A stretch of DNA of 64,000 bases from Halobellus salinus (GTDB lineage Archaea; Halobacteriota; Halobacteria; Halobacteriales; Haloferacaceae): the NCBI RefSeq assembly GCF_014646875.1, contig NZ_BMOC01000006.1:1-64000 (forward strand), given 5' to 3'. The notes beneath the pieces were generated by a model that saw only the letters and a program-made list of their open reading frames with translations, was not told where the DNA came from and made no database searches. Of this stretch, positions 1 to 64,000 are shown piece by piece; position 1 is the first letter of the stretch, and each line of letters opens with the position of its first letter. The translations under genes and the position numbers were made by a program.

Positions 1-1
1 C

Positions 2-421
2 CTACTCACTCCCTTTGCTACGCTTCGGTCGCTCGTTGAGGCCGGAGGCTCCACCTCCAAAACGCTGATGGGGCTCTTGGAGTACGACCGCGGCGCGATG
101 GCGCACGTCGACGGGTCGTTCGACGCCCCCGAGGTACAACGGTACCGGGTCGAAGCCGAGAACGGGTGGGTCGAAGCCCACCCCGCGTTCACCGTCGCCA
201 GCGACGCGCCGGCGACCCTCGACTATTCGATCGACGGCGAGGAGCACGGCGAGACGTTCAAGCCGGTCGACCAGTACGCCGAGCAGGTGACCGCGTTCGC
301 CGACTGTGTCGACAGCGGCGCGGAGCCACGGACCGGGGGCCGAGAGGCGATCGCGAACATGCGCGTCATCGACGCCCTCTACGAGAGCGCCGAGCGTGGC
401 GCGCCCGTGGATGTGGCGTAG
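2..421 (+). CDS. Gfo/Idh/MocA-family oxidoreductase, C-terminal part (5' end outside window)
   Basis: This is the C-terminal end of an NAD(P)-dependent sugar dehydrogenase of the Gfo/Idh/MocA type. From MGLLEYDRG (position 68) onward it reads like the C-terminal beta-sheet domain of haloarchaeal xylose dehydrogenase-like proteins: a strand ending in HPAF, an acidic loop, then EQVTAFADCVDSG and a last helix MRVIDALYESAERG. The 66 bases before position 68 are open in frame but low in complexity (LVEAGGSTSKTL) and do not look like the expected preceding strand, so the 5' part may be rearranged or mis-assembled at the window edge. The aldo/keto reductase and sugar ABC transporter nearby suit a role in sugar oxidation, which is inference. 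Confidence 0.72.
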   Translation, partial: LLTPFATLRSLVEAGGSTSKTLMGLLEYDRGAMAHVDGSFDAPEVQRYRVEAENGWVEAHPAFTVASDAPATLDYSIDGEEHGETFKPVDQYAEQVTAFADCVDSGAEPRTGGREAIANMRVIDALYESAERGAPVDVA

Positions 422-529
422 GTCGCAGTTCGCGGTCACGACGTCCGATCCGGGCGTCCGAACGCGTCCGAACGCGTCGGAGCGTGCCGGCTCCCGAAGC
501 GTTAGAAGGCTGGGCCGACAGCCTCGGAC

Positions 530-1513
530 ATGGACACGCGACCGCTCGGGACGACAGGGACAGACGTCACCGAGGTGGGACTCGGGACCTGGGAGATTGG
601 CGGCGACTGGGGGGACGTGGCCGAGCGCCGGGCGCGCGAGGCGATCCGGGCCGCGCTCGATTCGGGGATCACGTTCCTCGACACCGCGGACGTGTACGGC
701 GACGGCCGGAGCGAGCGCCTGATCCGCGAGGTGCTCGCCGACCGCGACGAGGAGCCGTTCGTCGCGACGAAGGCCGGCCGGCGGCTGGACCCCCACGTCG
801 CGGGGGAGTACACCGAGGCCAACCTCCGGCGGTTCGTCGACGACTCCCGCGAGCGGCTCGGCGTCGAGACGCTGGAGCTCGTCCAACTCCACTGTCCGCC
901 GACGGACGTCTACTACCAACCGGAGACCTTCGAGGCGTTGGAGACACTCCGGGATGAGGACCGCATCGACCACTACGGCGTCAGCGTCGAGCGCGTCGAG
1001 GAGGCGCTGAAGGCCGTCGAGTACCCCGGTGTGGAGACGGTCCAGATCATCTTCAACCCGTTCCGACAGCGCCCCCGGGAGACGTTCTTCCGGGAGGCCG
1101 CCGCCCGGAACGTCGGCGTCGTCGTCCGGGTCCCGCTTGCGTCGGGGCTGTTGACCGGCGCGCTCTCGGCCGACACCGAATTCCCGGAGAACGACCACCG
1201 GAACTTCAACCGCGACGGGGACGCCTTCGACGTGGGCGAGACGTTCGCCGGTGTCCCCTACGAGGACGGACTGGAGGCTGTCGACGCGGTCGAACCGCTG
1301 GTGCCGGACGGGATGTCGATGGCGCAGTTCACGCTCCGGTGGATCCTCGACCACGACGCGGTCTCGACGGTCATCCCGGGGTCTTCGTCCCCCGAACACG
1401 TCCGCGACAACGTCGCCGCCGCTGCCCTCCCGCACCTCTCGGCCGACCGCCACGCGGCCGTCCGGGAGGTCTACGACGAGTTCGTCCGCGAGCACGTCCA
1501 CCAGCGGTGGTGA
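530..1513 (+). CDS. Aldo/keto reductase
   Basis: 327-residue NAD(P)H-dependent aldo/keto reductase, a cytosolic TIM-barrel enzyme that reduces aldehydes or ketones. The catalytic tetrad is visible: Asp and Tyr in FLDTADVYGDG (about residues 44-54), Lys in VATKAG, and His in LVQLHCPP. The C-terminal STVIPGSSSPEHV matches the cofactor-binding loop of the family. The length is normal. The gene follows the Gfo/Idh/MocA gene by 108 bp in the same direction and the pair may act on the same sugar. The substrate cannot be told from sequence. Confidence 0.93.
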   Translation: MDTRPLGTTGTDVTEVGLGTWEIGGDWGDVAERRAREAIRAALDSGITFLDTADVYGDGRSERLIREVLADRDEEPFVATKAGRRLDPHVAGEYTEANLRRFVDDSRERLGVETLELVQLHCPPTDVYYQPETFEALETLRDEDRIDHYGVSVERVEEALKAVEYPGVETVQIIFNPFRQRPRETFFREAAARNVGVVVRVPLASGLLTGALSADTEFPENDHRNFNRDGDAFDVGETFAGVPYEDGLEAVDAVEPLVPDGMSMAQFTLRWILDHDAVSTVIPGSSSPEHVRDNVAAAALPHLSADRHAAVREVYDEFVREHVHQRW

Positions 1514-1670
1514 ACGACGGCGGCGGCCCGTGGTGGCGCCGCCGGCAGTCTCGCGGCGGCGGCGAGCGACCGCGACCGACATCGTTTTGCGCCCCGCCGT
1601 CCGACCGACGCGGACGTGTCCCGGATGATCGCCGACCCCCGCAGCTGTCCCCGTCCGACAGCCACACGGG

Positions 1671-2360
1671 GTGAGTGAGTTGTTCGTCGACGCGCTCCGG
1701 TATCCAGTCCGGGACCGATCGCGGCTCGACGGGACGGTGAAATGTCTCGTGTCCGTCCTGGTCGCCGGCGTGTTGGTACAGGTCGCGGGGGCGCTGTGGC
1801 CCGACGTGACGTTTCTGGTGCCGGCCGCGCTTGTGCTCTTCCCCGCCGTGGTGTTCGTCGCGCTCCTCGCGGGCGTGCTCGCGGGGGAGGGGTTCCCGAG
1901 CCTCCGCACCCGGGGTTCGGCACGGCGCGCCGGCCGGTTGGCCGGCGTCACCGCGGCGTACCTCCTCCCCCCGGCCGTCGTCGTGGCCGCCGTCGGGTTC
2001 GTCACGGGAACCGGCGTCGTTCCGGTTGCCATCGAGGGCGTGACGGCGGCGACGCTCGCAACCGTGGCGCTTCTGGTCACCGTGGTGTGTGCGTACCTGT
2101 TGCCGGCGGCCGCCGTGGTTGCGGTCGAAGACGGCCTCCGGGCGGGAATTCGGCGAACGGCGCTCCGCGGGACCGCACGCGGCGCGTACTTCCTCTCGTG
2201 GGTCGGCGCCGCCGTTCTCGTGGTGCTCGCCTGGAGCGTGGTCGCGACGACGGCGACGCGGAGTGTGGCTTCGCTCGTCGGGTTCGGCGTGTTCGCGTAC
2301 GCCCACGTCGCCGCCGCTGCGCTCGTCGCCGAGGGCGTCGACCGAACCACGGTGTGGTGA
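1671..2360 (+). CDS. Multi-pass membrane protein of unknown function
   Basis: 229-residue hydrophobic protein with a GTG start (MSELFVDALRYPVRD). About six membrane-spanning stretches can be seen (roughly residues 25-45, 47-70, 88-108, 118-145, 168-190, 196-218), with short charged loops such as SLRTRGSARRAGR and EDGLRAGIRRTALRG. The opening 'DALRYPVRD' and the overall plan resemble the small DUF4013-like membrane proteins common in haloarchaea, but that is an impression only. No catalytic motif is visible. It stands alone between the aldo/keto reductase and the convergent ABC operon. Confidence 0.7.
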   Translation: MSELFVDALRYPVRDRSRLDGTVKCLVSVLVAGVLVQVAGALWPDVTFLVPAALVLFPAVVFVALLAGVLAGEGFPSLRTRGSARRAGRLAGVTAAYLLPPAVVVAAVGFVTGTGVVPVAIEGVTAATLATVALLVTVVCAYLLPAAAVVAVEDGLRAGIRRTALRGTARGAYFLSWVGAAVLVVLAWSVVATTATRSVASLVGFGVFAYAHVAAAALVAEGVDRTTVW

Positions 2361-2457
2361 GCCAACCCAGAGCCGTCGGTGTCGCACGGGGTGTTGTGGC
2401 TGACTACCAGACATCACGGGGTCGGCGACGACCGGCAGTTGACCACGACGGCCCGTA

Positions 2458-3594
2458 TCACTCCAGCGCCGCCGACAACGTCTTCGAGTCCAGTGATCGG
2501 TTGCGGAGCGCCTCGCCCGTCTCGCGGTCGAACACGTGGATCGACTCTGCGGGGATGCGAGCCACCACGTCGTCGCCGGCGGAGATCCGCGTGAACCCGT
2601 CCGCGGTCGCGATCATCGTCTCCACGCCCTCGTCGAACTTCAGGTGGACGGTGTTCTCGTCGCCCATCGGTTCGACGACGTCAACGGTGGTCGCGAAGTC
2701 GTGGTCGTTGCTCGCGGTCTCGGCCAGTTCGATGTCCTCCGGCCGGATCCCGAGAACCAGGTCGGTGGTCCCGTCGAGGGCCTCGCGGACCTCGGGGCCG
2801 AGCGGATACTCGAAGGCGTCGCCGACCAGGACGCCGCGCTCGAACCGCACGTCGAAGAAGTTCATCGAGGGTTCACCCAGAAAGCCCGCGACGAACTGGT
2901 TTGCGGGTTCGTGATAACACTCGAGCGGGGTGGCCACCTGCTGGAGCCGACCGTCGTTGAGGATGGCGATCCGGTCGCCCATGGTCATGGCCTCCGTCTG
3001 GTCGTGGGTCACGTAGACGGTGGTGACGCCCAGATCCTCCTGGAGCCGCTGGAGTTCGGTCCGCATCTGCGCCCGGAGCTTCGCGTCGAGGTTCGACAGC
3101 GGCTCGTCCATGAGGAACACCTCGGGGTCGCGCACGATGGCGCGCCCGAGTGCGACCCGCTGTTGTTGGCCGCCCGAGAGGTCCGTCGGCCGCCGTTCGA
3201 GGAGGTTGGAGATCCCGAGCAGTTCCGCGGTCTCCGACACCATCTCCGCGATCTGGTCGTCGGGGAGGTCGGTCGACTCCTCGAGCCCGAACGACATGTT
3301 CCCCCGGACGGACATGTGCGGGTAGAGCGCGTACGACTGGAACACCATCGCGATGTCCCTGTCCTGGGATTTCACGTCGTTGATCACACGGTTGTTGAGC
3401 GAGACGGTCCCGGAAGTGATCGACTCCAGACCCGCGACCATCCGCAGCATCGTGGATTTTCCACAACCCGATGGGCCGACGACCACGAGGAACTCGCCGT
3501 CGTCGATCGCCGTCGAAACGTCGTCGACGGCGACGATCTCGCCGCTGTCGTCCTGGAACGTCTTCCGTACCGAATCGAGTTCAAGCGTTGCCAT
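2458..3594 (-). CDS. Sugar ABC transporter ATPase (MalK/UgpC type)
   Basis: 378-residue nucleotide-binding subunit of a CUT1 importer. It hydrolyses ATP on the cytoplasmic face to drive sugar uptake. Visible motifs are Walker A GPSGCGKST (about residues 39-47), Q-loop MVFQSYALYPHM, signature LSGGQQQR, Walker B VFLMDEPLSNLDAK and the switch His in VTHDQTEAM. The C-terminal 130 residues form the TOBE-like regulatory domain (LGIRPEDIEL). It is the last gene of a four-gene operon on this strand, 126 bp after the second permease gene. Confidence 0.95.
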   Translation of the reverse strand: MATLELDSVRKTFQDDSGEIVAVDDVSTAIDDGEFLVVVGPSGCGKSTMLRMVAGLESITSGTVSLNNRVINDVKSQDRDIAMVFQSYALYPHMSVRGNMSFGLEESTDLPDDQIAEMVSETAELLGISNLLERRPTDLSGGQQQRVALGRAIVRDPEVFLMDEPLSNLDAKLRAQMRTELQRLQEDLGVTTVYVTHDQTEAMTMGDRIAILNDGRLQQVATPLECYHEPANQFVAGFLGEPSMNFFDVRFERGVLVGDAFEYPLGPEVREALDGTTDLVLGIRPEDIELAETASNDHDFATTVDVVEPMGDENTVHLKFDEGVETMIATADGFTRISAGDDVVARIPAESIHVFDRETGEALRNRSLDSKTLSAALE

Positions 3595-3720
3595 ATCTGT
3601 GAGTTGGGGTCTCGTACTGCCGGGTGTGGCCGACAGCGTCGGTCGATGGGCCGTTCTCGCGGCACGTCTCGGGGTCGGTTCCGCCGCCGACTCCGGGTAC
3701 GAACCCGGATCGGACGCGGG

Positions 3721-4662
3721 TCACGCCGACACCCCCTCGGCGAACTCCTCGCCGAAGAAGATGTAGACCGCGAGCGTCGGCAGCGCCGCGAAGAACGCCC
3801 CAGCCATACGGAGCGCGAAGTCCTGGCCCTCCAGCGAGGAGCCCAGCCCCGCGAGGATCAACACGACTGGCGCCGCCGGGCTCGACTCCGTGGAAACGAG
3901 CACCAGCGTGAACAGCAGGTCGTTCCAGATCTGTGTGAACTGGTAGATGAGCACCACCGCGAACATCGGCCCCGACAGCGGGAGCACGATCCGGCGGTAG
4001 ACCCGGCGGAGCGACGCTCCGTCGAGCCGGGCGGATTCGATCATCTCCGTGCTCATCGTCTTGTAGTACGTCCGGAACAGGAGCGTACAGATCGGAAGCC
4101 CGTAGGCGACGTGGGTGATGACCAACTCCACGATGCCGGCGTAGTCGTCGGGGACGCCAAGCGCCCAGACGAACGACAGGTGCTGTGCGATCCCGACCCA
4201 CTGCGACCAGAACTGGGTCAGCGGGACCAGCACCGCCTGGTACGGGATGAAGATGCCCGCGACGATCAACGCGATCAGCGGCGCCTTGTACGCGCGCTTC
4301 CACGTCGGCATCGTGAGCCCGTACGCAGTGACGCTCCCAAGCACCGCCGAGATGACGGTGGCGGGCACGGCGTACAACAGGCTGTTGCCCATCCCGCGTA
4401 GTAGCGCGTCGATCGCGGTCCCCCACTTTTCGAGCGTCACTCCGTTGGCGCCCGGCGGCGCGTACGGGGCCGTCCCGATGATCGCGGTGTTCGTCTTGAT
4501 CGAGGTGACCAGCCCCGACTCGATGGGGACGAGGTAGAAGCCGGCCATCACGACCAACACCGCGTACAGAACGACCTCCCCCGGACTCGTCTGCTGGACA
4601 GTCCGGCGGAGTCGTGCCACGCGGGTCGTCGCGTCCGCCCGTCGGATCTCGGCGTCGCTCAT
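3721..4662 (-). CDS. Sugar ABC transporter permease (MalG type)
   Basis: 313-residue inner permease with about six transmembrane helices (first at about residues 30-50). The EAA loop that docks the ATPase is clear: EMIESARLDGASLRRVYRRI followed by VLPLSGP. The start codon overlaps the stop of the first permease gene by four bases (ATGA), showing translational coupling. It forms the translocation pore with the upstream MalF-type subunit. Confidence 0.95.
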   Translation of the reverse strand: MSDAEIRRADATTRVARLRRTVQQTSPGEVVLYAVLVVMAGFYLVPIESGLVTSIKTNTAIIGTAPYAPPGANGVTLEKWGTAIDALLRGMGNSLLYAVPATVISAVLGSVTAYGLTMPTWKRAYKAPLIALIVAGIFIPYQAVLVPLTQFWSQWVGIAQHLSFVWALGVPDDYAGIVELVITHVAYGLPICTLLFRTYYKTMSTEMIESARLDGASLRRVYRRIVLPLSGPMFAVVLIYQFTQIWNDLLFTLVLVSTESSPAAPVVLILAGLGSSLEGQDFALRMAGAFFAALPTLAVYIFFGEEFAEGVSA

Positions 4663-5714
4663 AGGTTGTTCCTCCGGTACTCGTAGACGAGATACGGGCC
4701 GATGACCGCGAGCGCCATACCGAACAGCACGATCGCGATCGCCGCCCCGTACGCCCAGTTGAGGTTCGCGTACGCCTCACGCACCATCTTGGTCGCCAGG
4801 ATGTCCGCGCCGTTCGGCGGTCGGTAGCCGCCGACGAGCGAGTAGAGGAAATCGAACGCCTTCATGCCGAACACCATCAGCACGACTGCGGCGCTGATAG
4901 TCGCGCCTTTGAGCTGGGGGATGATCACCCGCCAGTACATTTTCAGCGTCGACGCGCCGTCGACCTGTGCGGCCTCGTAGTGCTCGGTGGGGATCGCGCG
5001 GAGCCCCGCGAGGTACACCACCATAGCGTACCCCGAGAACTGCCACATCAACGCGAAGATGACCGCCCAGAGGACGATCGTCTGATCCCCGAGGAAGCTG
5101 ATCGGGCCGATCCCGACGGTGCCGAGAAGCAGGTTGACGATCCCGTTATTGAAGTTGTACATCCACAGCCAGAACTGCGCGGTCACCACGAACGAGAGGC
5201 TCATCGGCAGAAGGTAGATCGTCCGGAACGCGTTCTCGAAGCGGATCCCGCGGTCGATCAGGATCGCCAACAGGAGCCCGACGGCCAGCGTCGCGCCCGT
5301 GAACGCCACCAGCAGAATCAGGGTGTTGACCGCGGCGTCAATAAAGCCCGGATCGGCGAGCGCCCGGGTGTACATCTCGAAATCGAGGTTCCCGTAGTCG
5401 GGCGCGTTCGCGAACCCCCGGTAGTCAGTCAGCGAGATGAGTAGGTTCCAGATGATGGCGCCGTAGACGAACAGCGCGATCAGCAGGAACGGCGGCAGCC
5501 AGAACAGTGAGGACTCGAGGAAGTCGCTCCCGAGACGCCGGTCTACCGCCGCGCCGACGCGGGCGAGCGGCCCCGGATCCGATTCAGATCCCGGTTCCGG
5601 GACCGAGCGGTCGCTCACCACGCCGCCGTCGGTGCGGGCCTCGTTGCCGCTGGCGTTGTCGTTCCCCGACGACCGACCGAGGGCGCCGGACAGCCGACGG
5701 TAGAGGTCGAACAT
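4659..5714 (-). CDS. Sugar ABC transporter permease (MalF type)
   Basis: 351-residue permease. A hydrophilic acidic N-terminal stretch of about 70 residues (SGNDNASGNEARTDGG, PEPGSESDPG) precedes six to seven membrane helices beginning SSLFWLPPFLLIALFVYGAI. The EAA motif EHYEAAQVDGASTLKMYWRV is present. It lies 10 bp downstream of the binding-protein gene and overlaps the next permease gene by 4 bp. Confidence 0.95.
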   Translation of the reverse strand: MFDLYRRLSGALGRSSGNDNASGNEARTDGGVVSDRSVPEPGSESDPGPLARVGAAVDRRLGSDFLESSLFWLPPFLLIALFVYGAIIWNLLISLTDYRGFANAPDYGNLDFEMYTRALADPGFIDAAVNTLILLVAFTGATLAVGLLLAILIDRGIRFENAFRTIYLLPMSLSFVVTAQFWLWMYNFNNGIVNLLLGTVGIGPISFLGDQTIVLWAVIFALMWQFSGYAMVVYLAGLRAIPTEHYEAAQVDGASTLKMYWRVIIPQLKGATISAAVVLMVFGMKAFDFLYSLVGGYRPPNGADILATKMVREAYANLNWAYGAAIAIVLFGMALAVIGPYLVYEYRRNNL

Positions 5715-5724
5715 ACGGCGGGAG

Positions 5725-7086
5725 TCAGTTCGACACTGCGTCTAGGAAGCCCTGCGTCGCCGCGTCGACGTTGTACGGGCCCGTGAACTCCGAGGAGATG
5801 ACCTCGTTGAGTTGGGTCATCACCTCCGAGGGGACGCCGAGGCCGTGCTGGAGGTTCGGCGGTCGGAACTCCGCCTCCGCGAAGTCCTCTGCGGTCTCCT
5901 GGAGATACGGCCCGAACTCGTCTAAGCTCACGTCGGTCCGAGTGGGGATCGACCCCTTGAACTGGTTGAATGCGACCTGGGCCTCCGGGCTTCCGACGAA
6001 CGAGAGCCACGTCTTCGTCGCCTCGGGCGTCGGGTTGTCCGAGGGATAGAGGAACGAATCGAAGTGGAGCGTGTACATCCCCTCCGTACCGGGGAAGGTC
6101 TTGAAGCCCCAGTCCTCGTCGTAATCGAAGTCCTCGGCGTTCCGGAACGCACCCGCCGCCCAGTTACCCTGGTGGATGAACGCGGCGTCGCCGTTGATGA
6201 TGTTCTGGTTGGACTGTGTCAGCCCGATCGACGAGGCGTCCTCGCTGATGTAGTTCTCCAGCATCTCCGCGGTGGCCTCGAACGCCGCCCGGACCGCGTC
6301 CTCTGAGCCCTCGCCCGCGAGGAAGTCCATATACGGCTGGTAGCCGTTCACGCCGAGCATCACCGCGCCCCACAGCTGCGTCGTCGTCCACGTTCCCGAC
6401 ATTCCGTGGGTCATCGGGATCGCGTCGGTCTCGTTTTGGACCGTCTGGAGCGCGTCGATGAACGCCGAGGGGCTGTTCAGCGAGTCCACGTCGATGCCGG
6501 CGTCTTCGACGACCGAGACGTTGTAGAACAGACAGTTCAGCCGGTGTGACCCGAGCGGGACCGCGCGGTAGCTCCCGTTCTGCTGGTGGAGGTCGATGGC
6601 CTCCTGGATCATGACCTCCTCGAAGTCGTTCTCTTCCCAGACATCGTCGACGCTGCCGAGGACGCCCTCGTAGCGCAGGAGGTTCGGGCCGGGCCAGTTG
6701 GCGAACGACCCCGGGGGGTCGTTGCTCTGCAACCGGTTTGCGACGACCGCGTCGAGGTTCTGGTTGCCGCCGCCGCCGATGGGGTTGAAATCGAGCGTGG
6801 CGCCGTCGACGTTCTCGTCGAAAGCCTCCACGAGGGCGTCGGCCGCCGCGGCGCCGTCGCCGCCGGTCCAGCCATGCAGGACCTCGACGGTGTCGCCCGA
6901 AGCGCCGCCTCCGCTGTCGCCCCCGGTCGTGGTGTCACCGCCGCTGTCGCCGCCGTCGTCTCCGCCACCGCCGCCACCGCCGCCGCTACACCCGGCGATT
7001 CCTGCGAGCGCCGCGACGCCCGACGCCCGGATGAACGTTCGTCGCGACGGCAACTTCCCGTCGTCACTTTTGTGGGACATATCCAT
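5725..7086 (-). CDS. Sugar ABC transporter substrate-binding lipoprotein (Tat-exported)
   Basis: 453-residue extracellular solute-binding protein that captures the sugar outside the cell. The N-terminus has a twin-arginine signal (SRRTFIRASG), a hydrophobic core and a lipobox ending AGIAGC, followed by a Gly/Asp-rich flexible linker of about 40 residues. The mature part has family 1 features (VEVLHGWTGGDGAAAADALV, FANWPGPNLLRYEG, AAFIHQGNWAAGAF). A TATA-like element about 25 bp upstream supports leaderless initiation at the first ATG (7086); ATG at 7080 is the alternative. It is the first gene of the operon. Confidence 0.93.
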   Translation of the reverse strand: MDMSHKSDDGKLPSRRTFIRASGVAALAGIAGCSGGGGGGGGDDGGDSGGDTTTGGDSGGGASGDTVEVLHGWTGGDGAAAADALVEAFDENVDGATLDFNPIGGGGNQNLDAVVANRLQSNDPPGSFANWPGPNLLRYEGVLGSVDDVWEENDFEEVMIQEAIDLHQQNGSYRAVPLGSHRLNCLFYNVSVVEDAGIDVDSLNSPSAFIDALQTVQNETDAIPMTHGMSGTWTTTQLWGAVMLGVNGYQPYMDFLAGEGSEDAVRAAFEATAEMLENYISEDASSIGLTQSNQNIINGDAAFIHQGNWAAGAFRNAEDFDYDEDWGFKTFPGTEGMYTLHFDSFLYPSDNPTPEATKTWLSFVGSPEAQVAFNQFKGSIPTRTDVSLDEFGPYLQETAEDFAEAEFRPPNLQHGLGVPSEVMTQLNEVISSEFTGPYNVDAATQGFLDAVSN

Positions 7087-7107
7087 CCTAATTATTACTA
7101 CACATTG

Positions 7108-7114
7108 TAATAAA
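7108..7114 (-). promoter_or_regulatory. TATA-box of the sugar ABC operon
   Basis: On the minus strand the sequence TTTATTA lies in an AT-rich patch whose centre is about 25 bp upstream of the ATG at 7086, the usual spacing for a haloarchaeal leaderless transcript. Confidence 0.5.
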
Positions 7115-7299
7115 TTTTTACTTTAATGGATCCTTCGCGGGTGCCTGCAAAGAACTGATGTAGTGAGGCGCGTGTTCCTCTACCACGACATACATTACGA
7201 ACGATCATTATTATTTCGGCCGTTCGGCGAGTCGGGGACCCGAACGCGTCGTCGTCCGACCGGTACGTTTGATTGCGGTGCGACCTAACCGGCGCACAG

Positions 7300-8589
7300 A
7301 TGCGCGAGACTCCAGTACTGGACGCCCGTATCCTCTCGTTGGCGATCGCACGGATGGTCAGCGCGCTCGCGAACTCGTTTCTGGTGGTCGTGTTGCCGCT
7401 CTACATCGGGAGCGAGGCGGTGCAGCTCCCGGCCGCCACCGGGTCGACGGTGGGCGCGTTCGGGGTGGGAATCACCCTCAGCGTGGAGTTACTGATCGCG
7501 GTCGTGCTGTCGCTGTTCGGGTTTTTCAACAGCCTGAGCCAGCCCCTCACCGGGTCGTTCTCCGATCGGACCGGGCGCCGGAAGCCGTTTCTGCTCTTCG
7601 GACTGGGACTGGTTGCAACCGGGAGCGCGGGGTATCTGGTGTTCACCGACTACCTGCTCGTCCTCGCGATGCGCGGCCTCCAGGGCGTCGGCGCCGCGTT
7701 CTCGATCCCGATCGCCGTGGCGCTTGTCAACGAACTCTCCGAGTCAGGGGAACGCGGCAATAACTTCGGCCTGTTCAACACGTTTAGGCTCCTGGGGTTC
7801 GGAACCGGCCCGCTCATCGCCGGAGTTGTCGTTGCAAGCGGCCCCTACGCCGTTGCCGGGCTACCCGTGTCGGGGTTCGACGCCGCGTTCCTGGTCGCGG
7901 TCGTCGGCGCCGCAGTGAGCTTTGGGCTCGTTTCGATTCTGATCACCGACCCCGAACCAACAGAGACCGCGAGTGAGGACATCTCGATCCGCGTCCGCGG
8001 CGAGAACGGGTGGCTCGACCCGGTGTTCGCGCTCGCGCTCGCGACGATCGTTATGGCGCTGTCGATCGCGGTCTACGCGCCGCTGGCGAACGTGATCAAC
8101 GACCGACTCAACCAGGGGAGTTTCCTCTATTCGATCCAGTTCGGCGCGACGGTGTTCGCGAACGTGCTGTTTCAACTCCCGATCGGCCGGCTCAGCGACC
8201 GGTACGGCCGCCGTCCCTTCTTGATCGCGGGGTTTGTCCTGCTTCTGCCCACGACGCTTGCACAGGGGCTCGTCACCTCCTCGTACGCCATGATCGCCGC
8301 CCGGTTCCTCCAGGGCCTTGCGGTCGCGGCCGTGTTCGCGCCCTCGCTGGCGCTTGCGGGGGACCTCGCGCGCGAGGGGGCGTCGGGGTCGACGCTGTCG
8401 CTTCTCACGATGGGGTTCGGGCTCGGGATCGCCTTCGGGACGCTGCTTTCGGGCGTTCTGGTTGGCTTCGGGTTCGTGGTCCCATTCGCGGCGGCGACGG
8501 GTGCCGGCGCAATCGGGCTGGCGTTGACCGTCACCCAGGTGACGGAGCCGGATTCGGAGGGGTCGGCCGCCGCTCCAGCCGTCGACTGA
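7300..8589 (+). CDS. Major facilitator superfamily transporter
   Basis: 429-residue MFS permease with twelve predicted membrane helices in two halves. Each half carries a loop 2-3 signature: GSFSDRTGRRKPFLL in the N-half and GRLSDRYGRRPFLI in the C-half. I chose the ATG at 7300 (MRETPVLDARIL) over an in-frame TTG at 7273 because it starts just before the first conserved helix. It is divergent from the ABC operon with about 210 bp between. The substrate is unknown; drug or sugar efflux are both possible. Confidence 0.9.
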   Translation: MRETPVLDARILSLAIARMVSALANSFLVVVLPLYIGSEAVQLPAATGSTVGAFGVGITLSVELLIAVVLSLFGFFNSLSQPLTGSFSDRTGRRKPFLLFGLGLVATGSAGYLVFTDYLLVLAMRGLQGVGAAFSIPIAVALVNELSESGERGNNFGLFNTFRLLGFGTGPLIAGVVVASGPYAVAGLPVSGFDAAFLVAVVGAAVSFGLVSILITDPEPTETASEDISIRVRGENGWLDPVFALALATIVMALSIAVYAPLANVINDRLNQGSFLYSIQFGATVFANVLFQLPIGRLSDRYGRRPFLIAGFVLLLPTTLAQGLVTSSYAMIAARFLQGLAVAAVFAPSLALAGDLAREGASGSTLSLLTMGFGLGIAFGTLLSGVLVGFGFVVPFAAATGAGAIGLALTVTQVTEPDSEGSAAAPAVD

Positions 8590-8820
8590 GACCGCCCACC
8601 GGTCCGCTCACGCCCGATTGACCTCGCCGACGGGTGTGCGGCTCTGTTCGCGGAGGACCTGCGGCGGGGAGTAGTGGCCGCCGGCGAACGTCCCGGTCGT
8701 CCGAGAGCCCGGCCACTCGTCGAACGCCCCCGCGGTCCGAGGTCGGGAGCGACCGAACCATTCGGCCGTGGTCCGACCGTATGGATACGCCTTTCAGTCT
8801 GTTCTGTGAGAGTCTGATCG

Positions 8821-9828
8821 ATGGTCGGTGTCGCCGCTTCGGTCGGCTTAGTCGTCGTTTCGACTCTCGTGATCTGGAAGGGCAGCGAGCGTTTCGAGCG
8901 GGCCGCCAGCCGGCTGAGCAGACACTACGGCCTGCCGGTCGCGGTCCACGGCGCGGTGGTGGTCGCCGTCGGGTCCAGCTTCCCAGAGATCAGTTCGATC
9001 GTCATCAGCACCGTCGTCCACGGCGATTTCTCGCTGGGCGTCGGCGCGATCGTCGGCAGCGCGATATTCAACCTCCTCGTGATCCCGGGGCTCTCGGTGA
9101 TCTTCAGCGATAATCTCGACTCGAACCGCAGCCTCGTCCACCGGGACACACAGTTTTACATCATCAGCGTGCTGTTGCTGTTCGTCGTCTTCGCGTTGGG
9201 GGCAACCTACGTCCCGGGTGGGACCAACCGGGCGGCGATCCTGACCCCACGGCTGGCTGTCCTGCTACTCGGGACCTACGGCGTCTACCTATTTCTCCAC
9301 CAACAGGACGCGGACGGCCACGTCGGCGGCAACACCATCGACGTCGCTCCCGCACGCGAGTGGGGCGTCTTGGCCGTGTCGCTCGTCGTGATCGCGGTCG
9401 GCGTTGAAGGGCTCGTTCGCGCCGCGCTCGCGCTCGGGGAGGCCTTCGGGACCCCGAGCTTCCTGTGGGGGCTGATCGTGATCGCGGCCGCGACGAGCCT
9501 GCCCGACGCGTTCGTCAGTGTCAGCGCCGCGAAGGATGGAGACAGCGTCACGAGTTTGACGAACGTCCTCGGCAGCAACACGTTCAATCTCCTGGTTGCG
9601 ATCCCCGTGGGAGTCCTGCTCGGAGGATCGGCGACCATCAACTTCCTGGTGGCGGTGCCGACGATGGGGTTTCTCGGCCTCGCGACGCTCGTGTTCATCG
9701 TCTTCGCCCGAACTGGTCTCGAGTTGACCGACCGGGAGGCCTACGGGTTCCTCGGGCTCTACGCCGTATTTTTGATGTGGATCACGCTAGAGTCGATCGG
9801 CGCCATCGAGACCGTCCGCGGGATCTGA
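8821..9828 (+). CDS. Cation/Ca2+ exchanger (CaCA superfamily, YrbG-like)
   Basis: 335-residue membrane antiporter. The two inverted alpha repeats that line the ion pathway are recognisable: GSSFPEISSIVIS with GSAIFNLLVIP in the first half and AATSLPDAFVSVS with GSNTFNLLVAIP in the second. About ten membrane helices are present. The family exchanges Na+ or H+ for Ca2+ or other divalent cations. The gene stands alone, with about 90 bp to the Lrp regulator downstream. Confidence 0.93.
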   Translation: MVGVAASVGLVVVSTLVIWKGSERFERAASRLSRHYGLPVAVHGAVVVAVGSSFPEISSIVISTVVHGDFSLGVGAIVGSAIFNLLVIPGLSVIFSDNLDSNRSLVHRDTQFYIISVLLLFVVFALGATYVPGGTNRAAILTPRLAVLLLGTYGVYLFLHQQDADGHVGGNTIDVAPAREWGVLAVSLVVIAVGVEGLVRAALALGEAFGTPSFLWGLIVIAAATSLPDAFVSVSAAKDGDSVTSLTNVLGSNTFNLLVAIPVGVLLGGSATINFLVAVPTMGFLGLATLVFIVFARTGLELTDREAYGFLGLYAVFLMWITLESIGAIETVRGI

Positions 9829-9916
9829 GGGCCCACAGGGGAACGGGCCGCCGCCCGGGCGCGAGCGGACCTGGGCAACGTACAACGTAAAGTGGCTTTG
9901 CCGTTGATGTGGGTGT

Positions 9917-10390
9917 ATGGCCGACGACGCGACTGACGACATCGACGAGGCGATCCTGTACGCGCTCCAGGAGGACGCCAGAAACGCGTCGTCCGGGGAG
10001 ATCGCCGACCGGACCGAGACCTCGGGCAGCACCGTCCGCAAGCGGATCCAGCGGCTCGAATCCGAGGGAATCATCAAAGGTTACAGCGCGGAGGTCGACT
10101 ACCAGCGGTCGGGGTATCCCCTCCGAATGCTGTTGTTCTGTACCGCATCGATTCCCGAGCGCGGCGAGATCGTCCCCGAGATCCTCGCTATCGACGGCGT
10201 GGTCTCCGTCCAGGAACTGGTGACTGGCGACCGGAACCTGCTGGTGACCGCCGTGGGCGAGTCGGACGGCGACATCACCCCCGTCGCCCAGAGACTCCTG
10301 GACATGGGCCTCACCGTCGCCGACGAGGTGCTGGTTCGCAGCCACGAGACAACGCCGTTCGGGCGGTTCGATCCGGACGCCGAGCCCTAG
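9917..10390 (+). CDS. Lrp/AsnC-family transcriptional regulator
   Basis: 157-residue regulator. The N-terminal winged helix (DDIDEAILYALQEDARNASS, recognition helix SGSTVRKRIQRLESEGII) is followed by KGYSAEVDYQRSGYP and a RAM-like ligand-binding domain (VQELVTGDRNLLVTAVGESD). The 3' end overlaps the convergent amidohydrolase gene by four bases. The effector is unknown; a role in controlling neighbours is possible. Confidence 0.92.
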   Translation: MADDATDDIDEAILYALQEDARNASSGEIADRTETSGSTVRKRIQRLESEGIIKGYSAEVDYQRSGYPLRMLLFCTASIPERGEIVPEILAIDGVVSVQELVTGDRNLLVTAVGESDGDITPVAQRLLDMGLTVADEVLVRSHETTPFGRFDPDAEP

Positions 10391-11403
10391 CGCACGACTC
10401 GCTTGACGTCCAGCCCGGTCGCCCGCCGAACAACCGCCCGGACGGGGTCTGCCGTGCCGGCGAGGTTATCCGAGTCGCCGTCGACGACGAGGAGGTCGGC
10501 CCGCTTGCCGGGTTCGATGACTCCAGTGTCAAGTCCGGCCGCGTCGGCGCCGGCCCGCGTCGCCATTCCCAGAACCTCCCGAGCGGTCACGTCGAACTGT
10601 TTGGCCGTGTACGCCATCTCACGGAGCATCGACGGGGGATTCAACATGACGTTGTCGCTCCCGAGCGCGACCGTCGTGTGGTCGAGTAACTCCCGTATCG
10701 GCGGTTTGCCCACGCTGAGGACGGTGTTCGCCCGGGGGCAGACCGCGATCGGAACCCCCTGGTCTGCGGCCCGGTCGAGGTGCTCGTCCTCGGCGTGAAC
10801 CATATGTACCAGCAGGTCAGGGTCGAGGTCCAGTGCGGGGTAGATGTCGGTCGCGTCGGGTTCGCCGGCGTGGATGGCGAACGGAACGTCCTGCGCGGCG
10901 GCCGCGGTACGCTCCTCGGCAAAGTCATCGTCGTTCGCGCCGCTCGCGCCGTAGCCGTCGGCGATATCGAGCACCGACGCGCCACCGCTCCCAAAGATGA
11001 ACGGGTCGATATCTAGCCCTTCGCCGGCGTCTCTGAGCGCGCGGGCGCCGGCCGGCCCCGACTCGCGGAAGTCCAGACACCGCGCCGTGCCGGTGCGGTG
11101 CATAAACCGGAGCGTCCGCCGCATCGCCGCAACCAACTCTTCGGTGTCGGCGGCGGCCAGCCGTCGGTGTTTCAGGCTGTTCGGTGGGGCGACGGCCTCG
11201 TCGAGCGAGAGGCCGACCCCGGCCTCCTTCGCAACGGAGTCGCCGAGATGGGTGTGCGCGTTGACGAGCGCCGGGAGGACGATGTCGGTCGACTCGGTGT
11301 CGGCCTCCTCTATCGCCGCGATGTGCCCGTCCTCAACGATAACGCGCCCGGAGACAGGATCGAACGATTCCCCGACGAGGACCGTCCCCGCTACCTCTTC
11401 CAT
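10387..11403 (-). CDS. Metal-dependent amidohydrolase (cytosine deaminase/chlorohydrolase type)
   Basis: About 338 residues. The amidohydrolase metal site is visible in order: VNAHTHLGDS (metal-binding His pair), FAIHAGEP, HMVHAEDEHLD and the catalytic Asp in VALGSDNVMLNPPS, ending with the composite N/C-terminal domain (GVIEPGKRADLLVVDGD). An upstream in-frame extension to 11463 is open, but the ATG at 11403 (MEEVAGTVLVGESFDP) starts at the first beta-strand typical of the family. It probably hydrolyses a cyclic or amine substrate, which cannot be told from sequence. It converges on the Lrp gene. Confidence 0.88.
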   Translation of the reverse strand: MEEVAGTVLVGESFDPVSGRVIVEDGHIAAIEEADTESTDIVLPALVNAHTHLGDSVAKEAGVGLSLDEAVAPPNSLKHRRLAAADTEELVAAMRRTLRFMHRTGTARCLDFRESGPAGARALRDAGEGLDIDPFIFGSGGASVLDIADGYGASGANDDDFAEERTAAAAQDVPFAIHAGEPDATDIYPALDLDPDLLVHMVHAEDEHLDRAADQGVPIAVCPRANTVLSVGKPPIRELLDHTTVALGSDNVMLNPPSMLREMAYTAKQFDVTAREVLGMATRAGADAAGLDTGVIEPGKRADLLVVDGDSDNLAGTADPVRAVVRRATGLDVKRVVR

Positions 11404-11614
11404 ACCGGAGTCCGGGCGCCCGTGATCATATGGTTTTCTACCCTCGTCGATGGGTAACCACACCGGACAGAAATCATAACGTTCTATAATACGCTACTAA
11501 AGAACGTTCTGGTAATTTAGATAGATTTAATAATCGGAGCGTTCGTTGTATGAGGTAGTGACGACCGGTGACCGTGCTCGTGGCCCCGAGCCGGCGTGAG
11601 GGTGTCGGTCGTGG

Positions 11615-13177
11615 ATGACTCGAACGATGACGGACCAACACGGAACGACGACGGACCAACACGGAACGACGACGGACCAACACGGAACGACGACGGACCA
11701 ACACGGAACGACGACCGTGGGACAGTTGCCGGCACCGACACCCACGGACTCTCGGGTGCCTTCGGTTCTGACGCGACTCGCTTGGCTCCTCTGGGTCGCG
11801 AGCCTCGGGGTCGTCGTCGCGCGGTTCGTGACTGACACCTCGTGGGGAGTCACGGGAGTCGTGGTGATAGACGGGATGACGGCCGTTATGTGGGCGGCGG
11901 TCACCTTCTTCAGTGGTATCGTCCACAGCTACTCCCGGCGTTACCTGGCCGGGAGCCGGCACATCGACCGGTTCTTCAAGCGGGTGTTCGCGTTCACACT
12001 GGCTGTGATGGTACTCGTGGCCGCGGACAGCTTTCTCCTGTTTTTAGCGGCGTGGATCGCTATGGGGCGTGTGATGGCCAACCTGATCGGCCACGTCGAG
12101 GGGTGGCCGCAGGCGCAGGCCGCCGCGGGACGTGCCCGCCGGTACTTCCTGGCGGGCGGCGCCGCGGTCGCGGTCGCGCTCGGCGCGCTGTGGTGGACAA
12201 CCGGCGCGGCAGCGATCTCGGCGGTGCCGGCGGCCGTCCCGACTGCGCCACCGGCGGCCGTGCTCGTCGCTGCCGTCGCGCTCCTGCTCGCGGCGGTGAT
12301 CCAGTCGGCGCTGGTGCCGTTCCACACCTGGCTCCTGTCGTCGATGACGGCGCCGACCCCGGCGTCGGCGCTCATGCACGCCGGGTTCGTGAACGCCGGC
12401 GGGGTCCTCTTGATCCGGTTCGCGCCGGTGGTCGCCGCCGACGCCGGCGTGATGCTCACGGCGGTCGTCGTCGGCGCGGCGAGCGCGATGCTCGGAAAGC
12501 TCCTGAAGACGGTTCAGACCGATGTCAAGGGCGAACTCGGCTGTTCGACAGTGGGGCAGATGAGCTTCATGATCGTGCAAGCCGGCCTCGGATATTTCGC
12601 GGCCGCGGTCACCCACCTGATCCTCCACGGGTTCTACAAGGCGTATCAGTTCCTGAGCGCGGGCGACGACGTCGACCACGAGAGCCCGACCGCGACGGCG
12701 GAGTCGGGGGCGACCACGCCGTTCGGTGTGGTCGTGACCGCCGGCACCGCACTCGCCGGTGGCGTCACCTTCGCGGCGCTGACCGGGAAGGGGACCGCAC
12801 TCGACACCGGGCTCCTGCTCACGCTGCTCGTGACCCTGACGACCCTCCACGCCGCCCGGGAGGTGGTGGCCGACTCGGCGCTCCCACCCGGAGTGCGGTA
12901 CGGTGCTGTGCCGGTGGTCGCGATCCCGGCGATCGCCGTCTACGCGGGCGTCTACAACGCGGTCAGCGGGCTGCTCGCCGAGGTTCCGGGGGTCGGGGAG
13001 CCGGTGGCGTTGACCCCGGTCCACGGGGTGGTCGCCGTCGCGTTCGTCGTGGCGTACGTCGCCGTCGAGACTCGTGTCTACACGCGCAGCCGGCGGCTCT
13101 ACGTCACGCTTCTGAACGCCACCCAACCCGCGCCCGAAACCCAACTCACCACGACGGAGGAGTACAATGAGTACTGA
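11615..13177 (+). CDS. dabB: DabB-like NuoL-type membrane subunit of an inorganic carbon transporter
   Basis: 520-residue proton-translocating membrane protein homologous to complex I NuoL/MrpA. About thirteen membrane helices are present; the antiporter core includes GRVMANLIGHVEGW, VPFHTWLLSSMTAPTPASALMHAG and a Lys helix near MLGKLLKTVQTDVKGELGCSTV. In the Dab system DabB couples an ion gradient to CO2 hydration by its cytoplasmic partner DabA, and the next gene is dabA, overlapping by 11 bp. The N-terminus carries four exact TDQHGTT heptad repeats before the first helix; translation may begin at 11615, at ATG 11627, or downstream of the repeats. A generic Mrp/NADH dehydrogenase-like subunit is less likely given the dabA neighbour. 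Confidence 0.86.
   Translation: MTRTMTDQHGTTTDQHGTTTDQHGTTTDQHGTTTVGQLPAPTPTDSRVPSVLTRLAWLLWVASLGVVVARFVTDTSWGVTGVVVIDGMTAVMWAAVTFFSGIVHSYSRRYLAGSRHIDRFFKRVFAFTLAVMVLVAADSFLLFLAAWIAMGRVMANLIGHVEGWPQAQAAAGRARRYFLAGGAAVAVALGALWWTTGAAAISAVPAAVPTAPPAAVLVAAVALLLAAVIQSALVPFHTWLLSSMTAPTPASALMHAGFVNAGGVLLIRFAPVVAADAGVMLTAVVVGAASAMLGKLLKTVQTDVKGELGCSTVGQMSFMIVQAGLGYFAAAVTHLILHGFYKAYQFLSAGDDVDHESPTATAESGATTPFGVVVTAGTALAGGVTFAALTGKGTALDTGLLLTLLVTLTTLHAAREVVADSALPPGVRYGAVPVVAIPAIAVYAGVYNAVSGLLAEVPGVGEPVALTPVHGVVAVAFVVAYVAVETRVYTRSRRLYVTLLNATQPAPETQLTTTEEYNEY
11630..11713 (+). repeat. Four perfect 21-bp tandem repeats at the 5' end of dabB
   Basis: Four identical 21-bp units, each encoding TDQHGTT, follow one another without a mismatch. 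The exactness suggests recent expansion. It changes the length of a polar, His-containing N-terminal tail if the ATG at 11615 or 11627 is used. Confidence 0.95.
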
Positions 13178-15617
13178 CCCGAGCCACGCCACCATCGACG
13201 ATCGCATCGACGCCGCGGCCGAGTCTGTCGGCGCCGCGTGGCCGCTCCACTCGTTCGTCACGGCAAACCCCCTCGCGGGGTTCGAGGATCGGCCGTTCCA
13301 CGAGGCCGTCGGCGAGGCCGAACGCATCCTCGGCGGCGACGGCTACCCGAGTGTGGCCACCTTCCGCCGCGCGTGGGCGGATGGGCGGATCGACCCGGAG
13401 CTCCTGCGTGCGGAACTCGACGCCCACGGGTACGACACCGACCCCAACGCGTCGCTCTCTGCGATGGCGGCCGCGGCGTCGACCGACGACCCCGACACGG
13501 AATCGGCCGCGGCCGACCGGGTCGACGCCGTCGTCACGAAGTGGCTGTCGGCGTTCCTCGATCAGGGGCAGGCCAAGTGGCCGATGCCGGAGCGCGAACG
13601 CGGCTTCTACGACGCGTTTCGGGCGGTGGCCCGTCACGACAGCGACATCCCGGGGTCGGACGCGGTCGCGGAGCTGCCCGACAACCCAGTCGACGCGATC
13701 CGGAACGCACTCAATGGACACCCCAAAGACGAGTGGGAGGAGATCATAGCGTTCCACCTGACCGCACTGCCCGGGTGGACCGGGGTGATCAAGCAGCGCG
13801 TCGCTGACGGCGACGCCTGGCAGTCGGCGTACCCGATCACGCTTCGGGGCTACCTGGCAGTGCGGCTGGCGCTCGTTGAGCGGTTCGACGCTCCGATTGC
13901 GCCGACCGAATCATCGGACGGAAGCGGCCCGACAGCGTCGGACGCCCCGGGCGTCCCGCTTCCCGGGGTGTGGTTGACCGCGTGGGAGCGGAGCTACCGG
14001 TCGGCGCTGACCGGGGTGATCGCCGACGCGAGCGAGCGGCTCGCTGCGAGCTCCGACCCCCGAGACGGCGGCCGCCCCGACGCCCAGTTCGTGTTCTGCA
14101 TCGACACGCGGTCGGAGATCATCCGGCGGCACATCGAGGCAGCCGGCGACTACGAGACGCACGGCTACGCCGGATTCTTCGGGATTCCGATGCGTTACGA
14201 CGGCTACGGGTCTGACGTGACCGTCGACGCCTGCCCGCCGATCGTCGACGCGGCCCATCACATCGACGACCGGCCTGCGACGGTAGACAGCCCGAAGAGA
14301 GCCAGGTACGACACCTGGAGCGCCACGCTCGAAACAGTGGCGGGCGCACTCGACGATCTCCGGTCGAACGCCGCGACGGCGTACAGCTTCGTCGAGACCG
14401 CCGGCGCGGGGTATGGCGTTGGGCTGGCCCTCCGAACGCTCCTCCCCGAGCGCTTCTACGACCTGCTCGCCGCCACCGACCGGCGGACGCCCGACGCGCA
14501 CGAGTTCTGCGCCCCCGATTTCGACGAGAGGCCGGGCGACAGCACCGGCCTGCCACACGGGCTCTCGCTCGACGAGCGGGTCGAGTACGCCGCCACAGCG
14601 TTCGAGCTGATGGGGTTCGAGGAGTTCGCCCGCGTGGTTGTCTTCGCGGGCCACGCCAGCCGGACCGCGAACAACCCGTTCGGGTCCGCCCTGGACTGCG
14701 GCGCCTGCGCCGGCAACCCCGGCGGCCCGAGCGCTCGCGTGCTCGCGACGATCTGTAACGACGACGCGGTCAGGGCGGCACTCCGCGAACGCGGGATCGA
14801 CGTGCCGGAGGAGACCGTTTTCGTCGCCGGCGAACATAACACCACCACCGACGAGGTAAGGCTGTACGACGGCACCGTCCCCGACACTCACACCGACGAC
14901 ATCCGGCGGCTCCGAGCCGACCTCGAGACCGCACGCGCGGGTGCGGCCACAGAGCGGACCGGCGACATGGGTTGCGATGTCGACTCGGGCGTCCGCGAGA
15001 CCGAGCGTCGCGCCGCCGACTGGGCCGAGACCCGCCCGGAGTGGGGGCTGGCCGGGAACGCGGGGGTTGTGATCGGCCCGCGGGAACTCACCGCGGGGGT
15101 CGACCTGGACGGCCGGTCGTTCCTCCACTCCTACGACTGGCGGACCGATCCCGACGGCGACGCCTTGGCGGCCATCCTCACGGGGCCGATGGTTGTCACT
15201 CAGTGGATCAACGCCCAGTACTACTTCGCGACGGTCGACACCGCGGTCTACGGCAGCGGGTCGAAGGTGACGCAGAACCCCGTCGGCAACGTTGGTGTCT
15301 ACCAGGGCAACGGGGGCGACCTGCTGACCGGGCTCCCCCTACAGTCGGTGCGGAGCGCGGACGACGAGCCGTACCACCAGCCGCTCCGGCTCTCAACGGT
15401 CGTTCACGCTCCGGTCGACCGCGTGACAGCGGTCCTCGCCGACCACGACGACCTGGCGGGCCTGCTGGACAACGGGTGGCTCTCCGTGACTGTCGTCGAC
15501 CCGGAGCAGGATCACCACGCGTTCCACTACACTGGTGACCTCGAGTGGACGCCGGCGTCGGTGTCGGCGGCCGCGACTCCCGCGTCCGAGCCCGCAGCCC
15601 AGCCCGCAGACGACTGA
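13167..15617 (+). CDS. dabA: DabA-like inorganic carbon transport protein (DUF2309/UPF0753)
   Basis: 816-residue cytoplasmic zinc protein of the DUF2309 family, the catalytic subunit of the DAB inorganic carbon accumulation complex. It resembles a beta-carbonic anhydrase active site. The four expected zinc/active-site residues are present: Cys311 and Asp313 in FVFCIDTRSE, His496 in FAGHASRTANN and Cys511 in LDCGACAGNPGG. Family landmarks include the N-terminal WPLHSFVTANPLAGFED and the C-terminal VYGSGSKVTQNPVGNVGVYQ. Length is usual for the family. The start overlaps dabB by 11 bp. Predicted role: uptake of CO2 or bicarbonate powered through DabB. Confidence 0.93.
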   Translation: MSTDPSHATIDDRIDAAAESVGAAWPLHSFVTANPLAGFEDRPFHEAVGEAERILGGDGYPSVATFRRAWADGRIDPELLRAELDAHGYDTDPNASLSAMAAAASTDDPDTESAAADRVDAVVTKWLSAFLDQGQAKWPMPERERGFYDAFRAVARHDSDIPGSDAVAELPDNPVDAIRNALNGHPKDEWEEIIAFHLTALPGWTGVIKQRVADGDAWQSAYPITLRGYLAVRLALVERFDAPIAPTESSDGSGPTASDAPGVPLPGVWLTAWERSYRSALTGVIADASERLAASSDPRDGGRPDAQFVFCIDTRSEIIRRHIEAAGDYETHGYAGFFGIPMRYDGYGSDVTVDACPPIVDAAHHIDDRPATVDSPKRARYDTWSATLETVAGALDDLRSNAATAYSFVETAGAGYGVGLALRTLLPERFYDLLAATDRRTPDAHEFCAPDFDERPGDSTGLPHGLSLDERVEYAATAFELMGFEEFARVVVFAGHASRTANNPFGSALDCGACAGNPGGPSARVLATICNDDAVRAALRERGIDVPEETVFVAGEHNTTTDEVRLYDGTVPDTHTDDIRRLRADLETARAGAATERTGDMGCDVDSGVRETERRAADWAETRPEWGLAGNAGVVIGPRELTAGVDLDGRSFLHSYDWRTDPDGDALAAILTGPMVVTQWINAQYYFATVDTAVYGSGSKVTQNPVGNVGVYQGNGGDLLTGLPLQSVRSADDEPYHQPLRLSTVVHAPVDRVTAVLADHDDLAGLLDNGWLSVTVVDPEQDHHAFHYTGDLEWTPASVSAAATPASEPAAQPADD

Positions 15618-15993
15618 GTGGTGACATTCCCCCACGAGTAAGGTCTGGACGGCGGTGGCTCACTAGTCAGGAATGGAGCCTCGGGGGGTGGGCACCCGCC
15701 GGGCTCCGACTGGAGACAACAGGACACGGGGCCGTGAACCGCTGGGACCCAGCCCTGTCAGTGTGATACGTTGGCTTCGAGCGGTTTGAGCGTTGTCCTC
15801 GGCCGGGACGGCCGCGTCTGGTCGACCCGGGTTGCGCGGAGAACCACTGACCGTCGAGAGTCCCGTCGGTCCGGTGGGACCCACGGTCCCGCTGGAACCC
15901 GGTGCGTCGCACCGGCGGTGGAACAAGCGTGACATCGACGGACGCGAAGCGTCTATCGGGACCGGAAGGGGCCACGGAGCGCCCGAAGCGGAA
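15618..15993. other. Intergenic region, no gene seen
   Basis: 376 bp between the convergent dabA and cyclase genes. Short open frames exist on both strands, but none has a convincing start, composition or motif. I see no clear terminator hairpin with a T-tract. Confidence 0.5.
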
Positions 15994-16638
15994 CTACTCC
16001 GGAACGACACCCACGGCTCGGACGGGCGCGCCGTCGCCGGCCAGCGCCATCGGGTACGCCCGGAGTTCGAACCGCTCGGGCACCTTGCCGAGGTTGGTGA
16101 GATTCTCGAGAATCAGCAGGTCGTTTCCGAGCAGCGTGTGGTGGATTCGAAAGTCGGCGGGTTCGTCCTCGCGGGCGTTCTCCGTCGGCGTCGGGTCGGG
16201 GTTGAGCGCATCGACGGCGACGGCGAGTCCGCGGTCGGCACACGCGCCGGCGGCCGCCGGCGAGAGGTAGGGGTGATCGAGGTACGCCGGTGTCCCCCAG
16301 TGGGCGTCCCACCCTGTCCGGAAAGCGACGAGGTCGGCGCCGGCGTCGACGTCGGGGACCCGGCTCAGGGGGATGGGCTGTCGCGCGCTGAGGTCGCGGC
16401 AGTCGGCGACCGCCGCGTCGAACACGAACCGATCGACCGGGTACGAACTCAGGGTTCGGCCGCCGGGTTCGGTGTGCGCCGGCGCGTCCACGTGCGTCCC
16501 GGTGTGACTCCCACACCGGACGGTGTCAACGTGGAACCCGTCCGAGTCGTGCGTCGCGTATGGGTGCACCTCGACTGCGGGGTCGCCGGGGTAGGTCTGC
16601 ATTCCGGTGTCGATCGGGTGGCTGAGGTCAACCTGCAT
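15994..16638 (-). CDS. Cyclase-family hydrolase (kynurenine formamidase-like)
   Basis: 214-residue metal-dependent hydrolase of the cyclase/KynB family. The signature HTGTHVDAPAH (about residues 45-55) supplies metal ligands. The opening DLSHPIDTGMQTYPGDP and the later FRTGWDAHWGTPAYLDHPYLS with HHTLLGNDLLILENLTNL fit the family throughout. Members hydrolyse formamides or related amide/ester bonds. There is no tryptophan-degradation neighbour, so the substrate is open. Confidence 0.9.
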   Translation of the reverse strand: MQVDLSHPIDTGMQTYPGDPAVEVHPYATHDSDGFHVDTVRCGSHTGTHVDAPAHTEPGGRTLSSYPVDRFVFDAAVADCRDLSARQPIPLSRVPDVDAGADLVAFRTGWDAHWGTPAYLDHPYLSPAAAGACADRGLAVAVDALNPDPTPTENAREDEPADFRIHHTLLGNDLLILENLTNLGKVPERFELRAYPMALAGDGAPVRAVGVVPE

Positions 16639-16847
16639 ACCTGCTGTGTGGAACCGAACCGACTAAGAGATACGCTGCCGGAACCGCAACGTATGCCGGA
16701 TCGCGCCCGGAGCGACTGAACCACTCCGGTTCGGACAACGTCAGATCAAAGACGGGTACAAACGCTCCCGAGGCGGGCCCACACGACCTCCGCCACCACC
16801 GGGATCGGCGTCGTCGACCCGACGGTCGCGCCGGGTACCGGGACGCC

Positions 16848-17011
16848 GGAAGGCGGAGGGCGGAGAGCGGAGAGCGGAAGGCGGAGGGCGGAGAGCGGAA
16901 GGCGGAGGGCGGAGAGCGGAAGGCGGAGGGCGGAGAGCGGAAGGCGGAGGGCGGAGAGCGGAAGGCGGAGGGCGGAGAGCGGAAGGCGGAGGGCGGAGAG
17001 CGGAAGGCGGA
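16848..17011. repeat. Intergenic 21-bp tandem array
   Basis: Seven full copies and one partial copy of a 21-bp unit made of three related heptamers (GGAAGGC, GGAGGGC, GGAGAGC). One extra GGAGAGC lies between the first and second copy. The array is nearly perfect, purine-rich on the plus strand, and lies between the cyclase gene and the winged-helix regulator gene. The open frames across it (SALRLPL-type repeats) come from the repeat itself. Sequence on either side (16639-16847, 17012-17100) shows no gene. Confidence 0.95.
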
Positions 17012-17100
17012 TTGGGTACCGAACGGCCGTGTTCGTCTCCGCCCGCCGAGCACCGTCGCCGGGGGTGGTGTTCAGTAGCACGCAGTCGGAGCGGTCGGTA

Positions 17101-17637
17101 TCAGTCGGCAGCCATCGGCTCGGTGGACGTCGTCATCCGGCCGACATCGAGGGTGATCGTGCCGGACGTGGGTTCGACCGCTTCGACCGTCCCCGAGACC
17201 TGCAGGTCGGTCGACGGGGTCGGGCCGAGCGTGACGTGCTCGCCCTGTGAGAAGTGTCGAACCGAGCCCCGAACGGTGACTTCCGCACGGCACTGGGTCG
17301 GGCTGTGGACAGTCACGAAATCGATCTTTTCGACGTTGACATCGCGGACAGCCTGGTCGTTCTGTGCAACCGGGACGTCGGCGGGGTCGTCCAACCCCTC
17401 GCTGTCCAGGGTGCGGTAGGCTGCCGCGGTGGGTTTGTATCCGCCCCTCGGCCCGGGCACCCCCTCGACCAACTTGAGCGCGCTCAGACTCTGGATCTGG
17501 TTTCGGATCGTTCCGGGGTTCCGGTCGAGTCTGTCCGCGATGTCCGAACCGCTCACAAGCGGCGTCTCGTCGTTGGCCAGTTCAACAACCGACTGAAGGA
17601 TGCGCCGCTGGTGTTGGCTCAACTGTGGGGTTGTCAT
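17101..17637 (-). CDS. Winged-helix transcriptional regulator
   Basis: 178-residue protein with an N-terminal winged helix (LSQHQRRILQSVVELA, then SGSDIADRLDRNPGTIRNQI, wing GVPGPRGGYKPTAAAYRTL). A C-terminal beta-rich domain of about 90 residues follows (VNVEKIDFVTVHSPTQCRAE, LQVSGTVEAVEPTSGTITLDVG). This arrangement is seen in haloarchaeal regulators related to DUF1495/Rrf2-like proteins. The upstream region is very AT-rich with a perfect 6-bp inverted repeat, compatible with autoregulation. Ligand and targets are unknown. Confidence 0.8.
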   Translation of the reverse strand: MTTPQLSQHQRRILQSVVELANDETPLVSGSDIADRLDRNPGTIRNQIQSLSALKLVEGVPGPRGGYKPTAAAYRTLDSEGLDDPADVPVAQNDQAVRDVNVEKIDFVTVHSPTQCRAEVTVRGSVRHFSQGEHVTLGPTPSTDLQVSGTVEAVEPTSGTITLDVGRMTTSTEPMAAD

Positions 17638-18006
17638 ACTCTACCGTGCGTCCTGGATATTTATAAATGTTTTCTATATGCGGAAAATAGGAATAGTATG
17701 TGTTAATATCGATCTTGTGGGTTTGTTTTATTTACACAAACAGAACAAAAAGATAACTTTGTGTGTTTCTGTTTGGCAGAGGATTTCGCCGAGTTCTCTT
17801 CGGGAGCGATTGGTGCGTGCTGGGTGTCGACCGGAACTGGCTCCCGGGGGCGGGTGTCGACCCGTACCACGCCTACTGGAGAGCGAACTCAAGGGCACCG
17901 CCAGGAGTCGAAGCACGGGGGTTGTCGGCGTCGATACCAGCATCCGGGCCGTCCGGCGTACGGTTCTGATTCGGTGAACCCGGTCGGTGCGTGCTCTGAG
18001 TTGGTA
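17638..18006. other. AT-rich intergenic region with promoter-like elements
   Basis: The first 130 bp are markedly AT-rich (ATATTTATAAATG close to the regulator start) and contain an inverted repeat GTTTGT-N9-ACAAAC at about 17725-17745, which could be an operator. The rest is GC-rich, with short open frames that show no recognisable protein. Confidence 0.5.
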
Positions 18007-18393
18007 TCAAACTTTTGAGTTCTCTTTCGTCATCCGGATATGTATTATGCCCTGCGCTTCAATTTCGTCTCTCACTGCCGGTGGGAGCGTTTCCAGTGTC
18101 TGGTCAGTCTGTGGGTTAATTGATACGCCGTCGGCCTTGATCGCAACCAACTTGCCGGACCGACCGTGTGCGGCGACTTCGAACTCAAACGGCCGGCCAC
18201 GTTCGTCGGTGCTGTGGACCCAGACTTTCGCGAGCCCGTTTGCACTCTCCCAGTGAACGCTGTTCGTGACGGTGAGAGAGCCGGCCGGCGGGACACACGA
18301 AGAACCACACGCCGGACACCGTGCCGGATGTGGCCGCTCGCCGAGGTACGTATACGCTGCCCCGCACCGGTAGCACTGGAGTGGGAGGATCAT
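18007..18393 (-). CDS. Small zinc-ribbon protein of unknown function
   Basis: 128 residues. A zinc ribbon is visible in the first 35 residues (CYRCG ... CPACGSSC). A beta-rich segment follows (VHWESANGLAKVWVHSTDE, GKLVAIKADGV) and then a helix (LPPAVRDEIEAQGIIHIRM). No family is recognised. It lies downstream of sufB on the same strand with a 115-bp gap. Confidence 0.7.
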   Translation of the reverse strand: MILPLQCYRCGAAYTYLGERPHPARCPACGSSCVPPAGSLTVTNSVHWESANGLAKVWVHSTDERGRPFEFEVAAHGRSGKLVAIKADGVSINPQTDQTLETLPPAVRDEIEAQGIIHIRMTKENSKV

Positions 18394-18507
18394 TGGTAGT
18401 CACTCACTCACCCCTCACAGGCGCCCCGCTCGTCCTGGGTTGACGGACGTCAACAAGACACGCGTCAGCACACGAAGCGTCAAATCGGAAGTAGCCCTCA
18501 CGGACGA

Positions 18508-19938
18508 CTACCCGAGGCTCCCTTCCATCTCGAGTTCGACGAGCCGGTTGAGTTCGACCGCGTACTCGATGGGCAGTTCCTCCGTGATCGGCTCGATGAA
18601 GCCCGAGACGATCATCTGCTTTGCGTCGTCGTCGTCGAGGCCGCGCGACTGGAGATAGAAGACGTCCTCATCGCCGATTTTGCCGACCGTCGCCTCGTGG
18701 GCGACGTCGACGTTCGACTCGTTGATCTCCATGTACGGCATCGTGTCCGACGTCGACTCGTTGTCGAACATCAGCGCGTCACACTCGACGGACGTCGAGG
18801 AGTTCTCGGCGCCGTCGGCGATGTGGACCAAGCCGCGGTAGTTCGTTCGGCCGCCGTCTTTCGAGACCGACTTCGACTCGATGGTCGACTTCGTGTTCGG
18901 CGCGTTGTGGTAGACCTTCGCGCCGGTGTCGATGTTCTGACCCTCGCCCGCGAAGGCGATGGTGATGTGGTTGTCCGTCGCACCCGGCCCCTTCAGGATC
19001 GTCGATGGATACAGCATCGTTGCCTTCGAACCCATCGACCCGGAAATCCACTCCATAGTCGCACCTTTCTCAGCGATTGCGCGCTTTGTGTTGAGGTTGT
19101 AGGTGTTCTTTGACCAGTTTTGCACCGTCGAGTACTGGACGTGAGCATTCTCCTTTACAATCACCTCAACGCCGCCGGAGTGGAGGTTGAACGCCGAGTA
19201 CTTGGGTGCAGAACAGCCCTCGATGTAATGAACCTCGGAGTTGGGTTCGGCCACGATGAGGGTGTGCTCGAACTGGCCCATCCCCTCGGAGTTCATCCGG
19301 AAATACGCCTGGACCGGCATCTCGACGGTCACGTCTTCGGGAACGTAGACGAACGAGCCGCCGGACCAGATGGCACCGTGCAGCGCGGCGAACTTGTTGT
19401 CGCTCGGCGGCACGCACTTGCCCATGAAATACTCGCGGACGATTTCTTCGTGCTCTTGGACGGCCTCGTCCATATTGCAGAAGATGACGCCCTTCTCTTC
19501 CCAACGCTCCTGCATGTTCTGGTAGACAACCTCGGACTCGTACTGGGCACCGACACCGGAGAGCGCATTCTTCTCTGCTTCCGGAATCCCGAGTTTATCG
19601 AACGTATCCTTGATGTCCTCGGGCAGCTCCTCCCAGTCGTCAACGCCGGCGCGGACGTCAACGTCGGGGCGGATATACGGCACAATTTCATTGACGTCGA
19701 CCTCGGAGAGGTCCGGCTGTCCCGGCCAGCCAGTTGGCATCGGCATCTCTTGCCAGAGGTTCAGCGCGCGGAGTCGTCGCTTCAACATCCATTCGGGCTC
19801 GTTTTTGTCCTCGGAGATGAGCCGTATCGTCTCCTCTGTCAACCCCTGGTCAGTCTTGAATGCGGCCGCCTCCTCTTTCTTGAAGTCGAACCGGTCTTCG
19901 GTATCGGTCTCGCGAAGGTGCTGTTGATCTGAGCTCAT
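18508..19938 (-). CDS. sufB: SufB, Fe-S cluster assembly scaffold protein
   Basis: 476 residues, the usual size for haloarchaeal SufB. In the SUF system SufB (with SufC ATPase and SufD) builds iron-sulfur clusters in the cytosol. Family landmarks include SGGSFVYVPEDVTVEMPVQ, GSMGSKATMLYPS, GGRTNYRGLVHIA and the C-terminal cluster/transfer region SVECDALMFDN with HEATVGKIGDEDVFYLQSRG. I chose ATG 19938 (MSSDQQHLRET) over the upstream in-frame extension because a TATA-like stretch sits about 25 bp before it. No sufC or sufD is adjacent, which is unusual. The gene is divergent from tfb. Confidence 0.95.
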   Translation of the reverse strand: MSSDQQHLRETDTEDRFDFKKEEAAAFKTDQGLTEETIRLISEDKNEPEWMLKRRLRALNLWQEMPMPTGWPGQPDLSEVDVNEIVPYIRPDVDVRAGVDDWEELPEDIKDTFDKLGIPEAEKNALSGVGAQYESEVVYQNMQERWEEKGVIFCNMDEAVQEHEEIVREYFMGKCVPPSDNKFAALHGAIWSGGSFVYVPEDVTVEMPVQAYFRMNSEGMGQFEHTLIVAEPNSEVHYIEGCSAPKYSAFNLHSGGVEVIVKENAHVQYSTVQNWSKNTYNLNTKRAIAEKGATMEWISGSMGSKATMLYPSTILKGPGATDNHITIAFAGEGQNIDTGAKVYHNAPNTKSTIESKSVSKDGGRTNYRGLVHIADGAENSSTSVECDALMFDNESTSDTMPYMEINESNVDVAHEATVGKIGDEDVFYLQSRGLDDDDAKQMIVSGFIEPITEELPIEYAVELNRLVELEMEGSLG

Positions 19939-19990
19939 CGCCTGAACCTTGTCGCCTCGAAGAATAAATCTAGGGGCCCAAACGAAGAAT

Positions 19991-20044
19991 TTGTAACTAC
20001 AATACATTTCTTTAATGGTCTGTGTGAACTACTTGTGGTCACAA
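19991..20044. promoter_or_regulatory. Two matched 12-bp palindromes between sufB and tfb
   Basis: TTGTAACTACAA (19991-20002) and TTGTGGTCACAA (20033-20044) are both inverted repeats of the form TTGTR-N2-YACAA. Their start-to-start spacing is 42 bp, four helical turns. They lie in the 137-bp region between the divergent starts, flanking the likely promoters. They look like two sites for one dimeric regulator; this is inference. Confidence 0.45.
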
Positions 20045-20075
20045 ACGTTTACTGTTGGTGGGCTGATGTGGGGGT

Positions 20076-21038
20076 ATGGACCACCAGACTCACGAGACGA
20101 CTGATCCGACTGAAGAGTCACAAACAGAGCGCTCAGAAAAACACCGGTGCCCTGAGTGTGGTGAAACGGTGCGGATGAAAAACGACACGGCCGAACAGGT
20201 GTGTACCGCCTGTGGATTAGTTGTTGATGAGCAGCGTATTGACCACGGGCCGGAATGGCGTGCCTTCGACGCGGCTGAAAAGGCAGCGAAGTCACGCGTC
20301 GGGGCTCCTACGACACACTTGATGCACGACAAGGGGCTTTCGACCAATATCGGCTGGCAGAACCAAAGCACATACCAGAGTTCAGTGTCGCCGCGAAAGC
20401 GGCAGCGACTGCAGCGATTACGGACGTGGAACAAACGATTCCGTACACGGGATTCGAAAGAGCGCAACCTCAAGCAGGCGCTCGGCGAGATCGATCGGAT
20501 GGCCTCCGCACTGGGAGTACACAAGCCGACGCGCGAGACTGCAAGCGTGATGTACCGCCGGGCGTTGGAGGACGACCTCTTACCGGGGCGTTCAATCGAG
20601 GGGGTTGCAACCGCGGTTCTGTATGCCGCGACGCGGATGGATGGCGTCGCACGCACGATCGACGAAATCGCTGCTGTCAGTCGTGTCGACGCACTGGAGA
20701 TCAAGCGTACCTACAGGTACGTTGTTCGGGAACTGTACCTGCAGATCCCGCCGACTGACCCAATCGAATACGTCGGTCGTATCGCTTCCAAGCTGGACTG
20801 TAGCGACGATACGACGCGACAGGCTCGCCAGTTGATCGAGGCTGCCACGGCCCGCGGCGTTCACAGCGGAAAACATCCCGTTGGTATTGCTGCGAGTGCT
20901 GTCTATGCGGCGGGGAAGCTCTGTGATGAAACTATCACACAGGACGAGGTGTCCGAGGTTGCTGACATCAGTAATGTCACGATTCGGAACCGGTATCGTG
21001 AGGTCCTGGCCGCCTACGAGGACGATCACAGCGGCTGA
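20076..21038 (+). CDS. tfb: Transcription initiation factor TFB
   Basis: 320-residue archaeal TFIIB. It has a zinc ribbon (CPECGETV ... CTACGLVVDE, residues about 25-50), the B-reader region (GPEWRAFDAAEKAAKSRVG, STNIGWQNQST) and two cyclin folds (RMASALGVHKPTRETASVMYRRALEDDLLPGRS..VATAVLYAATR; second repeat RQARQLIEAATARGVHSGKHPVGIAASAVYAAGKL). The DNA-recognition helix TQDEVSEVADISNVTIRNRYREV is intact. Haloarchaea carry several TFBs with different roles; this one sits opposite a stand-alone sufB. TFB recruits RNA polymerase to TATA/TBP. Confidence 0.97.
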   Translation: MDHQTHETTDPTEESQTERSEKHRCPECGETVRMKNDTAEQVCTACGLVVDEQRIDHGPEWRAFDAAEKAAKSRVGAPTTHLMHDKGLSTNIGWQNQSTYQSSVSPRKRQRLQRLRTWNKRFRTRDSKERNLKQALGEIDRMASALGVHKPTRETASVMYRRALEDDLLPGRSIEGVATAVLYAATRMDGVARTIDEIAAVSRVDALEIKRTYRYVVRELYLQIPPTDPIEYVGRIASKLDCSDDTTRQARQLIEAATARGVHSGKHPVGIAASAVYAAGKLCDETITQDEVSEVADISNVTIRNRYREVLAAYEDDHSG

Positions 21039-21187
21039 AAGTTCTGGAGATTTCACCGCGGTGTCTGCGGGCACAGTTACCAGTGTGTGGGAGTGAGGTG
21101 TATATCGGACGCTGCCCGACCATATTCGATAAGTATCGGGTTATTCCATACACCTCCAATATATGTAGGAGAATAAAAGTTAATCAA

Positions 21188-23932
<2,745 letters not shown>

Positions 23933-24250
23933 AAGACAGGCCCTTTGGCAGGGTACTGCTGTGTTGAGTGTGTGATGTTCTCTCCGCGCTAAGGCTCGGG
24001 GTTTTCTGATTGAACCTCCCGTGGTCCAGTAGTCCGTGTTCACGTTGTTGTACTGACACTCGGTACTTCCCAACCGAGGAATCGGAAGCCGAGCTGAGTC
24101 GGTGTGAGTCGTTCGAACTCGGAGCGGCAGGTTACTGAACTGAAGCATCAGTCTCGGAGAAGCGGAAACTGTGACAAGAGCGGCTCGTTCAGATGGCCCC
24201 CGTGGAGTGCTGTTGCTGACGAGTCGCTGGCCCGAGGCCGCTGGCTGGCA
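23933..24250. other. Intergenic region before the IS630 element
   Basis: About 320 bp with no convincing gene. The stretch around 23985-24020 (with GGGGTTTTCTGATTGAACC) reminds me of right ends of haloarchaeal IS200/IS605 elements, but no tnpA or tnpB coding remains, so this is only a suspicion. Confidence 0.3.
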
Positions 24251-24252
24251 TA

Positions 24253-25406
24253 GTGACTAACGCAACTTCTGAATGAATCCGTCGAGGTGATTTTCGATCC
24301 AGGAGCCTGCGAAACTCAACTGGTCGGTCAACTTTGTGAAGATCTCATCGAGGAGGGCGCGGTATTCAGCCGCGCCCTCCACGATCAAGGGCGAGGATTC
24401 CCATTTGAGGCTCTTCCAGACCAACTCGATTGGATTGAGATGTGGCGATCCCACTGGAAGGAAGATGAGGTCGATCCCGAGTTCGTGGGCGCGTTTGCGC
24501 GTATGCGCACAGATATGTGACGAGAAGTTATCCAAGACGAGCAGAATCCGTTCGCCCGGATTCTGCTCGCGGATCGCTTCGAGACACGCGCAGATCTGCT
24601 CCTTCTCTTGTGTGGGTGGGAACTGGAGGACACTTTCGCCGTTGAGCGCATAGAACCCGGCCGCTGGTGTATCGATTTTCACCAGCGGCCGGGTGATCGT
24701 CGGTTCGTTCACTGTGTAGAGCCGCTGGGAATTGTCCCACGGTTGCGGGTGCGAGATATCGAAAAAGCCGACCGTTGTCCCGCCATCGGTCCGGATATCG
24801 TCATCAACCGTCCAGTCTCCGTCTTTATCATCCTCAGGCTGTTTGTTGTGTGGCTCGTCTGTCTCATCCTCGGCGAACGCGTCGGCAACGCGTTCGTCGA
24901 GGATTTCGTCAGCATTCTCTGGTCGGTCTGGCCTCTCGGTACGCGGAATCGCGTACGAGAGGCCGAGATCATCGAGGAGTCGCGGCAGATAGTTCGGATG
25001 GAACTCGACATCGAACTCTTCATTGATGAGGTGCTGAATCTCCTGTTTCTTCCAGGGTTCGCCGTCTTCGAGCAGGTCAAGGAGCCGCTCTCGTTGTCCC
25101 TCGTCGAGCTTCGGGGGCCGGCCGCCCCCGAAGCTCGGTGTCAGGAGTCCGAGACCACCCTTATTCCAAAGCCTAGCCCACCGACTCCCGGTTGATTGGG
25201 ACATCCCGACATCGTCGGCTGCATCTTCGAGTGATGCGCCCTTGTACAGCCGTTTGACGAAGGTGAGCCGCTTGCTCACCTTCTCGCTATCAGTCTCTGT
25301 GAGCAAGCGGTCGAGATCGTCCTCACTGAGGTGACGGACGATCTCTTTCTCTCGTCCCGTCATTGCCCTACCAACTCAGAGTACACCTAAATCTTCTGTG
25401 AACCAC
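24253..25406. mobile_element. IS630-family insertion sequence
   Basis: The element contains one intact transposase gene. Imperfect terminal inverted repeats start GTGACTAAC on the left and GTGGTTCAC on the right (read inward), each directly flanked by TA (24251-24252 and 25407-25408), the target duplication expected for IS630/Tc1-type elements. Beyond the first nine bases the ends match only weakly, so the exact borders are approximate. Confidence 0.6.
24257..25363 (-). CDS. IS630-family transposase
   Basis: 368-residue DDE transposase. The N-terminal half has two helix-turn-helix units (GASLEDAADDVGMSQSTGSRWARLW and EIQHLINEEFDVEFHPNYLPRLLDDLG). The catalytic triad is present as Asp in TVGFFDISHPQPW, Asp in RILLVLDNFSSH and Glu in SPHLNPIELVWKSLK. 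No frameshift or internal stop is seen, so it looks active. The stop codon lies inside the left terminal repeat. Confidence 0.94.
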   Translation of the reverse strand: MTGREKEIVRHLSEDDLDRLLTETDSEKVSKRLTFVKRLYKGASLEDAADDVGMSQSTGSRWARLWNKGGLGLLTPSFGGGRPPKLDEGQRERLLDLLEDGEPWKKQEIQHLINEEFDVEFHPNYLPRLLDDLGLSYAIPRTERPDRPENADEILDERVADAFAEDETDEPHNKQPEDDKDGDWTVDDDIRTDGGTTVGFFDISHPQPWDNSQRLYTVNEPTITRPLVKIDTPAAGFYALNGESVLQFPPTQEKEQICACLEAIREQNPGERILLVLDNFSSHICAHTRKRAHELGIDLIFLPVGSPHLNPIELVWKSLKWESSPLIVEGAAEYRALLDEIFTKLTDQLSFAGSWIENHLDGFIQKLR

Positions 25407-25633
25407 TATACGCGTTCTGGTGCAGACGGCTGGCAAGCAGTGAGGCGTTCGCGGCGGTTGCGCCGTCGTGAGCAGACACCGCAGGAGCGAGCCTGTGAGC
25501 GACGCGCCGCGTCGTTCGAGAGAGCGAGTCCATCGAGTTGAGGCCGCGGGGGCTTCCACACGCGTCGCCCTCCGGTTCTCTCCGATTTCGCTCCTCACTA
25601 CACAGTACTCTCTCAGCCGACAGGCGGCCACTA

Positions 25634-28171
25634 TCACCGTGTGTCGAAGGCTGCCACCAGGTCATCGAGAATCATCGTCCCGGTCGCAGTATCGAGCGGA
25701 TCGTTGTTGTTTCCGCAGTCTTCGCTCATCACACAGAGCGGACAGCCTCGACGACGGCCGCACTCACAGTCCGCTATGTGGTCACGCGTCCTGGCGGCTA
25801 GCGTCTCGAGGTGGTCGTATATCGCCTTCGAGAACCCGATCCCACCGTCGATGCCATCGTAAACAAACCACGTCGGCCCTGGAATCGTCTCGTGTGGGTG
25901 CGACGGCGTCGAGAGCCCGCCGATATCGTGATTATCAATCATTAGCTCCAACGGCGCGAGTTGGATGATGCCGTGTTCAGCGGCGTGGAGCCCGCCGGCG
26001 TACGTGTACCGCGCTTGTTCCATCGGCACTCGCGGATCATCGCCTGCCCGCTCCGTTGGTTCCAACAGCGGCACACCGAGAGCGTTAATCGTCGTTCGCA
26101 GGTGGTCCTCCGGCAGCGAGACCCACAGGAGCTCGGTGTGTAAATCAAGCGGTGGTGTCTCGGTTGGGAGCGGCCCATCGATGAGTTCGCCGGTTCGGTA
26201 GTCACGAACCATGTAGCTCTCATAGGTGATCCGGACTGTCCCGGTCCCGAAGTAGCTGTCATACCCACCCGCCAGCGGCGTGTGATCCGTGACCTCGAGG
26301 TTGTGAACCTGCTTGGTCGACAGCGTCTGCGTGTAGCGAGTGGTCGCCACTTCTGTGACCTGAATTCGTGGGTGCGGCCGGCTGTGGTCCACCTCGGTTA
26401 CTTCGTACTGCTGGCCCGCGTGAAGGAACAGCGCCCCCTCGTGGTAGTCGCGGTAGGCTCGTTCTGTCGCGACCGGGTCGTGTTCGATTTCGCCGTTGGT
26501 ACAGATCACCTCGTAGTCGGTGCCCGTTGTTCCGTACAGCGAGATCCGACTCTGGGGACGCCGAGCGCCGGTGTAAGTAACACCACCGGCGTCGAGACCC
26601 CCCGCCTGCTCGAGGAGCCCGGCGTCTTGCCACATCGCAGTCATCTCCCGGAACCGGTCGTCACCGCCGAGATACGGCGCATCCGCAGCCGTCAGCGGAC
26701 GCTCTGCGGCCGCCGCGAGCAGGTGATCCGCGAAGACGCGATCGTTATCGATCGACACCACCGCATCCTCTACGGTATCGGCATCGAACAGGTAGCCCGG
26801 ATTGTCGAGGATGTAGGCATCCATCGCGTCTTTGCCACCGACAAGCACCGAGAGGGCGTCGCTCGTCCCACGACCCGCACGTCCGATCTGTTGCCAGAAG
26901 GACTGTTTGGTCCCCGGATACGAGTCCGTCACCGTGGCGTCCACCGACCCGATGTCGATCCCCAACTCCAGCGCGTTCGTCGAAATGACCGCGTCAAGAT
27001 CACCACCTTTCAGCTGGTTTTCGACGGCTCGGCGCTTCCGCTTGCCAAGGCCTGCGTGATACGGCTCAACGTCGATGTGTCGATGACGTGGATGGTCGGT
27101 GACGGCTTCGATCGTCTGTTTTGCGCCGATCTCCGTTCCCTGTCGGGCGGTGGTGAACTGTAGGGTCTGGATCCCGTTGACCGCCAAGTGCGCCGTCACA
27201 GACGACGCCTCACGCGCACTGGATCGACGCGCCTGTTCGAATCCCTCTACGAGATCGCCGCTGCCGTCGTCGCACCCTTCGAGCGCCTCCCGGTTGAGCG
27301 GCGGCTCCCACAACACGATATCGCGAGTCCCGCGCGGCGACCCATCCTCGCTGATGACGCTGAATTCAGCCCCAGTCAATGTGGCGGCGTGCGTCGCCGG
27401 ATTCCCGATCGTCGCAGTCGTGATCACGAACTGTGGATCCGAATCATAGTGCGCGAGCACGCGACGGAGCCGGCGCAGGATCCACGCCACGTGCGTCCCC
27501 ATAACCCCGCCGTATTCGTGGGCTTCGTCGATCACCACGAGTTCGAGATTACTGTAGAAGCGGTGCCATCCGCGATCGTTGCTATGGCGTGGCAGATAGA
27601 CGTTCAGCCCGGCCGGGTTCGTGAGGATCACGTTCGCGTTCTCACGGACAGTCTGCTTGCGCTCGTCTTTGGTGTCGCCATCGTAGGTCCCAACGTGGGT
27701 GTCGAGACCCAACTCACCGCGCAGCCGGTCGTTTACCGACTGTTCTTGATCGTTTGTGAGCGCTTTCGTCGGGAACAGACAGAGTGCGGTCGCAGCCTCG
27801 CTCGCGAGGTGATTCCGTGCGATCTGTAGCTGGTAGATGAGCGTCTTCCCCGACGAGGTCGATGTCGTAATGACCACGTTCTCGTCGGCGGCAAGCAGAT
27901 CCAGCGCTTCGGCCTGATGCGAGTACAGATCGTGGCCGAGCCGCGACGCGATTGGATCCCGAAGAACGCTCCCGGGAGCGACAGTCTCGGCCGACTGGGC
28001 GTTGAGTCGTTCACTGTGGCGGATCTGTTCACGCCACTCCGGGAACGACTCTTTGAGGTGTGACTCCGAGAGGATGCCTCGGTGATGAGCAGTCCCCCCG
28101 TCGGGCAGCAGCGACGTGTTGGGTGCGGTCACGTGTTTGGATCGAGGTGTATCGGTATCAGTCATACTCAC
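25634..28171 (-). CDS. MrfA/Hrq1-like DEAD-box DNA repair helicase
   Basis: 845 residues. Superfamily 2 motifs are in order: LYSHQAEALDLL, motif I TSTSSGKTL, motif II VIDEAHEYGG, motif III TTATIGNP and motif VI QQIGRAGRG. The C-terminus has the DUF1998-type four-cysteine zinc site (DCECGRRRGCPLC, then MSEDCGNNNDPLD). This plan is that of MrfA (YprA) and Hrq1, a 3'-5' helicase acting with exonuclease MrfB in mitomycin-type crosslink repair. The GTG start at 28171 overlaps the mrfB-like stop (GTGA); ATG 28165 is the alternative. Coupling to the exonuclease gene supports a shared job. Confidence 0.87.
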   Translation of the reverse strand: MSMTDTDTPRSKHVTAPNTSLLPDGGTAHHRGILSESHLKESFPEWREQIRHSERLNAQSAETVAPGSVLRDPIASRLGHDLYSHQAEALDLLAADENVVITTSTSSGKTLIYQLQIARNHLASEAATALCLFPTKALTNDQEQSVNDRLRGELGLDTHVGTYDGDTKDERKQTVRENANVILTNPAGLNVYLPRHSNDRGWHRFYSNLELVVIDEAHEYGGVMGTHVAWILRRLRRVLAHYDSDPQFVITTATIGNPATHAATLTGAEFSVISEDGSPRGTRDIVLWEPPLNREALEGCDDGSGDLVEGFEQARRSSAREASSVTAHLAVNGIQTLQFTTARQGTEIGAKQTIEAVTDHPRHRHIDVEPYHAGLGKRKRRAVENQLKGGDLDAVISTNALELGIDIGSVDATVTDSYPGTKQSFWQQIGRAGRGTSDALSVLVGGKDAMDAYILDNPGYLFDADTVEDAVVSIDNDRVFADHLLAAAAERPLTAADAPYLGGDDRFREMTAMWQDAGLLEQAGGLDAGGVTYTGARRPQSRISLYGTTGTDYEVICTNGEIEHDPVATERAYRDYHEGALFLHAGQQYEVTEVDHSRPHPRIQVTEVATTRYTQTLSTKQVHNLEVTDHTPLAGGYDSYFGTGTVRITYESYMVRDYRTGELIDGPLPTETPPLDLHTELLWVSLPEDHLRTTINALGVPLLEPTERAGDDPRVPMEQARYTYAGGLHAAEHGIIQLAPLELMIDNHDIGGLSTPSHPHETIPGPTWFVYDGIDGGIGFSKAIYDHLETLAARTRDHIADCECGRRRGCPLCVMSEDCGNNNDPLDTATGTMILDDLVAAFDTR

Positions 28172-29796
28172 GAAAAGTCAGCAAGCGAGCCTTGTGAGCT
28201 GTTCTCACCGGTCGGTGTCTTCAGTTCTGCGTCCTGTCGCGCGGCTGTGTCGAGGTGCTCGTAGATCGTCGCAAGCGCTCGCACGTCGTCTTCGCAGTAC
28301 CGTTCCAGCCGATCCCAGTCCGGTTCAGCAGTCGTTCCGGCGCCCGTCGCTCCGGCAACCTGGCTTCGGTACGCCGTGTATAGCGCGGCAACCGTGGCGC
28401 CGTCGATCCCGTTCGTCGACGGCTCCCAGCCGAGTGCCTCAGCGACGTGTTCGAGCTTGTTCGTTCGGCCTGGCAGTGCTGCGTTGCCGCCGTTCTTTGT
28501 TGTCGCCCACCACAACGCGTCGAACTGGTAGCGGTCAGTCCACCTCTCGACTAACTCAGGGTGGTGTTGCCGGAGTTGGTCGGTGATGACCGGAAAGTCG
28601 AATCTGTACCCGTTCCACGCGACGACCGGCCGGCCCGTTGCGGCGCCGGTGAGCCACGTCAGAAACGCCCTCAGGTGTGACCCATCACCGACGGCCCGTT
28701 CGCGGAAGCTCATGTAGTGACCATCCTCCGGGCCGCCGTCGAGAACGCCAATCAGCCACGCGGTCGATGGATGCAACCCGTCCGTCTCGATGTCGATAAA
28801 CACCGGGTCTTGGTTGGGCAACGAGTCATCACCCGTCGGGAGGACACTGTCCGTTGCCCGTGCCTCGGCGGCTGTCCGGACGGTGTTCGCGGAGGTTCGA
28901 CCCAGCCCCGACAGGTCGGTGAGTTCCCGGAGCGGCGTGTCAGCGAGTTCACCAACGGTCGTGATACCGGCGTTACGTAACGTCTCAAACCGCGCTGGGC
29001 CGATCTCTGGAACACCCCGTAAGCCGAACTGCCGTGGATCAATCTCGGAGACATCGATCGCGCCGTTTGAATAGACCGCAACAAGGGTTGCGTGTGCCGT
29101 CTCGGCTGTCGTCCCGACACCGAGGTCGGCGTTGGATGTTCCGATACCGACGAACTGTGCGTCACCATCGTCCGTCTGAACCCGTGTCGTCGTGAACCCG
29201 GCGCGTAACGCCGTCGAAAGGTGGATTGTACTCGCCGTCCACCACCGGTCTGGAATTCGGCTGCGGTAGCTGCTCACGTCAGCAAGCGTTGCCGACCGAG
29301 CATACGGATTGACAGACAACGAGACCGTCTGGTTAATCACACAGATCTGCGCGGCCGCTACCGGGGTGCCCGAACCGCCGCCACCGGACGCCCGCTCCAC
29401 CTGCGTCCGAATCTGCTCCGGGGCGAGCGGCTCTTCGCCCATTGGCAGCGTTAGTACCGCACATCCACTGTCGTTTCCGACCGACACGTCCGGCCGCATC
29501 CCGGTGCCGGGTTCGAGAATGTCGACATCAAACTCCCGTCTGAGCGACGGCCCGACGACGCCGGCTTGTGGCTCCGTCGCAACGACCACATCAGGACTCA
29601 AGCTAGCAACCATCGCTGAGATGGTTCCGCGGTGGAACCCGTTCACTGCGGCCCCTGAAACCGCAAGAATTCGCGTTGGAGTCTCATCCGGGGGTGGCAA
29701 CGCCGGACGGTCCGGGTTCGTTCTCCCACCGTCGGTACAACGCTGAGGTGGAGCGGCGCAGTCGGTACGCCGGGCGGAGTCTGCCCCGTGTTTCAT
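28168..29796 (-). CDS. MrfB-like DEDD exonuclease with helix-hairpin-helix segment
   Basis: 542 residues from ATG 29796; a TATA-like TTCATATG lies about 25 bp upstream. The C-terminal half is an RNase H-like 3'-5' exonuclease (RNase_H_2/YprB type): Asp and Glu in VFIDIETDG, Asp in VAWNGYRFDFPVI and Asp in YCEDDVRALATIYEH. Before it lies a helix-hairpin-helix pair (LRGVPEIGPARFETLRNAGI ... LTDLSGLGRTSANTV). The first 200 residues are a separate domain of unknown fold with a polar start. Bacterial MrfB carries TPR repeats instead, so the DNA-contacting part differs here. It is upstream of and coupled to the helicase gene. Confidence 0.82.
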   Translation of the reverse strand: MKHGADSARRTDCAAPPQRCTDGGRTNPDRPALPPPDETPTRILAVSGAAVNGFHRGTISAMVASLSPDVVVATEPQAGVVGPSLRREFDVDILEPGTGMRPDVSVGNDSGCAVLTLPMGEEPLAPEQIRTQVERASGGGGSGTPVAAAQICVINQTVSLSVNPYARSATLADVSSYRSRIPDRWWTASTIHLSTALRAGFTTTRVQTDDGDAQFVGIGTSNADLGVGTTAETAHATLVAVYSNGAIDVSEIDPRQFGLRGVPEIGPARFETLRNAGITTVGELADTPLRELTDLSGLGRTSANTVRTAAEARATDSVLPTGDDSLPNQDPVFIDIETDGLHPSTAWLIGVLDGGPEDGHYMSFRERAVGDGSHLRAFLTWLTGAATGRPVVAWNGYRFDFPVITDQLRQHHPELVERWTDRYQFDALWWATTKNGGNAALPGRTNKLEHVAEALGWEPSTNGIDGATVAALYTAYRSQVAGATGAGTTAEPDWDRLERYCEDDVRALATIYEHLDTAARQDAELKTPTGENSSQGSLADFS

Positions 29797-29942
29797 CCCT
29801 ACACGCACGTGGATCCGCGCACATATGAATCTTCGATGCGCAGCGTGAAACTGGCTAAACGGGGGGTGACCGACTGCGCACAGCCGGTGGACAATCGTAC
29901 CGCCGCCCGGTCGGTGAGCTGTGGTGGCGACCGGACGCCGGA

Positions 29943-31508
29943 TCAACACAACAGGAGGTATAGCCAGTAGGGCAGTTGGATGATGTTGGCTCCGTGTCGT
30001 TGGATGGGGTTTGTGCCGCGGGCGGTATCCCCGACAAGCACGAACCCGAGCGGAGCCTCGTATGTCTCTTGGAACTCCGCGATCGCGGCTGAAGCTTCTT
30101 CACGATCCTGTGACCGGTAGGCTACGCCGACGGGGACCGGGGTATCAGCGATCTCGAAGACGAAATCGACTGTTCCGTTCCGCCCGCGCCAGAACTGAAC
30201 CGTCGGGGCTTCGTCGGTTCCTTGTTCGGCACGTATACCGTACACGAACCGCATCGTATGGTCAAACGCAGCGATGCGCGCTAACTCGGCCTCGCGGGCG
30301 AAGTCATTCTGCAGCGGTGTGGCGTCGCCGTCGGCAAGCGCAGTGACAAGCCCCGTATCGCGGAGATACAACTGGACGGACCGCGGCCGGCTGTTGTCGT
30401 ACTCCGTGGTCCCCGTGAGAACATATAATTCGGCTAGTGCCGGTAGGTAGCTATCAGCGATGGTCCGCCGGTCGACGTCGAACAGTTCGACGAGGTCCTG
30501 ATACCGGAACGGCTCAGCGCCCCGGTTTCGGGCGGCGAGTGCACAGATGCGTTCGAGATCTGCGATCGTCTGAATCGACTCGAAGCCGGGGACCTCCTGG
30601 TACAGGGCGTTGCGAACGTCACCGCGCAACCGCGCGTAGTCATCGGGCGTCAGATCCGCCGCCGACTCGGCCGCCCCGTCACGATCGTAGCTGATGATCC
30701 CGCCCATTGCGAGGTAATCGACGACCTGTGAGCTGATGCGCCGTTCGGCATCTGCGACGTTCTCGTACTTCTGCCGGAGCTCCGCGACGAGTGGCGCAAT
30801 CTCGCCGCTCCGGAGAGCTGCTGGCAGGCTGTTTTCTCCGGTCCGGAGTGAGGTGGGGCTTACGCGAGTGTCTTCTTGTTCGAGATCCGGATACAACGTG
30901 AAGAGGTAGTCCCGAAACTTTTCGGGGAGAATAGGTTGGACATCGTAATCTTCGGCCGACACCGCGACGCTTTCGAGCTCTCGTTCGGCCTGGATGCCGG
31001 CGCTGGCGGTCACGGCGACGTGTCGTCCCGGAACGTCCTCGAGCAGTTCCACGGCGGGGGAGCCCCATCCGTCGATTGTCGGCTTGTTCGAGTGCTCAAT
31101 CTGGTGGACGTCGTCAAGCAGGATGAAATGTGGGTGGTCCGCCTCTATGCGGCCGAGAACCCTGCTCTCGTAGTACCGAACTGCGCGTCGCAGCTGTTCG
31201 TCCGATTGGAGTTGATAGAGCGGGTCGGCGTCGAAGGGTAGGTACAGGAACCGTTCCGGGTTGTCGCCAGTCTCGATGCGATGGTGAATGAACTGGTGAA
31301 GGAGCGTGGTTTTCCCGACGCCCCGCCGCCCAACCAGGCCGAGAAGCGGTTGGTCCTCGAACTGGCTGCCGGACGCGTCGGGACGGGCGAGGTGATAGAA
31401 ATCGCTTTTTTGCCGTGCCGGGAGTGAGAATGCTTCTGTCCCGTGTTCCCACCACGGATTATGATCGCGAAGCGCCCGGACGAGGGCGTCACCAGCGTCG
31501 ATAGACAT
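29943..31508 (-). CDS. AAA ATPase with DUF4143-like C-terminal domain
   Basis: 521 residues from ATG 31508 (MSIDAGDALVRALRDHNPWW). Walker A is GRRGVGKTTLLHQFI and Walker B is HFILLDDVHQIEHS; a sensor-like AVTASAG follows. The C-terminal half has a winged-helix segment (YQDLVELFDVDRRTIADSYLPALAELYVL) and a nuclease-fold-like end (VQFWRGRNGTVDFVFEI, VPVGVAYRSQ) typical of DUF4143 ATPases. Such proteins are often linked to mobile or toxin-antitoxin-like functions, but their role is poorly known. It precedes the mrfB-like gene on the same strand by about 146 bp. Confidence 0.86.
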   Translation of the reverse strand: MSIDAGDALVRALRDHNPWWEHGTEAFSLPARQKSDFYHLARPDASGSQFEDQPLLGLVGRRGVGKTTLLHQFIHHRIETGDNPERFLYLPFDADPLYQLQSDEQLRRAVRYYESRVLGRIEADHPHFILLDDVHQIEHSNKPTIDGWGSPAVELLEDVPGRHVAVTASAGIQAERELESVAVSAEDYDVQPILPEKFRDYLFTLYPDLEQEDTRVSPTSLRTGENSLPAALRSGEIAPLVAELRQKYENVADAERRISSQVVDYLAMGGIISYDRDGAAESAADLTPDDYARLRGDVRNALYQEVPGFESIQTIADLERICALAARNRGAEPFRYQDLVELFDVDRRTIADSYLPALAELYVLTGTTEYDNSRPRSVQLYLRDTGLVTALADGDATPLQNDFAREAELARIAAFDHTMRFVYGIRAEQGTDEAPTVQFWRGRNGTVDFVFEIADTPVPVGVAYRSQDREEASAAIAEFQETYEAPLGFVLVGDTARGTNPIQRHGANIIQLPYWLYLLLC

Positions 31509-31826
31509 AGGTTTGTTGACTGTCTCACGGCCCTCTTCGTAATGATTGTTTCGGCTCAATACCCGACAGTGTAGCGAAGGTTACATACTACTAATCCGTC
31601 CTCCAGCGTATAGTATTCTACCAAACACACCACAAAAAACACTGTGATGAGTCTTTATTCTCTAATATCTGCTCTATCTTGCTCATTGTCGAAGCATTTA
31701 TCATATCTTAGCGCACACTGATGAGTGTGAAAGTGGATAGAGACGCATCGTAATGATGATTACTCCCCTTTCGTTTCTGGGGCGAGCGCACACACTGTCG
31801 TCAACCACCCGTTGGCTGTCCGGGGA

Positions 31827-32396
31827 ATGGCAAGCCACACAGACACCATAGATACAATGTACGCGGACATAGAAGACGGGAAGCGTCACGATATCGCGGT
31901 CGAACTCGTCACCCGGCGAGCCATCGACTGCGACGGAGAACACGTCCACCGCTTGTTGGTCACCGATCAATCGGGGAGGCAGTTCACGGTACTCGCCACG
32001 CCTGACAGCGAGGCACTCCTGGGGCTGAAAACCGGTGGAACTCACCGGATCTCGGGGCTGCTGGGCGCTGTTCCTCTCACCTCCGGAGACGACATCGGGG
32101 CTGTGTGCCCTGATTGCGGGGGGCAGCTTCGACCGGGACAGGTCGTCGATGCGGCTGGAGCAGCCGTCACGCAAGCCGCGTCACAGCTCTCTCTCGACGA
32201 ACCGTTCGGAATCATCGATGTCAGAACGACCGTCCGTCGCGTTCGGGATGACCGCTCGCTGGTCAACGACTGGACGCCGATGGACGACGACAGGTCGGTC
32301 TCCCCCCCAGACTACGTCTGTGCGTCCTGCGGGTGCCGCGTCGACGCGTACGAACTTCGGGAGGCCGCCGAAACCGACCAGATGCTCGAAAATTAG
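31827..32396 (+). CDS. Zinc-binding protein of unknown function
   Basis: About 189 residues from ATG 31827 (MASHTDTIDTMYADIEDG). The N-terminal half is beta-rich and OB-fold-like (HDIAVELVTRRAI, HRLLVTDQSGRQFTVLATPD, LKTGGTHRISGLLG). Two CxxC pairs, VCPDCGGQL and VCASCGCRV, about 75 residues apart could bind zinc. The downstream vwa gene begins directly after its stop codon, so they probably formed one transcript. No family is recognised. Confidence 0.7.
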   Translation: MASHTDTIDTMYADIEDGKRHDIAVELVTRRAIDCDGEHVHRLLVTDQSGRQFTVLATPDSEALLGLKTGGTHRISGLLGAVPLTSGDDIGAVCPDCGGQLRPGQVVDAAGAAVTQAASQLSLDEPFGIIDVRTTVRRVRDDRSLVNDWTPMDDDRSVSPPDYVCASCGCRVDAYELREAAETDQMLEN

Positions 32397-32915
32397 GTGA
32401 CGGAGAGCGCATCACCGGCGCCAGCAAGTGCTGACATGGCGAGCCCGGAGACGGTCGGACCCGCCGCGGGCGGTGCGAAAGACCTGGCCAACTTTCGGGA
32501 AAACGTCGCGAACGGGTATACGCCACAGCCGGCGGCGATCAGCGACGAGGGGCTGTTCTACGACTACCATTTCGAGACGGGGACGCGGACCGAATCGGAC
32601 GCCCTGTTCGCGCCGCGCTACGCGGCTGCCGTGAGTGACCACCCGATCAGTGGGGAGACCGAACGCTACCTGTCGGTGGGGCTGGATTCGACGCTCTCGG
32701 TCGACGAGTTCGAGCGGCCCCGGCTGAATCTCGTCGCCGTCCTCGACGTCTCCGGGTCGATGGACAGCGCCTTCGACGCGTACTACTACGACGAACACGG
32801 GCGCAAGTGCGAGGCTGAGGACGATGCGGCGACGAAGCTCGACGCGGCGACCCAGTCGCTGTGTGCGCTCACCGAGCAGCTCCACGCCGAGGACCGTCTG
32901 GGGGTCGTCCTCTAT
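32397..32915 (+). pseudogene. VWA-domain protein, truncated
   Basis: A GTG start follows the previous stop without a gap. The protein has the lead-in of haloarchaeal VWA proteins (ANFRENVANGYTPQP, LFYDYHFETG, SGETERYLSVGLDS) and then the domain core with the MIDAS motif LNLVAVLDVSGSMDSAF. Homology stops after DRLGVVLY. From about 32912 the frame reads unrelated sequence and ends near 32970. Most of the VWA domain and everything after it is missing, so the product is probably non-functional. The break coincides with the 3' end of another broken gene on the opposite strand. Confidence 0.72.
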
Positions 32916-33411
32916 CGTCTGCCGTTGTATCTTGCCCAGACGATTGGAGGTCCCGAATTATGTCGATGACTTGGCGTCCGTGAAGATTGATACTGTCGGC
33001 TATAGTCGCGTGACGTATTTCGACACCCCGGGGTGTCGAAAATCTTCACGTAGTTATAGCCGACAGTATGAGGAGAATATGCCGAGCAAACTCACGATAC
33101 AGTTGATTTTCGTCATCTCTCAGTTCGTATAGTCGCTCACCGAGATCGGTGAAGCGGAAATCGTCGATAACGAGCTGATATCCCTGATTCTTGAGTCCCA
33201 GTACGACCAAGCGTGCACGTTCCTCGGGGTTTCAAGAGCTCTCGAAGAATCGCTCAGCAACGACTAACTGGAACTCCGCTTCTTCGCCTTCGTGTTCCCC
33301 AACCAGCTCGAGGACTGCTGCAAGTTTCGTGTATTCTCCGGTTTCAGTATCGAGCTGCGCCGGGCTCAACGCATCTCCGAAGGGGAAGTCAGATTCATTC
33401 CCAGTTATCAA
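32914..33411 (-). pseudogene. Broken gene of unknown function, split by a palindromic element
   Basis: Reading the minus strand from TTG 33411 gives ITGNESDFPFGDALSPAQLD, then KLAAVLELVGEHEG and FQLVVAERFFESS before an in-frame TGA (33232-33234). The frame continues with NPEERARLVVLGLK, YELRDDENQLYREFARHILL. It is then interrupted by the 78-bp palindrome (32991-33068) and resumes as NLHGRQVIDIIRDLQSSG. It ends where the vwa fragment ends. The SDFPFG opening and ARHILLNLHG resemble a haloarchaeal family I cannot name. Confidence 0.6.
32991..33068 (+). repeat. 78-bp palindromic element, copy 1
   Basis: The ends are TACTGTCGGCTATA and its exact reverse complement. The centre is TTCGACACCCC followed by its exact reverse complement. 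Between them lie 13-bp segments that differ between the arms. TGA flanks both sides (32988-32990 and 33069-33071). Removing the element and one TGA restores the reading frame of the surrounding broken gene. Confidence 0.9.
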
Positions 33412-33447
33412 TAAGTATTATTATTCGAGCGTGTCACAGAATCCATC

Positions 33448-33755
33448 TCATAGTTTCCCGCGGCCCGGTTCAATCCCTCGCTCGTAGGTGGTGGTGGCAA
33501 CGACGAACCGTACACAGAGCGCAAGGAGCACTTCTGTTTGTGCCTAGACGCGGCTTCGGGCGCGAACGTGCCCGAGGACGCAGTCTTTGACCACGTTGTT
33601 GGATGGTTCGACGCCTGTCCGGTGGTTGTACGTCTCGTTCAAGATGGATTGCTTCAGGTGAACATCCTCAGTGTGTTCGGTGATGCGGTCTTCGACCCTA
33701 TACTCGGCAATATCAGCCGCACTAGGGCCTGCTGATGCGGTTTTGTGGGATATTC
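33448..33755 (-). pseudogene. C-terminal remnant of a haloarchaeal IS transposase
   Basis: The minus strand encodes TASAGPSAADIAEYRVEDRI, then HLKQSILNETYNHRTGVEPS, VVKDCVLGHVRARSRV, an in-frame stop (near 33552), and ALCVRFVVATTTYERGIEPG. The NETYNHRTGVE and YERG pieces are typical of the C-terminal end of haloarchaeal transposases. The 5' part of the gene is missing. I am not certain of the IS family. Confidence 0.65.
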
Positions 33756-33766
33756 GAGTGTGGCGT

Positions 33767-33805
33767 GTTCGATTGCCCGGTTCGATTGCCCGGTTCGATT
33801 GCCTG
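33767..33805. repeat. Three 13-bp tandem repeats
   Basis: GTTCGATTGCCCG occurs twice exactly and a third time with one change, next to the transposase remnant. Cause and role are unknown. Confidence 0.85.
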
Positions 33806-34122
33806 TTCTGATTGCGTCTGCTCTTTCACCGACCCGGGGGCATTGGGGGTCGATGGAAAGCACTGAGCGAGCCTGGCCGTCTGTGCGTCTCTAATGGCCG
33901 ATATGGCTATGCTTTCAGACGGACCCTTAGGTGGGTGAAGCTCCCTAATCGATGTTTTGGGTTCAGATATCATAACGGTAACCGTCTGTGTGAAAGCGCA
34001 GCGAAGCGAGCACCCTGGAACGTCTCGCGTGTGTCAAATCGAGGAAAGCGGACTTTCCGACGGAATCCGGCAGGGCGTGCGGGACCAACATACTTTATTC
34101 GATACTGTCCTGTGGTTGATGT
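33806..34122. other. Intergenic region with promoter of the sugar dehydrogenase gene
   Basis: No gene is seen. TACTTTATT at about 34091-34099 lies about 27 bp before the ATG at 34123, a good TATA box for a leaderless transcript. Confidence 0.55.
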
Positions 34123-35508
34123 ATGACACGCGAGCCGCGTCGCTCTCGCTTCCCGCGCCGGCGGTTCCTTACGGCAGTCGGAATCGCGGGCGCTGCGGGG
34201 TGTGCCTCGTCCGGTGGAGACGACAGCGGCACCGACGGAACCGGCAGCGGGGGCGGCACGGCCGCCACGCCTGTCGGCGGGGCCGACAGCGAGTCCGACC
34301 ATTCGACTTCGGCGGACGGCCCTGATTGGGAGGCCCCGAGTGACTCGCCTCAGGTCGACTTACAGGTTGAGACGCTGATCGAGAACCTCGAGATTCCTTG
34401 GGATATGTCGTTTACCGGCGACGGATCGCTGTACCTGACCGAGCGCACGGGGCGGGTCGTGACGTTCGACTCCGGCGATGTGTCCGAGATCGCCCGTCCG
34501 CAGGACGCCATCAACGCTGGAGCCCTGGAGCCGGGGAGCGAGGAGAAACCGTGGTGGGTCGACGGTGGCGAAGGCGGAACGCTCGGGATTGCAGTCCATC
34601 CCGCGTTCCCCGACGAAGAGTACGTCTACGTCTACTACACCGCGACGAACGGTGAGCGGAAAAACCGCGTGGTCAGGATGGATGTCCGTGCCGACGACCC
34701 AGCTGCGACCGAAGAAGTGCTCGTCGGCGGAATTCCGGCGAACGATTTCCATAATGGCGGGCGCGTGCGCGCAGGCCCTGACGGAAACCTCTGGATCACG
34801 ACTGGCGACGCCGGCGCGCCCGAACGGGCCCAGGACCCGTCGTTTCTCGGCGGGAAGATACTGCGAATTACGCCCGAGGGCGACCCGGCACCAGGTAATC
34901 CGGACCTTGGCGGGGACCCGCGGGTGTTCAGCTACGGTCACCGCAACCCACAAGGGATCGACTGGCTGCCCAGCGGCGTCCCCGTCGCGACGGAGCATGG
35001 TCCGACCGGACACGACGAGGTAAACGTTCTGCTGCCGGGGGCCAACTACGGCTGGAACGTCGCACGTGGGGGACCCGACAATGACCGGTGGGATTCCTAC
35101 ACAGCACACGAAGAGTTCACTCCGCCGGTGCTCAACACCGGTCCGGGCACAGTCTGGGCCCCGACGGGCGCGACGGTGTACACCGGCGACGCGATTCCGG
35201 CGTGGCAAAACCGGCTCGTCGTCGGGGGCCTGATCAGCCAGTCGATCTGGGTTGTTACCATCACGCCGTCGGGCGGTGAGTTGCCCCCTGTCGGCGAGGG
35301 GGGACGGCGGTACGACGCCGACTGGATGCACCCGGACTACACCGCGACCGCACACCGCTTCCTCCAGGACGAACTCGGCCGCGTCCGCCACCTCGCCCAG
35401 AGTCCGGAGGGAGAGCTGTACGCCATCACATCCAACCGTGACGGCCGCACACGCGGGAAATTCCCTCGCGAAACCGACGACGTTCTCGTCCGGCTGACAG
35501 TCCGCTAA
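34123..35508 (+). CDS. PQQ-dependent aldose/sorbosone dehydrogenase-like lipoprotein
   Basis: 461 residues. A twin-arginine signal (RFPRRRFLTAVG) and a Cys after AGAAG suggest Tat export and lipid anchoring, followed by a Gly/Ser/Asp-rich linker. The rest is the six-bladed propeller of the glucose/sorbosone dehydrogenase family: NLEIPWDMSFTGDGSLYLTE, GEGGTLGIAVHPAFP, the active-site blade FHNGGRVRAGPDGNLWITTG and FSYGHRNPQGIDWLP. It likely oxidises aldose sugars at the cell surface. Whether it binds PQQ cannot be told from this alone. Confidence 0.9.
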   Translation: MTREPRRSRFPRRRFLTAVGIAGAAGCASSGGDDSGTDGTGSGGGTAATPVGGADSESDHSTSADGPDWEAPSDSPQVDLQVETLIENLEIPWDMSFTGDGSLYLTERTGRVVTFDSGDVSEIARPQDAINAGALEPGSEEKPWWVDGGEGGTLGIAVHPAFPDEEYVYVYYTATNGERKNRVVRMDVRADDPAATEEVLVGGIPANDFHNGGRVRAGPDGNLWITTGDAGAPERAQDPSFLGGKILRITPEGDPAPGNPDLGGDPRVFSYGHRNPQGIDWLPSGVPVATEHGPTGHDEVNVLLPGANYGWNVARGGPDNDRWDSYTAHEEFTPPVLNTGPGTVWAPTGATVYTGDAIPAWQNRLVVGGLISQSIWVVTITPSGGELPPVGEGGRRYDADWMHPDYTATAHRFLQDELGRVRHLAQSPEGELYAITSNRDGRTRGKFPRETDDVLVRLTVR

Positions 35509-35915
35509 AAATATCGGTGCAGTGATAATTACGGAACGCGGTGCAAGGTACAGGGTATGTACTCAGCAAGGGCGGGCCTGTGTGACAGCCAGTCGTTTTC
35601 TGCCTACCAGCGGCGGGTGACCCGCACCGACTCGCGTGTATCAGGAGCGACGCTGGTGCACTCGTCGGATGAACAATCTACATCAACTGGAGAAGGGCCA
35701 CTTTTGACCGTATATTTATATATGTGAAACATAACAGATTTCACAACCTGAGCGTGGGAGTGACTCGGCCGCACTGGTTCGGTTCCGAGACCCCCAAACG
35801 GTTGACGGCCAACAGACGAACGTCAAACCTCGTCGGCTGCCACGGTCAGTACCCAGATTACGGCTTCTCACGTGTGCGAGGGGGATCAAGCACGCCGGGG
35901 GGCGGGCGATCACCA
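35509..35915. other. Intergenic region upstream of the PKD protein gene
   Basis: 407 bp. A strong AT-rich TATA-like stretch (TATATTTATATATG, 35711-35724) stands near the middle. It implies either a long leader before ATG 35916 or an upstream start. The in-frame extension from GTG 35724 has no signal-peptide character, so I treat it as untranslated. Confidence 0.45.
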
Positions 35916-36896
35916 ATGAATCCACCGACCGACGACGAGACGGGCGAGCATAAGTATCCTGACCGACTGGCGAACCGTGACCCGACAGACAGCGACTGGG
36001 TGTATGGTCTCGTTTTGCTGACGCTCGTCGCTCTCGCCGTGGCCGGCGCGACCACGGCCGGGGGTGCGGGCGCGACGACTGACACGGTCGATGGCGGTGA
36101 CGAGGGGGCGTCGCTCGCGGCCGCAACGAGTAGCCACCCGGTCGCCAAGTGTTCGGTCTCGGATACGAGCGTCCAGCCTGGAGAATCGGTGACGCTCGAT
36201 GCTTCAGCATCGGAGAATGTCGACGACTACCAGTACGACAAGTTCGGTGGTAGTTCGTTCGGTGGGTATACCACCCAGAGTTCGCGGACGGTTTCGTACG
36301 CCGAGCCGGGGACCTACGACCCCCGGGTGAAGGTGTGGTCGTACAGCGATAGCGAGGAGAGCGATATCGCGGCTTGTGGCACGGTCACCGTGAGTGACCC
36401 GACGCCAACACCCACACCCACGCCGACGATCACTGCCACGCCGACGCCAACACCCACGCCGACGGTCACTGTCACGCCGACGCCAACACCCACGCCGACG
36501 ATCACTGTCACGCCGACACCCACACCCACGCCGACGATCACTGTCACGCCAACACCCACACCCACGCCGACGGTCACTGTCACGCCAACACCCACACCCA
36601 CGCCGACGGTCACTGTCACGCCGACGCCAACACCCACGCCGACGATCACTGTCACGCCGACACCCACACCCACGCCGACGATCACTGTCACGCCGACACC
36701 CACACCCACACCGACGGTCACTGTCACGCCAACACCCACACCCACGCCGACGATCACTGTCACGCCGACACCGACTTCCACAGTGGGTACATCGGGACCG
36801 AAAACCACTAGCGAAGAGGCGCCCGGCTTCGGCGTGGGGGCCGCTATTCTGGCTTTGTTGAGTGCTACCCTTTTTGCAAGACGTAATCTCGACTGA
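35916..36896 (+). CDS. Surface protein with PKD-like domain, Thr-Pro repeat stalk and PGF-CTERM anchor
   Basis: About 326 residues from ATG 35916. A hydrophobic N-terminal helix ([21 protein letters not shown]) precedes a PKD-like domain ([38 protein letters not shown]) with two cysteines that could pair. A stalk of ten-residue TP-rich repeats ([11 protein letters not shown] and [11 protein letters not shown]) covers about 125 residues. The C-terminus is a canonical archaeosortase substrate tail: [20 protein letters not shown] followed by FARRNLD. The product is expected to be processed by ArtA and lipid-linked to the cell surface. Confidence 0.83.
36401..36778 (+). repeat. 30-bp coding repeats for the Thr-Pro stalk
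   Basis: About twelve imperfect 30-bp units coding for PTPTPTPT(I/V)TVT-type decapeptides. Variation is mostly at third positions and at the Ile/Val choice, suggesting expansion followed by drift. Confidence 0.9.
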
Positions 36897-37168
36897 GCAT
36901 CAACTGATTTTCAAGCCGGGGTCACCTTCGTCACCGAGTGGTAACGCCACTGTATCGGCCGCTCTCACCGAGCCGGTACCTCAGACCCGCCGGGTGGTGG
37001 GGGCAGTGAAGCGACAAGACACTACGCTTGACGAGCTGGATCAAATAAAGGCAATATTCGAAAGTGATAGGTCAGCACGATTGAGCTTAATACCGAGTTT
37101 CATCAGTAATCTCGGTGTCGCCTCTCGTTCCACAAACTCTAGTTCAATCTCGTTTAAACAGCCGTTGA
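36897..37168. other. Intergenic region, no gene seen
   Basis: About 270 bp between the PKD protein gene and palindrome copy 2. An open frame runs through it from the upstream gene in another phase, but composition and lack of a start give no support for a protein. Confidence 0.4.
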
Positions 37169-37246
37169 TACTGTCGGCTATAGTCGCGTGACGTATTTCG
37201 ACACCCCGGGGTGTCGAACATCTTCACGTAGTTATAGCCGACAGTA
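37169..37246 (+). repeat. 78-bp palindromic element, copy 2
   Basis: Identical in layout and length to copy 1, with a single visible base difference (CGAACATCTTC versus CGAAAATCTTC). TGA is on both sides (37166-37168 and 37247-37249). Same orientation as copy 1. Confidence 0.9.
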
Positions 37247-37247
37247 T

Positions 37248-37294
37248 GAGGCGGTCGTTTTCGGGCATAGATCACTCAGAAAACGAACCGCCTC
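37248..37294. other. Inverted repeat directly after palindrome copy 2
   Basis: GAGGCGGTCGTTTTC and GAAAACGAACCGCCTC are reverse complements with one bulged base, separated by 16 bp. It could be a bidirectional terminator between the PKD gene and the convergent SDR gene, or the end of a lost element. Confidence 0.5.
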
Positions 37295-37377
37295 GCTCTT
37301 CATCCTTATCTGAACACCGCCCGCTGGGATGGATTTATGTGATGGGTATCTGGGCGCTACCCGAAACGACTACTCAG

Positions 37378-38154
37378 TCATCCGGAGTTTGTCATTCCGC
37401 CATCGACGTACAGTGATTCCCCACTGACGTAGGACGCGAGATCGCTCGCGAGGTAGAGTGCGGCGTCAGCCACATCCTCCGGTTGGCCGAGTCGGCGCAG
37501 CGGGATCGTCTGGCGATAGCCCTCTTCGGCTTCTGTCCCGACGATTTCGACGTCCTCCTTGAGCATCGCCGTCGCGATAGCGCCCGGATGGATCGCGTTC
37601 ACCCGGATACTTTCCGGCCCCAACTCGTCAGCGAGCGCGTACGTCATCAGCCGGACCGCACCTTTCGACGTACAGTAGGTGACAAAGCCCGCACTTCCTT
37701 CCAGACCGGCGTTACTCGACATGTTGATAATGCTCCCGCCGCCGTTCTCTGCCATCTTGCGGGCAGCATACTGTGCACCGAAGTAGACGCCCTTGACGTT
37801 GATGTCCATCATTTGGTCAAAGGCGTCTTCACTGGTGTCGATGAACGTCTCCTCGCGGAAGATACCCGCGTTGTTCACCATCACGTCGATGCCTCCGAAC
37901 TCGTCCGCGGCATCAACGGCGGCTTCGAGATCGTTGAGGTTCGTCACGTTACACTCTACGTACGTCGCATCCACGTCATACTCGTCGGTGACGAGTTCGT
38001 GAGTCGGTGTGCCACCCTCTCGCGGTGTTTCCTGAATATCGGCGGCAACAATGTCTGCACCCTCCGCGGCGTATGCCTCCGCGATAGAGCGTCCGTTGCC
38101 GCTCGAACCACCAGTGATCACGGCCGTCTTCCCGTCAAGCAGGGGACCTGACAT
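37378..38154 (-). CDS. Short-chain dehydrogenase/reductase (SDR)
   Basis: 258-residue classical SDR. It has cofactor motif TGGSSGNG (residues 14-21, the usual TGxxxGxG), NNAG at about residues 92-95, catalytic Ser in NMSSNAG, YCTSK for the Tyr-x3-Lys pair, and the C-terminal ASDLASYVSGESLYVDGG. An Asp at the end of the second strand (IVAADI) suggests NAD rather than NADP. It reduces or oxidises an unknown alcohol or ketone; glucose dehydrogenase and 3-oxoacyl reductase are common guesses for this subgroup. Confidence 0.93.
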   Translation of the reverse strand: MSGPLLDGKTAVITGGSSGNGRSIAEAYAAEGADIVAADIQETPREGGTPTHELVTDEYDVDATYVECNVTNLNDLEAAVDAADEFGGIDVMVNNAGIFREETFIDTSEDAFDQMMDINVKGVYFGAQYAARKMAENGGGSIINMSSNAGLEGSAGFVTYCTSKGAVRLMTYALADELGPESIRVNAIHPGAIATAMLKEDVEIVGTEAEEGYRQTIPLRRLGQPEDVADAALYLASDLASYVSGESLYVDGGMTNSG

Positions 38155-38544
38155 AGCGTATACAGTAAGTCCTTCTTTCTACATAAATCTTTGTGATATA
38201 GTCGAGATCCGCGTCAACCTAGAGAACGAGTCGGAGGAGCTCTGCGTGTCTATCCCGGGACTCGACCGCCGCAGCGGATCTACCAAGTGGATGAAGCCGA
38301 GCCTGCACGGATCCCTGCCGATCAGCCGGCGGAAAACGCCACCCAAACCGCGAGACAGCAGCGTTATGATAAGTGAATGCTAAATTGCCGTAATATCAAC
38401 TGTTCTGCCTTGTGAGGCACTGAAACCGCCGCTGAGTCAAACCCCGAGGCGTCACCGTGTCGGGTCGGCACCACACCTGCGGGCGGATACAAATCCGAGA
38501 GTCTCAGCGATCCAGACGGTGGTTGAGTCGGCCTCTCACACACG
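38155..38544. other. Intergenic region, no gene seen
   Basis: 390 bp. The first 60 bp are AT-rich and contain the likely promoter of the SDR gene. The remainder has short open frames without support and may be decayed sequence. Confidence 0.4.
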
Positions 38545-39138
38545 TCAGAGCTGCTCTACAGTTCGGGACCCGATACGCTGGTCTCTGACCAGCATATCGA
38601 CCTGATACTCCGTCTCAAGACGCTGGAGTGCGGTATCAGCGTCCTTCTCTAACTCACGTATTTTTCGGAGGAGGTTGCTGTATCGGTCGTCTTTTGCTAG
38701 CGCTGTTCTGTCAAGGTTCGCTTCTAACGTGGCTTTTCTCGCGGTGAGTGAGAGAAATTCTGTGAGTGAGTCTTCGTATGTGAGAACCAACTCTGCGGCT
38801 TCCACGGCTTGAAGCAGTGTTGTCCGGTCAGTTGGTTTGAGAAGATACTCATCCACAGCAATGGAAGCTAACTCTTCCGTTGGCTGAACGGCTGTTACCA
38901 TGATCACCTGCTGGGCGTCACCGTTTTCGCGAATTGAGTGGAGCACATCCGTGCCGGAAAGTCCCGGCATCTGACGATCCAAAAGGACAATGTCAATCGA
39001 CTCCTCGGCGAAAATCTCCAGTGCATCTTCCCCGGAGTAAGCCACATAAACCTCAAACTGCTCCTGTAACCAAATACCAAACAGGTCAGCGAGATCCTGT
39101 TGGTCATCAACGATGAGAACAGTACTGGACCGGTTCAT
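38545..39138 (-). CDS. Response regulator with HalX domain
   Basis: 197 residues from ATG 39138. The receiver domain has VLIVDDQQDLADL, phosphoacceptor Asp in IDIVLLDRQMPG, conserved Thr in VTAV and Lys in YLLKPTD. A HalX coiled-coil output domain follows (LTEFLSLTARKATLEANLDR, YSNLLRKIRELEKDADTALQRLE). No DNA-binding domain is present, so it probably acts through protein contacts. It lies 10 bp downstream of the HalOD1 gene. Confidence 0.88.
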   Translation of the reverse strand: MNRSSTVLIVDDQQDLADLFGIWLQEQFEVYVAYSGEDALEIFAEESIDIVLLDRQMPGLSGTDVLHSIRENGDAQQVIMVTAVQPTEELASIAVDEYLLKPTDRTTLLQAVEAAELVLTYEDSLTEFLSLTARKATLEANLDRTALAKDDRYSNLLRKIRELEKDADTALQRLETEYQVDMLVRDQRIGSRTVEQL

Positions 39139-39148
39139 TCGCTCTCGC

Positions 39149-39472
39149 TTACGCATCCCGTTCGACAATGACACGCACCGCTGATCCGTATAGAACCGTC
39201 ACGAGAGCGTCCTGAAAGAGAAACTCCACAGAGGGCATGTGGCTCGTCTTCTCAACTGCACGGGTTTTGAACAAGCCGTCGAGCTTGTCTACATCGACGA
39301 ACTCAAACACTGGGGGAGATTCGCTGAGGTCCGGCCAGTCGTTGACCGCTTCAATGAGCGTTTCAATAACCGCGTCCGAAACGCGAACGGGTCTGTCGAA
39401 TTCGCGCACAATCTGGGAATCCGTACTCCATCCAGTGGGTTCAGACCTTCGGTGCGGAGAGCTCTGGGCCAT
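39149..39472 (-). CDS. HalOD1 output-domain protein
   Basis: 107 residues with the haloarchaeal output domain 1 pattern: VIETLIEAVNDWPDLSESPPVFEFVDVDKLDGLF, then VEFLFQDALVTVLYGSAVRVI (strand-turn-strand end). Such single-domain proteins are usually found with response regulators. Its function is not known. It is coupled to the HalX response regulator and shares the strand with the larger signalling genes upstream. Confidence 0.82.
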   Translation of the reverse strand: MAQSSPHRRSEPTGWSTDSQIVREFDRPVRVSDAVIETLIEAVNDWPDLSESPPVFEFVDVDKLDGLFKTRAVEKTSHMPSVEFLFQDALVTVLYGSAVRVIVERDA

Positions 39473-39630
39473 ACGTAATCCATCTATCCTACTATCAAGT
39501 GTCTTCTACCCACTGATATTGGGTTATCAAATTTGACACCTATATGGAGAGGTTTGTCGGTTGCAGCCGCGGCTTCGGACGCCGACGGACACGGCAGCCC
39601 GGTTACCACGGACTGTGCTCTCGCGGCGGG

Positions 39631-42333
39631 TTACGGATCGGTCGTGTCCTCATAGAGCGTCGTAAGCAGGTTATACTCAGCAGCCCGAAGGTGCTGGTTG
39701 AACGTTGACTGTGCGATATCGAGGGTCGTGGCAATCGACGTCGAATCGGTGTCTCGCGGCCAATTAAAGTATCCTGCGTAGAGCGCCGTCTGCAGGACTT
39801 CTTCCTGCCGGGCGGTAAGAGCCTGATTGAGGCGTGCTGACAGAGCGGTGTTGGTCTCTGCCCGCTCACTGTCCAGTTTGGATAACAAGGTGAGGTCGCT
39901 GTAGTCTTGCCGGAGTGAATCCAGATACTCCCCGATGTCGACCGTGAACGGAACGGTTACTGAAGCAACAATCTGGTTGGACTCCGGGGCGCTGGTGAGT
40001 TGATTTATCGCAACTCCCTGGTCGGTCAGCTTCTCACAAAGGCCGCTGTTCCGCACCGGAATTTTGCAGTAGACCCGGTTTCGAGTGTCGCTCAGAACGA
40101 CTGTCTCCGGATCGAAACCAGCCGCCTCGAACGCTTCGGGAGTCGTGTTCTCTCCGGTCAGGCGCGCGAACAGGAGGTGGTGTGGCTTATCAGTCAGGAC
40201 ATCCAACACTTCAAGATCTGTCTCCATATCCGAAACGAGGGTTGCGAGACCGGTGTCATCCGCAAACTGGATCTCGAGAACTGTACCCCCACCCGATAGA
40301 AGCGCTGCTTTTTGACGGAGTGCTGATATCCCGTGACCGATGATCTGACCGAGCTCTGTGAGGGCTGTCACCTCCTCTTCGGCGAAGGCGTTTGGCAGTT
40401 TGGAATGGACTTCCAAGACGCCGAGGGTCGAAGCCTCACTCTGCAGTGGCGCAGCCACAATCGAGTGGGTCCCATTTTTGAGTGCTTCCTGTTCCCACTC
40501 CGTTTCGGAGCGGGCGGTCATTAGGTCGCTCTCTACGACCGAATCTTCGATCCTGTAAGCCCGTTCAGCAGGTGGTAGTGTGGAGTCACTCCCGTTGGTG
40601 CTGTCGTCTGCCGGACTGTTGTCCGCGCCCACGTGTTGATACGCAAGCGAGTCCGTTTTTGCTCTGACCTCGATCGTATTCGTAGCAATGTCTTTGCTGC
40701 CGACCCACGCCCCGCTAACCGACTCCAGGCGGGCCAGAGCAGTACACACCTCTTGCTCCAGTTCTTCTCGGGTATTTGCACTGATGACCGTGGAACTTAT
40801 CGACCGTATCAGTGTGTTGATTCGATCCAGGCGTGTCAGCCGTTCGTTTTGCTCGTTTAACCGCTGGTCGCGTTCCCGAAGAGTCGCCTCTTGTGCTGTC
40901 CGTTCGAGTGCGCTCGCTGCGTTCGCTGCTAACGTTTTTGCCAGTTTGGTTCTCCGTGCGGGGACCTCTGGCGTTGTGGTTGTCCCCACTAGCAGCACCC
41001 CCTCCGATTCTAGTGAGTAGAGTCGCCACGACTGGAACTGTTCTGTCAACCACTGCGTTGGTGGGGTGTCTGCAACGTCTTCGGGACCCAGCTGTTCCGT
41101 TCGAGTCACATAAGCCGTCCAGATCGGTGTGTCCCCTTCAGAGACGGGGGGAAGTTCGATGTCAGTCGCCTCCGCTGTTGCTGCGTGTTTGAGTGGGACC
41201 AAGCGCCCCGTGTGGTCTTCTCGCGTATACACCGCCGCAAACTCGAACCCGAGTGTCCCGACTGCGGCGTTTGCCACGGTCTCGCCGATGGTACGTTCCG
41301 AGTCCGCTGTCATTAGATCGCGGGAAACCGCATGCAGGTCCTCAAGCTGTTGTTCATACGCGTACCTCTCTGTGATGTTGTGGTAGTGTTCGATCCGCCC
41401 ACCCGCGTAGAGACCGGTCTGAATCGGCCCGCTCCAATACTCCAACCATTGTTGCGCTCTCGACGCCGTCCCAGGAATACGGACAATGGCTTCGACCTCG
41501 GAGTTCATGTTCTCTAAAGAACGCGTCACGAGGTCGGACAGCGCCTGCTCGTCCGCGGAATACCCACGGTAAGATTCGGACGCAACTCGGCTGTAGTCGG
41601 CCCCCTGCATAGCAGCTCTATCAACCCCGAGTAACTCTTCTGTGGTCTCGTTTGCCCACACCACCTGTCCGTCGCGATCAACAACAACGATCCCCTCCTT
41701 TGATGTGTCTAGTACATCTTCGGTGAGAGACTGGTACTGCTGTTGTTCCCTGCGCTCTGCTGCTGTTCGTTGCAAGCGTTCGATAGCCACCCGAAAATCC
41801 CGATCCGACAGGTTCTGGAAATACCGTTCGACTTTATTTTCGAGCGCTGTGATTTGCTCCGTGAGTGACCGATACTCCGGGCTCGTTTCGAGGGTATCTG
41901 CGTCCACGGCGGCTTCCAACGTCGATTGGCGTTCTATCAGTGAGAACAGCTCTTGTAGGTCCTCGTTGTACTCTGCACGAGTGAGCATCTGTGAGATAAC
42001 GTCTTCAAGTTCGTCAGCTTCAATCGGCTTTTCGAGATACGCATCGAATCCCATTTTGACGATGTCGAAGTCCGGTGTCACTGCAGAGACAATGGCCACT
42101 TGACAGTCCGAGGTGTGCTGTTTGAGTCGCTTGAGAACCTCTCCGCCGGATAGCCCGGGCATCATCCGGTCTAAAAGGGCGATATCGACGGTCGCATCGA
42201 ACGTGTCTAAGGCATCTTCGCCGGAGTATGCAGTTTCAACAACATAGCGGTCGCTGAGCCACTCCGCGTACAGATCAGCCAAACTCTGGTCATCCTCAGC
42301 GATCAGGATTTTTGTTTGTTCGTCGGCACTCAT
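39631..42333 (-). CDS. Bat-like multi-domain response regulator (REC-HalX-PAS-GAF-Bat-HTH)
   Basis: 900 residues. Domains in order: receiver (ILIAEDDQSLADL, Asp in DIALLDRMMPG, YLEKPIEADELE; about 1-125), HalX (about 130-190), PAS (about 205-325, EGIVVVDRDGQVVWANETTE), GAF (about 335-475), second GAF-like (about 520-680), bacterio-opsin activator domain (about 685-830) and C-terminal HTH_10 (LTARQEEVLQTALYAGYFNW, TTLDIAQSTFNQHLRAAEYN). It begins three bases after the histidine kinase stop codon, so the two form an operon. Expected role: phosphorylation- and ligand-dependent transcription control. Confidence 0.93.
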   Translation of the reverse strand: MSADEQTKILIAEDDQSLADLYAEWLSDRYVVETAYSGEDALDTFDATVDIALLDRMMPGLSGGEVLKRLKQHTSDCQVAIVSAVTPDFDIVKMGFDAYLEKPIEADELEDVISQMLTRAEYNEDLQELFSLIERQSTLEAAVDADTLETSPEYRSLTEQITALENKVERYFQNLSDRDFRVAIERLQRTAAERREQQQYQSLTEDVLDTSKEGIVVVDRDGQVVWANETTEELLGVDRAAMQGADYSRVASESYRGYSADEQALSDLVTRSLENMNSEVEAIVRIPGTASRAQQWLEYWSGPIQTGLYAGGRIEHYHNITERYAYEQQLEDLHAVSRDLMTADSERTIGETVANAAVGTLGFEFAAVYTREDHTGRLVPLKHAATAEATDIELPPVSEGDTPIWTAYVTRTEQLGPEDVADTPPTQWLTEQFQSWRLYSLESEGVLLVGTTTTPEVPARRTKLAKTLAANAASALERTAQEATLRERDQRLNEQNERLTRLDRINTLIRSISSTVISANTREELEQEVCTALARLESVSGAWVGSKDIATNTIEVRAKTDSLAYQHVGADNSPADDSTNGSDSTLPPAERAYRIEDSVVESDLMTARSETEWEQEALKNGTHSIVAAPLQSEASTLGVLEVHSKLPNAFAEEEVTALTELGQIIGHGISALRQKAALLSGGGTVLEIQFADDTGLATLVSDMETDLEVLDVLTDKPHHLLFARLTGENTTPEAFEAAGFDPETVVLSDTRNRVYCKIPVRNSGLCEKLTDQGVAINQLTSAPESNQIVASVTVPFTVDIGEYLDSLRQDYSDLTLLSKLDSERAETNTALSARLNQALTARQEEVLQTALYAGYFNWPRDTDSTSIATTLDIAQSTFNQHLRAAEYNLLTTLYEDTTDP

Positions 42334-42336
42334 GTT

Positions 42337-45300
42337 CTAAGACACGCTTCCCAGTTGCGGTGGGTTCTCTTGGGCCGGTTTCGTCGGAATTTCGAGTGTG
42401 ATCTGGCTTCCCTCTCCCGACGTCTCGACTGAAATCGACCCACCCGCACGAGTCACAAGCGCCCGCACCATCCACAGTCCGAGCCCCTGTCCGTGACTCA
42501 GTGGGGTTTCCTCGCCAGTTTCGAGCAGCCGTTGCTCCATTTCCGGGAGTCCGGACCCGGTATCGGAAACACAAATGTCTACCCACCCTTCATCGGGCTG
42601 TGAGACACTGATCTGCACAGCTGGCTCGTCACTATCGCTCGCTGTAATGGCGTTTGCAACGAGCTCAGAAACAGCTGTGTCCAAGTCACCCGGGATTTGT
42701 GATTCGATACGGCCGTCGGCTGTGACTGTGACACTCGAATCGGGGTGTTGTGCTTCTGTTTCGTGTTGGATGGTTTCGAGTAGTTGTTGCACACTCTGGT
42801 GGGAAGCGAGAGCACTCTCGCTCGTGAGCGTGTTCTGGAGCTCTTGGGTCTTGTTTGCCATTCTTTCCCACTTGTCGAGAATGTCACGGATCGTCGCAGC
42901 GCGCTGGTCGCCGGTTTCTGTATTTACGTCCGATGCAAGCAGCTCGACGTACCCACTCAGCTTCGTCAGATCATTCCGGATGTTGTGCCGCATAATCCGG
43001 TGTAAGACTTGGACGTGCTGCCGACGCTGTTCTTGATCTGTGATATCCCGTGCCTCGAACACCAGGAAGCTAAGCTCGCCGTGCTGGCTTTCGACCGGCT
43101 TGACCGAGAAGTCGAAGTTGGCGAGTCCATCAACACCTTCTGCTTCCACGTCGAACCGAACGAGCGACCCCGAAGATGCTTGCGTGACTGCCTGTCTGAT
43201 TTGGTTTTGCACGTCGGACGAATGCGCGAACAGCGGACACTCCCAGAGTGGTTCGCCTTTGCTCTCCGCTGCGCGCACGTCGGCGAACTCGATAAGGGGG
43301 TCGTTGAGTTCGAGAATGTCCCCGTTCTGTTTCAGCAGTCCCGTCAGTTGGAACGTTTGATTGAAGACGGATTCGAATTTCTTTGTTTGTTCTCTTATGT
43401 CGCTGATGTCGCGTATGTACACCAGAAATCCACCAATTGAGTCATCATCAAAGAGATTCCGTCCACGTGCCTCTACGGTGACCCACCGGCCACGCTCGGT
43501 CCGTACTTGGAACTCCAACTGGACAGTTGAATCAGAGTCCTCGACGGCAGTAAAGAATGCTTCCATGGCACGTTCCCGGTCCTCAGGGTGGATGTAATCG
43601 AAGACGCTCTCTTGTTCCAACTGGGCTGGGTCGTATCCGAGAACCCGTTCAGCGGAGCCACTGAGATAGGTGAAACGCCCATCGCGATCCAGAATGGACA
43701 CGACGTCGACTGATTCCTCAACGAACCGCTCTGTTCGCCGCCGCCGCTGATGCAGGTTGGTGAGGTCTCTGACAACCATCCCGTATCCCAGAAACACCCC
43801 GTCTTCGGTTTGAAGCGGGACGTATGAGACTTCAGCGGGAAACGACGATCCGTCCTGACGGACTCGTTGTCCTCTGTGGGTGCTTTCGCCTGCGAGTGAT
43901 GCCTGTTTCAGTAGCCGATCGGCAATCTCACGCCTTTGCTCCGTTTGGGGGTGCAACTCTGCTGCCGGCATACCGATCGCGGTCTCCTCGTCATACCCAA
44001 GGATGTCGGCAGCGCCGTCGTTCCAACTGTCGATCCGTCCCTGGTCGTCAAGCAGCACAAAGGCGTACTCTTCGAGACTCTCCGAGAGGATCTCAGATCG
44101 CTTCCGCTCCTGTTGGATCTCCTGAATCCGCCGCTTTTTCTCCGTGATGTCTGTTGCAGTCGCGAGAAGCCGCTCTCCACGCTCATCATCGGGTATCAGA
44201 ACAGCGTCTGTGTGTATCCATCGGGTTTGTCCGTCAGCAGTACTAACTCTGAAGTCCGCAGACAAGTCGTCAATCTCGTCGACCCGTTGGAGTGCATCGT
44301 CAATACGGTCCCGGTCTTCGGGCGCGACAATCCGTATGAACTCCTCGTAACTGTCCGGATCATACCCGAGTAAATCGACAAGTGTCTGGTCGAACGACAC
44401 CGTATCCGTCGCGAGACGCCACTCTGCAATCCCGGTGTTCGTTCCGGAAAGAACCAATTCGAGTTTCCGGTTCTGTTCTGCCAGGTTCCGAGTCCGTTGT
44501 CTCCGGGTTGTTACGTCCTGTTGTATGCCAATGAACTTCGAAAGCGTCCCGTCTGCGTCGGTGACGGGCGTGACAGACAACCGGTTCCAGTATTCACTCC
44601 CGTCTTTTCGGTGGTTTTTCAATTCCACTGTCACCGGTTCGCCGGCCGCAATCGCTTCTTGAAGCTTCAACAGTTCGTCCGGGTCTGTCTCGGGTCCCTG
44701 GAGAAACCGTGGATTGCGGCCTAAGACGTCGGCCTCCTGGTAGCCCGTGATGTCGGTGAACCCTTTGTTTATGTACTCGACCGGGTTGTCCTCTCGTTGC
44801 GGGTCGGTGATCATAACCCCAACATTCGAGGAGTCGATTGCTTGCTCTTTGAGTTCGAGTTCGCGCTCCCGTTGCTGTTTTGCGGTCTCATCGCGCACAG
44901 TACAGACGAGGGGACCATCGTCGATGATGGTCAGCGAGATCTCGACCGGAAGCGACGTCCCGTCCGGCCGTGTTCCGGTTACTTTGCCCCGCCAGTGACC
45001 CTCCGACTCGAGAACGGGGAACGCCTCTGACTCGAGACGCTCCACTTCGTCGTCGTCGTAGAGCATCCGCCAGGAGTTCCCGAGGAGTTGGTCGGTGTCG
45101 TCGAATCCGTACATCTCAACGTGTGTGTCGTCGACGTAGGTGTACGATCCATCCTCGAGAATGGCGAAACCGTCTTTGGCATCCTCGACAGCCTGCTGGA
45201 ACGTTTCCAGTTCGCGACGACGTTGCTCGCGGGGCGTAATATCACGGCTCGAAATGACGAGTGATTCAACTCCTGAGTCCCCAGTCACAGGACGGATGGT

Positions 45301-46809
45301 ACCGGTAAAGAACCGGGTCTCACCGTCCTGTGCCGGGTATTCGGACCGGAAACTGACGTATTCGCCCGACGCCGCTCGATTGATCCAGTCCTGCATCTCG
45401 TCCTGCAGAGTCTGAGAGTGCGACCACCACTCAGCCTCCCAAATCGGTTCCCCCACCACCTCGTCTTTACTGTGCGAAACGTACTCCAAGGACGTTTCAT
45501 TCACATCGATCAGTTCCCCGGTGGTGTCCAGTAATCCGACCAGCATCTCAGGATCTTCGAACACCGACTCGAAACGCCGCTCATTCTCCCGAAGTTCCGC
45601 TTGCCGCCGGTGTTTTTCAGACACGTCGCGGACAACACAGACGATTCGGCCGTCTTCCAGGCGTGTCAGCGATAGTTCGGTCGGGAACTCTCCCTTGCCT
45701 TCCGGAGAGGCAGTTACGGTCCCTCTCCACTCTCCGTCGGATCGGAGCGCCGAAAGCGCCTCGTCCTCTATGCGCTCGATTTCAGCGGCATCAGTGTACA
45801 ACTCTCCCCAGGTCTGTCCGAGTAACTCGTCTGGGTCATCGAACCCGTACATGTCAGTGTGCGTTTGATCGACGTACGTATACTCCTCGTCGTCCAGGAT
45901 GGCAATCCCATCACTCGCGTTCTCGATGGCCGATTTGAATGACTCCAGCCGACGCTGGCGCTCTCGTTGTTCCGTGACGTCTCGCGCGACCGTGTGTACG
46001 TAGCTTGTCCCGTCCCGCTCGATACCACGGTTCGAAAACTCAACATCGATTTGGGTGTTGTCGCTCCGAAGCAGTTCGGCTTCGTTGGTTGCTGGGTCGC
46101 CGGCGAGTATTTGATCGTGGTACTCCTGGTAGCCATCTACGTCGACTTCCTTGCGGAGGTCCGGGATGCGCATCGAGAGGAGTGCTTCCCGATCGTACCC
46201 GGTCAACTCGCAAGCGGCCCGATTCACTTGGACGAGATTCGCGTCCGAATCACTGATGAAAATAGCGTCGTTGGAGCCTTCAAACAGCGTGTGTGCCCAA
46301 TCACGTTCAGCCTGCAGGTGCTCGTGTTGTCGGATTCGTGAGATCGCAGCTTCGAGAGTTGAGGCGACGAGTTTTGCCAGTTCAAAGTCGCTCTTGCTAA
46401 AGGCATCAACTTCGGTGGCTCCGACGCTCAAAACGCCGAAATCAGAGATTGGCACGATGATTTCGCTCCGAATCGGGCTGTCCGGGTTGTGCGTGGCGTC
46501 AGCCTCGTGGACATCACCGAACGCTTTCGGATGATCCTGTCTGTATACGCGCCCGGCGAGAGAGTCGGTTGGGAGGCGAGGTGCATCGCCGATCACCTCG
46601 TGTGCCTCGGCTGATTCGGCGATTGGGCACAGTTCGTTGCTCCCGTCGTCGAACTCCCAGATCGCCGAAAGGGGCGCATCAAAATTGAGATCCAGCATTC
46701 GGACGGCAACGACAGAGACGTCCTCGATAGAACTGGCTTGGTTCAGTTCCGAGGACAGTTCAAGAAGTCCCGAAGGGGTGTGTTCCGTGTACGTGTCTCC
46801 ATCGCTCAT
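42337..46809 (-). CDS. Giant GAF/multi-PAS sensor histidine kinase
   Basis: 1490 residues. An N-terminal GAF (about 10-160) is followed by about nine PAS domains (about 170-1265), several being internal duplicates (EEYTYVDQTHTDMYGFDDPD and GSYTYVDDTHVEMYGFDDTD). The fifth PAS is LOV-like but has GRNPRFLQG where LOV domains have the flavin-adduct Cys. The kinase core has the H-box VLHRIMRHNIRNDLTKLSGY, N-box VSELVANAITASD, and G-boxes DTGSGLP and HGQGLGLWMVRALV. No membrane segments are seen, so it is cytoplasmic. The downstream Bat-like regulator is its likely partner. Confidence 0.95.
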   Translation of the reverse strand: MSDGDTYTEHTPSGLLELSSELNQASSIEDVSVVAVRMLDLNFDAPLSAIWEFDDGSNELCPIAESAEAHEVIGDAPRLPTDSLAGRVYRQDHPKAFGDVHEADATHNPDSPIRSEIIVPISDFGVLSVGATEVDAFSKSDFELAKLVASTLEAAISRIRQHEHLQAERDWAHTLFEGSNDAIFISDSDANLVQVNRAACELTGYDREALLSMRIPDLRKEVDVDGYQEYHDQILAGDPATNEAELLRSDNTQIDVEFSNRGIERDGTSYVHTVARDVTEQRERQRRLESFKSAIENASDGIAILDDEEYTYVDQTHTDMYGFDDPDELLGQTWGELYTDAAEIERIEDEALSALRSDGEWRGTVTASPEGKGEFPTELSLTRLEDGRIVCVVRDVSEKHRRQAELRENERRFESVFEDPEMLVGLLDTTGELIDVNETSLEYVSHSKDEVVGEPIWEAEWWSHSQTLQDEMQDWINRAASGEYVSFRSEYPAQDGETRFFTGTIRPVTGDSGVESLVISSRDITPREQRRRELETFQQAVEDAKDGFAILEDGSYTYVDDTHVEMYGFDDTDQLLGNSWRMLYDDDEVERLESEAFPVLESEGHWRGKVTGTRPDGTSLPVEISLTIIDDGPLVCTVRDETAKQQRERELELKEQAIDSSNVGVMITDPQREDNPVEYINKGFTDITGYQEADVLGRNPRFLQGPETDPDELLKLQEAIAAGEPVTVELKNHRKDGSEYWNRLSVTPVTDADGTLSKFIGIQQDVTTRRQRTRNLAEQNRKLELVLSGTNTGIAEWRLATDTVSFDQTLVDLLGYDPDSYEEFIRIVAPEDRDRIDDALQRVDEIDDLSADFRVSTADGQTRWIHTDAVLIPDDERGERLLATATDITEKKRRIQEIQQERKRSEILSESLEEYAFVLLDDQGRIDSWNDGAADILGYDEETAIGMPAAELHPQTEQRREIADRLLKQASLAGESTHRGQRVRQDGSSFPAEVSYVPLQTEDGVFLGYGMVVRDLTNLHQRRRRTERFVEESVDVVSILDRDGRFTYLSGSAERVLGYDPAQLEQESVFDYIHPEDRERAMEAFFTAVEDSDSTVQLEFQVRTERGRWVTVEARGRNLFDDDSIGGFLVYIRDISDIREQTKKFESVFNQTFQLTGLLKQNGDILELNDPLIEFADVRAAESKGEPLWECPLFAHSSDVQNQIRQAVTQASSGSLVRFDVEAEGVDGLANFDFSVKPVESQHGELSFLVFEARDITDQEQRRQHVQVLHRIMRHNIRNDLTKLSGYVELLASDVNTETGDQRAATIRDILDKWERMANKTQELQNTLTSESALASHQSVQQLLETIQHETEAQHPDSSVTVTADGRIESQIPGDLDTAVSELVANAITASDSDEPAVQISVSQPDEGWVDICVSDTGSGLPEMEQRLLETGEETPLSHGQGLGLWMVRALVTRAGGSISVETSGEGSQITLEIPTKPAQENPPQLGSVS

Positions 46810-46938
46810 ACATCAGGTTTTGTGTTTCCGCCGTATTATATTTTCGCTTAGATAAGGATTTGTATAGGTACCAGCAGAATCAGATCAATAAGTATAGGGT
46901 GTAGTTACTTATCGCCGAGAATCAGTTGTGGTAACGAA

Positions 46939-47625
46939 ATGTCAACGGAATCGGTTGAGGTTCTCGGGCGGAAATACAGTGTGGACATACTGCGGGCGGC
47001 GAAAGAACCTCGGTCAGTCGGTTGGCTGAGTCAAAAGCTAGACGTTCCGATTGCCACCTGTTACCGACGTGTGAAGGAACTCGCCGAAAACGGGTATTTA
47101 GAAGAAGTCACTGGGGACGAGGGCCGGGATAGAACGCAGTACCGTCGAACCGCCGATAGCGTTGAGGTCAACTTCGCGTCTGATCTGTTACTGAGTGACC
47201 CCCTGTCTGGTGAGACTCGAGACCTACCGAGGGATACGGTGCCGTTAGATTCCGTTACGCTTGGTGAGTTCTCACAAGCGATCGGTTGTGTCGAAGACTA
47301 CTTCGGAGAGTCAATCGACGACGTTGCTGTGCACGCACCCATTTCTCGCCGACGGCTCGTCGCGGTGTTGGCACGCGCCCAGCATTCGGGTCGCCAGCTC
47401 GACAGTGATCGACTCGCTGACAACGGTGAGATCGTCCATCAGTCGGGCGATGAGACGCTCTTTTGGCTTGATGATGATTTCTGGACGAATCTGGGCGGGC
47501 TCTACTACCTGCGCCCCGACGAGGGACGAGCGGCCAGGGAAGTCCACCGGCGGCTCATCGAGACGGTTAGTAGCGGTGTCGCCGATCATAACCGCGAGCG
47601 CGATCCGTTCGTTCTCATCAACTGA
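46939..47625 (+). CDS. ArsR-like winged-helix regulator
   Basis: 228 residues. The first 80 residues form a winged helix (VEVLGRKYSVDILRAAKEPR, SVGWLSQKLDVPIATCYRRV, wing GDEGRDRTQYRRT). The C-terminal 130 residues (VTLGEFSQAIGCVEDYFGES, LVAVLARAQHSGRQL, EIVHQSGDETLFWLDDDFW) are an unrecognised sensor-like domain. It is divergent from the histidine kinase gene with 129 bp between, so it may control that operon. Confidence 0.8.
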   Translation: MSTESVEVLGRKYSVDILRAAKEPRSVGWLSQKLDVPIATCYRRVKELAENGYLEEVTGDEGRDRTQYRRTADSVEVNFASDLLLSDPLSGETRDLPRDTVPLDSVTLGEFSQAIGCVEDYFGESIDDVAVHAPISRRRLVAVLARAQHSGRQLDSDRLADNGEIVHQSGDETLFWLDDDFWTNLGGLYYLRPDEGRAAREVHRRLIETVSSGVADHNRERDPFVLIN

Positions 47626-47722
47626 GATTCTGTTCTTGGCTACAGCCGAAGACATCCGCACGCTCTGTTCTGGGGGGACAGCAAGGATTCATCCAGTTTT
47701 CGATCGAAAGATTGGAACGGAA

Positions 47723-47822
47723 TCAGCGGCGACGCCAAGCGACGTATCCACCCACTACAGCAAGAATAACCACGATAGCTGCTATCGACTGATAGACTGT
47801 CGATGCGGGATTCTGCCGGGCA
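47723..47822 (-). pseudogene. C-terminal membrane anchor of a lost protein
   Basis: The minus strand reads QNPASTVYQSIAAIVVILAV followed by VGGYVAWRRR and a stop at 47723. That is a complete single-helix C-terminal anchor with a basic tail. Upstream coding is missing; the frame runs into sequence preceding the transposase remnant, so an insertion or deletion removed the rest. Confidence 0.45.
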
Positions 47823-47877
47823 TCCGTCTTTAGCTAAACGAAGAACCGAAGTACAGCAGTAGCTTATCACGGCCTCT

Positions 47878-48189
47878 TTGCGAGACGGTGAGGAAGCCGA
47901 GTCTGTGCACGACAACGGCTTCTTAACCCGAATTATGCGTCGGCTCACTACGCTTTTTCCATCTGAGTTACTTGAAGAACACGCCGAGGAACTCGGCGTA
48001 GTCGAGCGAGAGGGCAAGCTACAGATTCCTGTCCTCGTGTGGGCGCTCGTGTTCGGCTTCGCCGCGGGCGAAAGCCGAACACTCGCTGGATTCAGACGCA
48101 GCTATAATTCCACAGCCGACGAGACGATCTCTCCCGGCGGCTTCTATCACCGACTGACGCCGTCACTTGCAGAATCTCAGAGGAGTTGA
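47878..48189 (+). pseudogene. N-terminal remnant of an IS4-type transposase
   Basis: From ATG 47935 the sequence reads MRRLTTLFPSELLEEHAEEL, LQIPVLVWALVFGFAAGESR and SPGGFYHRLTPSLAES, the N-terminus of a common haloarchaeal IS4-family transposase. It breaks off at LAESQRS with a stop, about 85 residues into a protein that should be several times longer. The catalytic domain is absent. Confidence 0.8.
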
Positions 48190-48233
48190 CACTCCCTGTG
48201 ATACAGGGTTCACCTGTCTTGACCGATTCGTGG

Positions 48234-49220
48234 TTACGATTCGTTTTCCGATTTCGTGTGGAACGATGCCGCCGAGTCGAAGCTTGTGAGTTCGTCGATC
48301 CGCTGTTCAAGCTCCTCAATCTCGGTCTGAAGCTCTTGGGTATCCTCATCCGTGGCAGCTAATTGATCTTTCAGTCCTCGGAGCCGCGTCTCTTTGCTGT
48401 CCTCATTTACCTCGGCCTTCCGCACGTATTCGCTTTCGTTGATCTCGTATACGTCACGCTCGCTGAGTTCCACCACGTCGAGCGCATCGTCCACCTTGCT
48501 GGCATCCACGCTTGTGACGCGCTCGCGCTCAATCCCGGCGTCTTCCAACACATTCAGGACTTCCTCGTTGTCCTTTAGCGATCGATTTCGCCGTGTGGTT
48601 CGCTGGACGGATCCATACTGCGCGGAGACAGGGTGATCGTGGTGAAGTCGTGGGAGCAGAACACTTCGCACGTCTTGACGGAGATCGTTCGCGTTTCGTT
48701 GCACGTCTGAGAGGAGCGTGTAGAGGTTCACCAGTGCGGGCGTGTCCATCCCGTCGAGACTGGTTGGATCGTGACGTTCGAGCGCGTCGATCAGTAACAG
48801 TGCGTCAGAGTACACGGATATATCGGGTTCCACTCGGTCGCTCTCATCGCTAACACCGTCGTGAGTGTCGACTAACGGGGCACTCGTTGGCGACTCACTT
48901 TCGGTGAGCATCCCGTCTTGATCATCGATCGAAAACCGGGGGTGGAGACTCAAAATAGTCGCGTAGGGTTCGGCATCCGCGGGAAGGTTAGCAAGCTCGA
49001 AGTTCCCCCACCCCTCGGTAACGCGGTCATACAGCGTCTCGAACTGCTCACGCTGGAGTGGCACGGTTCCAGTGTCGTCGCGGTACTCGACGAGGATGCG
49101 ATGCTCTTGGACGCCCGTGATACGGAATGGCTTCCGAGAGAGCGGTGTGCGAAGGGTCGCATCCGGTGGCAGGTCCTCAACTGTTTCAACGAGGTTGTGC
49201 CAACTCGCGCTGAACGTCAT
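48234..49220 (-). CDS. Hypothetical acidic protein with C-terminal coiled coil
   Basis: 328 residues from ATG 49220 (MTFSASWHNLVETVEDLP); the upstream in-frame extension has no conserved character. The N-terminal 100 residues form a compact mixed domain (RKPFRITGVQEHRILVEYRD, REQFETLYDRVTEGWGNFEL). The middle is helical (LVNLYTLLSDVQRNANDLRQ) and the last 50 residues are a coiled coil (ATDEDTQELQTEIEELEQRI). No family is recognised. It lies between IS debris and the tRNA gene, in the position typical of cargo in integrated elements. Confidence 0.7.
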   Translation of the reverse strand: MTFSASWHNLVETVEDLPPDATLRTPLSRKPFRITGVQEHRILVEYRDDTGTVPLQREQFETLYDRVTEGWGNFELANLPADAEPYATILSLHPRFSIDDQDGMLTESESPTSAPLVDTHDGVSDESDRVEPDISVYSDALLLIDALERHDPTSLDGMDTPALVNLYTLLSDVQRNANDLRQDVRSVLLPRLHHDHPVSAQYGSVQRTTRRNRSLKDNEEVLNVLEDAGIERERVTSVDASKVDDALDVVELSERDVYEINESEYVRKAEVNEDSKETRLRGLKDQLAATDEDTQELQTEIEELEQRIDELTSFDSAASFHTKSENES

Positions 49221-49479
49221 ATCGGAGAGATACCATACCGATGAGGAAAAGCCCACGGACGACCCCGTCAGGAATCGTGTGTCGCTGTCCTGATCAGTAG
49301 TCAGGTCGATTGCGATCAGCGTTCGAAGCAGGTGTCCCAACTGTTCTATGACACGCTAACTTGTACAGCATCGGCAGGGATTTCATACAGTTTCACTTCT
49401 AATCGCAATGGCCTGGGCGTTGAGTCGACCATCGGTGGGACGTGCAGGCCAAAACCGCAGGACAGAAGCCGAACTCGGA

Positions 49480-49554
49480 TGCTCCGTCAGGGATTCGAAC
49501 CCTGGTCCTTGCCGTGAGAGGGCAAGATGATTGGCCGGACTACACCAACGGAGC
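49480..49554 (-). tRNA. tRNA-Glu (anticodon CTC)
   Basis: The acceptor stem GCTCCGT pairs with ACGGAGC plus discriminator A. The T arm contains GGTTCGAATCC. The anticodon stem CTTGCC/GGCAAG encloses the loop CTCTCAC, giving anticodon CTC for codon GAG. No intron is seen. CCA is not encoded. The 3' end faces the accessory region at lower coordinates. Confidence 0.96.
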
Positions 49555-49645
49555 GCGCTGGCAATTTCGAGTATCCCTGGAGTGGGTAAAACGGTTCCGT
49601 TTTGTCGCCAACCGGCGCCGCTCGGGTGCTCAGGATCCGGGCGGG

Positions 49646-50401
49646 TTACTCCCCGCTTTCGCTGTCGTTGTCGGACTCCGGCGCGTAGTCGTCGAGCACG
49701 GCGTTGATGTCGTTCTCGGGGACCGACCGGTACCCGTCGGCGGAGATTGTCGCGACAGTCATGCTCGCGGCGTTGAGTTCGTCGTCGCTCTCTAGGAGCG
49801 CTCGTACCGCCACCTCAACGCCGCCGTCCAGCGTGAGGTCCTCGGACCACTCGGCTTCGAGGAACTCTTGGATATCGTCGCGGCCGGACCCGATCGCTAC
49901 GGCACGCCACTCCTGCGGCGCACCCGAGGGGTCGGTCTGGAAGAGCCGGGGTTCCGCACCCGGCTTGCCACCGTCCATCCCAGCGACTAAGAGTGCGGCG
50001 CCGAAGGGGCGCGTCCCGCCGATCTGTGTCGTCTCCTGAATCTCGTCGGAAAGGGTCTTGGTGAGCGTCTCAACACCGACCGGCTCGCCGTACCGAAGCC
50101 GGTTCCGCTGGGCGCCGGTCCGCGCCCCCTCGATCAGCCGACGGGCGTCCGCGACGTGGCCAGCCGAGGCCGCGCCGAGGTAGTCGTCGAGTTTGTGAAG
50201 CTTCTCGATGCTATCGCCCTCCATCAGGGAGGAACTGGTGTGGCGCTGTGCGGCGAGCACGACGCCGTCGGCCGTCCGGATGCCCAGACTCGGCGCGCCG
50301 CGTTTGACCGCCTCGCGGGCGTATTCGACCTGATAGATCCGGCCGTCCGGGGAGAAAAGCGACGTGCCCCGGTCGTACGCCTGCTGGTCGTTTTGGTTCA
50401 T
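49646..50401 (-). CDS. psmA: Proteasome subunit alpha
   Basis: 251 residues. Starts with the alpha-subunit hallmark AYDRGTSLFSPDGRIYQVEY AREAV region that forms the gate and antechamber of the 20S proteasome. Fold markers include PSLGIRTADGVVLAAQRH and RPFGAALLVAGMDGG, with the helix DIQEFLEAEWSEDLTLDGGVEVA. The C-terminus is acidic (PESDNDSESGE) and lacks an obvious HbYX motif, as expected for an alpha subunit. Haloarchaea often have two alpha subunits; which this is cannot be decided here. Confidence 0.96.
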   Translation of the reverse strand: MNQNDQQAYDRGTSLFSPDGRIYQVEYAREAVKRGAPSLGIRTADGVVLAAQRHTSSSLMEGDSIEKLHKLDDYLGAASAGHVADARRLIEGARTGAQRNRLRYGEPVGVETLTKTLSDEIQETTQIGGTRPFGAALLVAGMDGGKPGAEPRLFQTDPSGAPQEWRAVAIGSGRDDIQEFLEAEWSEDLTLDGGVEVAVRALLESDDELNAASMTVATISADGYRSVPENDINAVLDDYAPESDNDSESGE

Positions 50402-50487
50402 CTACCCGGATTCGGGTCCGGGGACGGATAAAGCCACCACCGCCACACGATATTACCGGAACCGCCAGCCGCCGGCCGCACTCGCTG

Positions 50488-51024
50488 TCAGGCCGACTGC
50501 CCGTTGCGTCGCCGGTAAGTCACGAAATCGAACGCGTCGCGCTCGTCACGTTCGATTTCGATCCACTCGTCGGGATCGAACGCCGGAAACCGAGTGTCGC
50601 CAGGGTAACTGTCGTGGATTTCAGTGAGCACGAGGCGGGTGGCACGCGGGAGAAATTGGTCGTACACCCGCCCGCCGCCCGCGACGTACGCGGTGTCGAC
50701 TCCACGCGCTTGCGCGTCGGCGTCGGCGCGATCGATCGCTTCCGAAACGGAGTTGGCCACCACCGCACCCGGAGGCAGGTCCAGCGACTGGGTGGTGAGC
50801 ACGACGCTTGTCCGGCCCGGGAACGGCTCGCCGAGCGCGTCCACCACCGTCTCGTAGGTCCGCCGACCCACGATCACGGGGTGCCCGGTCGTTGTGCGTT
50901 TGAAATACGCCAGATCCTCGGTGAAATGCCACGGCATCCCGTTGTCCCGACCGATCACTCGGTTCTCCGCCACCGCGGCGATCAGCGCGATGTCAACGGA
51001 CGAACCGGTAGCGGCGTCGGTCAC
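50488..51024 (-). CDS. folA: Dihydrofolate reductase
   Basis: 178 residues. NADPH-dependent reduction of dihydrofolate to tetrahydrofolate in the cytosol. Key elements: IALIAAVAENRVIGRDNGMPWHF (substrate loop; Glu/Asp site follows in EDLAYFKRTT), VIVGRRTYETV (NADPH site), AYVAGGGRVYDQFL and the C-terminal EIHDSYPGDTRFPAFDPDEW. The start overlaps the thymidylate synthase stop by four bases (ATGA), so the two folate enzymes are co-translated. Confidence 0.95.
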   Translation of the reverse strand: MTDAATGSSVDIALIAAVAENRVIGRDNGMPWHFTEDLAYFKRTTTGHPVIVGRRTYETVVDALGEPFPGRTSVVLTTQSLDLPPGAVVANSVSEAIDRADADAQARGVDTAYVAGGGRVYDQFLPRATRLVLTEIHDSYPGDTRFPAFDPDEWIEIERDERDAFDFVTYRRRNGQSA

Positions 51025-52019
51025 TCCGCCACCCCGAACCGGATGCCGGGCGCGGGATCGTACCCCGAGAGCTCGATGTCGTCGACCGAGAGGTCCTCGA
51101 GCGGAACGTCCGCGACCTCGATCCCGGGGCGCGCCCGAGGCTCACGCGCACACTGCTCCAGTAACCCCGGCACGTGGTCGTCCCGCCCGTGGCCTTCGGG
51201 TTCGGGGGGCGCGGCCGACTCCAACCACGCTTTCACCTCGCGGTACTCATTGCGGTCGTCGACGGCGGCGACCCGCGACTGTACTGCGTCGAGGTTGTCG
51301 GCGTACCACTCTCCTCGCTCCCCCGCGCCGCAGTAGACGTGTGCGTCGACGATGGTGTGGGCGAACGTTCCCGGCTTGAACCCGGTCCGTCCCGCGATCG
51401 CGGTCGCGAGAAGCGAGTACGCCGCGATGTTGAACGGGACCCCCAAGGCGATGTCTCCGGAGCGCTGCGTGAGGTGGACGTTGAGGTCGTCACCCTGGAC
51501 GTTCAACACGAACGTGTAGTGACACGGCGGCAGCGTCGACACTGCGGCGTTGGCGGGGTGCCACGCACTGATCACGATCCGCCGGGAGGTGGGGTTCTCC
51601 CGAAGCTGATCGATGGCGTACGCGATCTGGTCGAACGTCCCCTCGTCGTTGCGCCACCGGTGGTCCTCGTCGGGCCACGACTCACCGGGCAGCCCGTCGT
51701 CCGGGACCGGGAACCGCCGCCAGAACCGGCCGTAGGCGGTGTCGAGGTGGCCCTCGTCGTCGGCCCACGCGTCCCAGATCCCCGTTTCCTCGCGGAGGTC
51801 CCGAATGTGTTCGTCGCCGGAGAGATACCACACGAGTTCGTGGAGCAGCGAATTCCACCGGGGCCCCGAGAGGTCCTTGGTGGTGAGAAGCGGGAACCCA
51901 TCAGCGAGGTCGATCGCGTAGTGGCGACTGAACGCGGCGACGGTGTCTACACCCGTCCGGTTCGGCTTGTACGCCCCGGATTCGAGGACGTCGGTGACGA
52001 GATCGAGGTATTGGCGCAT
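51021..52019 (-). CDS. thyA: Thymidylate synthase
   Basis: 332 residues from ATG 52019 (MRQYLDLVTDVLESG). Converts dUMP to dTMP with methylene-tetrahydrofolate. Motifs: folate/phosphate loop PNRTGVDTVAAFSRHY, LHELVWYLSGDEHIRDL, catalytic Cys in LPPCHYTFVLNVQ, and QRSGDIALGVPFNIAAYSLL with TIVDAHVYCG. Upstream reading to 52541 is open but runs through the region of the divergent lipoprotein and has no family match. It produces dihydrofolate, which the coupled dihydrofolate reductase recycles. Confidence 0.96.
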   Translation of the reverse strand: MRQYLDLVTDVLESGAYKPNRTGVDTVAAFSRHYAIDLADGFPLLTTKDLSGPRWNSLLHELVWYLSGDEHIRDLREETGIWDAWADDEGHLDTAYGRFWRRFPVPDDGLPGESWPDEDHRWRNDEGTFDQIAYAIDQLRENPTSRRIVISAWHPANAAVSTLPPCHYTFVLNVQGDDLNVHLTQRSGDIALGVPFNIAAYSLLATAIAGRTGFKPGTFAHTIVDAHVYCGAGERGEWYADNLDAVQSRVAAVDDRNEYREVKAWLESAAPPEPEGHGRDDHVPGLLEQCAREPRARPGIEVADVPLEDLSVDDIELSGYDPAPGIRFGVAE

Positions 52020-52105
52020 AACGGATGAGTTGTCCGACCGTGGCGCCCGCTGAATCTTGACTGTTCGGGTGCGGTCGTAGCACCACGTTGATATCCCATC
52101 GGGAC

Positions 52106-52363
52106 GTGACCGCAACGATTCCCTCCAATTCGCGACGCGAACTCCTGCGACGGGTCGGTGTTGCGACCACGGCGACGCTCGGAATGGGATCGTTGGCGGG
52201 GTGCGGCGCCGACACCGACACCGACATCGGCGGAGACGAGGACCCGCTCGTCGGACGGCAGCTGTACATCCACGACGACGTCGACACCCCGGCCGATTTC
52301 CCGGCATCCGTCGACGATATCGGCGACGATATCGGCGACGCCGCGGCGGCGCAGCGCGGGTGA
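52106..52363 (+). CDS. Small Tat-exported lipoprotein
   Basis: 85 residues from GTG 52106. A twin-arginine motif (NSRRELLRRVG), hydrophobic stretch and lipobox GSLAGC mark a surface lipoprotein. The mature part is only about 55 acidic residues (DTDTDIGGDEDPLVGRQLYI, DDIGDDIGDAAAAQ) and has no recognised domain. Divergent from thyA. Confidence 0.6.
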   Translation: MTATIPSNSRRELLRRVGVATTATLGMGSLAGCGADTDTDIGGDEDPLVGRQLYIHDDVDTPADFPASVDDIGDDIGDAAAAQRG

Positions 52364-52392
52364 GAAGGCAGCGTCCTGGCGGAGCCGAGGAA

Positions 52393-52884
52393 CTACGCTG
52401 ACGATTCGATGGTCTTTGTCGGCGTGACCCACACCACGAGATCCTCCTCGCGACGGACGATCCCCTCGATGAACTCTCCGCGGTCCATCGGCGGCTCCTC
52501 GATATCGTCCATAGAGACGCGGTCGACCTGATGGACCGCATCCACCAGCCATCCGACCGCGGCGTCGTCCGCGAAGCTGTCGGCGTCGAAGATCACGATC
52601 CGCCGAGCCTCGCCGTCGTCGCCGACGTTCAGAAGCGTCTTCGGATCGACAATGGAGGTGGTGCGGCCGCGGAGATCCATTACCCCCTCCACGAAACCGG
52701 GGGCGTTCGGAACCGGTGTGACCGACCCCCGGTCGACGATCTCGGAGACGTAGTTGATGTCGACACAGTAGGTCTCGCCTCCGAGCTCGAACTCGAGCAC
52801 CTGTATCTTGCGGGCGGTGTCGTCGGCGTCGTCTGTGGCAGCCGGCGCCGACGCGCCCGCCGCCGCGGATCGTTGGTTCGACAT
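52393..52884 (-). CDS. cheW: Chemotaxis coupling protein CheW
   Basis: 163 residues from ATG 52884 (MSNQRSAAAGA); an upstream ATG (52947) would add an unrelated Arg/Pro-rich leader. CheW links transducers to CheA. Domain features: IQVLEFELGGETYCVDINYV, PNAPGFVEGVMDLRGRTTSI and FIEGIVRREEDLVVWVTPTK. Divergent from the cheB-cheA-cheR-cheF operon. Confidence 0.92.
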   Translation of the reverse strand: MSNQRSAAAGASAPAATDDADDTARKIQVLEFELGGETYCVDINYVSEIVDRGSVTPVPNAPGFVEGVMDLRGRTTSIVDPKTLLNVGDDGEARRIVIFDADSFADDAAVGWLVDAVHQVDRVSMDDIEEPPMDRGEFIEGIVRREEDLVVWVTPTKTIESSA

Positions 52885-52989
52885 GGGGTGTGGCCGGCGA
52901 CGCGGCAGTCGCCGGGGGCTATCTATAATCGCAGGGAGGTCGCTCATAAATCTACCCACACCATTATCACGAGTGATTTCTGACGGGGA

Positions 52990-53190
52990 GTGCTTAAGAT
53001 GATCAGTCGAAAATCACGGAACGAGATGAGCGGACACGAGCACTCCGCGGTCGGCCGCCGACGGGTTGTCCAGCCGCAGCGCGTCGATCCGCGGGGGTGG
53101 AGACAGGTGCCCACCGCAGCGGCCACACGTCGACGCTCGGCGGGTCGGCGCTTCGAGGGCGTTGACCGGACCGGGGGGGCGACGCAATGA
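52990..53190 (+). CDS. Doubtful small ORF upstream of cheB
   Basis: 66 codons, Arg-rich (RRRVVQPQRVDPRGWRQ), no motif. Its TGA overlaps the cheB ATG (ATGA), which could mean translational coupling, but the composition is unlike neighbouring acidic proteins and it may simply be leader DNA. The region upstream of it carries the promoter of the chemotaxis operon. Confidence 0.22.
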   Translation: MLKMISRKSRNEMSGHEHSAVGRRRVVQPQRVDPRGWRQVPTAAATRRRSAGRRFEGVDRTGGATQ

Positions 53191-54392
53191 GCACGGCTGC
53201 CGGACCCGGCGACGGCAGCGGGACGACCCGGGCGGTTGTCGTCGACGACTCCCGGTTTATGCGGACCCTGATCCGCGGGCTCTTGGAGGACGGCGGCATC
53301 GAGGTCGTGGGGGAGGCCAGCGACGGGTCGGCCGCGCTCGATGCGGTGATCGAACACGACCCGGACGTGGTGACAATGGATATCGAAATGCCCAGCATGA
53401 ACGGCATCGACGCGGTCGAGGAGATCATGGGCGAACGCCCGACACCGGTCCTGATGCTGTCTGCGCACGCCGAGGAGAACGCCGACGTGACGTTCGAGGC
53501 GCTGGATCGGGGCGCGGTCGACTTCGTGACCAAGCCCGGCGGGGAGGTCACCTCGTCGATGCCGCGGGTGAAGCGGGAACTGGTGGCGAAAGTCGAGTCC
53601 GCAGCGCGGGCGGACCTTTCGGCGACGACCCGGCTGTCGTCGGCCGCCAGCGACAACGGCGGAACCGCGGCCGCCGCAGCCGGGGCCGAGGGGGCCACGA
53701 CCGCCGGCGGATCGGGGGCGGCCCGTCGGTCGAGTAGGGCCGGGCGGCGGTCCGACAACGCGACCGGGGCGGCGGAGGCGAGTCCAGCGGGTCACGCCGC
53801 AGCGGCCTACCCCGACGTGGGCACCCTGGTCGTCGGCGCGTCGACCGGCGGCCCCAACGTGGTCGAGCGCGTTCTCACCGACCTCCCGCGGGAGGCGAAC
53901 CTCCGGGTGCTGGTCGTCCAACACATGCCCGAGGGGTTCACCGAGCGGTTTGCGACCCGGCTCGACGGCCGCTCGGACTACGATATCCGAGAGGCCGAGT
54001 CCGGTGAGCGGCTCGAACCCGGAGCGGTTCGGGTCGCACCGGGTGACTACCACCTCGTGACCACGAGCGACCGGAACGGGCGGCTCCGGCTCGACCTCAC
54101 CGAAACCGAGCCGGTCCACGGGGTCCGCCCCGCAATCGACATCACGATGGCGTCGGCGGTCGAGACCGTCGAGGGGCCGCTGTGTGCGGTGCTTCTCACC
54201 GGGATGGGGCGCGACGGCGTCGACGGGGTTGGCCGGGTGGCCCGCAACGGTGGCCACACGGTCGCACAGGACGAGGAGACGTCGGCGATCTTCGGGATGC
54301 CTCGCCGGGCGATCGAGTCCGGGCGTGTCGACACGGTCGCACCCGCCGAAGGGATCGCGGAGAGCGCGCTGGCGTACTTCGCGGAGGAGTGA
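53187..54392 (+). CDS. cheB: Chemotaxis response regulator / protein-glutamate methylesterase CheB
   Basis: 401 residues. N-terminal receiver (AVVVDDSRFMRTLIRGLLED, Asp in VVTMDIEMPSMNG, Lys in FVTKPGG; about 10-130), then an Ala/Gly-rich linker of about 70 residues. The methylesterase domain has Ser in VVGASTGGPNVVERVL, His in VVQHMPEGFTERFA and Asp in LLTGMGRDGVDGVGR. It demethylates transducers to adapt the taxis response. First gene of a tightly packed operon; cheA follows by two bases. Confidence 0.96.
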   Translation: MSTAAGPGDGSGTTRAVVVDDSRFMRTLIRGLLEDGGIEVVGEASDGSAALDAVIEHDPDVVTMDIEMPSMNGIDAVEEIMGERPTPVLMLSAHAEENADVTFEALDRGAVDFVTKPGGEVTSSMPRVKRELVAKVESAARADLSATTRLSSAASDNGGTAAAAAGAEGATTAGGSGAARRSSRAGRRSDNATGAAEASPAGHAAAAYPDVGTLVVGASTGGPNVVERVLTDLPREANLRVLVVQHMPEGFTERFATRLDGRSDYDIREAESGERLEPGAVRVAPGDYHLVTTSDRNGRLRLDLTETEPVHGVRPAIDITMASAVETVEGPLCAVLLTGMGRDGVDGVGRVARNGGHTVAQDEETSAIFGMPRRAIESGRVDTVAPAEGIAESALAYFAEE

Positions 54393-54394
54393 TC

Positions 54395-57130
54395 ATGGAC
54401 GAGGAACTCTATCAAGAATTCATCACTGAGTCCGAGGAGAGCATCACACAACTAAACAACGCGCTGCTGGAACTCGAGTCCAACCCCGACGACGACGACG
54501 CGATCGACGACATCTTTCGGCAGGCCCACACGCTGAAAGGCAACTTCGGGGCGATGGGGTTCGAGAACGCCTCAACGGTGGCTCACGCGGTCGAAGACCT
54601 CCTCGACGCCGTCCGACAGGACGAGATCGAGGTCACCCCAGGGCGTATGGACTTGGTCTTCGACGGCATGGACGAGATCCTTGAGATCCTCCACGACATC
54701 GAGGAACACGGCGAGTCCCAACGGGACCCGACGGACCTCGTGACCGAGATCCGTGCGGCCGCCGGGTCGGACGACAGTGACGGCGGTGTGGCCACGGGCG
54801 GCGAAGCCGACGAAGCCGACGCCGCCGACGCTGCCGTCGCAGACAGCCCGGAACGGGAAACCGGCGACGACAGGACGGACAACGGCGCGCTCGCGCGAGT
54901 CCGCGAACGGGCTGCCGAGGTGCTCGACCGCGACGACCCCGCCGTCGCCGATGCCGACACCCTCGTCCACGCGCGGGTCTCACTCGACGCGGGCGATATG
55001 AAGGGCGTCGACGGCGGGTTGTTCGTCAGCAGCCTCCCGGACGACCTCGCGGTGGTGGGTGCGGATCCGGCGTTGGACGCCATCGAAGAGGGCGCCTTCG
55101 GAGACGACTTCGTGCTCTTCGTCGCCGACACCTCGGCTGCGGAGTTGGACGCGGTCCTCGGGAACGTCTGGAAAGTGGAGTCAACGTCGGTGACCGAGGT
55201 GACCGGGGAACTCGGCGCCGACTCCGGAACGGGAGATGGGGGCCCGGCTGCGCCGGGTGGCGGTGCCGAATCCGACGCCGACGCGGGCGGCGACGCAGCG
55301 AACGCCGACGCCGACGCGGGCGGCGACGCAGCGAACGCCGAATCCGACGCCGACACCGGAGCGGGATCGACGCCAGCCGGCACCGATACCGTGCCGGCCG
55401 ACGACGCCGTCCCGGGTACCGGGACCGTGCCCGACAGCGGCGTCGACCCCGAGTCGGCGTCGGCGGCCGTCGACGCGGTCGTCTCCGCGTACACTGGGGA
55501 CGGTAACTCCGGCGACACGCCGTCGGAACCGGCACCGGCGACCGACACCGAGACGGCCCGGAACCGGAGCGCTGACGTCGTCGACGACAGTGCGGAAACG
55601 GCTGTCAGCGGCGCCGAGACTGACACGGGTGGCGACGACCGTGATACCGGCGCCGACCCCTCCGGCGGCGATAGCGGCGATCCCACGGCCGACGGGGCCG
55701 AAACCGCGGCCGAGGCTGCCACTGCAACCGCGGCCGAGGCTGCCACTGCAACCGCGGCCGAGGCTGGTAGCGACAACGCGGCGGCCGACGATTCCCCGGC
55801 AGCCGGCGGTAGTGACTCGTCCGGGCAGCCCGCGGCCGGGTCGGAGACCACCGGGTCCGACGACGGGGACGACGGCGGGGACGACGGCGGGGACGACGGC
55901 GACAGCGAATCGACCCCCTCGATCTCCGAAGTCAAGTCCGTGCGGGTCGACGTCGACCAACTCGACGAGCTCCACAGCCTGGTCGAACAGCTCGTGACCA
56001 GCCGGATCAAGCTCCGGCAGGCTGTCGACAGTGAGGCCTCCGCAGGCCGAGATACGTTAGACGAACTCGACAAGATCTCCTCGAATCTCCAGGACACCGT
56101 GATGGATATGCGCTTGATCCCGCTGAAGAAGGTGTTCGACAAGTTCCCCCGGCTGGTCCGGGATCTGGCGCGCGAGGAGGACAAACGCGTCGACTTCTCG
56201 GTGGAGGGTGAGAACATCGAACTCGATCGGACGATCCTCGACGAGATATCCGACCCGCTCATGCACGTGCTCCGGAACGCGGTCGACCACGGTATCGAAC
56301 CGCCCGACGAACGGGAGGCGTCGGGCAAACCCCGGACCGGATCGGTTGAGCTCCGGGCCGAGCGGGAACACGACACGGTTGTGATCACCGCCGAGGACGA
56401 CGGCGGCGGGATCGACGCCGACGTACTCCGGGAGAAAGCCGCCGAGAGGGGGATCCGACCCCGCGAGGACCTCGACGACCTCCCGGATGAGGAAGTCTAC
56501 GACTACATCTTCCACCCGGGGTTTTCCACAAACGACGAGATCACCGACGTGAGCGGCCGCGGGGTCGGGATGGACGTTGTCAAGACCACCGTGGAGTCAC
56601 TGGACGGGTCAGTGAACGTCGACAGTACCCTCGGAGAGGGAACGACGGTCTCGATCCGGCTGCCCGTGTCGGTGGCGATCATCAAGGTCTTGTTCGTGCA
56701 GACCGGCGGTCGGGAGTTCGGAGTCCCGATCAAGTATATCGACGAGATCGCAAACGACACTCGGGTCCAGCGGGTCGACGGCGCGGAGGTCATCGTCCAC
56801 GACGACCACATCTTCCCGCTGATCCGGCTCCAGGAGGCGCTCGGGATGGGTGAGAGCGGACACACCGGCGGGATGACTGTTCGGATCCGTCCGGCCGACC
56901 GGCAGATCGCGCTCCGGTGTGACGACGTCTCCCGACAGGAGGAGGTGGTCGTCACGCCGCTGCAGGGGCCGCTCAAGGGGACCGAGGGGTTGTCCGGCAC
57001 CGCGGTCGTCGGCGACGGGAACGTCGTCCCGATCCTCGACATCAATTCGCTGTCGGTGCCCGACGATGGCAAACAGGCACAGCGTGAGTGGACCCCGCCC
57101 GAAGCCGAGGCGGAGGGGGCGGCGGACTGA
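54395..57130 (+). CDS. cheA: Chemotaxis histidine kinase CheA
   Basis: 911 residues. Hpt domain with His45 in FRQAHTLKGNFGAMGF, a P2-like region (about 170-280), and an unusually long low-complexity acidic/Ala-rich linker (about 285-510, with repeats GGDAANADADA and AAEAATAT). Dimerisation domain (DQLDELHSLVEQLVTSRIKL), ATPase domain (HVLRNAVDHGIEPPDE, DDGGGIDADVL, GRGVGMDVVKTTVE) and C-terminal CheW-like domain (VLFVQTGGREFGVPIKYIDE) follow. It phosphorylates CheY and CheB in response to transducers. It overlaps cheR by one base. Confidence 0.97.
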   Translation: MDEELYQEFITESEESITQLNNALLELESNPDDDDAIDDIFRQAHTLKGNFGAMGFENASTVAHAVEDLLDAVRQDEIEVTPGRMDLVFDGMDEILEILHDIEEHGESQRDPTDLVTEIRAAAGSDDSDGGVATGGEADEADAADAAVADSPERETGDDRTDNGALARVRERAAEVLDRDDPAVADADTLVHARVSLDAGDMKGVDGGLFVSSLPDDLAVVGADPALDAIEEGAFGDDFVLFVADTSAAELDAVLGNVWKVESTSVTEVTGELGADSGTGDGGPAAPGGGAESDADAGGDAANADADAGGDAANAESDADTGAGSTPAGTDTVPADDAVPGTGTVPDSGVDPESASAAVDAVVSAYTGDGNSGDTPSEPAPATDTETARNRSADVVDDSAETAVSGAETDTGGDDRDTGADPSGGDSGDPTADGAETAAEAATATAAEAATATAAEAGSDNAAADDSPAAGGSDSSGQPAAGSETTGSDDGDDGGDDGGDDGDSESTPSISEVKSVRVDVDQLDELHSLVEQLVTSRIKLRQAVDSEASAGRDTLDELDKISSNLQDTVMDMRLIPLKKVFDKFPRLVRDLAREEDKRVDFSVEGENIELDRTILDEISDPLMHVLRNAVDHGIEPPDEREASGKPRTGSVELRAEREHDTVVITAEDDGGGIDADVLREKAAERGIRPREDLDDLPDEEVYDYIFHPGFSTNDEITDVSGRGVGMDVVKTTVESLDGSVNVDSTLGEGTTVSIRLPVSVAIIKVLFVQTGGREFGVPIKYIDEIANDTRVQRVDGAEVIVHDDHIFPLIRLQEALGMGESGHTGGMTVRIRPADRQIALRCDDVSRQEEVVVTPLQGPLKGTEGLSGTAVVGDGNVVPILDINSLSVPDDGKQAQREWTPPEAEAEGAAD

Positions 57131-57996
57131 TGGGGCTCGGAACCGACACCAAAGCGGAGGACGGCGCCGACGAACCGGGCGGATCGTTCGACGACCTCCT
57201 CGGCTACGTGGAGTCGTCGCTGTCGTTTGCGACGAGTTCGTACAACCGGGCGTACCTCGATCGACGGGTCTCCGCGCGGATGCGCCGCCGCCGAGTCGAC
57301 GACTACGACGACTACCGGGCGCTGCTTCGCGACGACGAGGACGAACAGCAGGCGCTGCTGAACGCGCTGTCGGTCAACGTCACCAGTTTCTTCCGGAATC
57401 CCGACGTCTGGGAGGGGCTCCGAGGGGTGTTGGCTGAGCTGAGCGAGCAGCGTCGCACGCGCGTCTGGAGTGCGGCGTGTTCCGACGGTCGGGAGGCGTA
57501 CTCCGTGGCGATGCTCGCGCTCGACGACAATCGGATCGACGCCGGCCGCGTGGAGATTCTCGGGACCGACATCAAACCCGATATTCTGCGCGCTGCGAGG
57601 CGTGGAGAGTACCACGCCTCCGAGACTAACGACCTCGAAGACCAGTTGGAGCCGCTCGCCGACAGCGACCGGTACGTCAAGCGGGACGGCGACGCGTTCC
57701 GCGTCACCGACGAGGTGCAGGATCTGGTGTCGTTCCGCAAGCACGACCTGGTTCAGGAGGCACCGCCGCGGACGTTCGACCTGGTGATCTGCCGAAACCT
57801 GTTCATCTACATCAACACCGAGGCGAAGCAGGCGATCTTCGAGACCCTGGGATCAGGGGTTGAACCCGGCGGCTACCTCACGATCGGGATGACAGAGACC
57901 GTGCCGACCGCCGTCCGGGACCGGTACGACCCCGTCGAGAAACGGCTTAGGATCTACCGCGACACCGCTGACAGCGGAGAGACGCACTCGAGGTGA
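57130..57996 (+). CDS. cheR: Chemotaxis protein methyltransferase CheR
   Basis: 288 residues. SAM-dependent methylation of transducer glutamates. Helical N-domain (YLDRRVSARMRRRRVDDYDD, VNVTSFFRNPDVWEGL) and Rossmann domain (VWSAACSDGREAYSVAMLAL, EILGTDIKPDILRAARRGEY, DLVICRNLFIYINTEAKQ). The ATG overlaps the cheA stop (TGATG). The nucleotide loop has SAACSDG instead of the common SAGCSTG. Confidence 0.95.
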   Translation: MGLGTDTKAEDGADEPGGSFDDLLGYVESSLSFATSSYNRAYLDRRVSARMRRRRVDDYDDYRALLRDDEDEQQALLNALSVNVTSFFRNPDVWEGLRGVLAELSEQRRTRVWSAACSDGREAYSVAMLALDDNRIDAGRVEILGTDIKPDILRAARRGEYHASETNDLEDQLEPLADSDRYVKRDGDAFRVTDEVQDLVSFRKHDLVQEAPPRTFDLVICRNLFIYINTEAKQAIFETLGSGVEPGGYLTIGMTETVPTAVRDRYDPVEKRLRIYRDTADSGETHSR

Positions 57997-58003
57997 CGCC
58001 TCC

Positions 58004-58885
58004 GTGAGATCGGACGAGACGAAGGTGGCCGACACGCGCGGGCAGTTCCTGCAAGTCCTGCGCGACGGCCGCGAACTGAACGACGCCGCCTGGGCCAACG
58101 GCCGGATCCTCCTGTCGAACCGGCGGATCGTCCTGGCTGGAACCGGCGGCAAACGCATGTTCCCGCTTGCGGCGATCGGTCGGGTGGGCGGGCGCTTCGA
58201 CGTGAACCAGCGGGTCGCGACAGTCTCTGACTACCTCGCGCTCCAGTTCGACGGCGGGGAGAACGTCATCCTCGTCGCGCCCGCTGAGTATGAGGCGTTC
58301 GAGATGGATCTCTACGACGCGCTCTTGTCCTCGACGAAGTTCCTGATCCGACACCCCGCGGTCGAGGGAGGGGTGGTCCAGAACACCGAGTGGGAGCCGG
58401 GGCGTGTCAAGACTGAGGCGGACTCGGTCAGCCTCGCGACCGTCTCGGGGACGTTCGTGGAGATCCGTCTCGACGACATCGGCGACACCGACATGGGTCG
58501 ACGGACCGTCCGAGAGGAACAGCGGGAGGTCATAGAGGTCGAACACTCCGACGACGGAACGAGCGTCCAGACGTACATTTCGGGGCCGGAACGCGCGGTC
58601 GGGATCCTCCGGTCGCTCCTCCGGATCGGCGACGAACAGACCGAAACGTCGCTGGATCTGTCCCAGCAGGACAAACAGGTCCTGATGGCGCTGTACTCGG
58701 GCGTGTCCCCGTTCGACATCCCGTCGTTTCTCGGGATCGACGTCGATCAGGTCGAGGAACTGTTCGTCCGACTCATCGATCACGACGTCGTCGACGAGGT
58801 TCGGGTGCGTCACGAGGTCGAACTCAACGCCCGCGGACGGTCGATCGCGGCCGACGCGATCGACGAGCAGGGCGCGGAGATGTGA
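58004..58885 (+). CDS. cheF: Taxis protein CheF
   Basis: 293 residues with GTG start, 7 bp after cheR. CheF is an archaea-specific protein that connects CheY and the Che machinery to the archaellum motor switch. Family features: N-terminal PH-like strands (GRILLSNRRIVLAGTGGKRM, FPLAAIGRVGGRFDVNQRVA), a central beta region (SLATVSGTFVEIRLDDIGDT) and a C-terminal winged-helix (QQDKQVLMALYSGVSPFDIP, VEELFVRLIDHDVVDEVRV). Last gene of the operon. Confidence 0.9.
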   Translation: MRSDETKVADTRGQFLQVLRDGRELNDAAWANGRILLSNRRIVLAGTGGKRMFPLAAIGRVGGRFDVNQRVATVSDYLALQFDGGENVILVAPAEYEAFEMDLYDALLSSTKFLIRHPAVEGGVVQNTEWEPGRVKTEADSVSLATVSGTFVEIRLDDIGDTDMGRRTVREEQREVIEVEHSDDGTSVQTYISGPERAVGILRSLLRIGDEQTETSLDLSQQDKQVLMALYSGVSPFDIPSFLGIDVDQVEELFVRLIDHDVVDEVRVRHEVELNARGRSIAADAIDEQGAEM

Positions 58886-58888
58886 AAT

Positions 58889-59266
58889 TCACCCTCGCGC
58901 GTGCGCCAGAACTTCCTCACGAGCCTCGATCGCGCAGTCGCGGCCGCCCCGTCCGAAGTGGAGGGTGTTGGCGTTGACCGGGTCCGAGAGCAACCCGCCG
59001 CTGTCGACGGTGACACCCGCCTGTTCGATCTGGATGTACCCGATCGTGATGCCCTTCGAGAAGTCGACGCCGGTGATCTCCTCGGCGGGGATGGTCAAGT
59101 CGTCGAACCGCGATCGACCGACGCGGTGGATCTCGACGCGGTCCGGATAGACGGCGAGCGTCCCGTCCTGGAACTCACAAGCGACGATGGCGTCAGGGTG
59201 ATCGTCGCCCCCGGTGGCGCCCCCCTTCTCGTCGTCCGGATCGTCGTCGCGCCACGGCAGGTTCAT
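58889..59266 (-). CDS. PH-like domain protein, unknown function
   Basis: 125 residues from ATG 59266 (MNLPWRDDDPDDEKGG). After an acidic, Gly-rich start the sequence forms beta strands characteristic of small bacterial-type PH domains (GTLAVYPDRVEIHRVGRSRF, DDLTIPAEEITGVDFSKGIT, ANTLHFGRGGRDCAIEAREE). Converges with cheF, four bases apart. The in-frame upstream extension runs through palindrome copy 3 and is not protein-like. Role unknown. Confidence 0.68.
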   Translation of the reverse strand: MNLPWRDDDPDDEKGGATGGDDHPDAIVACEFQDGTLAVYPDRVEIHRVGRSRFDDLTIPAEEITGVDFSKGITIGYIQIEQAGVTVDSGGLLSDPVNANTLHFGRGGRDCAIEAREEVLAHARG

Positions 59267-59366
59267 CGACAACACGTACCACCGGCGGGCGCAAAAGCGT
59301 TCGGCAGACGGGGCCTTCCCGCGAGCGGTTATATACGATCCCGCGGCCAGACCCCGCGTGATCTGA

Positions 59367-59444
59367 TACTGTCGGGTATAACTACGTGAAGATTTTCGAC
59401 ACCCCGGGGTGTCGAAATACGTCACGCGACTATAGCCGACAGTA
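59367..59444 (-). repeat. 78-bp palindromic element, copy 3 (inverted orientation)
   Basis: Same length and ends as copies 1 and 2 but with the two variable 13-bp segments exchanged, so it is inserted in the opposite orientation. One outer-arm base differs (GTCGGGTATA). TGA is on both sides (59364-59366 and 59445-59447). It lies between the PH-like gene and the MutS-like gene, in GC-rich core DNA. Confidence 0.9.
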
Positions 59445-59516
59445 TGAGAACAGCCCCGTGTCGGGTCGCAGTTGTCCGGCACGTTGACGCGGGGATCGCG
59501 GTGTGTCGGCTGTTCG

Positions 59517-61289
59517 CTACTCCGTTCCGGACCACGCAGCGTCCGAGAGCGTCCGCTGGACGGCTTCCTCGCCGACCGCCGCTGCGAGCGCCTCGAACCC
59601 CCGGCGTTCGACGGGGTCGGCGGCGTCGGCGACCAGCCGCGACACGATGAACTCCGGGGTTGACTTCCCGATCGTCCCGAATCGAGGTTGATAGTCCACC
59701 CGCAGTTCCAAGTCCTCGGTCAGCCCCTCGGCGAAGATGCCGTCGGTGCGGGCCTCCGATGGGAGCGGGCTCAGGTCGCCGGCGAGGTGCGTGACGTAGA
59801 CCCCCAAGGCGCCGCGGTCGACGGTCAGATCGACCAGCCCGTTGAGGAGGTCGGCCGCGCGGCCGGGTTCGGTGATTGCCTCGAACTCATCGACCAACAT
59901 CAGGGTCCGGTCACCCCTCGACAGCGGTGGGACGATCGACTTCAGCGTCGACTCCAGCACACCGGCGTTGAAACTCGCGTGCCGGCGGTGGAACACCACG
60001 CTGTCGAACTCCCCGACAGCGGCCCGGTCTGCGGGGACCGGAAGTCCCATCGACGCGAGCAGCGCAACCTGTGCGAGCGTCTCCAGCAGGGTCGTCTTCC
60101 CACCGGAGTTCGCGCCGGTCAGGACCGCGACGCGGTCGCCCGACGGGGGCGCCTCGGGATGGTCGGACGACCCATTCGGGTCGACACTCTCCAGCCCGTG
60201 AGCGCCGATCGCGTAGGTGACGGCCTGGACCTCGCCGGGGAGCGAAAGGTTCCGCGCGCCGGCCACCGCGAGGCCGTCTTCGACCAACTCCGGGCGCCTG
60301 AGGTCGTGCGCTGCCGCGAAGCGACCCAAAGAGAGGTCGAACGCGATCTCCGAGACCGCCGACACTGCCACGTCAACATCCTCGCGCGCATTCTCGACTG
60401 AGTCCCGGAGCTCCGCGGCGACGGCTTCCTCGCGCTCGTCCACGTCGGATTCGAGCTCCGAGAGGAGGGTTCGAAGCGTCGTCGACGCGAAGTCCGCCTC
60501 GTCGCGAGCATCAGAAGCGACGGCGCCTTCAGCGCGGCCCCGGGGGACGTCGGTTTGCGTGGCGACGTACTCCACGAACGCCCCGCGGAACTCCTCGAAG
60601 CTCCGAACACCCCGCTCGCGGACGGATTCGAGAACGTCGAGTGCGCCGCGTTCCAACTCGGCGACAGCGTCACGGCGCCCCCGGAGCCGATCGAGTTCCG
60701 CGTCGGTCCCGGGGGTAACCGACCCGTCGGCGCTGACGGTTCCGAGCGCGTCTGCGGCGGCCGCTAAGTCGTCGTCGTCAAGATCATCAAGCGCAGCGAA
60801 CGTGCCGCCGCGGAGCCCCGCCTCCCGGAGTGCCACGGCAGTCTCGACCGCCGCCCGGTCGGACCCGTCAGCGTCGTCGTACGCGTTGAACGCCGATCGG
60901 ACGGCATCGCGCTCGGCGTCGTTCAGTCCGATCCAGGCGTCCCGGGCGGCCGTCACGCGGTCAAGCCGCCGCTCACGCTCTTCAACGGACGCAAGCGGCG
61001 TCAGCACGCGAACCCGGTCTGCGGCGTGCGCTGTGAGCGCGTGGTCGCTCGCGAGCGTCAGTAGGTCGTCATAGACGCTGCGAGCGTCTCGGGTCCCGAG
61101 TGTTTCGACGCCGGCCGCGCCGTTCGCTCGACGGAGGATCCGGACCACCCGTCCGCGCGGGATTCCGGCGTCCACGAGCGCACGGATGTCTGCACCCTCG
61201 ATCGCGTTGAGCGCCCGTTCGACCCCCATCGACTCCCGGAGCAACTTGTCAGTCTTGGGTCCGACTCCCCAGTAGTCCTCCAGTCGCAT
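59517..61289 (-). CDS. MutS-family ATPase with N-terminal helix-hairpin-helix
   Basis: 590 residues. An N-terminal helix-hairpin-helix segment (LEDYWGVGPKTDKLLRESMG, ADIRALVDAGIPRGRVVRIL) is followed by a long helical lever region (about 80-330) and the MutS ATPase domain: Walker A VLTGANSGGKTTLLETLAQV, Walker B RTLMLVDEFEAITEPG and the dimer helix HASFNAGVLESTLKSI. The MutS mismatch-recognition domain is absent and there is no Smr nuclease domain at the end. It belongs to the archaeal MutS2/MutS5-like group; a role in recombination or branched DNA is plausible but unproven. Confidence 0.9.
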   Translation of the reverse strand: MRLEDYWGVGPKTDKLLRESMGVERALNAIEGADIRALVDAGIPRGRVVRILRRANGAAGVETLGTRDARSVYDDLLTLASDHALTAHAADRVRVLTPLASVEERERRLDRVTAARDAWIGLNDAERDAVRSAFNAYDDADGSDRAAVETAVALREAGLRGGTFAALDDLDDDDLAAAADALGTVSADGSVTPGTDAELDRLRGRRDAVAELERGALDVLESVRERGVRSFEEFRGAFVEYVATQTDVPRGRAEGAVASDARDEADFASTTLRTLLSELESDVDEREEAVAAELRDSVENAREDVDVAVSAVSEIAFDLSLGRFAAAHDLRRPELVEDGLAVAGARNLSLPGEVQAVTYAIGAHGLESVDPNGSSDHPEAPPSGDRVAVLTGANSGGKTTLLETLAQVALLASMGLPVPADRAAVGEFDSVVFHRRHASFNAGVLESTLKSIVPPLSRGDRTLMLVDEFEAITEPGRAADLLNGLVDLTVDRGALGVYVTHLAGDLSPLPSEARTDGIFAEGLTEDLELRVDYQPRFGTIGKSTPEFIVSRLVADAADPVERRGFEALAAAVGEEAVQRTLSDAAWSGTE

Positions 61290-61362
61290 ACAACTACGTC
61301 CGCGGGGTCACACTGTATGCTTTCGGTCCGGAAGCGGACGGTGTCAGGGTGTTTCGGCGGCG

Positions 61363-61527
61363 CTACAGCGAGGAGACACGGCGGGATCGGGCGTCACGAA
61401 CCGCCGCCCCTTCTCGGATCATATCCTCGCAGTGGGGGCAAACCCGCGCGTCTTCGAACCCTTCAGGGGCGAACACTCTCACGTAGTCCCGCGAGACGAA
61501 CGATCCGCAGTTCTGGCATTCAGGCAT
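61363..61527 (-). CDS. Small zinc-finger protein (DUF7563-like)
   Basis: 54 residues: MPECQNCGSFVSRDYVRVF, then APEGFEDARVCPHCEDMIRE and a basic tail ARSRRVSSL. Two CxxC pairs form a zinc finger. This short protein is very common in haloarchaea; its function is unknown. It is divergent from the Bat-like response regulator gene and shares the upstream region that holds the palindrome at 61601-61618. A TATA-like GTGAATATGT lies about 35 bp before the start. Confidence 0.85.
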   Translation of the reverse strand: MPECQNCGSFVSRDYVRVFAPEGFEDARVCPHCEDMIREGAAVRDARSRRVSSL

Positions 61528-61600
61528 CGTGGCCCACCTCGGCGACGTTTCGATCGAACATATTCACTTGACACAATGGATGATATCCACCTAACACGAC

Positions 61601-61618
61601 CCCCTATGTAGTTAGGGG
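61601..61618. promoter_or_regulatory. Bat/bop-UAS-like palindrome upstream of the Bat-type regulator
   Basis: CCCCTATGTAGTTAGGGG: outer arms CCCCTA/TAGGGG. The right half TAGTTAGG and the CC half at the same spacing match the bop upstream activator consensus as I remember it (ACCnnactagTTnGG). It lies about 40 bp upstream of a TATA-like AGATATTTG (61645-61653) that fits ATG 61684. Confidence 0.5.
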
Positions 61619-61683
61619 CGGTAGTATGGACTCGGGCAAGGGGCAGATATTTGACCGTGGCACCGCCCCTTACGGGTACTGAA

Positions 61684-63492
61684 ATGCTCGCTGACGGCGT
61701 CGTCGACACGGATAATTCGGACGCGGAGCCGACGCCGCCGGCCGACCGGCCGACGGTACTGGTAGTAGACGACGACAGGGCGCTGGCGGATACCTGCGAG
61801 TACTGGCTTCGCGAGGAGTACAACGTGCGCGTGGCCTACGGCGGCAGGCAGGCGCTGGAGCAGGTCGACGCCGATGTCGACGTGGTCCTGCTCGACCGAC
61901 GGATGCCGGATGTCTCCGGCGACGACGTGCTCGGCGAGATCGACGCCCGAGGGCTGGACTGCCGGGTCGCTATGATGACCGCCATCGCCCCCGACACGGA
62001 TATCGTCGAGATGCCGTTCGACGAGTACCTCGTCAAACCGGTCGACGAGGAGAGCGTCACCGAGGCCGTCGAAGAGCTGCTAGTGCGGGCGGAGTTCGAC
62101 GACCGGATCCGGGAGTATTTCGCGTTGGCGTCGACCGAGGCGGTTCTCGACGGGCGCGAGGTCCGCGACCCGGCCGCGCTCGACGACCTGGCCGAACGGG
62201 TACGGGAGCTCCGGGCCGAGCGAGAGTCCGAGATCCGCGAGCGGGAACGGCAGTTGGAACGGACCCGGCGGATCAACGGCCTCCTCCGGGAGGTCGACCG
62301 CGGGCTGGTGGACGCGGACACCCGAGCCGACATCGTCGAGACTGTGTGTGACTCCTTCGAGGCGTCGGTGTACGACGGGGCGTGGGTGGCGGGCTACAAC
62401 AAGGCGGTCGGGAGCGTTGAGTGCGAGGCCGCGGGCGGAGCGGTCGCGTCGCCGTTCGGTCGGGCCGAGCGGTCGGGACGGGACAGCGGCGACGGGGCGG
62501 TCGACCACGAAGCGGTCGTGACGCAATCGATCGACACCCGATCGCCGGCAACCGCGGCGGTCGACCCGCCGGCTGCGGCGGCGGTGCTCGTTGACCCCGA
62601 TCCGAAGGACGTCGGTCGGACAGTGGTGGCCGTCCCGATTGAGTACCGCGGGACCGTGTACGGTGCCTTGGTGGTGTACGTCCGGGGCGACGTTACCGAC
62701 GAGGAGCTGTCAATGCTCGTCGAAGTGGGCGAGACTGTCGGAAACGGGATCAACGGGGCCGAGTCGAGACAGTTGCTCTACGACGACAGCGCGGTCGAAC
62801 TGGAGTTCGCCCACGCCGATGACGGTGACGTCCTCGTCGACCTCTCGAAAGAGTTCGACACTACGATCCGGCTTGAAGGGCTCGCTCCCGCCGACGGCGG
62901 CGTGGTCACGTGCTTTCTTTCGGTCGGTGGCACGGATCCGGAGGCGGTGCTCGGGAGTGTCACGCCCCGGAGCGCAGTGACGGGCGCGCGCGTCGTCTCC
63001 GAGGAGTCCGACGAGACGCTGTTCGAGTTACGGTTGACCGACGCGTCGGCGGTGGTGACACTCGTTGAGTTGGGCGCGAAAGTCGAGTCGTTCACCGCGA
63101 CGAGCGGGGAGGGGCGGCTCGTGATCCGGGCGCCGGCAGGGTCGGACCTCAGGACGTTCACATTCGGGGTACAGTCACCGTTCCCCGACGTGTCGGTCGT
63201 CGCAAAGCGAGAAGTCGACGACGACGTGCAGTCAACGTCGTCGTTCCGGCGGCAACTCGAGAAGAAGCTGACCGACCGACAGCGGGACGTGATGGAGACG
63301 GCACTCGCCTCCGGCTACTTCGAGTGGCCCCGCGGGAGCACCGCAGAGGAAGTGGCGTCGTCGCTCGGCATCGCCGCGCCCACCTTTCACGAGCACCTCC
63401 GGGCGGGCGAGCAGAAGCTTGTCGAGTCGTTCTTCGCAGAGACCGGAGACCGGACCGGTCTGGGTCGAGAGGAGACAGCCACAGACGACTGA
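61684..63492 (+). CDS. Bat-like response regulator (REC-HalX-GAF-Bat-HTH)
   Basis: 602 residues from ATG 61684; GTG 61651 is open but lies in the TATA region. Receiver (VLVVDDDRALADTCEYWLRE, Asp in VVLLDRRMPDVSG, YLVKPVDEE), HalX helical segment (FALASTEAVLDGREVRD, LRAERESEIRERERQLERTR), GAF (about 215-360), bacterio-opsin activator domain (about 375-510, VELEFAHADDGDVLVDLSKE) and HTH_10 (LTDRQRDVMETALASGYFEW, SSLGIAAPTFHEHLRAGEQK). Same plan as the 900-residue regulator at 39631 but with one GAF and no PAS. May regulate itself and the flanking zinc-finger genes. Confidence 0.9.
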   Translation: MLADGVVDTDNSDAEPTPPADRPTVLVVDDDRALADTCEYWLREEYNVRVAYGGRQALEQVDADVDVVLLDRRMPDVSGDDVLGEIDARGLDCRVAMMTAIAPDTDIVEMPFDEYLVKPVDEESVTEAVEELLVRAEFDDRIREYFALASTEAVLDGREVRDPAALDDLAERVRELRAERESEIRERERQLERTRRINGLLREVDRGLVDADTRADIVETVCDSFEASVYDGAWVAGYNKAVGSVECEAAGGAVASPFGRAERSGRDSGDGAVDHEAVVTQSIDTRSPATAAVDPPAAAAVLVDPDPKDVGRTVVAVPIEYRGTVYGALVVYVRGDVTDEELSMLVEVGETVGNGINGAESRQLLYDDSAVELEFAHADDGDVLVDLSKEFDTTIRLEGLAPADGGVVTCFLSVGGTDPEAVLGSVTPRSAVTGARVVSEESDETLFELRLTDASAVVTLVELGAKVESFTATSGEGRLVIRAPAGSDLRTFTFGVQSPFPDVSVVAKREVDDDVQSTSSFRRQLEKKLTDRQRDVMETALASGYFEWPRGSTAEEVASSLGIAAPTFHEHLRAGEQKLVESFFAETGDRTGLGREETATDD

Positions 63493-63567
63493 GACGGGCG
63501 GTCTCGGGAACGTCGGTTGCGCCGGAGATGCGGCCGACGGTGACCGACGAAAGCGACCGGTAGTGGT

Positions 63568-63768
63568 TCAGGCGTTGTTCATCCGCTGGCTGCGCGTGTC
63601 GCCGCAGATGCGACACTCGGTGACCCGGTAGGGCTCCCGCGAGAACGCCCGGTTCGTCTGTTTCGTGCTCTCGGTCTTGAGTTCGATCGACACCGCGTGC
63701 GGCGTCCGCGTTCCGCACTCTGCGCAGTTCTCGGTCAGTTCGGTGACCGCCGGTTGGCTTTGTGACAT
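63568..63768 (-). CDS. Small zinc-ribbon protein (DUF7835-like)
   Basis: 66 residues with two CxxC pairs (TENCAECGTRTPHAV and VTECRICGDTRSQRM) joined by a polar segment (SIELKTESTKQTNRAFSREP). It resembles a conserved haloarchaeal zinc-ribbon family of unknown function. A TATA-like ACAATATCT (about 63800-63808) and a palindrome just upstream support the start. It converges on the Bat-like regulator gene. Confidence 0.85.
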   Translation of the reverse strand: MSQSQPAVTELTENCAECGTRTPHAVSIELKTESTKQTNRAFSREPYRVTECRICGDTRSQRMNNA

Positions 63769-63815
63769 AGTGGTTCTGTGTTTCCTATAAGATGTGGGAA
63801 GATATTGTCAGCCAA

Positions 63816-63832
63816 CCCTACACAGTTAGGGG
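63816..63832. promoter_or_regulatory. Second Bat/bop-UAS-like palindrome
   Basis: CCCTACACAGTTAGGGG shares AGTTAGGGG and the CCCTA left half with the site at 61601-61618, at nearly the same spacing. It sits directly upstream of the TATA-like element of the zinc-ribbon gene at 63768, the position expected for an activator site. Confidence 0.45.
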
Positions 63833-63913
63833 ACCGACCGAACCCAGGGGCCCGCTCGCGTTCGCAGGATTCAAGTCCGCTGGCCGGCGGTGCCGAGCGT
63901 GGACGCCGGCCGA

Positions 63914-64000
63914 TCAGCCGGTGTCGGCGTTCGAGTCGTCGGTATCGCCCGGTGGGTCAGTGTCGGCGTTCGAGTCGTCGGTCCCTGCGCCTTCCCACCG
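63914..64000 (-). CDS. C-terminal end of an acidic protein (runs out of window)
   Basis: The minus strand reads RWEGAGTDDSNADTDPPGDT, then DDSNADTG and a stop at 63914. The nine-residue unit TDDSNADT occurs twice, encoded by a direct DNA repeat. Only 28 residues are inside the window, so the product cannot be named. Confidence 0.5.
   Translation of the reverse strand, partial: RWEGAGTDDSNADTDPPGDTDDSNADTG

What the first reader, a model, noticed from the sequence alone, without database searches (positions are those of the whole stretch)
32991..33068. A 78-bp palindromic element in three copies with TGA on both sides (also 37169-37246 and 59367-59444)
Seen: three copies of identical length. 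Each has 14-bp terminal arms (TACTGTCGGCTATA; one substitution in copy 3), a 22-bp perfect central palindrome and two 13-bp variable segments that distinguish the arms. All are flanked by TGA left and right. Copy 3 is inverted. Three copies in 64 kb, one far outside the IS-rich part, implies a multicopy family. Inference: a non-autonomous mobile element (MITE-like) with a 3-bp target duplication, mobilised by a transposase not in this window. The folded RNA would be a very stable hairpin, so it could also affect transcript ends.
Basis: partly seen in the sequence, partly recalled or inferred. Interest (0 to 1): 0.78.

Follow-up and report, generated by a model that had tools for sequence, protein, structure and literature searches.

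The report
Haloarchaeal 78-bp hairpin transposable element family
The three repeats belong to a recently amplified family of about 65 tiny hairpin-shaped mobile DNA elements in this salt-loving archaeon; they insert by duplicating a 3-base target, have relatives across many haloarchaea, and the enzyme that moves them was not found.

Summary
The 78-mer is present three times as described, and about 65 times in the 3.07-Mb host genome (a Halobellus species). Of 43 copies examined, 28 are identical to copy 1. In 41 of 43 the same 3 bp stand on both sides, always TGA or TCA here and TNA in relatives; the target consensus is the palindrome Y-TNA-R. Empty sites were found for window copy 3 (three Halobellus species), for a copy splitting a membrane-protein gene (six relatives, flanks meeting exactly once 78+3 bp are removed), and for a Halomicrobium plasmid copy. 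This is a MITE, moved in trans by a cut-and-paste transposase.

Relatives with TACTGTCGGCTRTA ends occur across Halobacteria, mostly 76-78 or 107-108 bp long, with covarying stems. No autonomous partner was found by end-pattern searches, among the host's DDE_Tnp_1 genes or in about 2 Mb of fetched DNA, but 14 host contigs under 3 kb are withheld. The Y-TNA-R target hints at an IS5-type enzyme. Insertion exactly at stop codons is frequent (8/43) but no more than this target plus selection predicts. It is a new family of a known kind.

The parts
32991..33068 (+). MITE copy 1, 78 bp (reference copy)
32991..33004 (+). left terminal inverted repeat of copy 1, TACTGTCGGCTATA
   Evidence: sequence; end conserved in relatives
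33055..33068 (-). right terminal inverted repeat of copy 1
   Evidence: sequence
33018..33041 (.). 24-bp perfect central palindrome of copy 1
   Evidence: sequence; covarying pairs in relatives
32988..32990 (+). target duplication TGA, left of copy 1
33069..33071 (+). target duplication TGA, right of copy 1
37169..37246 (+). MITE copy 2, 78 bp, one mismatch to copy 1; TGA at 37166-37168 and 37247-37249
59367..59444 (-). MITE copy 3, 78 bp, inverted, one mismatch to copy 1; TGA at 59364-59366 and 59445-59447 (+ strand)
   Evidence: empty site in three Halobellus species

Best explanation
A non-autonomous DNA transposon (MITE) of 78 bp: two 14-bp terminal inverted repeats around an imperfect palindromic interior, with no gene of its own. 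SHOWN: high copy number, near-identity of copies, a 3-bp TNA duplication, a palindromic target preference Y-TNA-R, exact empty sites (78 + 3 bp) in relatives, and covarying stems among distant relatives. INFERRED: a DDE-type transposase acting in trans pairs the two TACTGTCGG ends, moves the element and joins it across a 3-bp stagger at Y-TNA-R; the enzyme is perhaps of the IS5 superfamily, whose groups use TA, YTAR or TNA targets (own knowledge). Spread is by lineage-specific bursts: about 65 copies in this genome, 123 candidate places in one congener, nine matches or fewer in the other Halobellus genomes.
For: Copy number and identity. Equal TNA flanks in 41/43 copies, fourth base never equal, Y before in 32/41 and R after in 37/41. 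Empty sites: gene split at G000:C4:941-1018 intact in relatives, flank spacing exactly 0 after removing 81 bp in six of seven compared; window copy 3; LC1Hm plasmid copy absent from pHmuk01. A restored lipoprotein signal at locus L006. Class-wide relatives with the same ends and TNA flanks and covarying stems.
Against: No autonomous element with these ends was found, although 28 identical copies imply recent activity; but 14 own contigs of 547-2,760 bp are withheld. PF13359 (Harbinger-like) is absent from eight genomes searched. Current mobility was not observed directly.
Confidence: 0.95

Rival explanations
1. A REP/BIME-like or PATE-like palindrome moved as single-stranded DNA by a Y1 HUH transposase (RAYT or IS200/IS605 type).
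For: Small, palindromic, multicopy, stable hairpin; PATEs are common in haloarchaea (PMC3119063).
Against: HUH elements and PATEs have no terminal inverted repeats and make no target duplication (PMC3119063); here both are present and exact.
Confidence: 0.02
2. A host regulatory or transcript-end hairpin kept by selection at gene ends rather than a mobile element.
For: Stable hairpin; 8/43 own copies and 3/5 LC1Hm plasmid copies sit directly after a stop codon.
Against: Copies also break genes; patchy species distribution; the stop-codon share equals that expected for a TNA target avoiding genes (about 19%). A side effect on transcripts is not excluded.
Confidence: 0.02
3. Copies spread by duplication of larger segments.
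For: One pair of copies (L012, L023) shares its flanks and one more pair is partly alike.
Against: All other flanks compared are unrelated beyond the TNA, and exact empty sites exist.
Confidence: 0.01

Closest known systems
MITEs of haloarchaea (Haloquadratum walsbyi, PMC3119063)
   Same: Short, transposase-free, terminal inverted repeats, target duplication, strain- or species-specific insertions.
   Different: Those were tied to known transposons through their ends; here no transposon with TACTGTCGG ends was found. Here the whole element is a near-palindrome of 78 bp. I did not compare the sequences with the Haloquadratum elements.
Small mobile repeats SMR-A/SMR-B of Haloquadratum (PMC3119063)
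   Same: About 80-110 bp, prominent inverted ends, no known partner transposon, high copy number.
   Different: SMRs make no target duplication; this family duplicates TNA.
PATEs / IS605-type terminal-only elements (PMC3119063)
   Same: Palindromic, transposase-free, multicopy in haloarchaea.
   Different: PATEs lack terminal inverted repeats and target duplications.
IS5-superfamily elements with TNA or YTAR targets (e.g. IS1031, IS5; own knowledge)
   Same: Short symmetric target of the TNA/YTAR type.
   Different: No transposase is linked to this element, and the TACTGTCGG end differs from the ends of those groups as I remember them.

Membership tests
MITE | Short, non-coding, terminal inverted repeats | tested here: met
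   78 bp, 14-bp ends
MITE | Target site duplication of fixed length | tested here: met
   TNA in 41/43 copies, never 4 bp
MITE | High copy number with unrelated flanks | tested here: met
   about 65 copies; flanks unrelated apart from two pairs
MITE | Empty sites in relatives | tested here: met
MITE | Ends shared with an autonomous transposon | tested here: inconclusive
   none found; small own contigs withheld
IS5-superfamily-mobilised MITE | TNA-type symmetric target | tested here: met
   Y-TNA-R; shared with other families, so not sufficient
IS5-superfamily-mobilised MITE | IS5-type transposase with the same ends | tested here: inconclusive
   16 own DDE_Tnp_1 matches, none with these ends
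PATE / IS605-derived | No terminal inverted repeat and no target duplication | tested here: not met
   both present
SMR (Haloquadratum) | No target duplication | tested here: not met
   TNA duplication
Rickettsia-type palindromic coding element | In-frame insertion kept in expressed proteins | tested here: not met
   78+3 bp keeps frame and one phase is open in both orientations, but the two clear intragenic copies, L006 and L018, break their genes

The most novel reading that the evidence does not exclude
A class-wide, old superfamily of ultra-short palindromic elements (ends TACTGTCGG, TNA target) that spreads without any recognisable autonomous transposon. Most fall in two length classes about 30 bp apart (76-78 and 107-108 bp, roughly three helical turns) with pair-conserved stems, implying that a still unknown haloarchaeal transposase needs helically phased ends or a hairpin or cruciform substrate.
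Probability: 0.15. Interest if true: 0.62.

Novelty: new member of a known kind. Interest (0 to 1): 0.38.

Why it matters
Haloarchaeal genomes hold many short mobile repeats whose movers are unknown. This family offers exact boundaries, a clean 3-bp TNA duplication, a symmetric target motif and several empty sites, so the responsible transposase can be sought and tested directly. It explains a repeat that could otherwise be read as a regulatory hairpin, and shows that insertion at a TGA stop codon leaves the protein unchanged, a quiet way for an element with this target to spread. The recent burst in this host makes it a candidate that is still active.

Tried and rejected
Autonomous partner: looked for among own DDE_Tnp_1 loci, by end patterns that exclude the MITE body in the genus, the class and chosen genomes, by PF13359, in all fetched DNA and in the smallest own contigs (14 of 20 are withheld as N). 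A 1,034-bp candidate in G201 (L209:1501-2534) proved to be a 76-bp MITE invaded by other elements, one of them holding a pilin-like gene. Viral-contig matches to the end motif have low G+C and no second end, so I take them as chance; no phage match. Stop-codon targeting beyond expectation: not supported (8/43 against about 19% expected). Rfam: no family over the element. Literature: the sequence is not described in the papers found.

Full report
OBSERVATION. The repeat finder recovers them as one family and as overlapping inverted arms. Copies 1 and 2 are direct and copy 3 is inverted; copies 2 and 3 each differ from copy 1 by one base. The hairpin is far more stable than shuffled sequence (-47.1 against -18.8 kcal/mol, z -10 as RNA; z -9.8 as DNA). 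The central perfect palindrome is 24 bp in copies 1 and 3 and 22 bp in copy 2.

COPY NUMBER. The host genome has 71 forward and 72 reverse matches to the 14-bp end with up to two mismatches, against 7 and 7 for the reversed control pattern; this gives about 65 elements, in line with 67 first-look candidates. Of 43 copies whose flanks I read, 28 are identical to copy 1 and 10 have one mismatch. The genus is Halobellus: contig lengths of G004 and G006 equal those of H. limi plasmid NZ_CP031312 and H. rarus NZ_JANHDI010000004, and the H. limi match coordinates coincide. Within the genus one other genome (G008) has 123 candidate places; the rest have nine matches or fewer. In the family 24 of 170 genomes have a match, in 7 of 28 genera.

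TARGET DUPLICATION. In 41 of 43 own copies the three bases before and after the element are equal (TGA or TCA); a four-base match is never seen. Relatives also show TAA and TTA. Read in the TGA direction, the base before is Y in 32/41 and the base after is R in 37/41, so the target is the palindrome Y-TNA-R. This fits a transposase dimer cutting with a 3-bp stagger (inference).

EMPTY SITES. (a) The copy at G000:C4:941-1018 splits a membrane-protein gene into two matches (96% and 97% identical), while 44 of the 59 other genomes searched have a match, in nearly all cases one uninterrupted stretch across the junction. In six of seven relatives compared base by base (L339-L344) the two flanks abut with spacing exactly 0 when 78 + 3 bp are removed; the seventh (L345) did not align. 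(b) Window copy 3 lies downstream of a conserved MutS-like ATPase gene; the homologous sites of H. rufus, H. rarus and H. captivus lack it, and an ungapped alignment runs through the joined target (56-59 of 87 identical); two other Halobellus genomes were too diverged there to judge. (c) In Halomicrobium sp. LC1Hm plasmid pLC1Hm-01 a 78-bp relative starts right after the TGA stop of an ABC-transporter gene; in H. mukohataei pHmuk01 the flanks are contiguous, in agreement with the absence of exactly 81 bp. (d) Removing the element plus one TGA from locus L006 restores a reading frame that begins with a twin-arginine-like lipoprotein signal.

RELATIVES. Class-wide, the end TNA-TACTGTCGGCTRTA, with the MITE centre excluded, occurs in 40 of 391 genomes against very few control hits. 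Paired ends with equal TNA fall mostly at 76-78 bp (42 distinct sequences) and 107-108 bp (6), with singletons at 24, 42, 70, 73 and 79 bp and a few composites. Many loci were fetched by similarity to a 78-mer, so the length classes are only suggestive. Named relatives sit on plasmids of Haloarcula, Halomicrobium, Natribaculum, Haloplanus and Halobellus. In 12 diverged 78-mers the stems covary (26 cells changed on both sides against 15.2 shuffled; covariation score 0.193 against 0.123 shuffled and at most 0.102 slid); pair 33-46 appears as G-C, C-G and A-T. Pairs 16-63 and 18-61 almost never match (0/16 and 1/16), so the two arms keep a consistent difference there. The pairing may reflect selection or arm-to-arm correction during replication; the data do not separate these.

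MECHANISM. Shown: past mobility, boundaries, duplication, target. Inferred: trans-mobilisation by a DDE transposase that recognises TACTGTCGG ends. The symmetric Y-TNA-R target recalls IS5-superfamily groups (own knowledge), but no such element with these ends was found. Searched: the own genome's 16 DDE_Tnp_1 matches, five end-pattern scans, PF13359, and about 2 Mb of fetched DNA for paired TACTG ends 600-2,600 bp apart. The 14 smallest own contigs, 547-2,760 bp and thus IS-sized, are withheld, so absence cannot be claimed.

STOP CODONS. Eight of 43 own copies have the TGA duplication as the in-frame stop of a reading frame with coding-like codon usage (L020, L021, L022, L024, L027, L028 and L037 clearly, L019 marginally), and 3 of 5 copies on the annotated LC1Hm stretches start directly after a stop codon. 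On an annotated Halobellus plasmid stretch TGA stops are 34 of 179 (19%) of stop plus intergenic TGA/TCA sites, so the own-genome figure needs no special targeting.

VERDICT. A MITE family, not described in the literature I could search, of a known kind; the missing mover and the class-wide palindromic architecture are the open points.

Noticed in passing
window 33508-33819 (-): Remnant of a DDE_Tnp_1 transposase with an internal stop, about 440 bp from MITE copy 1; its surroundings show no TACTGTCGG ends of its own.
   Followed up: partly
window 32397-32969 (+): A VWA-like reading frame that looks cut short just before MITE copy 1, at the edge of the IS-rich stretch.
   Followed up: no
L209:1501-2534 (G201): A 76-bp relative of the MITE invaded by a second small repeat and by a further segment with AGCGTGT-type inverted ends that holds a pilin-like reading frame.
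   Followed up: partly
L181:1535, L210, L217, L238 (G201): A second, 108-bp MITE-like family with ends TACTGACGGACAAAAG / TACTGGTGGACGAAA, found inserted inside members of the first family with TGA on both sides.
   Followed up: partly
L081:2439-2462 and L227:1504-1545: 24-bp and 42-bp versions made of little more than the two ends, still flanked by equal TNA; internal deletions or minimal elements.
   Followed up: no
L099:218-293 (G000): A strongly diverged 76-bp relative with TCA on both sides, an older layer of the family in the same genome.
   Followed up: no
window 11622-11726 and 16841-17008: Tandem arrays of 21-bp units, unrelated to the element.
   Followed up: no
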